This document shows, piece after piece, positions 1 through 64,000 of a DNA stretch of 64,000 nucleotides (position 1 is its first letter; every line of letters starts with the position of its first letter). Under the pieces are notes generated by a model. That model saw only the letters and a program-made list of their open reading frames with translations, was not told where the DNA came from and did no database searches. The stretch is from the NCBI GenBank assembly GCA_964019415.1, contig OZ025874.1, forward strand, positions 8,928,409 through 8,992,408, in the 5' to 3' direction. A program made the translations under genes and the position numbers. The stretch comes from Ianthella basta (Eukaryota > Porifera > Demospongiae > Verongiida > Ianthellidae).

Positions 1-127
1 TCGCCGAGGGTCCATTTAGCTATACTAAATCGCAAACAAGACAGAAAGACCATGTCTGCATTGCCTTGTCACGGCTGTTCACACAATTGCAACTCAGTCC
101 CAACGCAGGAACAGAGGCAAAACTCAC

Positions 128-314
128 CCAAGAGCTGAAACTTTTTGGTAGCCGTCTCCTTCTCGCCTTCAGGAGCTCTGTCAGGATGCACCTGTAACGC
201 TTTCTTCCTGTAAGCTTTCTTTATCTCATCTTCTTTACAGCTCTTCTCCAGTCCCAGGATCCCATACAGGTCGGCGGTTCCAAAAGCAGCTTCTAGATCT
301 TCCAGGAAAGACAT
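128..314 (-). CDS. DNAJC9: DNAJC9-like J-domain protein, first coding exon (partial at window edge)
   Basis: The 62 codons read from the ATG at 314 form the N-terminus of a J domain. FGTADLY leads into helix I, a lysine-rich helix II ([12 protein letters not shown]) precedes the HPD motif needed to stimulate Hsp70 ATPase, and KKFQLLG begins helix III. The FGTADLY...LQVHPDR spacing is that of DNAJC9, a nuclear J-protein and histone co-chaperone. A GT donor (GTGAGT) follows the G at 128, and the remaining exons lie beyond the left edge. The gene runs the same way as the TRAF gene to its right, with 291 bp between them. The assignment rests on family knowledge of the N-terminal pattern only; the histone-binding region is not visible. 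Confidence 0.8.
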
Positions 315-605
315 GTAGACCTAGTACATGTACATGAATCTCGACTTACGCGCCAACTGCGTGAACAGCTGTGCATATTTTATACATGTAGTCTAGGTAT
401 AGCGTGTTTATAATACTGCCAACACAAGTACGTTAGGTAATTTATTCATGCCGATTTCAATTGGGGGGATAAAGGGCTGGGTTAAAAAGCGTCGACCAGT
501 GTACACATGCACGCACTATAGCTAGTCCATTTCTATCAATTGCATATAACCCACATCTAATAACAAAGTAATCAAACACAGCCACAGCACAGTGGACATG
601 CCCAG

Positions 606-3600
606 TCAAGGGATGTGTTCTATTCCGCGGAGGTTGATCGCACCTTTGAGAAAAATGGCATCACCTCGGGCATAGGCTGGGTTTTCCAGGACCGCAAGGG
701 AACAGAACTGCGGGCATCCCGATGCCACATTCATTTCCGATTGTGGCATGCGGAAGCTGCTGCTATCCTCGTCTGGTTTAAAGGACTGTGTTATGTCTCG
801 TGACACTCCATCCTGTGCCAGGAGTGACAGGGAGACGGTCTGCTTGAAGGGCCAGGGGAGGAGTGGGTCAAACTCTCCCTTCATAAGAGTTATGAAGAAG
901 GAGATGTGTGTGCCGCGGCCTGACCCATCACCGTTAAGGTAGACACGCAGACACATCTTGTACCCATGCCGAGAGGTGAAGAACGGTGCACTGTACAGGG
1001 AAATTGTTTTCCCAAGGACAGCATCCCTCCTCCTTCTGGTCAGCTCGGGGACCTTCCAGATATAGACCCCGTTGTAGCTGGTAGCCTGCAGCGTCTGCAC
1101 CGACAGTGCCAGGTCACTGTAGTAGTCCTGGAGCTCCTTCACCGACTGCTGTAGCAATGTAATAGCTTCCTCAGTTGCTTTGGTACGTGCTTGTGCTTCG
1201 GTCTTGAGTTGTTGGGTCGCTGTCATCACGTCACCCAACTGTTGGGTAAGCTCTGTTGCCCGTGTCTCTAACCGAACAATGGCCGCATCCACCTGGCTGA
1301 GGAGGTCACGACTCACACCCTGCCCCCCAGAGGCTATGCCAGCAACCTGGTTGCCAAAATCTGTTATCGCCATGACAACCATTTTTGAATGAATTGACAC
1401 AGACTGTGCCTCATGTACGGCAATCTCATCCTTGGTCCCCTGCATATGTGGTACAGAATAACAAGAACACTACTGCAGGTAGAAGGGGACTACTACTATG
1501 TGAGTGATATTGTGTGCCGTGTACATGTGCTCAAAATATGGCCACTCAATTGTGTGTGTGTGTATGTGTGTGTGGGGGGGTTGGTGGGTGGGTGGGTGCG
1601 TGCATTTGCTTGTCAGCACAAACCTTAGCTGAGCAACCAAGTGGTAAGTATGGACAAGCTCTGATTGCTTTGGGACACTCCCCTGAGAGGTGGGCTTGCA
1701 TCTATAGGGAGAGGGGGGGGGGAATGGAGAGGAAGGGGAGGGACAGGAGTGTGGGGAGCAGGGAGGTGGGGATTGACACAGTCCACCTCCATATTAGGCA
1801 CTGCCACACAACCACTGAGGAGGAGTTTATTGTACACTTAGCACAACAATGCAAGGGCAGCACTGAGAAATGCCGACAACAAACAAGCCACCCTATGACC
1901 ATCCTATTTACACATTCACACATTTCTGGGTATCAGTTGAGATCTTGCATGCCACACACATGCATGCATATGTAGCTGCATACTGTGTCTGTTGCACTTG
2001 CAGTATCCCAAGTAGGGGCTATCTCAGGTTACTATGGTGATGATATAGCACACTGTTAAATGCCATAAAACTCAAGTTCCTTTAAGAGCAATACGACCCT
2101 CCCTCCCTCTCTCCCCTCCCTCTCCCCAATGCATAATACCACTGACAATGGAGTGGCTTTTCTCAAGGCCAGGTATGTACCAGGCAGTACAGTGAAACCA
2201 CCTCATACACGGTACCTGGAAGTGCTGACTACCACACAGGTGTATGTCTCCCCAAGTGGGGACTGGCCCTGGGAGGCCATTCAGTGCCTTCACTTACCCA
2301 TTTCCGCGGAATATTGCTCTTCCCACAAGACTCGCACGAAATGGGACACCTGTTACACTCAGTTAAGTGCAGCTGGAGGGAGGGGGAGGACGGGGGATGG
2401 GGAGAATTATTGAAAACAATGAAATAGATATACGTAGTATGCATAATGAAACTTGACTCTAACCATGTTGTAATGATACTGAAAACCACTCAAAAAATCC
2501 ATCCCATACTGTGTGAGGGTATGACCCCAAATGTGAGCTCATCTCTCCCCCAATGAACTCAAGCCCCCTCCTCTGCACTCCAATGTACCTCACATTTTGT
2601 ACTATGCAACCCACAAGCATGACCTACAAACCTACCAACAGGTTTAAGTACAATTAAGGAGAGCCTGAAATCTGTCTTGTCTAGTACAAATGGTATAATG
2701 TTCACGCCAGTTACATCACTCTCTGTTACATAAATAGACACACAAAGGGGACAAGTCTAGGGGGAATCCCGTATAGTTTTGTTATGCTACTGATGCTAAA
2801 CACTCCATGCATCACCTGACTGTTCCATGGACACGCCTTGTTTAATCATCCACATAATGGTTCAATAACAAACACAGATCCCTCTGAATCACCACCATTA
2901 GGAAAAGCCAAGACCTAAGTGTGCTGCAGTGGTCAGCACTTCTGAGAGGTTAAATTCACAGGGGACAAAAGTCTTAGAAAAATAACCACAATGTCTGTTG
3001 ACCTTTTTGGCAACAATGGTCATGTGTACTACTACTACTACTGACTAATCAGTTATGCACACTGCAGTTTGCAAAAGCATACAGTACTACATTAATACAT
3101 AGTGCAACACAGAATCACCTCCATATCAGATGCAGGGACCTCAGTGTTGCAGTGCTGACACTCAAGAGGTCTGTTGGGACAGACTCTTTTGTGGGACTGC
3201 AACCTCTTCCGCTGTACACCCTGTCCACACTGAGGGCATGACACGGGAGCAGCGTCACACTCACTGAGGTGACCGGGGTAGTACTGGTCATAGTGCCCTC
3301 GCCACAGGCAGCCATGGTAAGGACAGGTCACAAGTACAGTTCTCAGCTCTCTCAAAGCAGCCTTATCCGGGAAGAACTGCACAAAAGAGGTGATATAATG
3401 AATACCTTCATGTAGACATGTTGGAGCATGATGCTAACAGCTCACAGTGCCAAAGTAACACATGAACATAACCATACAGATTATTACACCAAACAGACAC
3501 TGCCTAAAGGGCACAGGATGTGAATGGCTATACAAGGTTGCCAATGCACACCTCATAGTGCCTTATCACTATCAGTTAGCAGCCAATAGTGAACACTCAC

Positions 3601-4142
3601 ATCAGCAGGTGATAACTCAGTTCCACAGCCAGGACACTTCAAGATCTTCTGTCCACTGCCCACAAGAAGAGAAGACAGTGAAAGTACATGACAGCAGTTG
3701 GCTACATACATGTACGTATGTGCGTAATATAACGGGTCTGCGTCAAATAGCACGACAAGCTTGACATGATTAATCGCTGTACCTACACGTAGCCATTAGC
3801 TCTACTCAGACGTGGTCAAAATGTAGAAGACTGCAGCTGCAGCACTCACCCACGTGCACCCACTTACAGTTTTTGGAACGTTTCCCTCAGTACTACCACA
3901 CAGCTGGAGCAGGCTCGGTCGCCGCAGATTCCCTGCAACGGGTCGTCCAAGATTTGGCTGCAAAACACGCACAGGAAGTTCTGTGTGTGCGGTCCAGATG
4001 GAAGTCGAGGAGGAGGGAAGCGTCTGGCATTCAGAAACGGTTGCTTCTCCCCCAACTCCGCCATATGCCTGGCGAGGTGGTTGGACACGCGAGGGTTTTC
4101 TTCCGTGTAAACGGCACCCAGTGCAGCCAAAAGATTTCTCAC
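606..4142 (-). CDS. TRAF-family adaptor / E3 ubiquitin ligase, complete, six coding exons
   Basis: Join on minus: 4142-3868, 3655-3601, 3376-3119, 2372-2298, 1701-1624, 1439-606; all GT-AG, phases agree, 524 codons, within the usual TRAF range. Residues about 58-105 are a TRAF-type RING (CVFC, CGDRACSSC, CPGC). Residues about 111-247 carry successive TRAF zinc fingers (CPYHGC, CPQCG, CQHC, HLTEC, HLSGECP, CPYLPLGC). Residues about 255-365 form a coiled coil rich in Q, A and E. Residues about 367-520 are a MATH/TRAF-C domain with YNGVYIWK, GYKMCLRVYLNGDG, LLPWPFKQ and MNVASGCP, closest in my memory to TRAF3/TRAF5/TRAF2. Such proteins trimerise under TNF/IL-1/Toll-type receptors and attach ubiquitin. 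The start is the first in-frame ATG of the RING exon. A decayed second copy lies at 9966-13196. Confidence 0.92.
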
Positions 4143-4345
4143 AAAGCCAGGCCTATTTTATAGGCCGCTGCTACTGCCACCGGAAATGCGGTGGTTACTG
4201 GTTTCACATAATTGCTCCTGCCACCGGCCGGTGTCTTTAAAAGCCATAGGGCTACTCCAACCACCGGACTGTGTGATTAACCCTAATCTACCGATAGTTC
4301 GGTGGCTATTTTATATGTCTGATGAGTGATCATGACTTTAATTAA

Positions 4346-4400
4346 CCTCGTACCCAGTCCCTATTTCCAAGTCGGAATGGAATGGGGACTGGGTACAAGG
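4346..4400. repeat. Short foldback, 16-bp arms
   Basis: CCTCGTACCCAGTCCC is followed 22 bp later by its near-perfect inverse GGGGACTGGGTACAAGG. It is probably a tiny MITE or a solo hairpin of one. Confidence 0.6.
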
Positions 4401-4672
4401 CTAAACCCTTTGATAATGAAGCACTAAAGTGCAAAACCCTCGGCGGGTTTGCAAACAAACCTTGCTGGCTAAATTAACATTGTTGCAGATTGTTGTATTC
4501 ACTAAGAGTCTAATGTAGAAGCTCAACATATGCATATGCATGCAATGACTGTAAGTATGCGACTGTAGCTATAGATCATGAACTGCAGAGAAGCAGTTCT
4601 CTACCCAAACCACGTACAGCATTCTACCGTGTGGTACGCGTTGCAAATCTGATCTGGCGATCTACCACCACC

Positions 4673-4802
4673 AGACGTAGTCTGGCGTAGCCCACCCGCT
4701 TCTCGCCATTTTTACATTACGTCATCAACATCTTCTCGCCCTGCTGATGACGTAATGTAAAAATGGCGAGAAGCGGGTCGGCTACGCCAGACTACACCAG
4801 AC
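4673..4802. repeat. Long hairpin / foldback element
   Basis: Arms of about 58 bp (4673-4730 and 4744-4802) are near-perfect inverse copies sharing GTCTGGCGTAG, ACCCGCTTCTCGCC and TTACATTACGTCATCA, around a 13-bp loop. This is the layout of a foldback MITE. It would extrude as a cruciform or hairpin. Confidence 0.8.
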
Positions 4803-5199
4803 GCCGCACCGAGGGCTCGCACCGCCAGAGTAGAACACTGGACTCGGCACCTCTCGATTACATCCCGATATTGAGTGCGATTTAGTAATTTTCGGAAAGA
4901 GTATAACCCGCATATTGGCCTTTTCGCTATTTTCACGCCATATCTCTAGTCTCGTCCCATACCCATCTAATCAGATATCAAAATCTCTGAAAGGTACAGT
5001 GAACTATGAAATCAAACATGATCAAGTCAAGAGCCGATGATTCGGCTCTCAGCTGCTGCCAGCTCAATCTGGGTGTCAAGGACGATTGGTCTATTGGGCT
5101 GCTTCCTAGTCGAACGTGCTCCGCGAATGCACATGAGTGCAGACCGCATCAAGGAGAAGCTCAAGGTGCATCGAAGCCACCCGATGGTCTTGGCATATG

Positions 5200-5519
5200 C
5201 AGTGGCGTAGGAAGCGGGGGGGCGCGGGGGGCTGTGCCCCCTAAAAATATGCCAAATTGTTTTATAACTTGCCCCATTTAGTCACTATTCTGTTGTACTG
5301 GACTGAATTCTGAACTTGTAGAACGCCCGGCAGTATAGTCTCGCTTATCTAGCCAGTCCAGCCCCTAGTGCACGCCCCGCACAACAATCCTACTCCATTT
5401 TGTATTGCGCAAGGGGCAGGTGTTGCGCAATAAGTGAAAAAATTTTCGCTCGCTCCGCTCGCGAAACTTTTTCCTAGCACTACAGCCCCCCTTTACTGAA
5501 ACTACTTCCTACGCCCCTG
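5200..5519. mobile_element. Non-autonomous DNA transposon (MITE), 320 bp
   Basis: The ends are CAGTGGCGTAGGAAG and its inverse CTTCCTACGCCCCTG, and ATATG lies directly outside both ends (5195-5199, 5520-5524) as a probable target duplication. There is no coding capacity. The CAG...GGCGTAG ends recall widespread hAT-like MITEs, but the short target duplication does not settle the superfamily. Confidence 0.75.
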
Positions 5520-5824
5520 ATATGTTTGAGCCTGCTTCTGCTAGCAAAGATGCTAGCCTCTTATAGAACACACTGGCCGCTGCACCCATACCTCCCACGG
5601 CCGAAAACACCAGGGGTGTGAATGAGCTGTGCTCTAGCTCACGTACGGGTTGTTCATAACTTCTTCGCTTCTCCATTTCATGCCTCCTGTACACTGCTGC
5701 TGATTAGGCGCGGACACACACACACACAGACAAACCAAGTACCGTAACCCCTGGCCTCGCTGCGCTACACGCCCCCGAGGTAATAATAGCGAGGCTACCA
5801 AAAGGGAACACTGAAAAATGTAAT

Positions 5825-5898
5825 AGTCTGGCTTGCTAGACCGTTCCGTAGTTAAGCGCCAGGTAGGCCATGGGGCGATCTATATAGCAAGCCAGACT
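5825..5898. repeat. Inverted repeat just upstream of orphan MTRR exon 1
   Basis: AGTCTGGCTTGCTA and its inverse TAGCAAGCCAGACT bracket 46 bp. The right arm ends 17 bp before the ATG at 5916, so it sits in what would be the 5' UTR or promoter of this MTRR exon copy. Confidence 0.65.
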
Positions 5899-5915
5899 GT
5901 GATTACGCAATCTCA

Positions 5916-6059
5916 ATGGCTGTGACAAGCAATTGTCTCATTCTGTTTGCCTCCCAGACCGGCAACGCGCAGTCTATCGCAGAAGGCCTTAAGGAAGAGG
6001 CCGAAGAGAAGGGGTTTAATGCTAGTGTGTACTGCACGAATGAGTTTGACAAAGACAAA
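5916..6059 (+). pseudogene. Orphan duplicate of MTRR exon 1
   Basis: The 48 codons from the ATG at 5916 match the first exon of the complete MTRR gene (13304-13447) almost codon for codon, including the FMN-phosphate loop [13 protein letters not shown] and the GT donor after FDKDK. Only the third to seventh residues differ notably (VTSNC against ITSHF). No MTRR exon 2 follows: the intron's pyrimidine-rich tract runs straight into receptor-gene flank at about 6488. As it stands the exon cannot make a reductase. It could still be transcribed from the promoter shared with the TRAF gene. It marks the right end of a partial segmental duplication. Confidence 0.85.
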
Positions 6060-6129
6060 GTAAGCGAGCGATACTGTTCTGAAGATATGTAAGTAAGTGC
6101 TATACCAGTTGTCTCCTGACCCGGGGGCA

Positions 6130-6490
6130 TTATAAAAGAAATGGTTCTCCCATCCTCTTTCTCCCTCTACCTCTCTCTCCTCCCACCCCTCCCTCCTCCC
6201 TCCTCCTTCCCCCCTCTCTCTCTACCTCCTACCCTCTTACCCCTACCTCTCTCTCCTCCCTCCTTCCCTCTCCCTCTCTACCTCCCACCCTCTTTCTCCC
6301 TCTACCTCTCTCTCCTTCTTCCTCCATCCTCCCTCCCTCTACCTCCTCCTTCCCTCTCCCTCTCTACCTCCCACCCTCTTTCTCCCTCTACCTCTCTCTC
6401 CTCCCTGCCCTCCCTCCTCCCCTCTCCCTCTCTACCTCCCTTCCTCTTTCCCCTTCCCTCTCCCTCCCTCTCCCTCTCCCTCTCCCATCT
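6130..6490 (+). repeat. Pyrimidine-rich (CT) tract, copy of the tract in MTRR intron 1
   Basis: This is a long C/T simple sequence of TCCCTCTC-type words. It corresponds to the tract at 13584-13790 in MTRR intron 1 and ends exactly where receptor 3' flank begins, so it sits on a duplication junction. Long open frames on both strands here are composition artefacts. Confidence 0.85.
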
Positions 6491-6899
6491 CATGACTACA
6501 TTATTGGAAACTACTTATTGCATTTTCCATTATCTGATGGTTCAATGTTGGAATGTAACGAATTATAAGAATACCAAACCTATGCTACTTTGTCGCCTGT
6601 TTGGTGTTGGACCTGGTGACTCGCTGTTAGTGTGATTGACCCAAGACCAAACTGCAAACACAGCACGCAATGCCACTACCACATCTCTGCCCGACCCGCA
6701 GCTCAGCATTTCAAACACTCAAATTTTAATAACTCATTAGAGATGAAACACAATGCTGTTGAACCAATCTGAGCATGAGCATCAGTACTACTACCACCTC
6801 CTAAACTCAGCACGCAGCAGCTACTGTAAGTGCACCTTAGTCATTAAACTACGCTGCAATGTAGACTGTTGTATTGAGGCAGTTGCAGTTTGCAGTGTT

Positions 6900-7862
6900 C
6901 TAAGTAGCTGCAGCTTTGTTACCACCAGGAGTGCTCTTTGAATCTTTGGCTGCTTTGGTCAACCTTCCACAAGTGAACATCTTCTTGATCTGCTCTTGAA
7001 CTGCCTTCATGTAGGCTATGATGATGATTGGAGTGGGAAAGAGGGACACAGCAGCAAAGCCAAAACTCAGACACACTCCGGGTGCTTCTGAATAGAATGA
7101 CACTGCAGCTGGGACAGCTCCACCTGTGATACCGATGACACCTCCCAGCACAAGGAAGAGGGAAAACTTGGCCAACCCCTTCCGGAACTGAACGTCTTCA
7201 GTGACAGTGTTCTTCTTAGTGTAACAGAGGCAGACAATAGGCACGGCAATGCTGACAGTCAGTGGTATGATCCCTCCAGAAATGGCCCAATTGGTAACAA
7301 ATATGTAATGAACTTCAATGAGGGTGATATTGTTGTTGTCTGTGAAACAGGCCACTCCATCAACATAGTGTGCTTCATACCCATAAGGGAACAGAATGTA
7401 GAGGTTCATAGCCATGGGAACTATCCACAATACAGTCATGATGACAGTAGCATAACACAAGTGTATAGTTTTTTTCCCAAACCTCACAACTGCCAGGACA
7501 GAGAAGGAGAATGCTGCCAGGCTCCACAGCCTTGTTATTGCTCCTCCAGCAAATAGCCAAATGCACACTCGGCAGAGATACAGTGGGGGTCTGGAGTGTT
7601 TTGGTCCCACTGCTACAAGCACAACAGATGTAAACACACTGAGACCTAAACTTGCTGCCATTACCAGCCCAGCCAGCAGAAGGTTGATGAGGAAGAGACG
7701 AAGTGGTCGGGGAATGGACTGGGCCATTGCAAGTGCAACAAATGTTATTCCAATCATCATTCCAGCTACAAGTATGATCACAGCTAGCAGGATCGCATAA
7801 GCCATGTAGCCAGGACTGTCCAAGGATGCAGCACTCTCCTGAGGCAGTGTAGTGTTGTTCAT
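6900..7862 (-). CDS. Seven-transmembrane receptor, class A-like, copy 1
   Basis: Single-exon gene of 320 codons, used here as the family description. An extracellular N-terminus with N-glycosylation sequons (NNTT) is followed by TM1 (about 20-47), TM2 (55-86), TM3 (96-127), TM4 (138-160), TM5 (192-214), TM6 (229-255), TM7 (263-285) and a short basic tail. C97 at the top of TM3 and C172 in the second extracellular loop can form the usual disulphide. W146 in TM4 and P208 in TM5 match class A landmarks. The DRY site reads VRFGKK, keeping only the arginine, and NPxxY reads PTPIIIIAY. The ligand is unknown. Its closest relative is the gene at 21236-22198 (nearly identical coding and flanks). This copy has T instead of P in the loop motif CFTDN. 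It lies just beyond the orphan MTRR exon. Confidence 0.88.
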   Translation of the reverse strand: MNNTTLPQESAASLDSPGYMAYAILLAVIILVAGMMIGITFVALAMAQSIPRPLRLFLINLLLAGLVMAASLGLSVFTSVVLVAVGPKHSRPPLYLCRVCIWLFAGGAITRLWSLAAFSFSVLAVVRFGKKTIHLCYATVIMTVLWIVPMAMNLYILFPYGYEAHYVDGVACFTDNNNITLIEVHYIFVTNWAISGGIIPLTVSIAVPIVCLCYTKKNTVTEDVQFRKGLAKFSLFLVLGGVIGITGGAVPAAVSFYSEAPGVCLSFGFAAVSLFPTPIIIIAYMKAVQEQIKKMFTCGRLTKAAKDSKSTPGGNKAAAT

Positions 7863-7961
7863 ACTGGTCTGTGCAGGACTACAAGCAATTTGAGAAGTGA
7901 AAAGGGGCCGGCCAGCTAGTGAACCTTTCAGTCTATAATCACTGTGTGAAATATGTATTAG

Positions 7962-8077
7962 TTATAACACCTCCTTGAGGGATGCCGCTGATTTATAAGC
8001 ACGAGGCCCGAGGGCGAGAAGCGCCAATGGGGGGAGTGCTTATAAATCAGCGACATCCCGAAAAGGAGGTGTTATAA
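7962..8077. repeat. 116-bp foldback element
   Basis: The arms begin TTATAACACCTCCTT and end AAGGAGGTGTTATAA. Complementarity continues inward through GGGATG, CGCTGATTTATAAGCA and their inverses, leaving a loop of about 35 bp. Confidence 0.75.
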
Positions 8078-8856
8078 GGGGTTTATTTGCCGAACAAAGG
8101 GAAGCGTGGGCGAATGTTAATTGGTTTCTTGCCAAATAAGGAAAGCGCTAGGGAAATGCAGGCGAATTTACTGCAGCATTATTATTATTGTTTATGCAGG
8201 AGAGCTAGCACAGAGGCAGCGAACCGGCAGGCAGAAATGTCCATACGCTACTCCTTGGAAACCTCTTCCTCTACGAAGGAGACATCTTACCCATCTCCTG
8301 CAACGCAATTGGAGGTGCCAACTGTGACAAAAACTTGGCTGGTGAATCGTGCCTTGAAGGAAGATGCGCCCGACCACATTGAAAGTGGTGGGAGCCAAGT
8401 TGGCTCAGAGGAATCTGACTGTGGGACGGCACGATGGATCGGTAATCAGCTGCAGCAGAATTGGCCCTAATCTGAGTCTTTTTTTCTTTCTGTAGCTAGC
8501 TAGCTACCTGAGATGTCTATTGGTATGTCCTCTCGCTGAGTAATCAGCCACTTTTGACACACAATTTGCTGAGTTGACGATAATCTCTATGTTGCTTCAT
8601 TACCTGCAATATCCACACTACACTACCTAACCATAGCAGTTGAGTACTGTAGTGTTGATCTGAATGTATTGTGCATCTCAAGCCATGATATATAGCTACT
8701 ATCAATCCAATGAGACGTGCATACACAGTACATTCATCCAACCCTCTGTTCCCAAACTTGGGTAGTCATTAGGATATGGACTGTGTGATGTCATAGTTGT
8801 GTAGCTACAGGTAACAGCTACAGCTTGAGAACTGATGTGTGAAGTCAGCTGTGCAC

Positions 8857-8935
8857 AATTAGATATATACACCAAAAATTAGATATTCACACCAAAAATC
8901 AGATATTCACAACAAGAATTAGATATTGTCACCTT
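8857..8935. repeat. Short tandem repeat, about 20-bp unit, four copies
   Basis: Four imperfect copies of a unit reading TTAGATATTCACACCAAAAA lie inside the larger insertion. Confidence 0.6.
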
Positions 8936-8952
8936 GGCACAACAAGTAGCAG

Positions 8953-9271
8953 ATACTGTATAGCAGGAAAATTTCACAGAAGAAAATTTCGCGATTTTGT
9001 TCAAAACAAAACATTTCGCGATTTTCAACCTCCAAAACAAATCCTTGGCAGGCAAACTACTTAGTTGAAGGGAATTTTGAGCATGGAACAGTAAGATAGC
9101 ATTTAAATGACAAAATCCACTTCTGCGCTACACGGTGGCCATTTTATTATGACATTTGCATATAATTATAAGATGGGTGGAGAAAATTCACGAAGAAAAA
9201 TTTCGCGAATTTAGTCAAATCACGAAAATCGCGAACATTAAACCTCACGATTTTTCCCGCTATACGGTATA
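8953..9271. mobile_element. MITE with TATACNGTATAGC-type terminal inverted repeats
   Basis: The left end ATACTGTATAGCAGGAAAA and the inverse of the right end (ATACCGTATAGCGGGAAAA) match, and both arms continue with TTTCGCGA-rich sequence. It is about 320 bp with no coding capacity. Confidence 0.65.
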
Positions 9272-9623
9272 TAGGCAACCAATAAACATAGCAACCACCT
9301 AGCAACGGCAAATAAATGTACATATACCCATCCTAATGAAGGTGTACAACTTGCTTCCTACTCATGCAGCGATGTATAGTTATTCAATACACACCCCATA
9401 TATGGTGGATGCTCTGTGTTCGTTTAACTGGTGCTTTCCTTTGTGTATTGCAAGGTATGACCCTCTGCTGCTCCGGTGTTGAAGGTATTGTGTAACATCA
9501 ATAGACATTGTATGGAATTTAATAACAGCACGAAATAGTTTTCTTATAATGTAATTTGGTAAAAACATTTTATTTCAAATGTTGTTTATCACAAGTACTC
9601 ACATACCATGAGTACTGCTATAC

Positions 9624-9906
9624 GTATATGTTGATGCAGCACTCTCCTGAGGTAGGGTGGTGGTGTTCATACCTACATACTTGTCTGCACAGGATTACAA
9701 CCTAACAGATAAATGGAGGTATAGCTAATGTCTTTAAATCGCTCAGTGTATATAGGTCATATTCTGAACTCATGCATACCAATCATCCATGTGTACACTC
9801 AGCTACGTATGTACAGTCGGGGTCTGGATTGATCTGGACGGTGGAGGTGGCTGTAACAACAGCCACACCAGCTGCCAGTGCCAGCCCAGCTAGCAGAAGG
9901 TTGTGT
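9624..9906 (-). pseudogene. Two receptor-gene fragments
   Basis: 9671-9624 encodes a receptor N-terminus ([13 protein letters not shown]). 9906-9783 encodes a TM2-to-loop piece (NLLLAGLALAAG...TATSTV). They lie in the wrong order for one gene. The same pair in the same order recurs at 22577-22880, so both predate duplication of the block. The TM2 piece ends in a TG microsatellite that abuts TRAF-derived sequence. Confidence 0.75.
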
Positions 9907-9948
9907 GTGTGTGTGTGTGTGTGCGTGTGTGCGTGTGTGTGTGTGTTA
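9903..9948 (+). repeat. TG microsatellite at duplication junction
   Basis: An interrupted (TG)n/(GTGTGC) run separates receptor-derived sequence on its left from TRAF-derived sequence on its right. The original TRAF locus also has a TG-rich run, at 1555-1580, beside the corresponding exon. Confidence 0.8.
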
Positions 9949-11941
9949 AGTGTATCAGCACAAACCTTAACTGAGCATCCGAGTGGCAAGTATGGGCAGG
10001 CTCTGATTGCTTTGGGACACTCCCCTGAGAGGTGGGCTTGCATAGGGAAGCAGTTGGGAAGAGGAAGAGCAGGAAAGACAGTGTATAGATATGCAAATTA
10101 CTCTGCACAGTCAACAAGACAATCACCAACACAGCAGTCACACCAACTCCAACATTAAGTAGCAGTCAAACCTTAACAGCCACCTGTGGGCCAGTTCTGA
10201 CCTTTATAGAGAGGTGGCTGTTCTACAGAGATTGCGGTGCTCTAGCACTATTTGGGGTCAGGGAGGCTGGCTGTAGATGGGTGGCTGCCTAACACAGTGA
10301 CCATCGAAACAGGTTCCACTGTACTAAATATTCATAGTCCAGCTGGCACAAACAAACTGCCAAGGCAGGGTATATGCTGTTAGCCACCAGAGTAGGCCAA
10401 TGATCTGACAGATATCAATTCCTGAACATGCCCTCACATTCACTCATAGTTCTAATGCATCCCACACTTATCTATTGCAAGTTTATTCACCCTTATAAAG
10501 CAGTAGATATTACAGTAATATTATGTTAGAAATAGCACACTGATCAAAGTCACCAATCAAACTGCTTTCAGAACAACACTAAAATGAGCCTCCCCTTATG
10601 AGTGAGAATAGAAATAAACACACAGTGGCAATACACTCGTCACCTCTCCCAGCCATGTTTCAAAACATGACAAAGCAAGGGTGCAATTACTCTTTCCGTA
10701 CCAGACAGTACAATACATTGAAACCATTGAACCACGCATATACAAAAGTATACAGCAGCAGTTGGTAACCTGAGGCAAGGGGGAGGAAAGGGGAGACATA
10801 TTCAGGTACTGTACCATACAAGCTGCAGTGCAGCTCAGGGACTGGCCCCTGAAGACCCATCACTTACCCACTTCCTTGCAATGTTGTTTTTCTCACAAGG
10901 CTCACACGGAATTGGACACATGTCACATTTGGCCAAGTACACCTGGAGGGAGGGGAAAGGGGGAGGAAAGGGGAGACATATTCAATATTGATAACATTGA
11001 AATGATATGTACTGTTCTGAAACTGAGTCTAACTACATTTTAGTGACACTGACAACCCATTCACATCGTATCATACTACACCATATCTATAGTATATAGT
11101 ATAGTTACTCTCATCCCTTCTCCAGTGACCTCAAGCCCCCTCCACTACACTCCAATGTACCCCACACTCTGTACCACACAACCCATTAACACAACCTTCA
11201 CCCTACTAGAACAGAATCTATGCTTGAAAACAAGGAGTTAAACATGGAGTTCTGCTTTGTCTACTATAAAATAGTACAACGTCATTTAGTGGCATCATTG
11301 CCAGTTATAGGTTCCACATACACTCAAGGGACAAAGCTAGGGAAATTACCGTAACCTCACATTATCGCCTGATGACATCATACATCAAAGGACCGCTCAG
11401 GATAGTAAATTGTTTACTACCCTAACTGCAGGGTAGTAAACTGGCTAAGCGCCCCTTTATCATAACAATGATTCAAAAGGGTGATCACGAGAATCAAACA
11501 CAATGAACAAACATGCCAGAACACCATGGCCAACACGGAGAAATGCGTGCTGCTCTTCCAGAGCTGGGTTGGGCCAGATTCTGGTGTATTCCAAGAGACA
11601 AAGTGCATGCCTATGAACATTCTGGCAACGGACGATCATGTGCACCCATATAGCATGTGAAGTGGATTGCTGGTTCCTCACAGAAGCAAGCCATATCGAC
11701 AGCTAGCCTCAGTGAGCAACATCCAATGCAGTGGAAAGCAGCTGGCTACCCAAGACTCGGCAGGACAAACTTTTGGGCCAGGCCACCAAGGGTGTTTCCG
11801 GAACAAAACAGTGACAAACCACGAGTAAATTCTTCCAAATCTTCATCAGTGTAATGGAAATGATCACGTCTTTTAGACTGCGGACTATCCTTCGTAGAAA
11901 GCTGCATCCGCTTTGCCCTCCTGGGCTACCTTCTAGAAGAT

Positions 11942-12444
11942 ACAGTGCTCCAATCCTAAAGGTTCCACAATGAGATAGCATAGCTATTACTACGAGACGA
12001 AAATTTCAAAATTCTTACACAAACAAGCTACCTAATGAAAGAATCTTTCCTTCTTGTGCAATTGAAACCCAAAATAGCTTGTGAATGAGCATTTCCAGGA
12101 AAAATACTTGAGAGAGTCAGCTTTAAATTCTATGAAATCAGAATTTCTGGTGTCAAGTGCATAATCATTGCATGGTGCATTAGGTAAACCATACAGTAGA
12201 GACCTTAAGCACGTGCGTACATGTTATTGTGCAACTGTCCAGGCATCTGTTAAGAGACTATGAAAGTTTAACTCATATTTGCTTATTCATAGCATGTGCC
12301 ACGTGACCTGTCCTCCCGTCCACACATAATTTGGTCAAACCTGACCCAAAAATGTGTATCACAAATTGTTACTAATCATCACAGAGGCACATTGCTTCTT
12401 TTTCCTTGAAAACAAAAATGGAGCCTTTAGGATTGGAGCACTGT
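11942..12444. mobile_element. Candidate DNA element with 25-bp inverted ends, 503 bp
   Basis: ACAGTGCTCCAATCCTAAAG at the left is matched by its inverse CTTTAGGATTGGAGCACTGT at the right. It lies in the foreign block (about 11345-12690) that replaced the zinc-finger exon of the second TRAF copy. A 90-codon minus-strand ORF at 11981-11709 crosses the left end; I do not recognise it. Confidence 0.55.
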
Positions 12445-12485
12445 ACGAATTGTGGCGCGCAATTTAGACGCTCTATTGGGCGATA

Positions 12486-12591
12486 ACTAGTTACTACTGA
12501 GCTTCTCTAGGCCGTAGTGCGTTTACTGACCTTGCCCTCGGGTCTGCAGTCAGTAAACACGTTACACCCTAGAAGCTCAGTAGTAACTAGT
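12486..12591. repeat. Foldback with perfect 21-bp arms
   Basis: ACTAGTTACTACTGAGCTTC and its exact inverse (12571-12591) flank a 64-bp interior that is itself partly self-complementary (GTTTACTGAC / GTCAGTAAAC). Confidence 0.8.
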
Positions 12592-13181
12592 ACTTGTTTC
12601 CTGACCTGTCTATTTTATGGTTCTGTAATTACCTCCAACCACAAATCAGCCATGCACACAACAGTTGACAATGCCAGCTGAAAAGCACATCCAAGATCTT
12701 CTGTCCACTGCACACAAGAAGAGAAGACAGTGACAGTACATCATGACTACAGATGAGGCTCTTTAACACATGATACATGCACATAGCACAGTGCAGTGTC
12801 ATTTTGCTTGCACCTTCTCAACGTGGTCCTAGATCTACAGGTACGAACGCACGTAGGCCTACCTGTAAAACAGATGTGAGCCAGGTATAGCGCATCGCTA
12901 CGTGGCCAAAATTGGCTCTATTCTGACGTGGCCAAAATGTATATATGACGCAGCTGCAATGCTCATCCACGTGCATCCACTTGCAGCTTTTGGAACGTTT
13001 CCCTCAGTACTGCCACACAGCTGGAGCAGGCTCGGTCGCCGCAGATTCCCTGCAACGGGTCGTCCAAGATGTGGCTGCAAAACACACACGCGAAGTTCTG
13101 TGTGTGCGGTCCAGATGGAAGTCGAGGAGGAGGAAAGAGTCTGGCATTCAGAAACTGTTGCTTCTCCCCCAACTCCGCCAT

Positions 13182-13303
13182 ATGCCTGGCGAGGTGGTTC
13201 GGGACACACGAAGGAGCACGCGTACAACTACCGGTTGGTTACCCAGGCCAGGTACAGTGCATAATTGAGTTCAAATTGCGCAACTCCCTAGCTTAACAAA
13301 AAT
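13182..13303. promoter_or_regulatory. Compact divergent promoter region of MTRR and the TRAF copy
   Basis: Only about 120 bp separate the ATG at 13181 in the TRAF RING fragment from the MTRR start at 13304, on opposite strands. No TATA box is evident. The bidirectional promoter role is inferred from geometry. Confidence 0.5.
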
Positions 13304-16300
13304 ATGGCGATCACAAGCCACTTTCTCATTTTGTTCGCGTCCCAGACCGGCAACGCGCAGTCTATCGCAGAAGGCCTTAAGGAAGAGGCCGAAGAGAAAG
13401 GGTTTAACGCCAGCGTGTACTGCACGAATGAGTTTGACAAAGACAAAGTAAGCGAGTGAGACTCTTCTGTAAGTATTAGTTAAGTGCGGTGCCAGTCGTC
13501 TCTTGGCCCGGGGTCTGCGCTTTCTAGAAAGTGATCCCAGTAATGTATAATACTATATTTACGGAGGCACCGTTATTATTATTATGAAAGAAAAGGTCCC
13601 CCGCCCCCCTCTCCCCCATTCCCTCTGTCCCCCCCCCCCCCCCTCCATCCCTCTCCTTCTCTCCTCCTTCCCTCTACCTTTCTCCTCTGTCCTTTCTCCC
13701 TTCTCCCTCTCTGCCTTCCTCCCTCTCTCCCCTCCCTCTCCCTCCTCCCTCTCTACCCGCCCTCTCCCTCCCTCTACCTCCCTCTGTCTCTGCAGTTCCC
13801 TTTTGACCAGGAACAAAATGTCATATTTGTTGTGTCCACTACTGGAGAAGGGGAACCCCCTGACCACGCCCTGCGGTATTGGCGCAAGTTGAAGCGGAAG
13901 ACCCTCCCGCCTGACTTCCTCAAACACATCAACTACACACTCCTTGGTGAGTGGCTGCACATCAGCTGCACAGTGCCGACAGCCATGTAAGGACGTCGGC
14001 TTCCCTTCCTCTCCTGAGTGCAGGGTTAGGAGACAGCAACTACACCAACTTCTGTAACAATGGCAAAATGTTTGACAAGCGGATGAGAGAGCTAGGGGCA
14101 ACACCTTTCTATGAGCCAGGCTTTGCGGATGACGGAGTGGGGTAAGGAAGAAGTAATGTAACTAGATGGTAGAGTAGGTTATAGTATAGTGTGGTGAGTA
14201 TGTGTATTGCGCATGCTTTTTGGACTTGAATGTACAGATGCACTCATGTTTCATGTTGTACATGTTATCTCATTTGCTAGCAATGTTTCAGCAAGGTCTA
14301 GGGTTGTTGCATACTCTGTGAGTGTGTCAGTACTGTAGTGTAGTGGGATCCTCCTTTCTACTTCCATTTGTTGCAGTTTGGAATTGGTAGTGGAACCTTG
14401 GATTGAAGGGCTGTGGGATGCCATGGAGAAGCTGATTGATGCTTCTGCTGTCCAGAAGGAGGCAACAAGGAATGGCCTGAGTTCTGAGGCCAATGATTCT
14501 CCTCCAGACATTTTGGGGAATGCTGCGCTGAAGGAGAGATATATTGATGTGGATACAAAAATTGCCACGACCAAGAACTGGGAGACCTCCCTCCCACCAC
14601 TAACTGTGAGCACTTCCTCACCTCAAATTGGCCGACAGAAGAATACAACTGAAGACTCCCCTACAAAGCTAGCCAGCCTTCCTACAAACAAGTCAGTTAC
14701 ATCTTCCAGCACTTCGTTCCCGTCCTCACCACTCACAACACGTACCACTGCTGTTCCCACCAAACCAAGTCCCCTCAGTTCCCCACGGTTGAAACACCTC
14801 GACTTGGACCACCCACCTGCAAAGGTGGGGGCCCCTACCTTTGCACCTCCCTCCACCATTCGCACACCCAACCAACTCTGGACTGGCTATCGAAAAGGAG
14901 CGCTGAAGCCAATTGTTGGGAAGTCTGGAGATGTAGTGGATATTGATGACCAAAGAGATGACAACTTCTTGTTTGAAGTACCCTCAAAGACCTACCTGGC
15001 CCCATTGGAGGGACGGGCCAGATCACTCTCTCTCCCAACTGCAGACTGCTCAGAGAACAGTGAGGGAGGCTTGGGTCGCAATCACTCTAGCCCCGACCTA
15101 CCTCAACTCCCGGTGGATGCATTGGAAACACAATATGTGTCGGGAGTGGAGTCACCAGTGAGAAGTGGGGATGTGGAAGATGTGATGAAGGGAATTGGCT
15201 CTGTATCAATGGAAGGAGACCTACACAGTACACAGGACAAGACAGTAGACAGAGATATACATGCTGAGCAAGAAGGTGGTAACCCTGATGGGATGGAGAC
15301 GATAGCTTCAACAGCATCTCTACATGATGAGAGTGTTGAGTGTTCTGTGTTGGAGAGGTTGAGGACTCTCACATTTCCTCTAGAGCAGTCGCTGACCACA
15401 CCATCCAAGCAGCATTCCTTCCTCAATGTGGACTTACAGGTAGATGACAGGGAGAAGGAGGGAAGGGTAGGGACATGGCAGTGCTGGGAGAGAGCCATGC
15501 AGTGTGAGAGTCCTCTGTATGCTTGTTCTCTTCAAATGCTGTCTGTCAGACACTCCTTCCATGTACGTATGTTTGTCCTTCTGAGTGTGTCAGCTCAGAC
15601 ATTGCTTCTCCATCCTCCAGTGCCCCCAGGTCCCTCCTGCTCCCTATCCCGTGTCTGGTGTCTCTTATGGACCCAATACAAAGAACTTTACTGCAATTGC
15701 AAGGCACCAACGGGTGCTAACCAGTGTGGATGCAGTAAAGGTTACCATGGAGATGACCTTCGATGTGAAGGTAAGCCATAGTATTAGTAGTTGTGTCAAC
15801 TCCATTGTGTTCCGACTACATAGCAGAGCCTGCAGCAGGTGATAATTACCTTACTGTTGTGTGGGAGCATGCATATCATTGGTCTCCAATGGCAACATGC
15901 TGCATGTATACAGTATGGCACATGCATTTTCCTAGAGATGTAAGTCTCAACTTTAACAAATTCAATTGCTGTGTTGAAAGCATTGTACATCTCATTCTTT
16001 GGTAGGAAGAAGACTTCAGCTACGAACCTGGGGATGCATTTGGGTTTGTGTGTCCAAACGATGTTGTTGAAGTGAACTACCTCATGCAAAGGTTGGGTCT
16101 TACGGAAGTGCAAGACCACCAGTTGGGTCTCTCCCTGATGGTGCCCACGCAGGCAAAGAAGCCAGTGTTGCCCAAACACATCCCACCCAGCTGCACAGTG
16201 CGGCAGTACCTCCTACACTGTGCCGACATCAGGGGAATACCAAAGAAGGTTTGTAGTGTAGGCTTGCTATAGTGTGCATAAAGCCTGCATAGTATGCATA

Positions 16301-19300
16301 GCGTCCTCCATGTTATTGGTTGACATGAGAACCCCTCCATGTTAATGGTTGGCATGACAACCGCTGATGCGTCCACATTTCATTTATCTGTGCATTGCAG
16401 GGCTTTCTTTATCAGCTAATGGGGTTCACTGCTAACCCAGTGGAGAGGAGGAGGTTGGAGGAACTGTCCAGTCGACAAGGTGCGTATGTCCATGGTGTGA
16501 TGGGTGGTGGCTTCAATGAGAATTTGACGCTCAATTCAAGCTATCCTTAGGTCTGTGTATTCCTTTCAGCTATGGTGTTATGTGTTAGTCCATGTAATTG
16601 TGTTGACAGTAAGGTCATGTGACAGTTCCCTGACCCACAGGTGCTGGTGACTACACAAAATTGTTTGTTGAGCTTCACCTTGACCTGCTGGATGTGTTGA
16701 CTGCTTTCCCTTCTTGCCAACCAACTCTGCAGTGCCTCATTGGTGAGACCTGATGCACCCTGAGTGAATGTGCCTACATGTCTGCACCAAACTACAGCTG
16801 TAGTTACAGTACTGATTAGAAATACTGTACCATAGTGAGTGCGTTCAGACTGCACCTACGTGCGAGCAGCGTGTGGGTACGCGTGAGTAAGCACAAAGTT
16901 AACACTTCGATACATGCAAAAGGGCCGCTGTTTCGTCATCGCTCTGACGTCATAGGAAAAATGGACGCGAGCGGCAGCATTTATGCGAGACTAGGTAATA
17001 GGTGTTAATACCTTGTACGCAATGACGTAGCGAACGAAACTTAATACAGAACGACGATGCGTCGTATCTGATCGAGCGTCGACGGCTTCATGTCGATTTC
17101 AGAAGAGAAAAGCCTGTTTATAAGCCCTTGCCGTTACAAGAATTTTGTATAAATAATTGTGCTTACAACTGCGTGTGACTGTGCATACCCGCATGACACG
17201 TACGTGTGCGTGCGGTCGCCAGCGTTTGGTGTGCAGTTTTCTGGTATAGTATTTCTAATCAGTACAGTAGATTGTTGAGGACAACAGATTGGGCCCTACA
17301 TCAGCCGTGTGTTGCAAGGATACTCATCTATCTACTTACACATTTTCTGCAGAGAACCTGCCAAGACTGCAGCCGAGGTTCTACTCTGCTGCCAGTAGTC
17401 CTCTTGTTGCTAAGCAACGGTTCAAGATTGTTTTCAGTGTGACTGAACTTCCTGACCGATTGTGGAACAGTCAGAAGAGGTTGGTGGGTGGGTGGGTGTG
17501 GCGGCACAGTCCAATAAAATAGTGTATGAAAAGTGTGCCATTAGCTTTTAACAGTTTTGTATACGAGTACTCAATAAGTATACCTATGGTATGTGAAGTG
17601 ATGTACACGTGCTTAAAAATATGGCCACTCAATTGTGCATGTGTGTGCGTGTGTGTGTACATGTGCGTGTGCGCGCGTGTGTGTGGTGTGACTCGCTCGC
17701 ATGCAGGCTTTATAGTTTCAAAAGTATTCAAGATTCACATACCTTTGCTTTTCTTGTGTCAATTCCCCCATCACCTCCCCTCCTCACCCTTCTCCCACCT
17801 CCCTCCCTTTTGCCTCTGATTCCCTCTTCCCTCCAAGGCGAGGTCTGGCCACTGGATGGTTTGCAGACATCTGCTCCTCCTCACAACACACAGAGGTGGG
17901 CACAGCGTACTGTGTGACATCAACCACAGTGACAGCTCCTGATTTAAACACTGTCACATTCATTGCAATTCTGAAAGAGTTTCATGTATTCACTTGATCA
18001 CTTGATCTGGGTGGTACGCTGATCTGGGTGGTACGCTGAAGTCACTCAAGTTAAATATGCACAGCTGACTTCACATTTACAACTGTTTATGAGAGTTCAC
18101 TGGCTGTTTAGTGTTATAGGTTCGCTTCCCTGTTCAAAGCAGCTATTCATCCTGACCCTGTAACCAATATCTTAGGTCTTCCCCTTCTGTTAGGTCACCA
18201 TTTTCACCAGAGGGTTGAACCCTTTCCACTTGCCATTGGACCTGACCACGCCCATTATCATGTGTGGCCCGGGTACAGGGGTTGCCCCATTGATGGGGTT
18301 TCTGGAGCACTTTTCAAGTCTACATGGGACACAGGAAATTGGGGAATCGTGGTTGTTTTTTGGATGCCGACACCCTCAGAAGGACCACCTGTACAGGTGT
18401 GTGTGTGTACATATGTGCATGCACTTGTGTGTGAGAATGTAGGTGTGTATCTTGCGTATGCTGTATTCATAACCAGTGATATAGCAAGACTGTGGTGGGA
18501 ACTTTTCATGCAGCATTGCCACAAACGTGTTCACTGCTTCTGAATTCAGTCCAACTCAATAACTCAACTCAAGCACGTGTCCACTCATTATACATGCTGT
18601 ACTACTTTGTATGCTGTGATTATGTGACCTTATTTGGTATTGAAGCTGTTGACATGTACTGCACTTCTTCAGACCCTGTCTTCAGTCCCAACAGTGATGG
18701 TATTCGGTCGCCTTCTACTCAGCTGCTCACTTTCTTGTAATGATTGACAACTCTACAGAAGCACCTCCTAAACAATCTGCGCAAACACTAGCCAAACAGT
18801 TGAAAGGGAATCATGTGTTTCGATATTTGGTTCTTTCTCCCGTTTCAAGTGTTATTGCTAGTGCTTACCTAGATTGCTCAAGATGAACCTTCCTAGCCAC
18901 TCTGACTACATATTCTTGTCAGCGTTTGACCTGTATAATGAGACCACCTGTGAATTTAGATGAGTGACAAAGGGGATTTGTTGAGCATTACTGTTTTGTA
19001 CTCTTGTGCAACTGAAGAAGGCCCTTTTGGGGCCGAAACATTTTGCCTTTTGGTAAAAAGTGTACCACGTGTTTAACGCTCAACAAATCCCCCTTTATCA
19101 ATGTCCAGACGTGGTAATGAATCTCTACTCTATTAATTTAGATGAGCTTTAATGACGATGGTATGGTTGGGGGAGAAGGCTACAAAAGGGTAACTGAAAT
19201 GGAATCGCAAGGTCTTTGTGTGACTCCAGATGCTGCGTATGTCGCTACCATCTCTCTACATGGCAAGCAGCTCAGCAAGTCAAACACTCAAAACTAAACA

Positions 19301-22300
19301 GTTCACAGAGATTGAACTCAATGCTACCACCACCCAAAACCCAGCTTGCAGTAACTGCATTTGTTCATTAAACTACGTAACAATAGACTAATGAATTACA
19401 GTAAAGCAGTGAGTGCTTGTCGTTTGTCTTCAGCCTTTGTATCTTTTACTGTTTGATCAACCGGGCACAACCAACCATCCTCTTGATCTGCTCTTGTACT
19501 GACTTCAAATAGGCAATGATGATAATGGGAGTGGGAAATAGGGAGAAACAAATAAGTCCATAGGTCAGACACACTTCAGATGCTTCAGAAGAGAATGACA
19601 CTGCAACTGGGATAGCTCCACCTGCGATGCCAATGGCACCTCCCAGCACAAGGAAGAGGGAGAACTTGGCCAACCCCTTCCGAAACTGAACTTCTTCAGT
19701 GACAATGTTCTTCTTAATGTAGCAGAGGCAGACAATGGGTACGGCAATGCTGACAGTCAGTGGTATGATCCCTCCAAATAAGGCCCAAATGGCAAAGACA
19801 GTGTAATGAGTCTGAACAAATATGGCTTTTTTGTTGTCAGGGAAACAGACCACTCCGTTGACATACTGTTGTTCAAATACATGGGGAAACATAACGTACA
19901 TTGTCATAACTATGGGAACAATCCAGATGATGGTAATGAAGACTGCAGCATAACGCTTGCTGATGGTTTTCTTCCCGAATCGCACAATTGCCAGGATGGA
20001 AAGGGAGAATGCTGCCAGACTCCACAGCCTTGCCATTGCTCCTATGATGAACAACCATGAGTACACTCTGCAGAGGTATTCTGGGGGTCTGGGCTGGTCT
20101 GCGTCCACTGCTACGAGGACAACAAATGTGACTACTGCCGGGAGTGCAGCTGCTGCCACTAAGAGGCCAGCCAGGAGTAGGTTGATGAGGAAGAGTCGAG
20201 CTGGTCGAGGAATGGACTGGGCCATTGCAAGTGGCACAGTTGTTAGTACAATAGTCAGTCCACCTACCAATACCATCACAGTCAGCAGGATGGCATAGGC
20301 CATGAAGCCAGGACTGTCCAAGGGTGCAGCACTCCCCTGAGGCAGCGTAGTGTTGTTCATACTTGTCTGTGCGGGTCCACAATCAAAGTGTAAAGATATC
20401 TACCGGGGCTCTTCAGCCTACAATCAGTACATACCTAGATCACATATATACCCATACCCAATGAAACTATATCGATTGCTTCCTATCCCAGTGATTTACT
20501 TATTCAATACACACACACACACACCCATTTATGGTAGGTGCACTAACATATATTGTGTTCATTGACTTTGTGTGCAACAACGCATGGCCTTCTGCTGGCG
20601 TTGAAGGTACTGTGTAACATCATTAGGCAGTGTAACTAATTGAGTAGCAATGCTTGTGACATTTTTCTACAGTGAATTTGAGTATGTTGTTTACCACGTG
20701 CACTCACGTCCCTTGAGTAGTGGAGTAGATGATTCTTGAGTGAACGTGTAGCCGGTCAATAGAAGGAGAAAACTAAGTGAGACTTTTCGAAGGCCAGCTA
20801 GTGAACTTCAGACAAGCACTCAATGAATCTCATGACTACATTATTGGAAACTACTTATTGCATTTCCCATTGGCTGATGGTTCAATGTTGGAATGTAACG
20901 AATTATAATAATACCAACCCTATGCTACTTTGCCGCCTGTTTGGTGTTGGACCTGGTGACTCACTGTTAGTGTGATTGACCCAAGACCAAACTGCAAACA
21001 CAGCACGCAATGCCACTACCACATCTCTGCCCGACCCGCAGCTCAGCATTTTAAACACTCAAATTTTAATAACTCATTAGAGATGAAACACAATGCTGTT
21101 GAACCAATCTGAGCATGAGCATCAGTACTACTACCACCTCCTAAACTCAACACGCAGTTACTGTAAGTGCACTTAGTCATTAAACTACGCTGCAATGTAG
21201 ACTGTTGTATTGAGGCAGTTGCAGTTTGCAGTGTTCTAAGTAGCTGCAGCTTTGTTACCACCAGGAGTGCTCTTTGAATCTTTGGCTGCTTTGGTCAACC
21301 TTCCACAAGTGAACATCTTCTTGATCTGCTCTTGAACTGCCTTCATGTAGGCTATGATGATGATTGGAGTGGGAAAGAGGGACACAGCAGCAAAGCCAAA
21401 ACTCAGACACACTCCGGGTGCTTCTGAATAGAATGACACTGCAGCTGGGACAGCTCCACCTGTAATACCGATGACACCTCCCAGCACAAGGAAGAGGGAA
21501 AACTTGGCCAACCCTTTCCGGAACCAAGCGTCTTCAGTGATAGCATTATTCTTAGTGTAACAGAGGCAGACAATGGGCACGGTAATGCTGACAGTCAATG
21601 GTATGATCCCTCCAGAAATGGCCCAATTGGTAGCAAATATGTAATGGACTTCAATGAGGGTGATATTGTTGTTGTCAGTGAAACAGGCTACTCCATCAAC
21701 ATAGTGTGCTTCATACACATAAGGGAACAGAATGTAGAGGTTCATAGCCATGGGAACTATCCAGAGTACAGTCATGATGAAAGTAGCATAACACAAGTGT
21801 ATAGTTTTTTTTCCAAACCTCACAACTGCCAGGACTGAGAGGGAGAATGCTGCCAAGCTCCAAAATCTTGTTACTGCTCCTCCAGCAAATAACCAAAAGC
21901 ACACTCGACAGAGATACAGTGGGGGTCTGGGGTGTTCTGGTCCCACTGCTACAAGCACAGCAGATGTGAACACATTGAAGCCTAAACTCACTGCCATTAC
22001 CAGTCCAGCCAGCAGAAGGTTGATGAGGAAGAGACGAAGTGGTCGGGGGATGGAGTGAGCCATTGCAAGTGCCACAACCACTATTCCAATCATCATTCCA
22101 GCTACAATTATGATCACAATCAGCAGGATGGCATAGGCCATGTAGCCAGGACTGTCCAAGGAGGCAGCACTCTCCTGAGGCAGGGTAGTGGTGTTCATAC
22201 TTGTCTGCACAGGACTACGAGAAAATTGAGAAGTGATTGAAGTACCAGCTAGTGAACTTCAGTCTATAGTCACTCACTGTGTAATGTACATATACCCATC

Positions 22301-25300
22301 TCAATGAATTTGTAGAGCTGGCTTCCTACTCAGGGATAGTTATTCAGGGATAGTTACAATCCCCATACATGGTAGGTGCACTAGCATCTCATTGACCTGG
22401 TGCTTTCCCTTGTATGCAGCGAGGAATGCCATGTACTTGTATTCAAGCTACTGCATTGTGCATCAATAGGAATTGTAGCTAATTAAATAACTACACAAAA
22501 TAATGGTCTTCTAATATAATTTTGTACAATATTGTTTTCCACAAGTACTCGCATACCCTGTGTACTGCTGTGCCAATGCAGCACTCTCCTGAGGCAGGGT
22601 AGTGTTGTTCATACTTGTCTGTGCAGGACCAGAATAAAACAGATAAATGGAAGTCTAGCTAGTGAATGTCTCTAAATCACTCGATCAGTGTAGGCCATAT
22701 CCCGATCCCACGCCAAACATCCACATGTACATTCTGCTTATGTACATTGGGGGTCTGGGCTGGTCTGGGTCCACCACTTCAAGGGGACAACAGTGGTGGC
22801 TGTTAGGAAGACCATGCACATGCAGTGCAGCACCGACTGCCACTACCAGCCCTGCCAGCAGAAGGTTAATAGGATGATGATGGTTCAACAATCTGTGGAA
22901 GCACTAACCAAGCACTTCCACAAACTTAATCATGCATTTCGGCCCTTGGGTTTTTTCTTCTATTTCAACTGTTTTGGTAAGTGTATGTATCCCCAGATTG
23001 CTCCAGATGAGTATTCCTAGCCACAGAGACAGGTGGCCTCTGTAGCCATGAAGGTCCCCTTATATAGGTTATTATCTCACCTGTACAAGGAGACCACCTG
23101 TGAAGTAAGATGAGCTTAAATGTCCATGGTATTGTTGGGGAAACAGGCTGCCAAACGGTGCCTCAAATCAAATTGCAAGGTCTTGGTGTGACTTCTACTG
23201 CTATGTCACTCCACATCTCTACATGACCAGCAGCTCAGTAATTCAAAACACTCAAAACTCAGTAATTCACATAAATATAGCTCATATAATACTAATACCC
23301 AAAACTCAGCTTACAGTTAATTGCACTTTCATAGACATGAAACTACACAACAGTAGACTAGTGTATTAAAGCAGTTGCATTTTGTCATGTTCTAAGTATC
23401 TTGAGTTATGTTACCACCAGGAGTGCTTGTTGTTCACCTTTAGCATTTTACTGCTGTGATCAACCGAGAACAAGCTAACATCTTCTTGACCTGCTCTTGA
23501 ATTGCCTTCAGGTAGGCAATGATGATGATGGGAGTGGGAAAGAGGGAAAAAACAGCAAGGCTGTAGCTCAGACATATTCCGGGTGCTTCTGAATAGAATG
23601 ACACTGCAACTGGGAGAGTTCCACCTGTGATGCCAATGGCACCTCCCAGCACAAGGAAGAGGGAGAACTTGGCCAACCCACTTCCGGAACCAAACGTCTT
23701 CAGTGACAATGTTCCTCTTACTGTAGCAGAGGCAGACAATGGGCACGGCAATGCTGACAGTCAGTGGTATGAGCCCTCCAGAAATGGCCCAATTGGTAAA
23801 GAAAACATAATGAGCTTGAACCAAGATGGTATTTTTGTTGTCAGGGAAACAGGCCACACCATCAACGTACTGTGCTTCGATAACATAAGGAATAAAGGCG
23901 TAGAGTGTTATAATTAAGGGAACAATCCAGATGATGGCAATGATGGCTGCAGCATAACGTTTGCTGATGGTCTTTTCCCAAATCGCACGATTGCCAGTAC
24001 AGAAAGGGAGAATGCAGCCAAGCTCCATAGTTTTACCGCTGTTCCTATAATGAACATCCACAAGTACACTCTGCAGAGGTACTGTGAAGGTCTGGGCTGG
24101 TCTGAGCCAATGGCTACGAGTACAACAGATGTGCCTATGATCAGGACTGAAGTCACTGCCACTTCCATCCCAGCCAAGAGTAGGTTGATGAGGAATAGTC
24201 GAATTGGTCGAGGAATGGACTGGGCCATTGCAAGTGGTACAATTGATAGTCCGATCATTAGTCCACCAAGCAGTGTGATCACAACCAGCAGGATGGCATA
24301 GGCCATGAAGCCAGGACCATCCAAGGATGCAGCACTCTCCTGAGGCAGGGTAGTGGTGTTCATTCTTGTCTGTGCAGGACCACAATCAAATTGAGAAGTG
24401 AAAAGTTGTTTGCTCTTCAGTCAAAAATCAATACGTGTATGTACATAGATCATATTTATACCCATCACTACATACATAGATCAACAAGTATTTCGAGTTA
24501 AAAAACTTGTGGGGCGCCAGGGCGCCCCTGAACCTCAAACTACTTGCTAGCAATTTTCCCATGTACGTTCAGTAAATCAGATAGTTGGGGGTACAGTATT
24601 GTTGTTGGCCTGAAAGATACATCAAGACACACTAGACCGTTGGGTTTGCAAGAGTTTCAAGTCTCCAGAGCAGCCAGTCATATCCAGTGAAAGCATCCCT
24701 ACCAAACTGTCAAATGTTTGCCTACAGCTTTTTGATCTATATGACATTCTGAATGAGCAATTGTTACTTTGTGCCTGGAGGAGGAGTGTGCTGCCTAAAA
24801 GGCTACCCTATGATGACTCTATGAGCGAATCATGGCTATAATTATGTGTCATGACTCGCTGGTCTCCCATTATTGGCCTACGGGTCACTAGACTTCTGTT
24901 GTATTTAGGGCTGTACCTCGCAGAAAAACAGTTAAGTAAGCTTCCTACCACAATACTATTACTTAAACATGTTCTAGAAACACTTTGCGTTCTTTGGATA
25001 CACGGCGAAATCTAAAGAAAGATGGTTTTGAGCCTAGCAAACAGAAAGCGTCGAGCGCGCGGCCATTTTACAATGTCCGTCAGTGATAATTGGAGCTGTA
25101 TCTCGCAGAAGAGACGTTCCTTAGGCTTTTTATTAGTATCACTCTATTAACACATGTTTATGACCACATTTCGCTCGATTCAAACACGACGAAACGTCAT
25201 TAGAGAGGATTTAAAGCTTTGTAAAGATTGACGTGAGCGCCGCCATTTGCAATGACAGAAATATATCTATCTATATATATAAAGAGGTAGTGAGCAGAAC

Positions 25301-27671
25301 GGTTGTTCGCGAAGTCCTCCCGCGAGCAACGACGCATCGACACCAAACTTTCCCAGATTATGGACGCCACACCCGGTCTCAATCTAAGGGGGGCGACGTG
25401 CGCGAAGAGGCCCCTGCCGAGGAGCGCGCGGCGAAAAACCTCAAATCGACCGTCCGCCATCTTGGATTTACGGAGAAAATATACGGTTTTCCGCGCACGT
25501 TCCTATGCTGGCAATACAAAAGAAGAACCCCAACCGTTGTTCGCGAACTCCTCCCGCGAACGTCGACTAAACGTGCCCAAACGTTCCCAGCCGTCGCACG
25601 CTGTACCTCACATCAATATAAGGTGGTAGACGTGCTAAAATAAGCTGCTGCCGAGGAGCGTGTGGCGAAAACCTAGGATGAACCGACCGTCGGCCATCTT
25701 GGATCTGCGAAAAACGTACAGGACGCACTAGACCCCCCTACAGAAAGCACTAGACCACTTTTCAGTATACAATGGACCCTCCTACGGGGACTTGCAGCTA
25801 TAACATATAATTATGTTAGAGGTGTATACATTAATGAATGCATTGCACCCTTCAGTGGACATGAATACATAGCAGAAAGTAATATAGTGAATAGTGGTAC
25901 AATGCATGAATGACGATGGCTGCATGGTGTGCAAAATAATATTCACTTTCATAATATACGCTACAAGGTAGTAACTGATGCTTCACAGACTTCCTGAAAG
26001 TATTCATGCATGCATGCATGTATGTACATGTGTATACTGAGCATGTGTACACTTCAAAGCATGCAGCCTATATCCTATCAATGGGCTACTGTCTTAGCTG
26101 TGGGTTAGACTGCACATTGCTGTGCATGTAAATGTTAGTTAAGATCATCTGGTTACATTTTGGTTAGGGTTAGGGTATGAAAAGGGTTAGGGTTAGAGAA
26201 AGTAGCTATGCCGTATCCTAGGCGTTCGCGCAGGTGCGAGAATTGCACCCAAGTTAGCGTGATGCCGAAACTGAGAATAAGGGAAGGGGGTTGTCTCACA
26301 CACAGAAACCATCAGCTTCTTACAACTAGCCGTTGATAGTCTACGGTGATCTTCAATGTAAATTTGCATGCACACATGGTAGCTAGGTCAGTCACACTGA
26401 CATCACCAGGCCAGCCTGGACTATCCTTTGCCAGAACATGCATGACCAGCCAGTGCATTACTAGCTGGGGCCTGAGTAGCAATGGCATTACCAGCCTGTG
26501 TCCGACCAGCTGGCATACGCCGAGCACGCGGAGAGACCTGCCCGAAGGGCAGGTCTGTCCGCTAGTATATATATAAAGAGGTAATGAGCAGAACGGTTGT
26601 CCGCGAAGTGCTCCCGCGAGCGGCCACCAATTGAGACCAAACTTTCCCAGATTATGGACGCCACACCCGGTCTCGATCTAAGGGGGGCGACGTGCGCGAA
26701 GAAGCTCCTGTCGAGGAGCGCGCGGCGAAAAAAACTCTGAACGACCGTCCGCCATCGTGGATTTACGGAGAAAATATACGGTTTTCCGGGCACGCTCCTA
26801 TTCTGCCAATACAAAAGAGGAGCCCCAACCGTTGTTCGCGAACTCCTCCCGCGAACCTTGACGAAACGCGCCCAAACGTTCCCAGCTGTCGCACGCTGTA
26901 CCCCATCTCAACATAAAGTGGTAGAGGTGCTAAAATAAGCTGCTGCCGAGGAGCGCGCGGCGAAAACCCAGAATGAACCGACCGTCGGCCATCTTGGTGG
27001 AAGAAAGTATGCCGTATCCTTGGCGTTCGCGCACGGAAGCGGAAAGCGGAGTGAAGAAAGAAGAAAGGGGGTTGTCTCACACACAGGAATCATCAGCTTC
27101 TTACAACTATCCGTTGTTCGTCTACGGTGATCTTCCATGTACATTGCATGGCTTGCACACATGGTAGGTCAGTCACACTGACATCACCAGGCCAGCCTGG
27201 ACTATCCTTTACCAGAGCATGCATGACCAGCCAGTGCATTACTAGCTGGGGCCTGAGTAGCAATTGCACTACCAGCCTGTGTCCGACCAGCTGGCATATG
27301 CCAAGCACACGGAGAGACCCGCCCTTATGCACCTGGTGGTAAGACCAGGAATGTTGTTTATAGAGAAGTACTATAGCTAAAGGGTGTGTAAAAGTGTTTC
27401 CTCCAAAAACAAGGGCAGATGTAAGGATGGTGCAGTGCGTACCTGCAAGGTATGGCAAAACCACCTGGAGGAAAAAACGTAGTAACAAGGATGAGGGCCG
27501 GTCCATGCAAAGAGGGGGGGGGACTATCCTTTGCCAGAGCATGCATGACTAGCCAGTGCATTACTAGCTGGGGCCTGAGTAGCAATGACATTACCAGCCT
27601 GCACGTGTCCGACCACCTGGCATACGCCGAGCACATGGAGAGACCTGCCCGAAGGGCGGGTCTGTCCACTA

Positions 27672-27703
<32 letters not shown>

Positions 27704-29638
27704 GAACATGAAGCCATACGAATACCTAAATCTGAAAACAAAATAGGGGCGCCTTCGGCGCCCCAAAAATATTACGTATATCCATCTCGATGAAACTGTA
27801 TAGATCGATTGCTCCCTGTCCCACTGATGTAATTTGTCAGTGCTTTGCCCATATTTGGTGGATGCACTTGCATCGATTATGTTCATTGATCCGATACGTA
27901 CTTCCCTTATGTGTGCAGTGAGGCATATCCCTCTGCTGGCGTTGAAGGCATCAGTGTAACATCATTAGGCAGTGTAACTAATTAAATAACAACAATTGCT
28001 TACAATGAAATTTGAGTATGTTGTTTACCACATGCACTCACGTCCCATGAGTAATGGAGTAACGATTCTTGAGTGAATGTGTAGGCGGTCAATAGATGGA
28101 TAAAGTAAGACAATTCAGTGGCCAGCTAGTGAACTTTGGACAAACTCTCAATAAAGCTCATGCCCGCATGAGTGGAAATAGTTATTGCATTTCCCATTGG
28201 CTGATGGTTCAAATGTAACTAATTAAATAAGCAAACTACTTGTGCTAATTTACTGGTTCCTGGCACCAGGACAATGACTCACGTTGGTGCACGAGACTGG
28301 CTCAAGACCCAACTGCACACACCAAAAGAATGACTGATGAATTAGTCTGCCGGGAGGTCCACAGTGCTGGAGGTAGCCTTACCTCATACACACAAGTGGT
28401 AATGCTATTATACAGCCATACGTACAGTGAAATCATCAGTCCAGCACTTTCTTGGTCTTCCTTTCAGCCTTATACCAATCATGTCCTTGCTGTGCACACA
28501 CCTCACCAGTCTTTCTTCTTTCATAATCATTATTGCCCTTCTGCTTTCATGTTCACTTCTTCTTCCGTAACTGCTTCCATAACTGCTGCTGTCTTCTCTA
28601 TGACTTCAAACACCGACGCTGAAGAGTGCGTATTGTGCTGTCATGCTGTGCGCATTTCTCCTGTTCCATCAGTGCTGAGATGGCTGCAGCAGTGGAGAAG
28701 GGAGTCCTGCACCACTGCTCTCTCTCGTACTCGCGTTTTGAGACCGCAGAGACCCGCTATGTTCAGGATGCAATTCGGCAGAACAGGGAACAGCTTGGGG
28801 CACTCATTATGGAGAGAAGTGCTGTGGTCTATGTGTGTGGGTGAGTGGAAGGGGGTGGGCAAGAGCAAGTGAGAGAGTGGAATGGAGTGGTATGGAGTGG
28901 AGGGACAAGGGGAGTGGTAGGGAGTGGAGGGACAAGGGGAGTGGTAGGGAGTGGAGGGACAAGGGGAGTGGTAGGGAGTGGAGGGACAAGGGGAGTGGTA
29001 GGGAGTGGAGGGACAAGGGGAGTGTTAGGGAGTGGAGGGACAAGGGGAGTGTTAGGGAGTGGAGGGACAGAGGGAGTGGTAGGGAGTGGAGGAATAAAAA
29101 CTAAACATTTCGTTACAAAGAAAGGTGTGCACTCCTGTGTGTGTATTACTACCTGTGACTGGTCAATTGATCACTTTCCTTCAGGCTTCCCATCATTGTG
29201 ATTCATTTCCTTCTGCTCAGCAGATGTGATGTGGTATTACATGTGTAGCCATTCATGTAGTTCACTCAGCTCTTCTCTATCTAGCATCCATCGAAAGTGT
29301 GGCCTTGTCTGCACAAGTGTGATGTGTGTGTACATGGTGGTTGGGTTTCTCTTCCCTCAGAGATGCAAAGAACATGGCTAAGGACATTAAGGACGCCTTC
29401 TTCGATGTCATCTCCAGTTACTTCAAGGCCCAAGGTGAGGCAGTGGGAACCATTGTTTGTTGCCATCTTCTTTAGCTGGAAAGTCAATGAATTGAGTGAG
29501 GATTTGAATGGCGATTGAGACACAGTAACATGCCGACATCTCTCTTGTATACATTATGCAGGATCATCTGAAACTGCTGATAAAGTACTGATGAAGATGA
29601 GAGAAGATGGCCGCTACATCTTAGACATCTGGGGATGA
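13304..29638 (+). CDS. MTRR: Methionine synthase reductase, complete, 14 coding exons
   Basis: Join: 13304-13447, 13796-13946, 14024-14141, 14377-15439, 15621-15770, 16006-16248, 16401-16479, 16641-16742, 17353-17479, 17838-17895, 18194-18396, 28673-28840, 29361-29434, 29562-29638. All phases fit, giving 918 codons plus stop. The enzyme passes electrons from NADPH through FAD and FMN to reactivate the cob(II)alamin of methionine synthase by reductive methylation. Residues 1 to about 165 are flavodoxin-like ([49 protein letters not shown]). The FAD/connecting module begins near 510 ([16 protein letters not shown]). NADPH-binding CGPGTGVAP starts at 769, with FFGCRH and [12 protein letters not shown] following, and the C-terminal DIWG places a tryptophan over the flavin. 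The linker (about 170-500), mostly in the 1,063-bp exon 4, is far longer than in the roughly 700-residue human enzyme. Intron 11 is 10.3 kb and houses receptor genes. Confidence 0.95.
13584..13790 (+). repeat. Pyrimidine-rich tract in MTRR intron 1
   Basis: A long C/T simple sequence runs up to the exon 2 acceptor (TGCAG at 13791-13795). It is the source or partner of the tract at 6130-6490. A 181-codon open frame on its minus strand is compositional. Confidence 0.85.
17590..17692 (+). repeat. Dispersed repeat with TG microsatellite, MTRR intron 9
   Basis: AAATATGGCCACTCAATTGTG followed by a GTGTGC-type run is nearly the same as 1535-1575 next to the TRAF zinc-finger exon. This suggests a dispersed repeat that carries a TG tail. 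Confidence 0.5.
18965..19134 (+). mobile_element. 170-bp retroposed insertion with 12-bp target duplication and hammerhead-like core
   Basis: AATTTAGATGAG occurs directly before (18953-18964) and after (19135-19146) the insert. The paralogous flank at about 23100-23115 keeps a single uninterrupted site. The insert contains a long inverted repeat (AGGGGGATTTGTTGAGC type, 18965-18986 and 19078-19100). Inside that, CTGAAGA (19012-19018), a GGCC/GGCC stem and GAAA (19035-19038) resemble a hammerhead ribozyme core. The core has one extra base after CTGAAGA and stem I is weak. A 12-bp duplication favours target-primed retroposition over a cut-and-paste MITE. Confidence 0.7.
19446..20360 (-). CDS. 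Seven-transmembrane receptor, copy 2 (inside MTRR intron 11)
   Basis: 304 codons, the shortest of the set because the cytoplasmic tail stops right after the basic helix (ARLIKQ). MNNTTLPQ N-terminus, YLCR at the top of TM3, IVRFGKK at its base, CFPDN in the second extracellular loop, PTPIIIIAY in TM7. The loop after CFPDN ([21 protein letters not shown]) is the most divergent of the minus-strand copies. It is transcribed opposite to the host gene MTRR, in the intron between exons 11 and 12, and is complete with no frameshift. The upstream CTGCACAG-like acceptor is here CCGCACAG followed by ACAAGTATG. Confidence 0.87.
   Translation of the reverse strand: MNNTTLPQGSAAPLDSPGFMAYAILLTVMVLVGGLTIVLTTVPLAMAQSIPRPARLFLINLLLAGLLVAAAALPAVVTFVVLVAVDADQPRPPEYLCRVYSWLFIIGAMARLWSLAAFSLSILAIVRFGKKTISKRYAAVFITIIWIVPIVMTMYVMFPHVFEQQYVNGVVCFPDNKKAIFVQTHYTVFAIWALFGGIIPLTVSIAVPIVCLCYIKKNIVTEEVQFRKGLAKFSLFLVLGGAIGIAGGAIPVAVSFSSEASEVCLTYGLICFSLFPTPIIIIAYLKSVQEQIKRMVGCARLIKQ
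21236..22198 (-). CDS. Seven-transmembrane receptor, copy 3 (inside MTRR intron 11)
   Basis: 320 codons from the ATG at 22198; an upstream in-frame GTG is not needed. It is nearly identical to the receptor at 6900-7862 across coding sequence, tail ([10 protein letters not shown]) and about 400 bp of 3' flank (20828-21235 against 6488-6899), which shows recent block duplication. It differs mainly in TM1 ([17 protein letters not shown]), TM3 (RVCFWLF) and the intracellular loop ([13 protein letters not shown]). It also has CFTDN instead of CFPDN. It lies in MTRR intron 11 on the opposite strand. The ligand and G-protein partner are not deducible. Confidence 0.87.
   Translation of the reverse strand: MNTTTLPQESAASLDSPGYMAYAILLIVIIIVAGMMIGIVVVALAMAHSIPRPLRLFLINLLLAGLVMAVSLGFNVFTSAVLVAVGPEHPRPPLYLCRVCFWLFAGGAVTRFWSLAAFSLSVLAVVRFGKKTIHLCYATFIMTVLWIVPMAMNLYILFPYVYEAHYVDGVACFTDNNNITLIEVHYIFATNWAISGGIIPLTVSITVPIVCLCYTKNNAITEDAWFRKGLAKFSLFLVLGGVIGITGGAVPAAVSFYSEAPGVCLSFGFAAVSLFPTPIIIIAYMKAVQEQIKKMFTCGRLTKAAKDSKSTPGGNKAAAT
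22577..22880 (-). pseudogene. Two receptor-gene fragments upstream of copy 3
   Basis: 22611-22577 is a receptor N-terminus ([12 protein letters not shown]). 22880-22735 is a TM2-to-TM3 piece ([12 protein letters not shown]...VDPDQPRPP). Arrangement and order are the same as at 9624-9906, so both belong to the block shared with receptor copy 1. They are too short and scrambled to function. Confidence 0.75.
23440..24363 (-). pseudogene. Seven-transmembrane receptor, copy 4, frameshifted (inside MTRR intron 11)
   Basis: Full-length homology from [19 protein letters not shown] (ATG at 24363) to the tail SRLITAVKC (stop ending at 23440), but in three reading frames. One base is missing near 23973, just after the TM3 motif VRFGK, where other copies read GGTCTTCTTCCC. 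One base is extra near 23687, before TM6 ([10 protein letters not shown]). Elsewhere the sequence is well kept, with [13 protein letters not shown] and PTPIIIIAY all readable, so inactivation looks recent. An assembly error is possible for either site. Confidence 0.8.
24471..25265. mobile_element. Left part of a 3.3-kb insertion nest
   Basis: Receptor upstream sequence (ATATTTATACCCAT) breaks off here and resumes near 27780 (CATCTCGATGAAACTG), so the DNA between is inserted. This part has a GGGGCGCC/GGCGCCCC hairpin at about 24511-24530 and repeated GAGCTGTATCTCGCAGAA-type words. I recognise no coding sequence. Confidence 0.55.
25266..26565 (+). mobile_element. Helitron-like non-autonomous element, copy A (1.3 kb)
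   Basis: It starts TCTATCTATATATATAAAG with A before it and ends in a perfect 10-bp stem (AGACCTGCCC gaa GGGCAGGTCT), then six bases, then CTAG followed by T. A TC start, a 3' hairpin a few bases from a CTRR end, insertion between A and T, and no target duplication are Helitron traits. No Rep/helicase is encoded. About 500 bp (25707-26200), including telomere-like repeats, are absent from copy B. Confidence 0.7.
26163..26198 (+). repeat. Short interstitial TTAGGG repeats
   Basis: Two short runs of GGTTAGGGTTAGGG type are separated by TATGAAAA, inside Helitron-like copy A. They match the metazoan telomere unit but are only about 36 bp long. Confidence 0.7.
26566..27672 (+). mobile_element. 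Helitron-like element, copy B, with a second partial 3' end
   Basis: It abuts copy A directly and repeats its body: AAAGAGGTAATGAGCAGAACG at the left, then the same internal blocks. The first 3' end is cut inside the hairpin at about 27318. After 210 bp of other sequence a further copy of the last 140 bp follows (27530-27672), ending in hairpin and CTAG before a TA run. The tandem layout may reflect rolling-circle read-through or repeated insertion. Confidence 0.65.
27673..27702. repeat. (TA)n microsatellite
   Basis: About 15 TA units lie directly after the CTAG end of the Helitron-like element. Confidence 0.85.
28420..28620 (-). mobile_element. LINE scrap (end of a non-LTR retrotransposon ORF)
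   Basis: On the minus strand one frame reads [19 protein letters not shown] followed by [12 protein letters not shown]. GRPRxxWxDD is the typical C-terminal signature of LINE reverse-transcriptase proteins. It lies at the end of MTRR intron 11, about 50 bp before exon 12, and is too short to classify. Confidence 0.5.
28905..29095 (+). repeat. 27-bp minisatellite in MTRR intron 12
   Basis: About seven head-to-tail copies of a unit reading GGAGTGGTAGGGAGTGGAGG plus GACAAGG, with few differences. The period is divisible by three, so open frames run through it, but it is intronic. Confidence 0.9.
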
Positions 29639-31477
29639 TTTCGTAAGAATCCATCCCAGTTACTCACTTCAAACTATATGGCAGACATTCATTATTTATC
29701 ATTTTATATTACTTATGGCATTTCATTTTTATGATGTTCTACTTGTAGACGTGAAAATGCTGTCAGCCGTCACAGCCTGTAGTGTAAGTATGTAACAGTG
29801 TGTGCATGTATGTTATGCACATGTGACGCAGCAGGATGTGTGGGCACTACCCAGCTGCAGGCCTAGGGTGCTGTTACTAATCGCATTTATATAACTACCT
29901 GATTGGTAATATCAACATAATTAGATGAAACAGCTCCATGAGTGATTTTATAATAGCCCAATAAATTTGGGTTGTAATTGTATAATTTAATGTGCGTATG
30001 TACACCTGCAGGCCTGTGTATATATGTAGCTGTGCATGCTCTTCCCATGCATTAACACACCTGGTTCACTCTTCACACACACGCACGTACACATGTGCAT
30101 GACATCACACAATCTATCTGGGCTGCTCCTAAGTGCTGGCTTCTTCATCATACATGTACGTATAATATAATTATGTGATTTCCTTGCAATTGAGTGACAT
30201 CACATGCATTCACAATAGACGTGTGACATGACATTTGACAGTAGTTTACAGACATCACTACAAACTACATGCAGCTTCCATAAATTCTTGGAATTTACCA
30301 TGGTAACCCGGTGCATGCTCAAGAGCAGGAAGAAGCTAAACCAACTGCATATTCAACCCCTTATGTGTGACTGCATGAAGACATGATCTGAGAACCATCT
30401 CTTATGTATCTACAGATCATTTGCTACCTTTGATTACATGTCATTTTGTTCACAGGCTTACATGCATACATTGCACAGTACACATGACCTGAACTTTAAT
30501 TTGATCATAATTTCATTTCAAACACATATTCTCTGTGTGCCATGTAATGTCCAGTGCAGTGTATAAGCTGTGATCAGGAATGAGAAGATATCAGTGTTAA
30601 TTTCCTTGTCAAAGGACACAGATGAAGGTCTTCACAAGCATGTGCAATCAAAGCATACTGTTCACCTGTTCGACCACAGTACACCCACCTCCTTACCCGG
30701 CCATCACTGTCCAAAGTGTAGGAATGTACGCATACAGTAATAGTGTGTGCACATACTGTACACATACACATTTGAGTGTATGTTGACACCACATGTGGTG
30801 CTGCACCTGCCAGGCTGCAAACTAGGTTTGATTGAAGTCGATCCCATAAAGTACCCATGAGCAGCACTACTCTATCAGGTGACTGACACACTCTTGAAGA
30901 GTCCTGGTGTCATGGACCGTACATGGCCATCTTGCTGACTGTGAGCCCACTTATAACAGGAGTGGTGTTCACTTCTGATTTGTCTGAGGACAGATGAAGG
31001 TCAACGCGTGCACATGCAGTCAGAGCATATAATTCACCTTTTAATCCATCCCCAGGACCTAGTGCACTGCATGATGGTACAGTTATAAATTTACTAATTC
31101 CATATTAAATGTCATAGAAATATCAATAATGTTTACAGAATTGCATTCATTACACTTTAATGTATTTGTACATTGTGGTTAATCAGTTTTCCTAAAAATG
31201 AATCAAATTGAAAATATTCATATTTAACTTCATTGTTTAATCAGTCACAATACATATCGAAGCCACGACACCTTCAACAACAACAGATGTGAACACTCTT
31301 GGACCTTCAGTTGCATTGCACCTACCATATATGGAGAGAACAATTAAACGCTCAGATACAGAAAAGATGTCATTTATACAGTTATACAGGCACTAGGTAC
31401 ATAGGTCTACATTGAGAGATTCTAGACTGAGTGTTGTCCCTTTAACTTACATTGATTGTGGACCCGCACAGACAAGT
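29639..31477. other. MTRR 3' end and spacer to receptor 5
   Basis: An AATAAA at 29960-29965 is a plausible MTRR polyadenylation signal. From about 30365 the sequence (GACTGCATGAAGACATGATC onward) matches the stop-codon region and 3' flank of receptor 5 at 32430 onward. It therefore looks like the flank left by a lost or moved receptor copy. The interval 30365-31477 as a whole parallels 32430-33496. No supported coding exon. Confidence 0.65.
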
Positions 31478-32443
31478 ATGAACAACACTACCCTGCCTCA
31501 GGAGAGTGCTGCCTCCTTGGACAGTCCTGGCTTCATGGCCTATGCCATCCTGCTGGTTGTCATCACACTGCTTGGTGGAGTGGTGATTGCTTTCACTTTG
31601 TTTGCACTCACAATGGCCCGCTCTATCCCTCAATTACTTCGTATCTTCCTGATCAACCTCTTGCTGGCAGGGTTGGTAGTGGCAGTGGGAATAATCATTA
31701 CAGTCCTCACATCTGCTGTCCTTGTGGCAGTGGGACCAGAACAGCACAGACCCCCGCTTTACCTCTGCCGTGTGTACTTGTGGGTGTATGGTACTGGAGT
31801 GGTAGCAAGGTTGTGGAACTTAGCGGCATTTTCATTTTTTGTCTTTGCCATAGTGCGGTTTGGGAAGAAGACCATCAGCAAACGCTATGCTGCACTTGTC
31901 CTTCACATCCTCTGGATTGCACCATTGCTTATAAACCTCTTCATTCTCCTTCCTTTTGTGTACGAAGTACAGTTTGATGATGGTGTGGCCTGTTTCCCTG
32001 ACAACGACAATGTTATCATTGATCAAGCTCGTTATGTCTTCTTAGCCACATGGTACACCTTTGGAGGACTCATACCACTGACTGTCAGCATTGTTGTGCC
32101 CATTGTCTGCCTCTGCTACATTAAGAGGAACATTGTCACTGATGGGTCACAGTACCGCAAAGGAATGGCCAAGTTCTCCCTCTTCCTTGTCCTGGGAGGT
32201 ACCATCAATAGTGCAGCTCAGGTACTGCCATCACTATTGACACTCTCCTCAGCAGCATCTGGAGTGTATCTCAGTTACGGCTTTGCCACTGTCTCCCTAT
32301 TTCCAACTCCCATCATCATCATTGCCTACCTGAAGCCAGTTCAAGAGCAGGTCAAGAAGATGCTCACCAGTGCCATGTTGACCAAAGTGGCAAAAGAACC
32401 AGAGAGGAGTTCAAGCACTGTTGGGACCAACAAGACTGCATGA
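31478..32443 (+). CDS. Seven-transmembrane receptor, copy 5
   Basis: 321 codons from MNNTTLPQ. An in-frame extension upstream (CGPAQTS) is conserved between copies but probably untranslated, because CGCACAG before ACAAGT looks like a splice acceptor. The sequence departs from the others in TM3 (VYGTGVVARLWNLAAFSFFV) and keeps AIVRFGKK. The second loop has CFPDNDN and the TM5 entry is LATWYTFGG. The third intracellular loop is DGSQYRKGM and the tail is KEPERSSSTVGTNKTA. It is the first plus-strand gene of the right-hand array and forms a roughly 2-kb tandem unit with copy 6. Confidence 0.88.
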   Translation: MNNTTLPQESAASLDSPGFMAYAILLVVITLLGGVVIAFTLFALTMARSIPQLLRIFLINLLLAGLVVAVGIIITVLTSAVLVAVGPEQHRPPLYLCRVYLWVYGTGVVARLWNLAAFSFFVFAIVRFGKKTISKRYAALVLHILWIAPLLINLFILLPFVYEVQFDDGVACFPDNDNVIIDQARYVFLATWYTFGGLIPLTVSIVVPIVCLCYIKRNIVTDGSQYRKGMAKFSLFLVLGGTINSAAQVLPSLLTLSSAASGVYLSYGFATVSLFPTPIIIIAYLKPVQEQVKKMLTSAMLTKVAKEPERSSSTVGTNKTA

Positions 32444-33496
32444 GGACATGATCTGAGAACCATCTATTATATCTACAAATCATTTGCTACCTTTGATTAC
32501 ATGTCATTTTGTTCACAGGCTTACATGCATACACATACATTGCACAGACTCAGTATATTAATGACCTGAAATTTAACAATTAATGATCATAATTTCATTT
32601 CATACACATATTCTCCATGTAATATTCAGTGCAGTGTATAAGCTGTAATCATGATTGAAAAGATATCGGTGTTAATTTCAATGTCAGAGAACAGATGAAG
32701 GTCTTCACAAGCATGTGCTTCAAAGCATACAATTCACCTGTTCGGCCACATGCAGTACATCCACCCTCACCCATCACTGTCCAAGTGTAGGGAATGCTAT
32801 AACAGTGTGTGCACATCTGACGGCACATTTAGGTGTTTGTGGACACTACACAAAGTGCTGTGATTAGCTGATTGTTACAGTAGTCAAGAGGTTGATTGAG
32901 TTCCCATAAAACAAGCATGGATAGCACTACTTCTTGGTTGACACACTCTTGAAGAGTCCTGCCCTCCCGGGTCTTGGCCATCCAGGTGACTGTGAGACCA
33001 CTTGTAACAGGAGTGGCAATTACTTCTATTGTGTCTGCCTCACAGTAGTGTCCTGATCCATCCCCAGTACATGCAGTGCATTACACGACAGCTATACTTT
33101 AGATGTACAAAGGAATTATTCCACATCCATGTCACAGAATATATTAGTACATTTGTTTTACAGAATTGGATTCATTGCACTTTAATGAATAATTTGTGCA
33201 TTGCGGTTAATCAATAATTCTAAAGAAGATAAAGTTGAAAGCTATAGTAACCTCATTGTTTAATCAGTCACAATACATATTGAAACCACAGCACCTTCAA
33301 CTACAACAGATGTAAACAGCCCCTATACCTTATGTACATTGTGCCTACCATATATGGTGAGAACAATTAAACAGTCAACTATAGACATCAATATATTTTA
33401 TACAGTTGCATTGACGCAGGATCTACATTGAGGTATTCTAGATTGTGCAGTGACCCTTAACTTCTCAATTTTGACTGTGGTCCTGCACAGACAAGC
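32444..33496. other. Spacer between receptors 5 and 6
   Basis: Nearly collinear with 30370-31477 (shared CATTTGCTACCTTTGATTAC, TTTGTTCACAGGCTTACATG and others), so it is one unit of a tandem duplication. No coding sequence seen beyond the receptor flanks. Confidence 0.7.
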
Positions 33497-34474
33497 ATGA
33501 ACAACTCTACCCTGCCTCAGGAGAGTGCTGCCTCCTTGGACAGCCCTGGCTTCATGGCCTATGCCATCCTGGTGGTTGTGATAATGCTTGCAGCTGGAGT
33601 GATGATTGGGCTAACAACTGGGGCACTTTCAAAGACCCAGAGCATTCCCCAGCCACTTCGTCTCTTCCTCATTAACCTTCTGCTGGCTGGGCTGGGAATG
33701 GCAGTGAATGGCATCTTCATAACAGGCACATCTGCTGTCCTTGTAGCACTGGGACCAGAACAGCCTAAACTACATTACCTCTGTCGGGTCTACTTGTGGC
33801 TATATGCCATGTGTTCTGTGGCAAGGTTGTGGAGCTTGGCAGCATTCTCTCTGTCTGTCCTGGCAGTTGTGCGATTTGGGAAGAAGACTATCAGCATGTG
33901 CTCTGCTGCACTCTTCATCACCATCCTCTGGATTGTGCCTTTGGTTATAAGTCTCTATGTTCTCCTTCCTTATGTGTATGAAGTACAGCTTGTTGATGGT
34001 GTGGCCTGTTTCCCAGACAACAACAATGTCAGCATCATCCAAGCTCGTTATGTCTTCTTAGCCAATTGGGTTATTTCTGGAGGGCTCATACCACTGACTG
34101 TCAGCATTGTTGTGCCCATTGTCTGCCTCTGCTACATTAAGAGGAACATTGTCACTGATGGGTCACAGTACCGCAAAGGAATGGCCAAGTTCTCCCTCTT
34201 CCTTGTCCTGGGAGGTGCCATCAATAGTGCAGGTCAGGTAATCCCCGGCCTACTAACATTCCTCTCAGCAGCACCTGGAGTGTATTTCAGTTATGGCATT
34301 GCCACTGTCTCCCTCATTCCAACTCCTATTATCATCATAGTCTACCTGAAGCCAGTTCAAGAGCAAGTGAAGAAGATTATCACTTGTGGCAAGTTGAAGA
34401 CTGTGAAACATTCACAAAGGGCTATGAGGACTGTTGGCACTGATGAGACTGAAGTTAGGGAGACAGAGATGTAG
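33497..34474 (+). CDS. Seven-transmembrane receptor, copy 6
   Basis: 325 codons, MNNSTLPQ N-terminus (NNST sequon). TM1 (LAAGVMIGLTTGALSKTQS) and TM2 (GLGMAVNGIFITGTSAVL) are distinct. One residue is missing in the first extracellular loop (KLHYLCR against RPPLYLCR). VVRFGKK and CFPDNNN are present. From TM5 to TM6 ([20 protein letters not shown]) it is almost the same as copy 5 at DNA level while the N-terminal half differs. This suggests conversion or crossover within the gene. The tail VGTDETEVRETEM is unique. Confidence 0.88.
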   Translation: MNNSTLPQESAASLDSPGFMAYAILVVVIMLAAGVMIGLTTGALSKTQSIPQPLRLFLINLLLAGLGMAVNGIFITGTSAVLVALGPEQPKLHYLCRVYLWLYAMCSVARLWSLAAFSLSVLAVVRFGKKTISMCSAALFITILWIVPLVISLYVLLPYVYEVQLVDGVACFPDNNNVSIIQARYVFLANWVISGGLIPLTVSIVVPIVCLCYIKRNIVTDGSQYRKGMAKFSLFLVLGGAINSAGQVIPGLLTFLSAAPGVYFSYGIATVSLIPTPIIIIVYLKPVQEQVKKIITCGKLKTVKHSQRAMRTVGTDETEVRETEM

Positions 34475-34901
34475 TAACTCAACACAACTCCTTTAATTTT
34501 TACAGTTGCATACAGTAAGTTCTCATTTGCCATTTTGCTTGCAGAATGGCATATGTTCGTTTTTCTGGAATCTTATTACACACCTCATGTAGATAAGCAC
34601 CAATATGCAATTCTTGGAGCTGATCTTTGATTCTATTCAACAATTGCAATATTGCATGAAATTCAGAATACAATCACAGGTACCAGTACAATGTGACTGT
34701 CTATGCACGTATATTGCGGCCATTCATTACGTATGTTCTATTGTGCCTTTTCCTTCTATCATATGAAAGTCAAGAGGAACTTCCCTCATGTACAGTGCAT
34801 ACAGACCTACTCACTTCTATGCAAGGAAAAGGGCCACTGTATACATACTGTATACATACATACATGTATAGGTCCATAGGTCATCATCGTGGCAGGGAAA
34901 G

Positions 34902-35861
34902 ATGAACACCACTGACTTAGGCCCACTGAACAGTCCTGGCTTCATGGCCTATGCCATCCTGGTGGTTGTGATCTCACTGGTAGCTGGAGTGATTAATGGA
35001 CTGTTGATTGTGCTGCTCACATTGGTCCCATCCATCCCCAGACCACTTCGTCTCTTTCTCATCAACCTTCTGCTGGCTGGACTGGTAGTAGCCATGGCTG
35101 TAGCCTTGTCAATGGGCACCTCTGCTGTGCTTGTAGCAGCAGGACCAGAACACCCCAGACCCCCACTGTACCTCTGTCGAGCATATCTATGGCTATTTTC
35201 TGGAGGAACAGTAGCAAGATTCTGGAGCTTGGCTGCATTCTCACTTTCTGTCTTGGCAGTGGTGAGGTTTGGGAAGAAGACCATCAGCAAATGCTCTGCT
35301 GTACTTATCATCTCCACCCTCTGGATTGTGCCATGGTTCTTAAACCTCTATGTTCTCCTTCCTTATGTGTACGAAGGGCAGTTTGTTGATGGTGTGGGTT
35401 GTTTCCCAGACAACAACAATACCATCATCCCTCAAGCTCGTTACGCCTTCCTTGCTACATGGATCACATCTGGAGGGTTCATACCATTAGCCATCAGTAT
35501 CATCGTGCCCATTGTCTGCCTCTGCTATGTCAAAAAGAATGTTGTCACTGACGGGTTGCAGTACAAGAAGGGAATGGCTAAGTTTGCCCTCTTCCTAGTC
35601 CTGGGGGGTTTCATCAATGCCATTGGTCAAATAATTCCAGTCCTAATTGGAATTTACACAACAGGACCCGAAGTGTATCTCAGTTACGGCTTTGCCACTG
35701 TCTCCCTCCTCCCAACTCCCATCATCATCATTGCCTACCTGAAGCCAGTTCAAGAGCAGGTCAAGAAGATGTTTACAACAGTGACTTTTGGCAAGTTAAC
35801 CAAGGAAGCAAAAGATTCAAAGTTGACTACGAGCACTGTTGGCACCAGTGAGACAATGTAG
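34902..35861 (+). CDS. Seven-transmembrane receptor, copy 7
   Basis: 319 codons. Founder-type member of a subgroup with a shorter N-terminus, MNTTDLGPLNSPGF, in place of [16 protein letters not shown]; one NTT sequon remains. TM1 reads GVINGLLIVLL, so an Asn stands where class A receptors have N1.50. TM3 ends VVRFGKK, the loop has GVGCFPDNNN (the A of the left-hand genes is replaced by G), and TM7 has PTPIIIIAY. The tail TVTFGKLTKEAKDSKL is shared with copy 8. GTGGCAG eight bases before the ATG is a possible splice acceptor. Confidence 0.88.
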   Translation: MNTTDLGPLNSPGFMAYAILVVVISLVAGVINGLLIVLLTLVPSIPRPLRLFLINLLLAGLVVAMAVALSMGTSAVLVAAGPEHPRPPLYLCRAYLWLFSGGTVARFWSLAAFSLSVLAVVRFGKKTISKCSAVLIISTLWIVPWFLNLYVLLPYVYEGQFVDGVGCFPDNNNTIIPQARYAFLATWITSGGFIPLAISIIVPIVCLCYVKKNVVTDGLQYKKGMAKFALFLVLGGFINAIGQIIPVLIGIYTTGPEVYLSYGFATVSLLPTPIIIIAYLKPVQEQVKKMFTTVTFGKLTKEAKDSKLTTSTVGTSETM

Positions 35862-36129
35862 ATGAGAACTGAGAACATGCATACATGTATGTACACAGTA
35901 CATGTCAGTTAACTCCTTTAACTTCACAGTATATCGCACAGCTGTTAATGAAATCGAGTGTGTACAAAATTGCAGAATTATAGTGGTTTAGTATTTATTC
36001 TAAGAAAATTGACTGAAGATGCATGCACATGAGCATACAGCAACAGTCTCTCGTGAACAAACATGCCTCCCGAAAATTCCCACTCAGTCCACTCTGAGAA
36101 ATTGCAGTCAACTGTAGGCCTGTCCATTC

Positions 36130-36690
36130 TTGACCATTTCTAGAATTATTATACTCTTCCTCATCAAACATCTATTTGCTGGACAGATAGGGGTATATGA
36201 ATAAAGTCTACATAGCGGGCACATCTGTCATTCTTGCTGCACTGGGACCAGCCCAGACTACAATGCTCTGTTAAGTCTACTTGTGGCTATGCACTACATA
36301 TGATTTGTTAGCAGCATGCAAGGCTGTGGTACTTGGCAGCACTCTCCCTTTCTGTCTGAGCTGTTGTGCATGTGGTTTGGGAAGAAGACCATGCACCAGA
36401 CTGTACTGCGCCGCACTTTTCACCACCATCATCTAGATTGTTACAATGCCAGTAAGTGCAACCTTCTGCATGCTTCCTTATGCGTGTTTGAAGTACAATT
36501 TGTCAGTGTGGTTGCCTGTTTCCCTGACATCAGCAATACCTACCATCATATTTGGCTGCTGGTATCTCCGTGCCACAATTGGAGGGTTCACACCATGCAA
36601 TGACTCTGTATTGCTGTTCCCATTCATTGACTGCCTCTGCTACGTATACTGGAATGACAGGACTACTGTTGACCTGCAACATTGATGGCC
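36130..36690 (+). pseudogene. Degraded receptor copy
   Basis: Scattered receptor words persist in broken frames: CTCTTCCTCATCAA (TM2), GCACTGGGACCAGCC, TTTGGGAAGAAGACCAT (the FGKKT motif at the TM3 end), TGTTTCCCTGACA (CFPD) and ACTGCCTCTGCTA (TM5 end). It has many indels and stops. Older than copies 4 and 17. Confidence 0.7.
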
Positions 36691-37138
36691 TGCTCCTCCT
36701 AGGGGACAAGGTATAGGGAGAAATTGGCCATTTGCATGCATGTGCATAGTACTGCACATCTTCACTGCCATTTGCTTACAAGATTGGCAATCTGTTGTTC
36801 TGCATCTCATGCAGTGTGCCTCATTTATGCACCTATAGAGAATACCTGAAACTGTATGATCCTTGATTCTTTCATTCTACAGTTGAGACAGCATGAGATA
36901 ATGCATGCAATGCAATATGCATGACTATCTCATGCAGCTGATCACACTGGTCCGTTGTTATGCATTGCAATATTGCATTTTATTGAATTCGAAGTCGTGC
37001 ACTTCCTTCTGTCCTACAAATAGCTGAACTTAGGAGGAAACTTTCAGTATGATTTGAAGAAAAGCTTAAAGAAGGACAATGACATTCAGTGACACACTTC
37101 GAGCTGGAGTTAAGTGGTCATTTTCTTGTGAGACAAGA

Positions 37139-38098
37139 ATGAACACCACTGACTTTGGCCCACTGAATGGTCCTGGCTTCATGGCCTATGCCATCCTGGT
37201 GGTTGTGGTCACAACTGCAGGTGGAGTGATTAATGGACTGTTGGTTGTGCCGCTCACATTGGCCCCATCCCTTCCCCAGCCAATTCGTCTCTTTCTCATC
37301 AACCTTCTGCTGGCAGGACTTGTAGTAGCAATGGCTTTGGTCCTCTCAATGGGCACCTCTGCTGTGCTTGTAGCAGTGGGACCAGAACACCCCAGACCCA
37401 CACTGTACCTCTGTCGAGCATACTTATGGCTGTATGCTGGAGGAGCGGTAACAAGATTGTGGAACTTAGCAGCATTCTCACTGTCTGTCCTGGCAGTGGT
37501 GAGGTTTGGGAAGAAGACCATCAGCAAGCACTGTGCTGTACTTATCATCTCCACCCTCTGGATTGTGCCATGGTTTTTAAGTCTCTACATTCTCCTTCCT
37601 TATGTGTATGAGGTACAGTTTGTTGATGGTGTGGGTTGTTTCCCAGACAACAACAATACCATCATCCCTCAAGCTCGTTTCACCTTCCTAGCCATATGGA
37701 TCTTGTCTGGAGGGTTCATACCATTAGCCATCAGTATCACTGTGCCCATTGTCTGCCTCTGCTATGTCAGAAAGAGTGTTGTCACTGATGGGTTGAAGTA
37801 CAGGAAGGGAATGGCTAAGTTTGCCCTCTTCCTAGTCCTGGGTGGTTCCATCAATGTCATTGGTCAGATACTCCCAGTCCTTCTTGGATATTATGCAGCA
37901 GGACCTGGAGTGTATCTTGGTTACGGCTTTCCTGCTATCTCCCTCCTCCCAACTCCCATCATCATCATTGCCTACCTGAAGCCAGTTCAAGAGCAGGTCA
38001 AGAAGATGTTTACAACAGTGACTTTTGGCAAGTTAACCAAGGAAGCAAACAATGCTAAGTTGACTACGAGCACTGTTGGCACCAGTGAGACAATGTAG
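37139..38098 (+). CDS. Seven-transmembrane receptor, copy 8
   Basis: 319 codons, MNTTDFGPLNGPGF subgroup. TM1 reads TTAGGVINGLLVVPLTLAPS. The loop is CFPDNNNTIIPQARF, intracellular loop 3 is RKSVVTDGLKYRKGM, and TM6 is GGSINVIGQILPVLL. The tail and about 30 bp of 3' flank follow copy 7 (FGKLTKEAN, TSTVGTSETM), so copies 7 and 8 share a 3' half. The 5' half and the upstream element GAGCTGGAGTTAAGTGGTCA match copy 9 instead. An upstream in-frame ATG at 37079 adds 20 residues without homologues; TTGTGAG before ACAAGAATG is more likely an acceptor. Confidence 0.87.
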   Translation: MNTTDFGPLNGPGFMAYAILVVVVTTAGGVINGLLVVPLTLAPSLPQPIRLFLINLLLAGLVVAMALVLSMGTSAVLVAVGPEHPRPTLYLCRAYLWLYAGGAVTRLWNLAAFSLSVLAVVRFGKKTISKHCAVLIISTLWIVPWFLSLYILLPYVYEVQFVDGVGCFPDNNNTIIPQARFTFLAIWILSGGFIPLAISITVPIVCLCYVRKSVVTDGLKYRKGMAKFALFLVLGGSINVIGQILPVLLGYYAAGPGVYLGYGFPAISLLPTPIIIIAYLKPVQEQVKKMFTTVTFGKLTKEANNAKLTTSTVGTSETM

Positions 38099-38933
38099 AT
38101 AGGAATTAATCGATTCATGTGTGCAATACTGGTCAATTACAGTACATCCTTTAACTTCACAGTATACTCCCTCTCTTAGTTCATGCAATAATTTGTTTCA
38201 AAATTGCATATGAACTTTCAGCATAATTATTATGCAGTAGACTGAGGTACATTACCAGCTTTTCAATAATGTATTACATTTCATCATGTCATGTTTACAC
38301 CTTATACCATGCATGTAGTGTTTAATGTTGGCTAGCTCTGTGATCATGAGTGAATGGACTGGCGTTTAGCTACATCAGAGAGAAGCGACTGAAGGTCCAG
38401 ATGAGTGTATGTACAGTACTGTGTGTGCCAACAGATCACTCATCCACATGCAAACAACGCTCTCCCTAGTTGTCACATCCTTCCACTACACTCTGTAGGA
38501 TGCAGTCTCAACTACGTATATATAGGATGGATGCATCTGACCTGACTATAGTTTGGTCCGTTAACAGTGTTACGTACGTACGTATATAATGCACAAGTGG
38601 ATATTTGTGCAGTCGTGCCATTTCCTTCTGTCCTACGGTAAATGGTCGGGAGGAAGCTTTCAGTATGCATTAAATGCATTAAATGAAAAGTGAAAGGACA
38701 ATGACAGCAATTGAAACTACTCACTAGGTGGTGCACTGTGCGTGTATGCACTGGATTCCTGCTTAATGCACACACACTACATATATATATTAGGAAATGC
38801 ACCACATGCGTATACCTGCATATATAACTATATAATATGTATAGGTCTGTACTGTGATTTAACACAGATGTTCACTATAGGCTGTATACGTACTTGAGCT
38901 GGAGTTAAGTGGTCAGTGTATCACGAGACAAGA

Positions 38934-39881
38934 ATGAACACCACTGACTTTGGCCCACTGAATGGTCCTGGCTTCATGGCCTATGCCATCCTGGTGGTTG
39001 TGATCACAACTGCAGGTGGAGTGATCAATGGACTGTTGGTTGTGCCGCTCACATTGGCCCCATCCCTTCCCCAGCCAATTCGTCTCTTTCTCATCAACCT
39101 TCTGCTGGCAGGACTGACAGTGGCAATGGCATTGGTCTTCTCAATGGGCACCTCTGTTGTGCTTGTAGCAGTGGGACCAGAACAGCTCAGGCCCCCACTG
39201 TACCTCTGCCGAGCATATCTATGGCTATATGCAGGAGGAGCGGTAACAAGATTGTGGAGCTTGGCAGCTTTCTCACTTTTTGTCTTGGCAGTGGTGAGGT
39301 TTGGGAAGAAGACCATCAGCAAGTGCTCTGCTGCACTTATCATCTCCACCCTCTGGATTGTGCCATGGTTCGTAAGCCTCTACATTCTCCTTCCTTATGT
39401 GTATGAAGTGCAGTTTGTTGATGGTGTGGGTTGTTTCCCAGACAACAACAATACCATCATCCATGAAGCCCGCTATGCTTTCCTCGCAACATGGATCACA
39501 TCTGGAGGGTTCATACCATTAGCCATCAGTATCACTGTGCCCATTGTCTGCCTCTGCTCCGTCAGAAGGAGTGTTGTCACTGAAGGGTTGCGACAGAGGA
39601 AAGGAATGGCTAAGTTTGCCCTCTTCCTAGTCCTGGGTGGTTCCATCAATGTCATTAGTCAGATACTCCCAGTCTTACTTGGAATTTATGCAGCAGGGCC
39701 CGGAGTGTATCTTGGCTACGGCTTTCCTGCTGTCTCCCTCCTCCCAACTCCCATCATCATCATTGCCTACCTGAAGCCAGTTCAAGAGCAGATCAAATCA
39801 ATGTTCACAACACTGACTCATGGCAGGTTGACAAAGGATACCGAATACTCGAGGTTGACCATGAGCACGGAGTCAGACTGA
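38934..39881 (+). CDS. Seven-transmembrane receptor, copy 9
   Basis: 315 codons, MNTTDFGPLNGPGF subgroup, 5' half close to copy 8. Intracellular loop 3 is different: CSVRRSVVTEGLRQRKGM, shared with copy 14 (ESIVTEGLRQRKGM type) rather than copy 8, and the tail LTMSTESD is also that of copy 14. The gene therefore combines a copy 8-like front with a copy 14-like back. VVRFGKK, CFPDNNN and PTPIIIIAY are all kept. The loop reads NTIIHEARYAFLATW, with a charge (E) not seen in most copies. Confidence 0.87.
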   Translation: MNTTDFGPLNGPGFMAYAILVVVITTAGGVINGLLVVPLTLAPSLPQPIRLFLINLLLAGLTVAMALVFSMGTSVVLVAVGPEQLRPPLYLCRAYLWLYAGGAVTRLWSLAAFSLFVLAVVRFGKKTISKCSAALIISTLWIVPWFVSLYILLPYVYEVQFVDGVGCFPDNNNTIIHEARYAFLATWITSGGFIPLAISITVPIVCLCSVRRSVVTEGLRQRKGMAKFALFLVLGGSINVISQILPVLLGIYAAGPGVYLGYGFPAVSLLPTPIIIIAYLKPVQEQIKSMFTTLTHGRLTKDTEYSRLTMSTESD

Positions 39882-40204
39882 CACAACAGATGAATAATGA
39901 GCATAAATGTACATAGTAGTAAATGCTAACTACACTGTCCCTAAACTCTCACTTGCATTGTAATTGATCACACAGTACTACATTCATTCATTAACAGGGT
40001 TGCAGTCACATAATTTTATAAATTTTATAGAGTGTATGTTGACCAGTTAAAATGTAGGACCATGTATGTTCAAGTATAATTCTACCATGTATACCTAAGT
40101 ATAAAAGTCTACATATGCCCTCTGTACATGTGATGTATCCAGTGCATGAAGCAATGCTTTTGTTTCAGAGGACTGATTGAAGACTGCCTCCCATAACGTG
40201 CCAG

Positions 40205-40370
40205 CAAGTACAAATCACTGCACCAACTGCCTTAGTTACCAGAGTTATAAAAGATCTTGTTAACTTGCAATAACAGCTTACTTAACATGGTTTAACAGAG
40301 TTGTAAGTTACTAAATACTCAACACTGTTAACCCAAGTAATGAATGTATAATCATATTCATAATATCAAT

Positions 40371-40372
<2 letters not shown>
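40205..40372 (+). repeat. Dispersed repeat, copy 1 of 3
   Basis: About 165 bp (ACTGCCTTAGTTACCAGAG ... TAATATCAATATTG) recur inverted at 47828-48000 and truncated at 60902-60985. The copy at 40205 ends in a TG microsatellite. No coding capacity. Confidence 0.7.
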
Positions 40373-40412
<40 letters not shown>

Positions 40413-40471
40413 CCCGTACACACACGCCCAACGTCCCTAGTGGGACATGGGGAACAGAGGAGGAGGAGGAG

Positions 40472-40519
<48 letters not shown>

Positions 40520-40528
40520 ATGTGCATG
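40373..40528 (+). repeat. Paired (TG)n microsatellites
   Basis: Two pure or nearly pure TG runs are separated by about 60 bp that includes (GAG)n. Confidence 0.9.
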
Positions 40529-41660
40529 TGTGCCATATATAATTAGTAATGTGACATAGCATTCATATCTATAAGAGTGCCTATTTTATGCTGATATTGC
40601 TGGCTATATTACAGTATATATTTTGATATGTACACACAATTGTATAGTATTGCAATTTGAAAGTATTGAGGTAAGCAACTTTACAGTCTGTGTACTAATG
40701 ACTAGCGTGATGCATGTAATTGGAATTTGCATAAATGGAATTAGTGTTAATTGGATATATTAGCGAGTAGACATGTGTTTTATAGCCAGGGCTGCCAAGA
40801 TAAGACTCATCAGTTTGCCTCAGGTACTCTTGTGAGGTGGCCCCAGTCTTTCACAACAAATGTCTGTGAGAGCACTCCATCCCTAATCCACGTGTCCCTG
40901 GCCCCCAATAATGATCTGAGCAGGCCTTATATACTGTTCACAGCCATACACCTCTATACCATTCATGTATTGGTAGTGAATGGTCATGTTGCTTATACAG
41001 ATGGAATGGTTGTGTCAGTGTTGATGCTCACCACTCCTTCCAATCTGCAGGCATGCAGGGTAAGGAGAGGAGCGGTATCACACATAATAAAGTCATGTAT
41101 GTATGTGTGTGTGTGTAGAATGGATTCATTGAGTGCACTAAACTATTGGTGCATGGGATGATGCATGCATGGTTACTTCATACACCCAATGTACAGATTC
41201 ATGTGGTCAAATACATACTAGCCATTCTCATGCATCTTCCTGGCCTGTAATGTAAGCTAAGCTGCATGAATTCCATTGTAGCCATCTCAAAATCCACCAT
41301 GTAGCTAGCTATGTGATACCATTCGATCCCTTCCAGTATGTATACCTGGGAGCTGGCTCACAGCAATGTGCTTGAACAGCCAATTAAATATACAAGGCAG
41401 CTAAGAGTTAACCTTTGTGCACAATATATAATTATGCTATTCAGTTCATACGCATGATTATGTAATATGATGATCGATGCCATTATTAGTGAAGACACAC
41501 ATTGCAAGTACAGAGTAAATGATGAAATACACTGGTTAGGTTAACTGGTTGTACATAGTTTGTAATGCAAGCTAACATACGTAGCTTTCACGCAGTAGTG
41601 TAATATGCATTGAGCCTTAACTATTATAAATGGCATGGCTACAGTGTCCAGCGCTATGTA

Positions 41661-42617
41661 TCAGGCCTTGTAGTCAACTTCTCCAGTCTCAGAGGTATTC
41701 CTGGTCACTTTTAGTTCTTTTGTTGCTTTTGTCAACCTGTCACAAGTGAACATCTTCTTGACCTGCTCTTGAACTGGCTTCAGGTAGGCAATGATAATGA
41801 TGGGAGTTGGGAGGAGGGAGACAGTGGCAAAGCCGTAACTGAGGTACAAGCCAGGTGCCTCTGAGTAGTATGCTGTTGCACCTGGGATGAGTTGTCCCAA
41901 TATACCAATGACACCTCCTGCCACAAGAAAGAGGGAGAACTTGGCTATTCCCTTCATGTATTGCCCCTCTTCAGTGACAACATTTCTTTTGATGTAGCAG
42001 ATGCAGACAATGGGCACAGCAATGCTGATTGTCAGTGGAATGATACCTCCAGAAATGGCCCAATTGGTAAAGAGAGTGTACTGAGCTTCAATGAAGAGGG
42101 TTTTGTTAGTGTCTGGGAAACAACCCACACCCTGGACAAACTGTGATTCAAATACGTAAGGAATGAGTGTGTCAAAGTTTATAACCAATGGCACAATCCA
42201 GAGGATGGTGATGAAGAGTGCAGCATAGCACTTGTTGATGGTCTTCTTCCCAAATCGCACAATTGCCAGGATGGATAGGGAAAATGCAGCTAAATTCCAC
42301 AGTCTTGCCACTGCTCCTACACCATACAGCCACAAATACACTCGACAGAGGTACGGTGGTCTCGGCTCATGTGGTCCCACTGCTACAAGAACAGCAGACG
42401 TCCCCATTGAGAGGACCACACTCACTGCCACTACCAGTCCTGCTAGCAGTAGGTTGATGAGGAACAGTCGAAGTGGACGGGGGATGGAGCGGACCAGTGT
42501 GAGTGCCACAACCATGAGTCCAATCATTGCTCCAGCTACCAGTGTGATCACAACCAGCAGGATGGCATAGGCCATGAAGCCAGGACTGTTCAGTGGTCCT
42601 GAGTAAGTGTTATTCAT
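41661..42617 (-). CDS. Seven-transmembrane receptor, copy 10
   Basis: 318 codons, N-terminus MNNTYSGPLNSPGF (a variant of the short-N-terminus subgroup). The first extracellular loop is shortened (HEPRPPYLCR). TM3 base [12 protein letters not shown], loop [28 protein letters not shown]6 GGVIGILGQLIPGAT, tail TRNTSETGEVDYKA. In loop and TM5 it resembles the minus-strand left-hand genes (NWAISGG) more than its plus-strand neighbours, so it may be an older lineage. TTGTGAG lies 5 bp before its ATG as a possible acceptor. Confidence 0.88.
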   Translation of the reverse strand: MNNTYSGPLNSPGFMAYAILLVVITLVAGAMIGLMVVALTLVRSIPRPLRLFLINLLLAGLVVAVSVVLSMGTSAVLVAVGPHEPRPPYLCRVYLWLYGVGAVARLWNLAAFSLSILAIVRFGKKTINKCYAALFITILWIVPLVINFDTLIPYVFESQFVQGVGCFPDTNKTLFIEAQYTLFTNWAISGGIIPLTISIAVPIVCICYIKRNVVTEEGQYMKGIAKFSLFLVAGGVIGILGQLIPGATAYYSEAPGLYLSYGFATVSLLPTPIIIIAYLKPVQEQVKKMFTCDRLTKATKELKVTRNTSETGEVDYKA

Positions 42618-43249
42618 TTCATCTCACAAGCTTAAGACAGCTTCGACGCAACTCTTGCCACCCTAAAGTGTTAACTGCCTGGTGAACGTCTCTGTCTGTT
42701 GATTCACTATTCATAATGCACCTCTACCCCTTCCCTTATAAGGACTTATGTACGAAGCAAGTGAGCGGGACATTGTGTGTACGTAGCTATGCTCTGTACA
42801 GGAAATCATGCACAGAGTAAACAATGCAGTGACTGTTTTCAATGGATTTATTGAGATTGCTTATGCATACTGGAAGGTTTCCTACTTTCTGTTGTTGTTT
42901 GCAGGACAGAGTAGGGAAACTGTTGGCATGACTACCAACAGGCAGAGTCAAATATTATAGTATACGTAAATAACATGCCAAAATAACCATGGCTGTGGGA
43001 GTACAACGTAGTCTCCTCACTAGCCAGCTGGCTGCCACTATAATTGACCACTAAAGTCATTCCTCTTTTGCTGACATGCATATGGTATGTGGTTACAGGC
43101 CACAATGAATAGCCACAGAATTGCAGTGTAAATGCATTTACTGCATGTTGTATACGTACACATGTAGTATGAACGTATATGTTTCCATATGGTTGCATGT
43201 ATAATATAGTTAACTTACCCAGTTAAGCAACCAGAGGCTGATTATGCAA
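42618..43249. other. Spacer, no gene seen
   Basis: AT-rich sequence with no supportable exon or repeat. Confidence 0.5.
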
Positions 43250-43496
43250 CTGGGGAAACAGTTGCGTATCTGTATGGAACATAGATAGTATCTGACCATT
43301 GTAGATTTGTTGGAATCCACCAGGACAAAGAAGAAGGAAAGTTTGACCATTCCTACTTGGTACGTTCTGTGACCCATCAGTGACAATGTTCATTTTATTT
43401 GATGACTTGTATAATCATAATAGCAGAGGCAGACAATGGGCACAGTGAAGTGCAAATACCGACAGCCAGTGGTGCTACTCAATACTTTTACTGTAT
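43250..43496 (-). pseudogene. Receptor remnant (TM5-TM6 region)
   Basis: Minus-strand words GTGCCCATTGTCTGCCTCTG (VPIVCLC, TM5), AACATTGTCACTGATGGGTC (NIVTDG) and TTTGTCCTGGTGG (FVLGG, TM6) survive among indels. The same remnant occurs inverted at 63510-63710, including shared non-coding flanks, so a block containing an already dead fragment was copied. Confidence 0.75.
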
Positions 43497-44440
43497 ATAT
43501 AACAAACATATATATGTCATCACTGGTCATAGCCAAAACGGCCTTGACCTCAGCAGAGATACTTCACAACAGAATGGGAGTGATACAGTTGGTTTGTGCA
43601 GATAGTACAGGGCTAAGACTTGCATGGGACATAGACAGACACGATAGGCAATATAGACAATATATACAAATTAACACAGACAAATTAAGTTGTCAGAATT
43701 GACAAGGTTGGGTTGAGGGTGTGAGTGGTGCAGGGCTTCAATCAATGAGTGGGGACAAGCAAAGTGATCTAGCTTGCATGGCTTTATAGATGTAGAGGGC
43801 AGTTTCTTGTACTAGGGCAGGGTGGGAGGTGCACATCAGGAATGTAAATTGTTCTTTAGGGGTCAGAAGGGGGGAATTTTGACTTAGAGTGACTGCTCGT
43901 TGCATGAGTGGGTATCTGAGGTTGCAATAGTAGGAGCAGTTGAATAGGAAGTGGATTTCATCTTCAACCACTAGATTGTTGCAGATTTCACACAGGCGTT
44001 CTTCAACCAGCTTGGGAGGGTTACAGTGACGGCCACTTTCGATGTGGAGCTTGTGGTCTGATAGTCGAAATTTAGTTAATGCACTGCGGGCCTTGGGGTT
44101 GGTGATCAGAGTTAGATATGGCTCACACACTGTGACGTCATGTTTGATCAACCTGTATGCTCTTAACTTGCTCCCCCCCGATGGGGTTGCCCCTTGGGGG
44201 CAGCTTAGGTCGAACTGTAGAGATTGGATATGTTGATCATGGAGGCGTGTAAGTACTTCAGCTTTGTCTGGCTGGGTCAAGTTGGGGTTAAATCCAAGGT
44301 GTGCAAGTTGGTTCCTGATGAGGAAAGCCCATGATTTGTGTCCAGAAGTAGCTAAGTTTATTGAGGTTTGTAGAGCAAGTGAGGTGAGACAGTTTGGGTC
44401 ATTGGAGATAACGTGGTAGTAGTAGTTTAGGGATGTTACC
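43497..44440 (-). mobile_element. 5'-truncated LINE, about 944 bp, with part of its reverse-transcriptase C-terminus
   Basis: A 244-codon minus-strand frame (44472-43738) is mostly element-derived. It contains FRLSDHKLHIESGRH, ERLCEICNNLVVEDEIHF and LFNCSYY, the zinc-knuckle-like tail (SDHxLxIExGR, CxxC, EDExHFLFxC) typical of many LINE proteins. The paralogous site at 63462-63474 has no insert. GTAT is repeated at both edges (43493-43496, 44441-44444). No poly-A tail is visible. It cannot move on its own, as the catalytic RT domain is absent. Confidence 0.75.
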
Positions 44441-44540
44441 GTATGTACTATAGTACAAAATATGCATATCACTCAGTTTAATCATGATTAATTACAGGTA
44501 AGATCAGCATTGGATTACATAAATTGATTTAATATAATTA

Positions 44541-45032
44541 CTAGCTGAATGCCCGCCCTTCAGGTGGGTTCCCAGGATAACGTTTGAAATTTGAGCGTTT
44601 AAACCAATCAGAACCGTCCATTTAATTGGGAGTATTCCGTAGACTCGTTCCTTAAAACTCCGTACGTACAGAATTTACTTATGTTAATCAATTTCATTTA
44701 AAGGAGTCCAGCGGCGAAGGCACTAACCACCATAGGTCACCCCTCGTATTGCCGTAATATACTCTTCCAAGTTTGGCGAAGATTGGTGAAATATTGAAGG
44801 AGGAGTTCGTGCACAACCAAACACGATCTTTCCCTTATCTCTTAGATATGGCGGCGACCGTAAAAGTGGCAAGAACTCGGACGGAACGACATTAAACCAA
44901 ATTTCGGCTGGCGAGGTTACTCACAGTCCCCCTCTTCGTCATCCTACCAAGTTTCGTGACGTTTCGTCCAGAATTGAAGGAGATTATCCCGAACAACGAA
45001 AATGTGCGTTACCTTTATTATAATAAGATAGA
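44541..45032 (-). mobile_element. Helitron-like non-autonomous element, 492 bp, precise insertion
   Basis: Read on minus it begins TCTATCTTATTATAATAAAG and ends in a hairpin (CCCACC / GGCGGG) followed by CATTCAG and CTAG. The outside bases are A and T. The paralogous copy at 63341-63380 reads CATTCGAA then TAATTATAAT with no insert and no duplicated bases, the expected empty site for a Helitron. The 5' end resembles that of the element at 25266, so both belong to one family or related families. No coding capacity. Confidence 0.82.
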
Positions 45033-45220
45033 TTTGATTGATAATGAAATGTAGCTTAGCTGTGTTCACATATGAACGTATATTTAAGTTAAAGCACGCA
45101 TTAAAGAACCAACATGGTATGCATGACTGGTATGTGTATATGGCAGCTAGTACAGTAGACATTTATATTTACTGCAATTGCACACAAATCCCCTCTTCCT
45201 TCTCAACAATGGCAGTAGTG

Positions 45221-46177
45221 CTAGACTGTGCTTGAGGTCCCAATTGAGTCTTTTACCACTTTGGTCAACCTGCCACACGCTACCTTTGTGAACATCTTCT
45301 TGACCTGTTCCTGAACTGGCTTCAAATATGCAATGATGATGATGGGAGTTGGGAGGAGGAAGACAGCAGGAAAGCTGTAGCCAATGTACACTCCAGGTCC
45401 TGCTGCATAAATTCCAAGTAGGACTGGGAGTATCTGACCAATGACATTGATGGAACCACCCAGGACTAGGAAGAGGGCAAACTTAGCCATTCCCTTCCTG
45501 TACTTCAACCCGTCAGTGACAACACTCTTTCTGACATAGCAGAGGCAGACAATGGGCACAGTGATACTGATAGCTAACGGTATGAACCCTCCAGATGTGA
45601 TCCATGTGGCTTGGAAGATGAAACGAGCTTGAAGGATGATAGTATTGTTGTTGTCTGGGAAACAACCCACACCATCAACAAACTGCACTTCGTACACATA
45701 AGGAAGAAGAACATAGAGGCTTAAGAACCATGGCACAATCCAGAGGATGGTGATGATAAGTATAGCATATCGCTTGCTGATGGTCTTCTTCCCAAACCTC
45801 ACAACTGCCAAGACAAAAAGTGAGAAAGCTGCCAAGCTCCACAATCTTGTTACTGCTCCTCCCCCATACAGCCATAGATATGCTCGGCAGAGGTACAGTG
45901 GGGGTCTGGGGTGTTCTGGTCCCACTGCTACAAGGACAGCAGAGGTACCCACTGAGAGTAGCATAGCCATTGCTACTACCAGCCCTGCCAGCAGAAGGTT
46001 GATGAGGAAGAGACGAAGTGGTCGGGGGATGGAGTGGGCCATTGCAATTGGCACAATCAACAATCCATTGATCACTCCACCTGCAGTTGTGATCACAACC
46101 ACCAGGATGGCGTAGGCCATGAAGCCAGGACTGTCCAAGGAAGCAGCACTCTCCTGAGACAGGGTAGTGGTGTTCAT
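45221..46177 (-). CDS. Seven-transmembrane receptor, copy 11 (left gene of a head-to-head inverted pair)
   Basis: 318 codons from the ATG at 46177, N-terminus [21 protein letters not shown]1 TTAGGVINGLLIVPIAMAHS, TM3 [20 protein letters not shown], base VVRFGKK. Loop GVGCFPDNNNTIILQARFIFQATW, TM6 GGSINVIGQILPVLL, TM7 [16 protein letters not shown]. Its 5' flank is the mirror image of that of copy 12 at 48628-49602, so the two share one palindromic upstream region and are transcribed away from each other. The tail ends GTSSTV. Confidence 0.88.
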   Translation of the reverse strand: MNTTTLSQESAASLDSPGFMAYAILVVVITTAGGVINGLLIVPIAMAHSIPRPLRLFLINLLLAGLVVAMAMLLSVGTSAVLVAVGPEHPRPPLYLCRAYLWLYGGGAVTRLWSLAAFSLFVLAVVRFGKKTISKRYAILIITILWIVPWFLSLYVLLPYVYEVQFVDGVGCFPDNNNTIILQARFIFQATWITSGGFIPLAISITVPIVCLCYVRKSVVTDGLKYRKGMAKFALFLVLGGSINVIGQILPVLLGIYAAGPGVYIGYSFPAVFLLPTPIIIIAYLKPVQEQVKKMFTKVACGRLTKVVKDSIGTSSTV

Positions 46178-48627
46178 TCTTGTCTGTGCAGGACCACAAA
46201 GTGAGTGCAAAGATGTTTGCTGGGGTTCTTCAGTCTGGAGTCACTTAGTGTATGTACAGTGTACTATACCCATCTCAATGAAACTGTATAATTTCCTTCC
46301 TAACTAGTGATGTCATTCACCATATATGGTATGTATATGGGCAGTGCAATAGCTTCTATTGTACACATTTGCCTGGTGCTTCCTCAGCATGACCTCTGCC
46401 ATATACAAACTGTACAAATGTACTGTAGGTTTCCACGCTAGGGACACAATGTTTTGGGAATCACTTCAGCCTGGAGCAAGATGAAGGACTGCCCATTGCT
46501 CCTATCTTGGCCTGCATGCTGCAAGATGAATTAACGCTTCGCTTTGCACATACTCCCAGACATCAATCAAACAATGGACATTCAGCTGCCTATATGCACA
46601 CCGTGCATGAATGTAGACTTCAGGAAGCTACGTAGGTGTACATGTGTGCTTCTGTGTGTGCATGCATACTCAAATCATGCACATTGCTAACTTCTGTATG
46701 CTACAGAATGAGTAGAAGAACTAGTACTAGAATGCAAAACTAGAATGCAGCAGTCACTACATGCATGCAAGCTCATGAATTAAACTATATTATACTGCTG
46801 AATGTATATTTGTGTGTGCATGTAGTAGAATGAGAATATACTGTGAGGTATATAATTATATGCACAGTTGTATGTTGATAGTACTGTTCTAGCTATGGTG
46901 TACGTGAGGCATGCAAGCCATTTTACAGGCATGAGAACAGAATGGAGGGCATTTTGTGTACAGTAAGCTGATAGTGAAGAGGCATGACAGCAGATGGACC
47001 CCAATTACTTTGGATGGTTGTAAGGTAGCTATATTGCTACTCAGGGGTTATTTGAAGCAGCCCCAGTGAGGGCAGCAAAGAACATCTGAAACCCATAGAT
47101 GTCTTCTCTAAACATTTACTGACCTGCATGCAGGGACCTGCACATGCAGTACAACTATGGCTGTATATATACTTGAGAAGCAATATAGCTACCTTACAAC
47201 CATTACGAAGTATAAGTGGACTCCATCCGCTGTCATACCCTTTCACTATCAGCTTACTGTACACAAAATGCCCTCCATTCTTTTCTCATGCCTGTAAATG
47301 GCTTCCATGCCTCACGTACACCATAGCTGGAACAGTACTATCAATATACAACTATGCATATAATTATATACCTCACAGTATATTTTCATTCTACTACATG
47401 CACACACAAATATACATGCAGCAGTATAATATAGTTTAATTCATGAGCTTGCATGCATGTAGTGACTGCTGCATTCTAGTTTTGCATTCTAGTACTAGTT
47501 CTTCTATTCTGTAGCATACAGAAGTCAGCAATGTGCATGATTTGAGTATGCATGCACACACAGAAGCACACATGTACACCTACGTAGCTTCCTGAAGTCT
47601 ACATTCATGCACGGTGTGCATATAGGCAGCTGAATGTCGATTGTTTGATTGATGCCTGGGAGTATGTGCAAAGCGAAGTGTTAATTCACCTTGCAGCATG
47701 CAAGCCAAGATAGGAGCAATGGGCAGTCCTTCATCTTGCTCCAGGGTGAAGGGATTTCCATAACATTATTTTTCTAGCCTAAAACCTATCATACAGTACA
47801 TTCGTACAGTTTGTATATGGCATCATGAATATCAATATTGATATTATGAATATGATTATACTTTCATTACTTGCGTTAACAGTGTTGAGTATTTAGTCTG
47901 TTAACTTACAGCTCTGTTAAACCATGTTAAGTAAGCTGTTATTGCAAGTTAACAAGATCTTTTATAACTCTGGTAACTAAGGCAGTTGGTGCAGTGAATG
48001 ACATATCAGACAGCACAGCTGACTAGATTCCACTAGGATACATTGCTATGTGCAATATATACAGTATACGTACAGCATGTATGAACTGTCCATAAATCAC
48101 CATTCTGAATATTATATGTAGTAGGTTCATACTGTACACACACATACGTATACTGGGTTACTCGAGGTACCACGTTGTAGAGTATTTGCCACCTAGCAGA
48201 TATACGGGGCTATTGATTCTTGAGTGGACACATGGCAGTGCAATAATAATAAGGAATTGAGTTGTTTCAATCACAAAGTTATTCGTCAGTTACAGTTTTA
48301 GTAACTCCCTTACTCATGGTATATATGTGAGTACTGTTTGCACATGTGGTAAGTGCGATAACATACACATGCAAATTGGAAGGTATGGGAAAATGTTATA
48401 GTGTTGTTAGGTCATGCTGAGGAAGCACCAGGCAAATGTGTACAATAGAAGCTATTGCACTGCCCATATACAGTACCATATATGGTGAATGACATCACTA
48501 GTTAGGAAGGAAATTATACAGTTTCATTGAGATGGGTATAGTATACTGTACATACACTAAGTGACTCCAGACTGAAGAACCCCAGCAAACATCTTTGCAC
48601 TCACTTTGTGGCCCTGCACAGACAAGA
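46178..48627. repeat. Large imperfect palindrome between receptors 11 and 12
   Basis: From each receptor start inward, the sequence of one side reads as the inverse of the other. Examples are TTTGCTGGGGTTCTTCAGTC / GACTGAAGAACCCCAGCAAA, GGTGCTTCCTCAGCATGACC and its inverse, and AGCTACGTAGG / CCTACGTAGCT. The central unpaired stretch is about 47041-47175. The right arm has about 590 bp extra (47822-48411). Arms plus genes form an inverted duplication of about 4.4 kb. Both promoters lie within it. Confidence 0.85.
47822..48411 (-). mobile_element. Insertion in the right arm of the palindrome
   Basis: The left arm runs AGCATGACC directly into TCTGCCATATAC. In the right arm (read inverted) about 590 bp lie between these words. 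The insert contains the 165-bp dispersed repeat (47828-48000, inverse of 40205-40372). It must postdate the inverted duplication, or have been lost from the left arm. Confidence 0.65.
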
Positions 48628-49602
48628 ATGAACACCACTACCCTGCCTCAGGAGAGTGCTGCTTCCTTGGACAGTCCTGGCTTCATGGCCTACGCCATCT
48701 TGGTGGTTGTGGTTACACTGGTAGCTGGAGTGATGAATGGGCTGTTGATTGCACCACTTGCAATGGCTCACTCCATTCCTCGACCACTTCGTCTCTTTCT
48801 CATCAACCTTCTGCTGGCTGGACTGGTAGTAGCCATGGCTGTGATACTCTCAGTGGGTACCTCTGCTGTCCTTGTAGCAGCAGGACCAGAACACCCCAGA
48901 CCCCCACTGTACCTCTGCCGAGTATATTTGTGGCTATTTGCTGGAGGAGCGGTAACAAGATTGTGGAACTTGACTGCATTCTCACTTTCTGTCCTGGCAG
49001 TTGTGAGGTTTGGGAAGAAGACCATCAGCAAGCGCTATGCTGCACTTATCATTGTCATCCTCTGGATTGTGCCATGGTTCTTAAGCCTCTATGTTCTCCT
49101 TCCTTATGTGTACGAAGCACAGTATGTTGATGGTGTGGGTTGCTTTCCAGACAACAACAATACTATCATCTATGAAGCTCGTTACACCTTCATAACCATA
49201 TGGATCATGTCTGGAGGGTTCATACCATTAGCCATCAGTATCATTGTGCCCATTGTCTGCCTCTGCTATGTCAGAAAGAGTGTTGTCACTGACGGGTTGA
49301 AGTACAGGAAGGGAATGGCTAAGTTTGCTCTTTTCCTTGTCCTGGGTGGTTCCATCAATGTCATTGGTCAGATACTCCCACTCCTTCTTGGATACTATGC
49401 AGCAGGACCCGGAGTGTATCTCGGTTACGGCCTTCCTGCTATCTCCCTCATCCCAACTCCAATCATTGTCATAGCCTTCTTGAAACCAGTTCAGGAGCAG
49501 ATCATGCAGATGCTCATATCAGCGACTTTAGGCAAGTTAGCCAAAGGAGCAAAAGATGCAAAGTCGTCTACAAGCACTGTTGGCACCAGTGAGAATGTGT
49601 AG
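48628..49602 (+). CDS. Seven-transmembrane receptor, copy 12 (right gene of the head-to-head pair)
   Basis: 324 codons, [21 protein letters not shown]1 VAGVMNGLLIAPLAMAHS carries the N1.50-like Asn. TM3 [18 protein letters not shown] has T for the usual A. VVRFGKK is kept, and the loop is GVGCFPDNNNTIIYEARYTFITIWIMSGG. TM7 is changed to PTPIIVIAFLKPVQEQ, with the motif Tyr replaced by Phe, and the membrane-proximal helix is IMQMLISATLGKL. The 3' flank (GAGAACATGCATACATGTA) resembles that of copy 7, so its 3' end is related to the copy 7/8 group while its 5' half matches copy 11. Confidence 0.88.
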   Translation: MNTTTLPQESAASLDSPGFMAYAILVVVVTLVAGVMNGLLIAPLAMAHSIPRPLRLFLINLLLAGLVVAMAVILSVGTSAVLVAAGPEHPRPPLYLCRVYLWLFAGGAVTRLWNLTAFSLSVLAVVRFGKKTISKRYAALIIVILWIVPWFLSLYVLLPYVYEAQYVDGVGCFPDNNNTIIYEARYTFITIWIMSGGFIPLAISIIVPIVCLCYVRKSVVTDGLKYRKGMAKFALFLVLGGSINVIGQILPLLLGYYAAGPGVYLGYGLPAISLIPTPIIVIAFLKPVQEQIMQMLISATLGKLAKGAKDAKSSTSTVGTSENV

Positions 49603-52068
49603 ATGAGAACAGAGAACATGCATACATGTACTGTATGTACACAGTACATGTCAAGTAACTCCTTTAACTTCACAGTATACTCACACAGTTAATGCTTGCA
49701 ATCATTAGTTGACATGGCTGTGTATAAAGCTATTATGACTTTGCAATGCAATGTAATTTACCAGCTATTCTCAATGTATACACTGTTGGAAGTAGTTAAG
49801 GAGTGAAGATTGGAATATAATGGTGTGAATTGTTTGCTGCTGAGTGTGCTGACAGCAAAGCATGGATGGATGGTGAGTGTGTGTGCGTGTTGTGCATGTG
49901 AGTGATCATGAGTGTGTGTGTATGCATGTGTGTGTGCAAGCAAGCACCTGCTAACCTGCCACCTCACCTTAATAATCCCCCCAGACAACTATAAGAATCC
50001 CTTGTCAGCGTGCATAATTAGGTTATCCACCAAAGTTGCTGTGGTAATGCCATTTCCTTGTGCATTACATACCTAGACACATTACACCAGCTGAAATCAG
50101 TCACATGCATGGGTTCTGTTGTGCAATCAATGCCAAACTGAGAAATCTACATAGTGCACCAGTCACTGCTTGCATGGGTGCACGCTTGCAACGCACCGGT
50201 CGTCGCCATGGAACACACGCACAAAATCACTTCACTATATGTCACTACAGATATTGTATGGTATGCTTCTTTGACATGTGCATAGTACACAACATTCCAT
50301 CTGATGGGATGTAGTTTCTGGGGGATACAAATTAAAGTACTTCACGGTACATTAAACTACAGAAAATTTAATAGATTGCATGGTTTGAGGCAGTGCTTGC
50401 ACTGCACACAACATACCATCAGCCCAAGGTGCATCCATCAATGATGATTGCTTGGCCTTTACAGTAGGAACATGGTTATCAACATATTAATGTATGCCTC
50501 TAGCAGCACTGCAAGTGTACATGTACTGATAGCAGTGCATGATTTGTAATTGTGCTTGCAATGTCGTTAGTGGCCGTGGTAGGGAAACTCAAGATTCCTT
50601 TTCGTGAGGTCATGATCATTATTTGTGGATATGAATTTAACTTGGAGATAGGCTATCCACTCCCCAGGTTATGCATGTAGATCTTCAAATCCCAATGCAC
50701 TCTCTAAAAGGGGAGTTCCTGCTGACTGATGTACTTGTGCAGTGTCGCAATGTGCATTAATTTCAACATATACGTACCTCATCATTATGCATGTACTCTT
50801 TGTATCATGCATTATTTAATGAATGCTGATTAGCTTTGGAATCATGAGTGAATGGAAGAGTGTATGTTTATATTCTGAGAGAACTGGCTGAAGGTACACA
50901 CAAGTCATTGCTTAGAGCCCTAGCATCCCATTCTTACCCTGTAATCATTCCACAGTCTTGCACAAATGTCTTTAGACGCTCACTTTTGTTAATGCTCCCA
51001 ATCTTTGGCATACCTTACCACCTAATGTCGTTCAACCATCATCTTTCAATTTATTATATTTAACTACCTTTATTTTACTAGACCAAGAAAGTTACTCTCA
51101 CTTTTATACATTATACATGTCTGTATGTACGTATATGTTTATAGGGGAAGAATATTATAGGATTACCTTTTGTTCAACCCTGTGCATATGTTAACATAGA
51201 CAAAATTAATTCAAATTTGAAAATTTAAATTAAAAATGAGCAAATTATGCATATGATGCCAACAGATCCCTCATCTGCATGCAACCTACAGTACCCAAGC
51301 CACATCCTCACACTACACTAAAAGGGACTGCAGTTATAGCTGCAGGATAAACACATGGTCCGCATGACCACCCTGCCATGTCTCATTGACAACTAGAGAT
51401 CTATGAAGAACTACAAGTCTCAACCACATGCATGCAACAGAGATAGGCACATGGCAACACGCATAATGCTGTGTGTGCAGAGAATGACTTGCAGTGCCTC
51501 ATTCCTGCAGATGCCAAAGTCACTCCTGAATTGTATGCTGTGGTTTGGGTACACCTGCACCAACGTACACTTATAGGACTATTCAGAACATGGACTTTGA
51601 GGAGGTATTGTAGCCTACAGTTCAAAGTAGATCAAAAAGATGTTCAGAATGAGTGACTTGTGGCTGCATGGTAGGTTGAAGGTGTATAGGGATGGTTTTC
51701 TACTATGTAGTACATATAGCAGTGTAATTGTACATACATTGCTATTTACAAGTACAGTAATAGTATTATACTGTACACATGGTACACATGGTATGTAAGT
51801 ACTAGTAGCAAACAGCATGCCCAATAATTCAAGTTATTCAACACCAGCACAGGGTCAAGCCTCACAATGCACAAGGAAATATACCAGGAAAAGGAACTTA
51901 ACCGACACCAGTGAACCCACTATACATGGGGACTGCACTTATTGACCATCACTGGGTATAGGAAGCAATTTTTACAATTTCAATTGCAATAATGTATAAA
52001 TTATGAGCATATGCACAAGTTGGTATTCTTTGTTTTCAGATCGTATGTACAGCCCTGTGCGATCAGCT
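49603..52068. other. 2.5-kb spacer between receptors 12 and 13
   Basis: Contains a TG-rich stretch (about 49878-49935). The block at about 50820-51310 shares words with the copy 8 downstream spacer (GAATGCTGATTAGCT / ATCATGAGTGAATGGA), so part of it travelled with receptor flanks. Open frames of up to about 84 codons have no support. No RNA gene recognised. Confidence 0.5.
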
Positions 52069-53052
52069 ATGAACACCACTACCCTGCCTCAGGAGAGTGC
52101 TGCATCCTTGGATGGTCCTGGCTTCGTGGCCTATGCCTTCCTGCTGATCGTGATCACACTTGTAGCTGGAGTGATGAACGGACTACTGATTGCACCACTT
52201 GCACTGACCCAGTCCATCCCTCGACCACTTCAACTCTTCCTCATCAACCTTCTGCTGGCGGGGCTGGTAGTAGTAGTGGCCGTGATACTCTCATTGAGCA
52301 CCTCTGTTGCGCTTGTAGCAGTGGGACCAGAACACCCCAGACCCCCACTGTACCTCTGCCGAGCATATCTATGGCTGTATGGGGGAGGAGCGGTAACAAG
52401 ATTGTGGAGCTTGGCAGCATTTTCTCTATCTGTCCTGGCAGTGGTGAGGTTTGGGAAGAAGACCATCAGCAAGTGCTCTGCTGCACTTATCATCACCATC
52501 CTCTGGATTGTGCCATGGTTCTTAAGTCTCTACATTCTCCTTCCTTATGTGTACGAAGTACAGTTTGTTGATGGTGTGGGTTGTTTCCCAGACAACAACA
52601 ATACCATCATCCCTCAAGCTCGTTTCACCTTCCTAGCCACATGGATCACGTCTGGAGGGTTCATACCATTAGCCATCAGTATCATCGTGCCCATTGTCTG
52701 CCTCTGCTATGTCAGAAAGAGTGTTGTCACTGACGGGTTGAAGTACAGGAAGGGAATGGCTAAGTTTGCCCTCTTCCTAGTCCTGGGTGGTTCCATCAAT
52801 GTCATTGGTCAGATACTCCCAGTCCTTCTTGGATACTATGCAGCAGGACCCGGAGTGTACATTGGCTACAGCTTTCCTGCTGTCTCCCTCCTCCCAACTC
52901 CCATCATCATCATTGCCTACCTGAAGCCAGTTCAAGAGCAGGTCAAGAAGATGTTCACAGCCATGACTTGTGGCAGGTTGACAAAGGTTACAGAAGATTC
53001 AACAATGACCAAGAGCACTACCAGCACTGACGCAACTGATGAAAAGGTCTGA
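52069..53052 (+). CDS. Seven-transmembrane receptor, copy 13
   Basis: 327 codons, the longest of the set, owing to a tail rich in Thr and Ser (TMTKSTTSTDATDEKV). N-terminus [21 protein letters not shown]1 begins VAYAFLLIVITLVAGVMNGLL. TM2 VVVVAVILSLSTSVALV is more Val-rich than its relatives. VVRFGKK, CFPDNNNTIIPQARF and [16 protein letters not shown] are all present. It lacks the usual CTGCACAG before the start; instead GCGATCAG precedes CTATGAAC. The 22-residue in-frame extension upstream has no relatives and is judged untranslated. Confidence 0.88.
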   Translation: MNTTTLPQESAASLDGPGFVAYAFLLIVITLVAGVMNGLLIAPLALTQSIPRPLQLFLINLLLAGLVVVVAVILSLSTSVALVAVGPEHPRPPLYLCRAYLWLYGGGAVTRLWSLAAFSLSVLAVVRFGKKTISKCSAALIITILWIVPWFLSLYILLPYVYEVQFVDGVGCFPDNNNTIIPQARFTFLATWITSGGFIPLAISIIVPIVCLCYVRKSVVTDGLKYRKGMAKFALFLVLGGSINVIGQILPVLLGYYAAGPGVYIGYSFPAVSLLPTPIIIIAYLKPVQEQVKKMFTAMTCGRLTKVTEDSTMTKSTTSTDATDEKV

Positions 53053-53770
53053 GAACACATACATAGTAAGAAAATGCCCACCAGACCCTACCGCATTTCA
53101 TATCATACAGTTTTGCATTCATCGCTTGTTAACAGAATTGCATTAGTATCATCATCAGTGTTTTGCTTGCTGATTGATTTGAATTTAACAGAATAATGGC
53201 TCCCATAGCATGCCAACAAGCATGCAGTGTGTACATATCGGAGACTGCAGCAACATAAAATTAATGCTGTCAATTACAATGTGTAGGAATAGTGTATACT
53301 ATCTATTATACTAGTACATACAGCAGTGTATAGTTATACTTGTAAGTGCATGAAACACTGTTGTTATGCAGTAGTATTATACTGTAGTAATCACGGTATG
53401 CAAGTAGTCATAGTAAACAACATGCATGAACTATACATATTACTGGGGGGAAGTAGTTATTCAATTAGTTACAATACCTATTGATGTAATACTATACTTT
53501 CAACACCAGTATATATGTTACGCGCATATAGAGGGCTATACCACACAATAACACAAGGGAACGCACCAGGCAAATGAGCACAATAGATGCAAGTGCACCT
53601 ACTGTATATATACCATATATGGGCAAAGAACTGACTAACCACATCAGGGATCAGAAGCAGTATTACAGTCTTGTGGAGTCCAGTGTAACCTTCACAGAGG
53701 GAATTTGGACAGAAGTTCACTAACTGGTCATTTACACTGTTCCTTAGATTGTGGTCCTGCACAGACAAGT
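53053..53770. other. Spacer between receptors 13 and 14
   Basis: Receptor flank with CCATATATGGGCAAAG and AACGCACCAGGCAAATG words found before other copies (for example about 48430 and 55390). No other feature seen. Confidence 0.55.
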
Positions 53771-54733
53771 ATGAACAACACTACGCTGCCTCAGGAGAGT
53801 GCTGCCTCCTTGGACAGTCCTGTCTACATGGCCTATGCCATCCTGCTGACTGTGATCATAGTTGTAGCTGGAGTGATGAACGGACTACTGATTGTACCAA
53901 TCACATTGGCCCAGTCCATTCCTCGACCACTTCAAATCTTTCTTAGCAACCTTCTGCTGACAGGGCTGGTAGTAGCACTGGCTTTAGTCCTCTCATTGAA
54001 TACCTCTGTTGTGCTAGTGGCTTTGGGACCAGAACACCCCAGACCCCCACTGTACCTCTGCCGAGCATATCTATGGCTTTATGCTGGAGGAGCTATGGCA
54101 AGATTATGGTACTTGGCAGCATTCTCACTTTCTGTCCTGGCAGTGGTGAGGTTTGGGAAGACGACTATCAGCAAGTGCTCTGCTATACTTATCATCACCA
54201 CCCTCTGGATTGTGCCATGGTTCGTAAGCCTCTATGTTCTCCTTCCTTATGTGTATGAAGTACAGTATGTTGATGGTGTGGGTTGTTTCCCAGACAACAA
54301 CAATACCATCATCCTTCCAGCTCGTTATGCCTTCCTTGCTACATGGATCACATCTGGAGGGTTCATACCATTAGCCATCAGTATCACTGTGCCCATTGTC
54401 TGCCTCTGCTATGTCAGAAAGAGTATTGTCACTGAAGGGTTGCGGCAGAGGAAAGGAATGGCTAAGTTTGCCTTCTTCCTAGTCCTGGGTGGTTCCATCA
54501 ATGTCATTGGTCAGATACTCCCGGTCCTACTTGGAATTTATGCAGCAGGACCCGGAGTGTATCTCGGTTACGGCTTTCCTGCTATCTCCCTCCTCCCAAC
54601 TCCCATCATTACCATAATCTTCTTGAAACCAGTTCAAGGGCAGATCAAATCAATGTTTGCAATGCTGACACGTGGCAGGTTAGCAAAGGCTGACGAGCTT
54701 TCAAGGTTGACCATGAGCACGGAGTCAGACTGA
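53771..54733 (+). CDS. Seven-transmembrane receptor, copy 14
   Basis: 320 codons, [23 protein letters not shown] (V for G before TM1). TM2 departs at FLSNLLLTGLVVALALVLSLNTSVVL, adding Ser/Thr/Asn. TM3 ends VVRFGKTTISK, with T replacing the second Lys of FGKK. Loop CFPDNNNTIILPARYAFLATW; intracellular loop 3 RKSIVTEGLRQRKGMAKFAFF; TM7 PTPIITIIFLKPVQGQ, with the motif Tyr replaced by Phe. The tail (RLTMSTESD) is that of copy 9. The weakened TM3 and TM7 motifs could alter G-protein coupling; that is inference. Confidence 0.87.
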   Translation: MNNTTLPQESAASLDSPVYMAYAILLTVIIVVAGVMNGLLIVPITLAQSIPRPLQIFLSNLLLTGLVVALALVLSLNTSVVLVALGPEHPRPPLYLCRAYLWLYAGGAMARLWYLAAFSLSVLAVVRFGKTTISKCSAILIITTLWIVPWFVSLYVLLPYVYEVQYVDGVGCFPDNNNTIILPARYAFLATWITSGGFIPLAISITVPIVCLCYVRKSIVTEGLRQRKGMAKFAFFLVLGGSINVIGQILPVLLGIYAAGPGVYLGYGFPAISLLPTPIITIIFLKPVQGQIKSMFAMLTRGRLAKADELSRLTMSTESD

Positions 54734-55591
54734 CATGATGTGTTCAGTATGATATGTACAGTAGCAAGCAAATGTTAACTACTGTGTGTACCTATACTCT
54801 AACTCACCTAGTTATTGATCATGCATACAGCGAATTCACATAATTTTATAGGTTGAGTTGTGTACCAGTTGTAATCAAAGATGTAATCATTATACCATAC
54901 ACATGTACACAAGTAAGTAATCTTACACAAGGTAATCTGTAAAAATTATACATGCAGTTTATTCAGTGCCACATTACATATTTGTAATAATCAATCATTG
55001 CCCTGTTTCAGAAGACTGATTCTAGGCTGTCTCCCAAAACATTCCAACAAGTACTGTACGTATGCACTGTGTCAAACTGCAATTCTGTGCTGTACTCCAT
55101 TAATACATACGTAGTATACAGCAATGCGTAATACATATATCACTATATTGTTCATGTACATATATAGTATAGTTTTGTACTGAACCACAGTGGTATACTC
55201 ATGTGTGTGAGTGCGCATGTGTGGTATACAGCATGCACAAATTGCACTGCAGGAAATTGTTACAATACTTTGTAGTATTATTATTTAATTAGCTACAATG
55301 CCCATTGATGTTTCACAATACCCTCTGAGACTCATCATCAGTATATACAGGGTCATGCCCCACAACACATAATTAAGGGAAAGCACGGGGAAATGAATGC
55401 TATAGATGCTATAGCATCAGCCTATATAGTACGATCACCATATATGGGGAAGTGCATTGACTAACCACTTCAGCTGGACAGGAAACAATTATACAGTTTC
55501 ACTGAGATGGGTATGGTACAGACATTTTAGACTGAAGAGCCCCAGCAAACATCTTTACACTCACTTTGATTGTGGACCTGCACAGACAAGT
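54734..55591. other. Spacer between receptors 14 and 15
   Basis: Starts with 3' flank shared with copy 9 (compare 54940-55060 with 40120-40210: GTTTCAGAAGACTGATT type) and ends with 5' flank shared with copies 11 and 12 (GAAGAGCCCCAGCAAACATC). Nothing else seen. Confidence 0.55.
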
Positions 55592-56569
55592 ATGAACAAC
55601 ACTACCCTGCCTCAGGAGAGTGCTGCTTCCTTGGACAGTCCTGGTTTCTTGGCCTATGCCATCCTGGTGGTTGTGATAATGCTTGTAGCTGGAGTGATAA
55701 ATGGGCTGTTGATTGTGCCAATTGCAATGGCCCACTCTATTCCTCGACCACTTCGTCTCTTCCTCATCAACCTTCTGCTGGCAGGGCTGGTAGTGGCATT
55801 TAGTGTGATGCTCTCAATGGGTACCTCAGCTGTCCTTGTAGCAATGACCTCAAACCACCCTACACCTCCGCTGTACCTATGCAGAGTATACCTGTGGCTA
55901 TATGCTGGAGGAGCGGTAACAAGGCAGTGGAGCCTGGCAGCATTCTCACTGTCTGTCCTGGCAGTTGTGCAGTTTGGGAAGAAGACCATCAGCAAGTGCT
56001 CTGCTGCAGTCATCATCATCACCCTCTGGATTGTGCCATGGATATTAAGCATCTACATTCTCCTTCCTTATGTGTACGAAAAGCAGCTTATTGATGGTGT
56101 AGGTTGTTTCCCAGACAACAATAATGTCATCATCATTCAAGCTCGTTTTAGTTTCTTTGCCTTGTGGCTCACAATTGGAGGCCTCACACCCCTAACAATC
56201 AGTATCACTGGGCCTATTGTCTGCCTCTGTTATTACATCAGCAAGGGCATTACCACTGACGGTTCAAAGTACCGTAAAGGAATGGCCAAATTCTCTCTCT
56301 TCCTTGTCCTAGGGTGTTTCATCAATGTCATAGGCATGATTCTCCCAGCCATACTGGGATTCTATGCAGAAGGACTGGTAGTCTATATTGGCTACAGTGT
56401 TCCTGTTGTCTCTCTCCTCCCCACTCCTATTATCATTATAGCCTACCTGAAACCAGCTCAAGAGCAAGTGAAGAAGATGCTCGTAGTAGTCACTCACGGC
56501 ATAGCAGCAAAAGTTTGTAGGAGGACATCAGAGACTATTGGCACTGATGATATCAGCAAGAGGACCTGA
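55592..56569 (+). CDS. Seven-transmembrane receptor, copy 15
   Basis: 325 codons from the conserved MNNTTLPQ. An ATG 45 codons upstream is in frame, but the intervening [10 protein letters not shown]-type sequence probably lies before a splice acceptor. The TM3 arginine present in every other intact copy is Gln here (VVQFGKK), and TM3 also has TRQWS for TRLWS. The loop is KQLIDGVGCFPDNNN. The TM5 half (FALWLTIGGLTPLTISITG) and intracellular loop 3 (YYISKGITTDGSKYRKGM) differ from all copies except 16. The tail GIAAKVCRRTSETIGTDD is shared with copy 16. Confidence 0.88.
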   Translation: MNNTTLPQESAASLDSPGFLAYAILVVVIMLVAGVINGLLIVPIAMAHSIPRPLRLFLINLLLAGLVVAFSVMLSMGTSAVLVAMTSNHPTPPLYLCRVYLWLYAGGAVTRQWSLAAFSLSVLAVVQFGKKTISKCSAAVIIITLWIVPWILSIYILLPYVYEKQLIDGVGCFPDNNNVIIIQARFSFFALWLTIGGLTPLTISITGPIVCLCYYISKGITTDGSKYRKGMAKFSLFLVLGCFINVIGMILPAILGFYAEGLVVYIGYSVPVVSLLPTPIIIIAYLKPAQEQVKKMLVVVTHGIAAKVCRRTSETIGTDDISKRT

Positions 56570-56663
56570 TCAATTTCAGCAAAATGATGATACAGTATAA
56601 ATGCTTACAATCTTTAATTTATATACTTGGTCTTGTTCACTTACACATTTACATTCATTTCTC

Positions 56664-57024
56664 TAATTATATTCCTATATGTAGCATTATCAAATAATAA
56701 CTGAGTCAAAGTAATTAATAGGCAGTTCACAGCACCACCTATGGAATGTCTGAATAGTAATTAATTGTCAATTAAACATTGGGCATCTGATTTTGACCGC
56801 TGAAGTTCACCGGGGAATATGGCATCCCCTGCAAACATTGGGCATCCGGTGCCCCAGTGAACTTCACCGGGGAATATGGCATCCCCTGCAAACATTGGGC
56901 ATCTGGTGCCCCAATGAACCTCACCGGGGAATACGGCATCCCCTGCAGCATAAAGACCTAATGGTACAATTAACCTGCGTTTTGCGTAAACTGCGTAAAT
57001 TTTAGTATAATCTTATTATTATAA
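56664..57024. mobile_element. Insertion with three 57-bp minisatellite units
   Basis: The duplicate interval after copy 16 passes from CATTCATTGCTCT to ATAGATTTAGCTAACC with no such DNA. The insert carries three units of about 57 bp (from 56774; GGGCATC...CACCGGGGAATA), then ACCTAATGGTACAATTAA. The same array occurs inverted at 57897-58135. Confidence 0.65.
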
Positions 57025-57632
57025 TTAAATACAAATTTAGCTAACCATTTGGCCAGTAACATGGCTACTAACCACATTACACATTCACTATGAAACATAT
57101 GTTCACATGTATCTCATTGATATTGTAATCCAGTGCTGATACTTGTACTATATATGCGATCGTGGCTCACTGGCTATGTACAAGAGGCCGGATTGCATGA
57201 ATGAGTTCGAAAGACCTGCCTATAGCTGCATAGGAATATTGTGCAATCAAGTTGTACAAATCACTCATCCACAGCTAGCTGACTGTATACGCCCAGCCTA
57301 GCTGCATCGCTCATCTCATGACCTTTGACCTTCCACGCTGAGTCACTGTACTGATGAGAATACCCTCCTATACAATGAAGGCAGTGATCAGCATATGCAC
57401 ACAAGGTGCACCAAGGGATGCAGTCCCTTAGCACCAAGAACAGCTAGTCCTTTACATCGAGGCGTGGTAACTGTATATAGATTGCCTGCAGCTGTCAGCA
57501 TTGTAATACTCACAAAGGGGAATGCAGATTACCCAGTGTGACTTGTACTGGTGGTGTTTTAAATACTGTAAAGAAAGATACTGTAATTGGCCATACACAA
57601 CACTGATATAAATTTCTAATGTATGCAATACC

Positions 57633-58402
57633 CACACTGTCACACTGCTACTTTAGTGTGACGGTGACACCAGTATCCGCACTGTCATCTCATTTCTGAT
57701 AGATTAAGAGACTTTGAAGTAATTCATAACCAAAATTAAAGATGGCAATAGTTTATTTGGAATCCTATACAAGCTATCTAAGTACATAGCTACCCAGGAC
57801 ACAGCTAAGCCTGATGGTATATATGTTGTGTACAGTGGGAAAACTTCCTCAAACTAAGTATGCCGTTTGCGCAGTTTAATTGTACCATTAGGTCTTTATG
57901 TTGCAGGGGATGCCGTATTCCCTGGTAAAGTTCACTGGGGCACCAGATGCCCAATGTTTGCAGGGGATGCCATATTCCCCGGTGAAGTTCACTGGGACAC
58001 CAGATGCTCAATGTTTGTAGGGGATGCCGTATTCCCCGGTGTAGTTCACTGGTGCACCAGATGCCCAATGTTTGCAGAGGATGCCGTATTCCCTGATGAA
58101 GTTAACTGGGGCACCAAATGTTCAATTTGTTGCAGGGGTCTGGATGCCATCACCCACAAACTATCCTGCTAGTTGGTAGGCTGTGTACTGCATATACTCA
58201 AATCCTACAAGTAGTGTACCATGTCTGTAGTGAAATGTACCTTTGAGTGCTTACTCTCTTACAAACTATTCCCATAATGGTATCCTGTGTACTGCATGGT
58301 TGGAGTGAACATCACACTGCAAAAGGGTGCATGTGCTCATTGTGGCAACCAATTCACACCAATTTTGGGTGTGATCGTCACTCCCTATTTCTAACAGTGC
58401 AG
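57633..58402. mobile_element. Second insertion with four 57-bp minisatellite units, inverted
   Basis: Absent from the duplicate interval (60590-60600). Four 57-bp units run from about 57897 to 58135, inverse to the first array and preceded by the inverse of its ACCTAATGGTACAATTAA edge. CACTGT at the left and ACAGTG at the right edge may be short inverted ends. A period of 57 keeps frames open (19-residue repeat), but nothing suggests a gene. Confidence 0.65.
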
Positions 58403-58680
58403 CAGCAGAAAGTTATGCCTCTCTGCACACACAATCACAAGACAGCTAGCCCCAGCCTCCAGGAAATTGAATTCAATAGATGACACCATCTGCTGTAACT
58501 ATTTAGTAGTTATGCAAACTTTGGATTGCATGCAGCTCTTTCGTGCATGTGCTAAAGTATTCAATGAACAGGAAATATGTAGTAAAAAGAAAATAGTGTC
58601 TATACATTCTTGGTACTGTACAAACGTGTACAATCAAATTGAATAAGAAACACATGCCAATGATCCAATGTTTGAACAGC

Positions 58681-58759
58681 TGTATTACCACCTAACACTA
58701 TCTACCATAGCATGTTAAATTTTAAAATGCTATGGTAGATAGTGTTAGGTGGTAATACA
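58681..58759. repeat. Perfect 33-bp inverted repeat (hairpin)
   Basis: TGTATTACCACCTAACACTA starts an arm repeated exactly inverted after a 13-bp AT-only-plus-G loop. The duplicate interval at about 60868-60902 keeps only one arm. Confidence 0.9.
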
Positions 58760-58912
58760 CCTACCATAATAATGTATAAATTTACAAGAGGAGCAGTGAA
58801 TGGGATAGCTAGCAAGTGAATAGCTTCTACACTGTGTGAATACAGAAAGAACTAGTACTTCACTAGCTGGTGCTTCACTTTTCAGATCGATTGTGGTCCT
58901 GCACAGACAAGT

Positions 58913-59890
58913 ATGAACAACACTACACTGCCTCCGGAGAGTGCTGCATCCTTGGACAGTCCTGGCTTCATGGCCTACGCCATCTTGGTGGTTGTGATCA
59001 CACTGGTGGCTGGAGTGATGAATGGACTGTTGATTGTGCCAATTGCAATGGCCCACTCCATCCCCCGACCACTTCGTCTCTTTCTCATCAACCTTCTGCT
59101 GGCTGGGCTGGTAGTAGCAGTGGCTGTGATGCTCTCAATGGGTACCTCTGCTGTCCTTGTAGTAGTGGGACCAGAACACCCCAGACCCCCACTGTACCTC
59201 TGCCGAGCATATTTATGGCTGTATGGGGGAGGAGCGGTAACAAGATTGTGGAGCCTGGCAGCATTCTCACTGTCTGTCCTGGCAGTGGTGAGGTTTGGGA
59301 AGAAGACCATCAGCAAGTGCTCTGCTGCACTTATCATCTCCATCCTCTGGGTTGTGCCATGGTTTATAAGCCTCTATGTTCTCCTTCCTTATGTGTACGA
59401 AGGGCAGTTTGTTGATGGTGTGGGTTGTTTCCCAGACAACAGCAATGTCATCATCATTCAAGCTCGCTTTAGCTTCTTTGCCTTGTGGCTCACAATTGGA
59501 GGCCTCACACCCCTAACAATCAGTATCACTGTGCCTATTGTCTGTCTCTGTTATTACATCAGCAAGAGCATTACCACTGACGGTTCAAAGTACCGTAAAG
59601 GAATGGCCAAATTCTCTCTCTTCCTTGTCCTAGGGTGTTTCATCAATGTCATAGGCATGATTCTCCCAGCCACACTGGAATTCTATGCAGAAGGACTGGT
59701 AGTCTATATTGGCTACAGTGTTCCTGTTGTCTCCCTCCTCCCCACTCCTATTATCATTATAGCCTTCTTGAAGCCAGTTCAAGAGCAAGTGAAAAAGATG
59801 CTCGCCGTAGTCACTCGCGGCATAGCAGCAAAAATTTGTAGGAGGACATCAGAGACTATTGGCACTGATGATATCAGCAAGAGGGCCTGA
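58913..59890 (+). CDS. Seven-transmembrane receptor, copy 16 (recombinant of copies 15 and 17)
   Basis: 325 codons, [19 protein letters not shown]. The 5' flank (58785-58912) and first half follow copy 17: shared ACAAGAGGAGCAGTGAATGG flank, RAYLWLY, VVRFGKK, QFVDGVGCFPDN. From about 59447 to the stop, and on through the 3' flank, it follows copy 15 almost base for base (NVIIIQARFSFFALW, YYISKSITTDG, GIAAKICRRTSETIGTDDIS). Unlike copy 15 it has Arg in VVRFGKK. TM7 is [16 protein letters not shown] with Phe for Tyr. It is full length with no frameshift, so it is probably expressed as a chimeric receptor. Confidence 0.88.
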   Translation: MNNTTLPPESAASLDSPGFMAYAILVVVITLVAGVMNGLLIVPIAMAHSIPRPLRLFLINLLLAGLVVAVAVMLSMGTSAVLVVVGPEHPRPPLYLCRAYLWLYGGGAVTRLWSLAAFSLSVLAVVRFGKKTISKCSAALIISILWVVPWFISLYVLLPYVYEGQFVDGVGCFPDNSNVIIIQARFSFFALWLTIGGLTPLTISITVPIVCLCYYISKSITTDGSKYRKGMAKFSLFLVLGCFINVIGMILPATLEFYAEGLVVYIGYSVPVVSLLPTPIIIIAFLKPVQEQVKKMLAVVTRGIAAKICRRTSETIGTDDISKRA

Positions 59891-60902
59891 TCAATTTCAG
59901 CAAAATGATGATACAGTATAAATGCTTACAATCCTTAATTTATATACTTGTTCTTTTTCGCTTACACATTTACATTCATTGCTCTTAAATATAGATTTAG
60001 CTAACCATTTGGCCAGTAACATGGCTACTAACCACATTACACATTCACTATGAAACATATGTTCACATGTATCTCATTGATATTGTAATCCAGTGCTGAT
60101 ACTTGTACTATATATGCGATCGTGGCTCACTGGTTATGTACAAGAGGCCGGATTGCATGAATGAGTTCGAAAGACCTGCCTATAGCTGCATAGGAATATT
60201 GTGCAATCAAGTTGTACAAATCACTCATCCACAGCTAGCTGACTGTATACGCCCAGCCTAGCTGCATCGCTCATCTCATGACCTTTGACCTTCCACGCTG
60301 AGTCACTGTACTGATGAGAATACCCTCCTATACAATGAAGGCAGTGATCAGCATATGCACACAAGGTGCACCAAGGGATGCAGTCCCTTAGCACCAAGAA
60401 CAGCTAGTCCTTTACATCGAGGCGTGGTAACTGTATATAGATTGCCTGCAGCTGTCAGCATTGTAATACTCACAAAGGGGAATGCAGATTACCCAGTGTA
60501 ACTTGTACTGGTGGTGTTTTAAATACTGTAAAGAAAGATACTGTAATTGGCTATAGACAACACTTATATAAATTTCTAATGTATGCAATACCCAGCACCA
60601 GAGAGTTATGCCTCTCTGCACACACAATCACAAGACAGCTAGCCCCAGCCTCCAGGAAATTGAATTCAATAGATGACACCATCTGCTGTAACTATTTAGT
60701 AGTTATGCAAACTTTGGGTTGCATGCAGCTGTTTCGTGCTTGTGCTAAAGTATTCAATGAACAGGAAATATGTATAGTGTCAATACATTTTTGATACTGT
60801 ACAAATGTGTACAGTCAAATTGAAGAAACACATGCCAATGATTCAATGTTTGGACAGCTGTGAACGTGCTATGGTAGACAGTGTTAGGTTGGTAATACAC
60901 CT
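59891..60902. other. Duplicate of the copy 15 downstream interval
   Basis: Collinear with 56570-58759 (identical for long stretches such as 60000-60590 against 57035-57630) but lacking both minisatellite insertions and one arm of the hairpin. No gene seen. Confidence 0.8.
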
Positions 60903-60904
60903 AC

Positions 60905-60984
60905 CATACACTGCACCAACTGCCTTAGTTACCAGAGTTGTAAAAGATCTTGCTAACTTACAATAACAGCTTGCGTAACATGGT
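60905..60984 (+). repeat. Dispersed repeat, truncated copy 3
   Basis: The first 80 bp of the 165-bp repeat (CACTGCACCAACTGCCTTAG ... AACATGGTT) end abruptly at the (TCAA)n tail of the LINE that follows. Confidence 0.7.
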
Positions 60985-61610
60985 TCAATCAATCAATCAA
61001 TCAATCAGTACAGATGTTTCTCCAATACTGGAGGTCATCCTTACATATCTTATACAAGCTAAATGACAGTTAGAGGATGATAATTATTATTATAAGCATA
61101 GATACTAAGTGACTTCATGGTTATTTGAAATTGTCAGTCCATCTCATTCTGGTTCTTCCTCTAGGCCTTTTCCCCTCCATCTCGCCTTCAAAAATCATTC
61201 TGGTTGTTCTTTCCCTACTCATCTCTTCCATTCTAGCCTTCCACTTCTCCTGCCTGGTCTTTATCATATCTAAAACACTCACTCGGCGTAGCTTCTCCCT
61301 GATATCTGCATTCTTTATCCTATCCAGTCTACTTACTCCTTCGATCGATCTGCCTCAAGACATTCACTTGAGTGGCTTGTACCCTAGATTGTAGATGCTT
61401 TGACAGGCACCACGTCTCACAACCACACAGTGGTGTGGGGATCATTGTCGCATTCACCACTTTCAATTTTGTGCTCCTGCTCAGTTCCTTCCTCTTCAAT
61501 ACGGTTTCGTTCATGCTCCCAATCACTCGTGTTGCACTCCCAATCCTTGCCTTCACTTCTTTCTCCTGAGACAGAAGAAGCGCCAGCAGTAGACTGTCCA
61601 TGACATTGTT
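60985..61610 (-). mobile_element. 5'-truncated LINE fragment with (TTGA)n tail
   Basis: On minus, 61601-61329 reads RIGSATRVIGSM, then RSTKLKVVNATMIPTPLCG and CETWCLSKHLQ, the TKLxxYxxxxxPxLxYGCETW segment after the RT domain of many LINEs. After a frameshift near 61340 it goes on KNADIREKLRRVS ... KRPRGRTRMRWTDNF to a stop near 61120. The 3' end is a short (TTGA)n run (61006-60985). The catalytic RT part is missing. Confidence 0.75.
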
Positions 61611-61619
61611 ACGGCTGCG

Positions 61620-62214
61620 CCTGTGGGGTGGAATACATACAGAACATGTACAGTATAGTTAGGATATGCATGTTATGAACACCATGCAGTACATAGATGA
61701 TATGAAACACCTTTAGTCCCCGCTGTGAGTCAGTTTAGCTGCTTCTCCAATCCCACAGTGCCTTCGCCTAACACTGCTAGCTGCATGCTAAGGCTGCTTG
61801 AAATCCGGTCACATAATATAATATTACACTTCTTGTACTGAAGCAAAAGCAATGTTAACCATACATGTACCTGGCATCACGGTTGACTGGAGACTATGTG
61901 CACTGCTAGGAGTATACGATGACCACTGAATGAGTGTACATCCGTAACGGAAGTGACTTAATACAACGATATAATATAAATACAGTGCAAGTAACAATAT
62001 ATTGCAGTACTCTAATATAATTAATAATATTTAATTCACAGATACTACAGAGGATACTGCAGACAAGTACTATTATAATATTATATACATTCACAAGAGG
62101 AGCAGTGAATGGCATAGATAGCAAGTGAATAGCTTCTCCACTGTGTGATCCAGAAAGAACTTCACTAGCTGGTGCTTCACTTTCCAGATCAATTGTGGTC
62201 CTGCACAGACAAGT
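61620..62214. other. Spacer upstream of receptor 17
   Basis: AT-rich. From about 62093 it matches the copy 16 promoter flank (CACAAGAGGAGCAGTGAATG, CTTCACTAGCTGGTGCTTCA). Nothing else seen. Confidence 0.6.
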
Positions 62215-63188
62215 ATGAACACCACTACCCTGCCTCAGGAGAGTGCTGCCTCCTTGGACAGTCCTGGCTTCATGGCCTATGCCATCCTGGTGGTTGTGAT
62301 CACACTGGTAGCTGGAGTGATTAATGGACTGTTGATTGTGCCAATTGCAATGGCCCACTCCATTCCTCGACCACTTCGTCTCTTTCTCATCAACCTTCTG
62401 CTGGCAGGGCTGGTAGTAGCAATGGCTTTGGTCCTCTCAATGGGCACTTCTACGGTGCTTGTAGCAGTGGGACCAGAACACCCCAGACCCCCACTGTACC
62501 TCTTTCGAGCATATTTATGGCTATATGCAGGAGGAGCGGTAACAAGATTGTGGAGCTTGGCAGCTTTCTCACTTTTTGTCTTGGCAGTTGTGAGGTTTGG
62601 GAAGAAATTCATCAGCAAGTGCTCTGCTACACTTATCATCTCCATCCTCTGGATTGTGCCATGGTTCGTAAGCCTCTATGTTCTCCTTCCTTATGTGTAC
62701 GAAGTACAGTTTGTTGATGGTGTGGGTTGTTTCCCAGACAACAACAATACCATCATCCTTCAAGCTCGTTATGCCTTCCTAGCCATATGGATCACATCTG
62801 GAGGGTTCTACCATTAGCCATCAGTATCACTGTGCCCATTGTCTGCCTCTGCTATGTCAGAAAGAGTGTTGTCACTGACGGGTTGAAGTACAGGAAGGGA
62901 ATAGCTAAGTTTGCCCTCTTCCTAGTCCTGGGTGGTTCCATCAATGTCATTGGTCAGATACTCCCAGTCCTTCTTGGATACTATGCAACAGGACCTGGAG
63001 TGTACATTGGCAGCAGCATTTTTGCTGTCTCTCTCCTCCCAACTCCCATCATCATCATTGCCTATTTGAAACCAGTTCAGGAACAGGTCAAGAAGACGTT
63101 CACGAAGGAAGTGTGTGGCAGGTTGACCAAAGTGGCAAAAGACTCAATTGGGACCTCAAGCACAGATTACCACTACTGGCATTCTTGA
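62215..63188 (+). pseudogene. Seven-transmembrane receptor, copy 17, one frameshift and lost disulphide cysteine
   Basis: Homology covers the whole receptor, but one base is missing near 62808: GGAGGGTTCTACC where others read GGAGGGTTCATACC. The frame is lost at the start of TM5 and the product would be about 200 residues. The second part continues in another frame from PLAISITVPIV to a stop at 63188. TM3 has YLFRAYLW, with the otherwise invariant Cys replaced by Phe, and FGKKT became FGKKF. This supports real decay rather than a sequencing slip. The 5' flank and first half are those of copy 16. Confidence 0.82.
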
Positions 63189-63289
63189 GAAGGAAGAGGG
63201 AATTTGTGTGCAGTTGCAGTAAATATAAATGTCTACTGTACTAGCTGCCACATACACATACCAGTCATGCATACTATGTTGTTACTTTA

Positions 63290-63710
63290 ATGTGAGTGCT
63301 TTAACTTAAATATATGTTCATATATGAACGCAGCTAAGCTACATTTCATTATCATTCGAATAATTATAATAAATCAATTATGCATGTAATCCAATGCTGA
63401 TCTTGCCTATAATAATTATTAATCATGATTGAAGTGAGGGATATGCATATTTTGTACTATAGTACATACAGTAAAGGTATTGAGTAGCACCACTGGCTGT
63501 CGGTATCTGCACTTCACTGTGCCCATTGTCTGCCTCTGCTATTATGATTATACAAGTCATCAAATAAAATGAACATTGTCACTGATGGGTCACAGAACGT
63601 ACCAAGTAGGAATGGTCAAACTTTCATTCTTCTTTGTCCTGGGCGATCCAACAAATCTACAATGGTCAGACACTATCTATGTTCCATACAGATACACAAC
63701 TGCGAAAAAT
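63290..63710 (+). pseudogene. Receptor remnant in a block inversely duplicated at 43250-45075
   Basis: 63290-63480 is non-coding sequence matching 44441-45075 without its Helitron. 63510-63710 carries the receptor words CTGTGCCCATTGTCTGCCTC (TM5) and ACATTGTCACTGATGGGTC (loop 3) in broken frames. This block supplies the empty sites for both the LINE and the Helitron insertions at 43.5-45.0 kb. Confidence 0.78.
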
Positions 63711-64000
63711 CCTGTGTGGCTAGGTACTGACATACGTATCTATCACCGAACTTCACTAGCCAAAACTTTGAATAAAACCAAACTTTTCAACAACTATACA
63801 GTTGTCATCATCAGTGGCGAATACAAAACAAAGGATAAGCTCGCTTTAAGTACACTAAAAAAGGCGGGAAAAGGTATGAAATCAAAATGGAGTGACAGCT
63901 AATGAAATATATGAATAAATTAACAGTTGAAATTAAGGGGGGACAGAGTTAGTGGTAACACTTGCACCAGAGACTAATCTTAGAATCCGTGCACATTAGA
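63711..64000. other. End of window, nothing recognised
   Basis: An open frame continues to 63902, with a Lys-rich end (KTKDKLALSTLKKAGKG) of unknown meaning. No other feature. Confidence 0.4.

Follow-up and report, generated by a model that had tools for sequence, protein, structure and literature searches.

The DNA analysed, a stretch of 64,000 nucleotides from the sponge Ianthella basta (the window, whose numbering is used throughout), contains 17 single-frame receptor genes of about 320 amino acids each, on both strands. Two of the 17, g04 and gene 17 (g17), have no full open frame and were aligned at the DNA level; in the alignment of coding sequences (CDS) the starts of g04, g08 and g13 are imprecise, no ATG being present there, and genes 15 to 17 are unaffected. 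All four proteins scanned (g11, g12, g15 and g16 of the 17 genes) matched Pfam family 7tm_1, g12 alone passing the cut-off of 30.5 bits (34.9 bits) and g11, g15 and g16 remaining below it; the gene 16 product scored 18.8 bits (E 0.0012), under the curated cut-off. A profile built from 16 array proteins retrieved three PDB sequences, those of the 5-HT2A, 5-HT1E and beta-1 adrenergic receptors (E 4e-4 to 8e-3). From these sequence matches, the family is taken here as class-A-like. The excerpted text of PMC4302439 describes sponge-specific rhodopsin-like groups, AqRho-A to -E, in Amphimedon; by that description, not by sequence, they are similar to the array in being a lineage-specific expansion of divergent class-A-like receptors. 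In a search for relatives of gene 16, the viral contigs searched gave no match, and none of 36 pattern matches in genome contigs was confirmed. Neither this array nor its hybrid gene was described in the titles or abstract openings returned by a literature search of partial coverage. The window also contains a TRAF/MATH gene, at 606-1445, which is consistent with an animal genome.

The features of gene 16 and its neighbours are collected in Table 1. Judged solely by eye, the minus strand of the insertion in spacer 16-17 reads like the end of a decayed LINE, and one piece of the insertion compared with Pfam gave no match above the cut-off. In spacer 15-16, inverted arms of the 57-bp tandem repeat (56774-56979 and 57870-58138) flank block b; they are absent from spacer 16-17.

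Table 1. Gene 16, the genes on either side of it and the sequences between them (positions in the window)
Feature	Position	Strand	Description
Gene 15	55592..56569	+	Open ORF, 325-aa receptor; source of the gene 16 back half
Spacer 15-16	56570..58912	+	Colinear with spacer 16-17 save for insertions (blocks a-d and 5' flank)
Extra stretch, spacer 15-16	56672..57024		57-bp tandem repeat, inverted relative to that at 57901-58138
Block b	57025..57637		7/613 mismatches with 59985-60598; least diverged section of the duplicated unit
Extra stretch, spacer 15-16	57638..58399		Carries the second inverted 57-bp repeat arm
Palindrome, spacer 15-16	58678..58762		42-nt arms, 95% complementary; only partly present in spacer 16-17
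5' flank of gene 16, 17-type	58769..58912	+	10/137 mismatches with 62077-62214; gene 17 the sole partner in -147..-41
Gene 16	58913-59890		Open frame, 325 aa
Gene 16 front half	58913..59443	+	First four predicted helices; array-type mosaic front, not 17-specific
Exchange interval, gene 16	59423..59446	+	20 identical bases common to genes 15 and 17
Gene 16 back half, 15-type	59447..59890	+	From divergence, switch test and back tree
3' flank of gene 16	59891..60908	+	Colinear with parts of spacer 15-16
Insertion, spacer 16-17	60909..62074		About 1.17 kb; initial 77-84 bases also present at 40216-40292 and 47917-48000
5' flank of gene 17	62077..62214	+	Same type as gene 16 5' flank
Gene 17	62215..63189	+	Frame broken near 62808, seen by eye against paralogues; ORF ends at 62817

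Gene 16 is a hybrid of neighbouring genes. At 209 informative sites gene 15 differs from gene 17 and gene 16 matches one of the two; gap sites and sites at which gene 16 matches neither (9 in the alignment list) were left out of the test. Up to 59443 (CDS 531), gene 16 was 17-like at 50 of 71 sites and 15-like at the other 21, and from 59447 (CDS 535) onward it was 15-like at 131 of 138. The best single breakpoint had a log-likelihood ratio of 51.7, a value reached in none of 2000 permutations (maximum 9.2). The original prediction of a sharp switch of paralogue near 59440, with 59447 as its coordinate, was thus correct, the breakpoint lying between 59443 and 59447. The last 17-like sites of gene 16 are CDS 510 and 531, the first 15-like site is CDS 535, and CDS 511-530 are identical in genes 15 and 17, which places the exchange within 59423-59446. 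Twelve identical tracts of at least 15 bases are common to the coding sequences of genes 15 and 17; the longest measures 32 bases, and the one at the joint 20. A test of the longest mismatch-free run, applied to 136 pairs of genes, was significant for 14, some of which may be conserved stretches since the test permutes site order and ignores uneven conservation. The 15/16 and 16/17 pairs were not among the 14, the former because scattered differences interrupt the 15/16 tract.

The two halves of gene 16 differ in how precisely they point to a relative. In the tree of the back half, genes 15 and 16 were joined at 100/100 and a 16+17 grouping was rejected (AU test, p 2e-66). For the front half, identity to gene 16 was 92% for g17 and g11, 91% for g12, 90% for g13, 88% for g07 and 87% for both g08 and g15, and the nearest paralogue varied window by window. 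The front tree grouped gene 16 with g11 at a weak support of 51/74, and in the AU test both 16+17 (p 0.177) and 15+16 (p 0.316) escaped rejection. The claim that the front coding half matches gene 17 in particular was therefore not confirmed, g11, g12 and g13 being about equally close. Gene 17 was accordingly rejected as a coding parent to be named from the front of gene 16, g11 being equal in identity and the front tree excluding neither grouping. The run-length test also detected two tracts of identity with other members of the array: 46 polymorphic sites identical in gene 16 and g07 (CDS 459-529, abutting the switch; global p 0.002) and 37 identical in gene 16 and g09 (CDS 369-430; p 0.022). 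Coding similarity alone cannot name the partner of a hybrid in such arrays; here it is the 5' flank alone that indicates gene 17.

Upstream of gene 16, the 147 bases at 58766-58912 were 88% identical, counting gaps, to 62075-62214 of gene 17, which was the sole partner among the 17 genes in the -800..-41 region at E 1e-8; the two promoter flanks match, as had been proposed. The last 20-60 bases before the gene 16 start are common to further array genes. A leader immediately upstream of the ATG, some 20-24 bases long (about 58890-58912), had a match in the corresponding position in 10 of 15 further genes tested (g04 omitted), and such a leader is often the border of flank homology. Downstream of gene 16 the sole partner was gene 15. 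The original prediction of more than 1 kb of matching 3' flank was accurate as to total length, about 1 kb, but not as to continuity: the match is fragmented into 102, 613, 269 and 41 aligned bases, because spacer 15-16 carries extra stretches. Apart from their insertions, spacers 15-16 and 16-17 match block by block in the same order, as copies of one ancestral spacer, with 6/102 mismatches in block a, 7/613 in b, 12/269 in c, 1/41 in d and 10/137 in the 5' flank, so that the proposed duplication of the interval between the genes is upheld. Outside the three genes, in 54734-55591 and 63190-64000, similarity to the spacers was limited to stretches of 22-24 bases.

Divergence was not equal across the duplicated unit. 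It amounted to 4.0% in the back coding sequence, 5.9, 1.1, 4.5 and 2.4% in blocks a, b, c and d, 7.3% in the 5' flank and 7.9% in the front coding sequence, that is, 96 mismatches in 2140 positions over the seven blocks, or about 4.5% on average (block edges overlap by a few bases). This heterogeneity was significant for the seven blocks (chi-square, p 6e-6) and for the five non-coding ones (p 4.5e-4), so the unit as a whole is not of equal age. Synonymous difference was higher between the fronts of genes 16 and 17 (0.171, 23.5/137) than between the backs of genes 15 and 16 (0.075, 8/107; Fisher p 0.023). Block b was less diverged than blocks a, c and d together (7/613 versus 19/412, p 8e-4). 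Compared with the same three blocks, neither the synonymous difference of the back half (8/107, p 0.23) nor the 5' flank (p 0.27) departed significantly, and the parts of the unit are compatible with one age once block b and the front coding sequence are set aside. Block b had no Rfam match at the gathering score (54700-64000 searched), its ATG-initiated ORFs were only 41-48 amino acids long, and its folding was unremarkable (z -0.40, 6 of 20 shuffles being equally or more stable); none of these ORF, RNA-family and folding checks explains its low divergence.

Mosaic structure is not confined to gene 16. A copying model preferred a mosaic of other genes over a single donor in 17 of 17 genes. 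The summed mosaic score was 1658, compared with 475-799 in simulations without recombination on the tree of the array (6 of 10 simulated alignments were used), and 16 of the 17 genes, all except g08, exceeded their own simulated maximum; as these simulations also score sizeably, only the excess counts and the lists of donors are not to be taken literally. In three further genes the flanks have different partners. The partner of g11 is g12 for the 5' flank (98.9% over 179 bp) and g17 for the 3' flank; the 3' flank of g12 has g07 as partner, plus a shorter piece shared with g08; and in g17 the partner is gene 16 for the 5' flank and g11, inverted, for the coding sequence and 3' flank. This last match, with 45032-46199, reaches 92.4% over 1171 bp. 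With their differing 5' and 3' partners, g11, g12 and g17 look like further recombinants, and the array seems to keep exchanging pieces among its genes. Several minor features were observed in the same regions. The layout of g11, which involves 45221-46177, 48409-48587 and 63190-63702, resembles a second recombinant; a receptor-like fragment lies 3' of gene 17 (63514-63643, with 43259-43499), and the region around it, 63463-63702, recurs inverted past g11; and between g11 and g12 lies an inverted repeat whose arms, each some 650 bp long, share 92.7% identity (46397-47043 and 47174-47822).

Unequal crossing-over is the most economical account of the gene order, of both flanks and of the two homologous spacers. 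The order is the one it predicts, A, B-front/A-back, B, in which the back half is certain and B is recognized by the 5' flank rather than by the coding front. We consider it likely that gene 16 arose by such an event, a tandem duplication running from inside gene 15 to inside gene 17, with later conversion in the fronts. Chromatids would have been misaligned at the paralogues ancestral to genes 15 and 17, and an exchange, presumably meiotic, would have occurred inside the short identical stretch that encodes the predicted loop between the fourth and fifth helices. The interval made of the 15-back, the spacer and the 17-front would thereby have been duplicated, giving the order 15, hybrid, 17. 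Afterwards, gene conversion in short tracts, with other genes of the array as donors, may have rewritten front parts of gene 16, gene 17 or both, which would explain why the front is not 17-specific and carries the g07 and g09 tracts. Insertions would then have diverged between the two spacers and the reading frame of gene 17 would have been broken, in an order that is itself conjectural. The resulting gene has an open frame for a 325-amino-acid receptor, putatively class-A-like; its 5' flank is of the 17 type and its back half of the 15 type. Clean unequal crossing-over between genes 15 and 17 had been proposed; the layout stands, and the mechanism is the likeliest one. "Clean" is not supported, in view of the uneven divergence, the front shared with other paralogues and the g07 tract: a single clean event between the present-day genes 15 and 17 is not enough. 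The earlier observation was largely right; its interpretation was right in kind but went too far with that word and with the choice of gene 17 as the source of the front coding half. An identity of 85% is low for efficient homologous exchange; this is the front identity of genes 15 and 17 today, and it counts against the preferred account, as do the existence of shared tracts longer than the one at the joint, the uneven divergence, a front coding half no nearer to gene 17 than to g11, and the absence of the 15/16 and 16/17 pairs from the results of the run-length test.

Gene conversion could in principle produce a similar hybrid at constant gene number, if the back half and 3' flank of an older, full gene 16 had been overwritten by gene 15. 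Such an event would accord with the mosaic structure of many array genes and with the divergence values, the smallest of which (1.1%) falls in the 3' flank and the larger ones (7.3-7.9%) at the 5' end, as for a tract laid over an older duplication. However, it requires a tract of more than 1 kb; block a, beside the coding region, has diverged by 5.9%, a value at odds with a simple recent tract; and the spacer homology does not stop after the tract but continues to the 5' flanks of genes 16 and 17. Crossing-over is preferred to conversion mainly because both spacers align in order as a tandem duplication predicts, and we regard conversion as an unlikely origin. Two further explanations are less probable still. 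Gene 16 might be the original form among three whole tandem copies, the coding sequence and 3' flank of gene 17 having been replaced by a g11-like copy and the 5' flank and front of gene 15 by a g11/g12-like copy. The inverted match of gene 17 and about 0.5 kb of its 3' flank with g11, the weak resemblance of the gene 15 5' flank to g11 and g12 (71-77%) and to g02 (71%), and a gene 16 front equidistant from gene 17 and g11 all agree with this proposal, which is nevertheless improbable, as it needs two large replacements and nothing longer than 22-24 bases matches the spacers in 54734-55591 or 63190-64000. An assembly artefact, the least probable explanation considered, would have placed two haplotypes one behind the other, linked through a paralogous stretch, gene 16 then combining the 17-front and 15-back of different haplotypes. 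Such an error yields an identical layout, and what separates the units, insertions and a mean difference of about 4.5%, can also separate alleles in very diverse animals; yet the front synonymous difference of 0.17 is high for alleles, the gene 16 frame is open, and g11, g12 and g17, too, have 5' and 3' flanks with unlike partners.

The formation of hybrids by unequal crossing-over is a known mechanism and a well-known route of receptor-gene diversification. Red/green opsin hybrid genes of primates arise in this way, and there too tandem class A receptors have recombined into front/back hybrids; the opsins differ in having introns and a known function, the receptors of the array being putative and single-frame. 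The closest parallel in layout is the anti-Lepore duplication of the globin genes, in the order delta, beta/delta hybrid, beta. It shares with gene 16 the order A, B-front/A-back, B, a crossover in the coding region and flanks as predicted, but there two human genes are the only parents, whereas the gene 16 array has many members and signs of further conversion. Chimeric beta/delta globin genes and a lemur hybrid formed by unequal crossing-over are mentioned in the excerpted text of PMC4390247, in which the term anti-Lepore does not occur. Tandem chemoreceptor clusters (GR, IR, OR, V1R) arise by unequal crossover according to the part of PMC11526382 consulted; their tandem layout is like that of the array, in which, however, the 7tm_1 match is weak and a chemosensory role only putative. 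Gene 16 is a readable example of the making of hybrids in tandem receptor arrays, as the exchange can be placed within about 24 bases and the spacers are still recognisable. It is conceivable, though doubtful, that the whole array diversifies its receptors by recombination, reshuffling promoters, front halves and back halves as cassettes, with exchanges concentrated at the conserved leader of about 20 bases before the start and at identical stretches such as the helix 4/5 loop; these would be candidate hotspots, gene 16 one product and g11, g12 and g17 others.

The structure model of the gene 16 product was all-helical, with nine helical pieces and a mean pLDDT of 49, and served solely to locate the loop. 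In this low-confidence model the joint falls at residue 177/178, between helices 135-166 and 179-219. The invariant cysteine 172 lies a few residues ahead of the joint. A junction in the loop between helices 4 and 5 could plausibly leave a hybrid foldable. In class A receptors the ligand pocket and the G-protein face are each built from both halves of the protein. Given this architecture and the position of the joint in the modelled loop, the division of gene 16 into a ligand-facing and a G-protein-facing half was rejected, and the proposal that the new receptor joins one such half to the other was not sustained. The product probably acts as an ordinary G-protein-coupled receptor, one whose ligand preference or coupling has changed. 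Synonymous differences exceeded non-synonymous ones both in the 16/17 front (Fisher p 9e-6) and in the 15/16 back (p 0.05); the sequence has therefore been under constraint, some of it possibly older than the hybrid.
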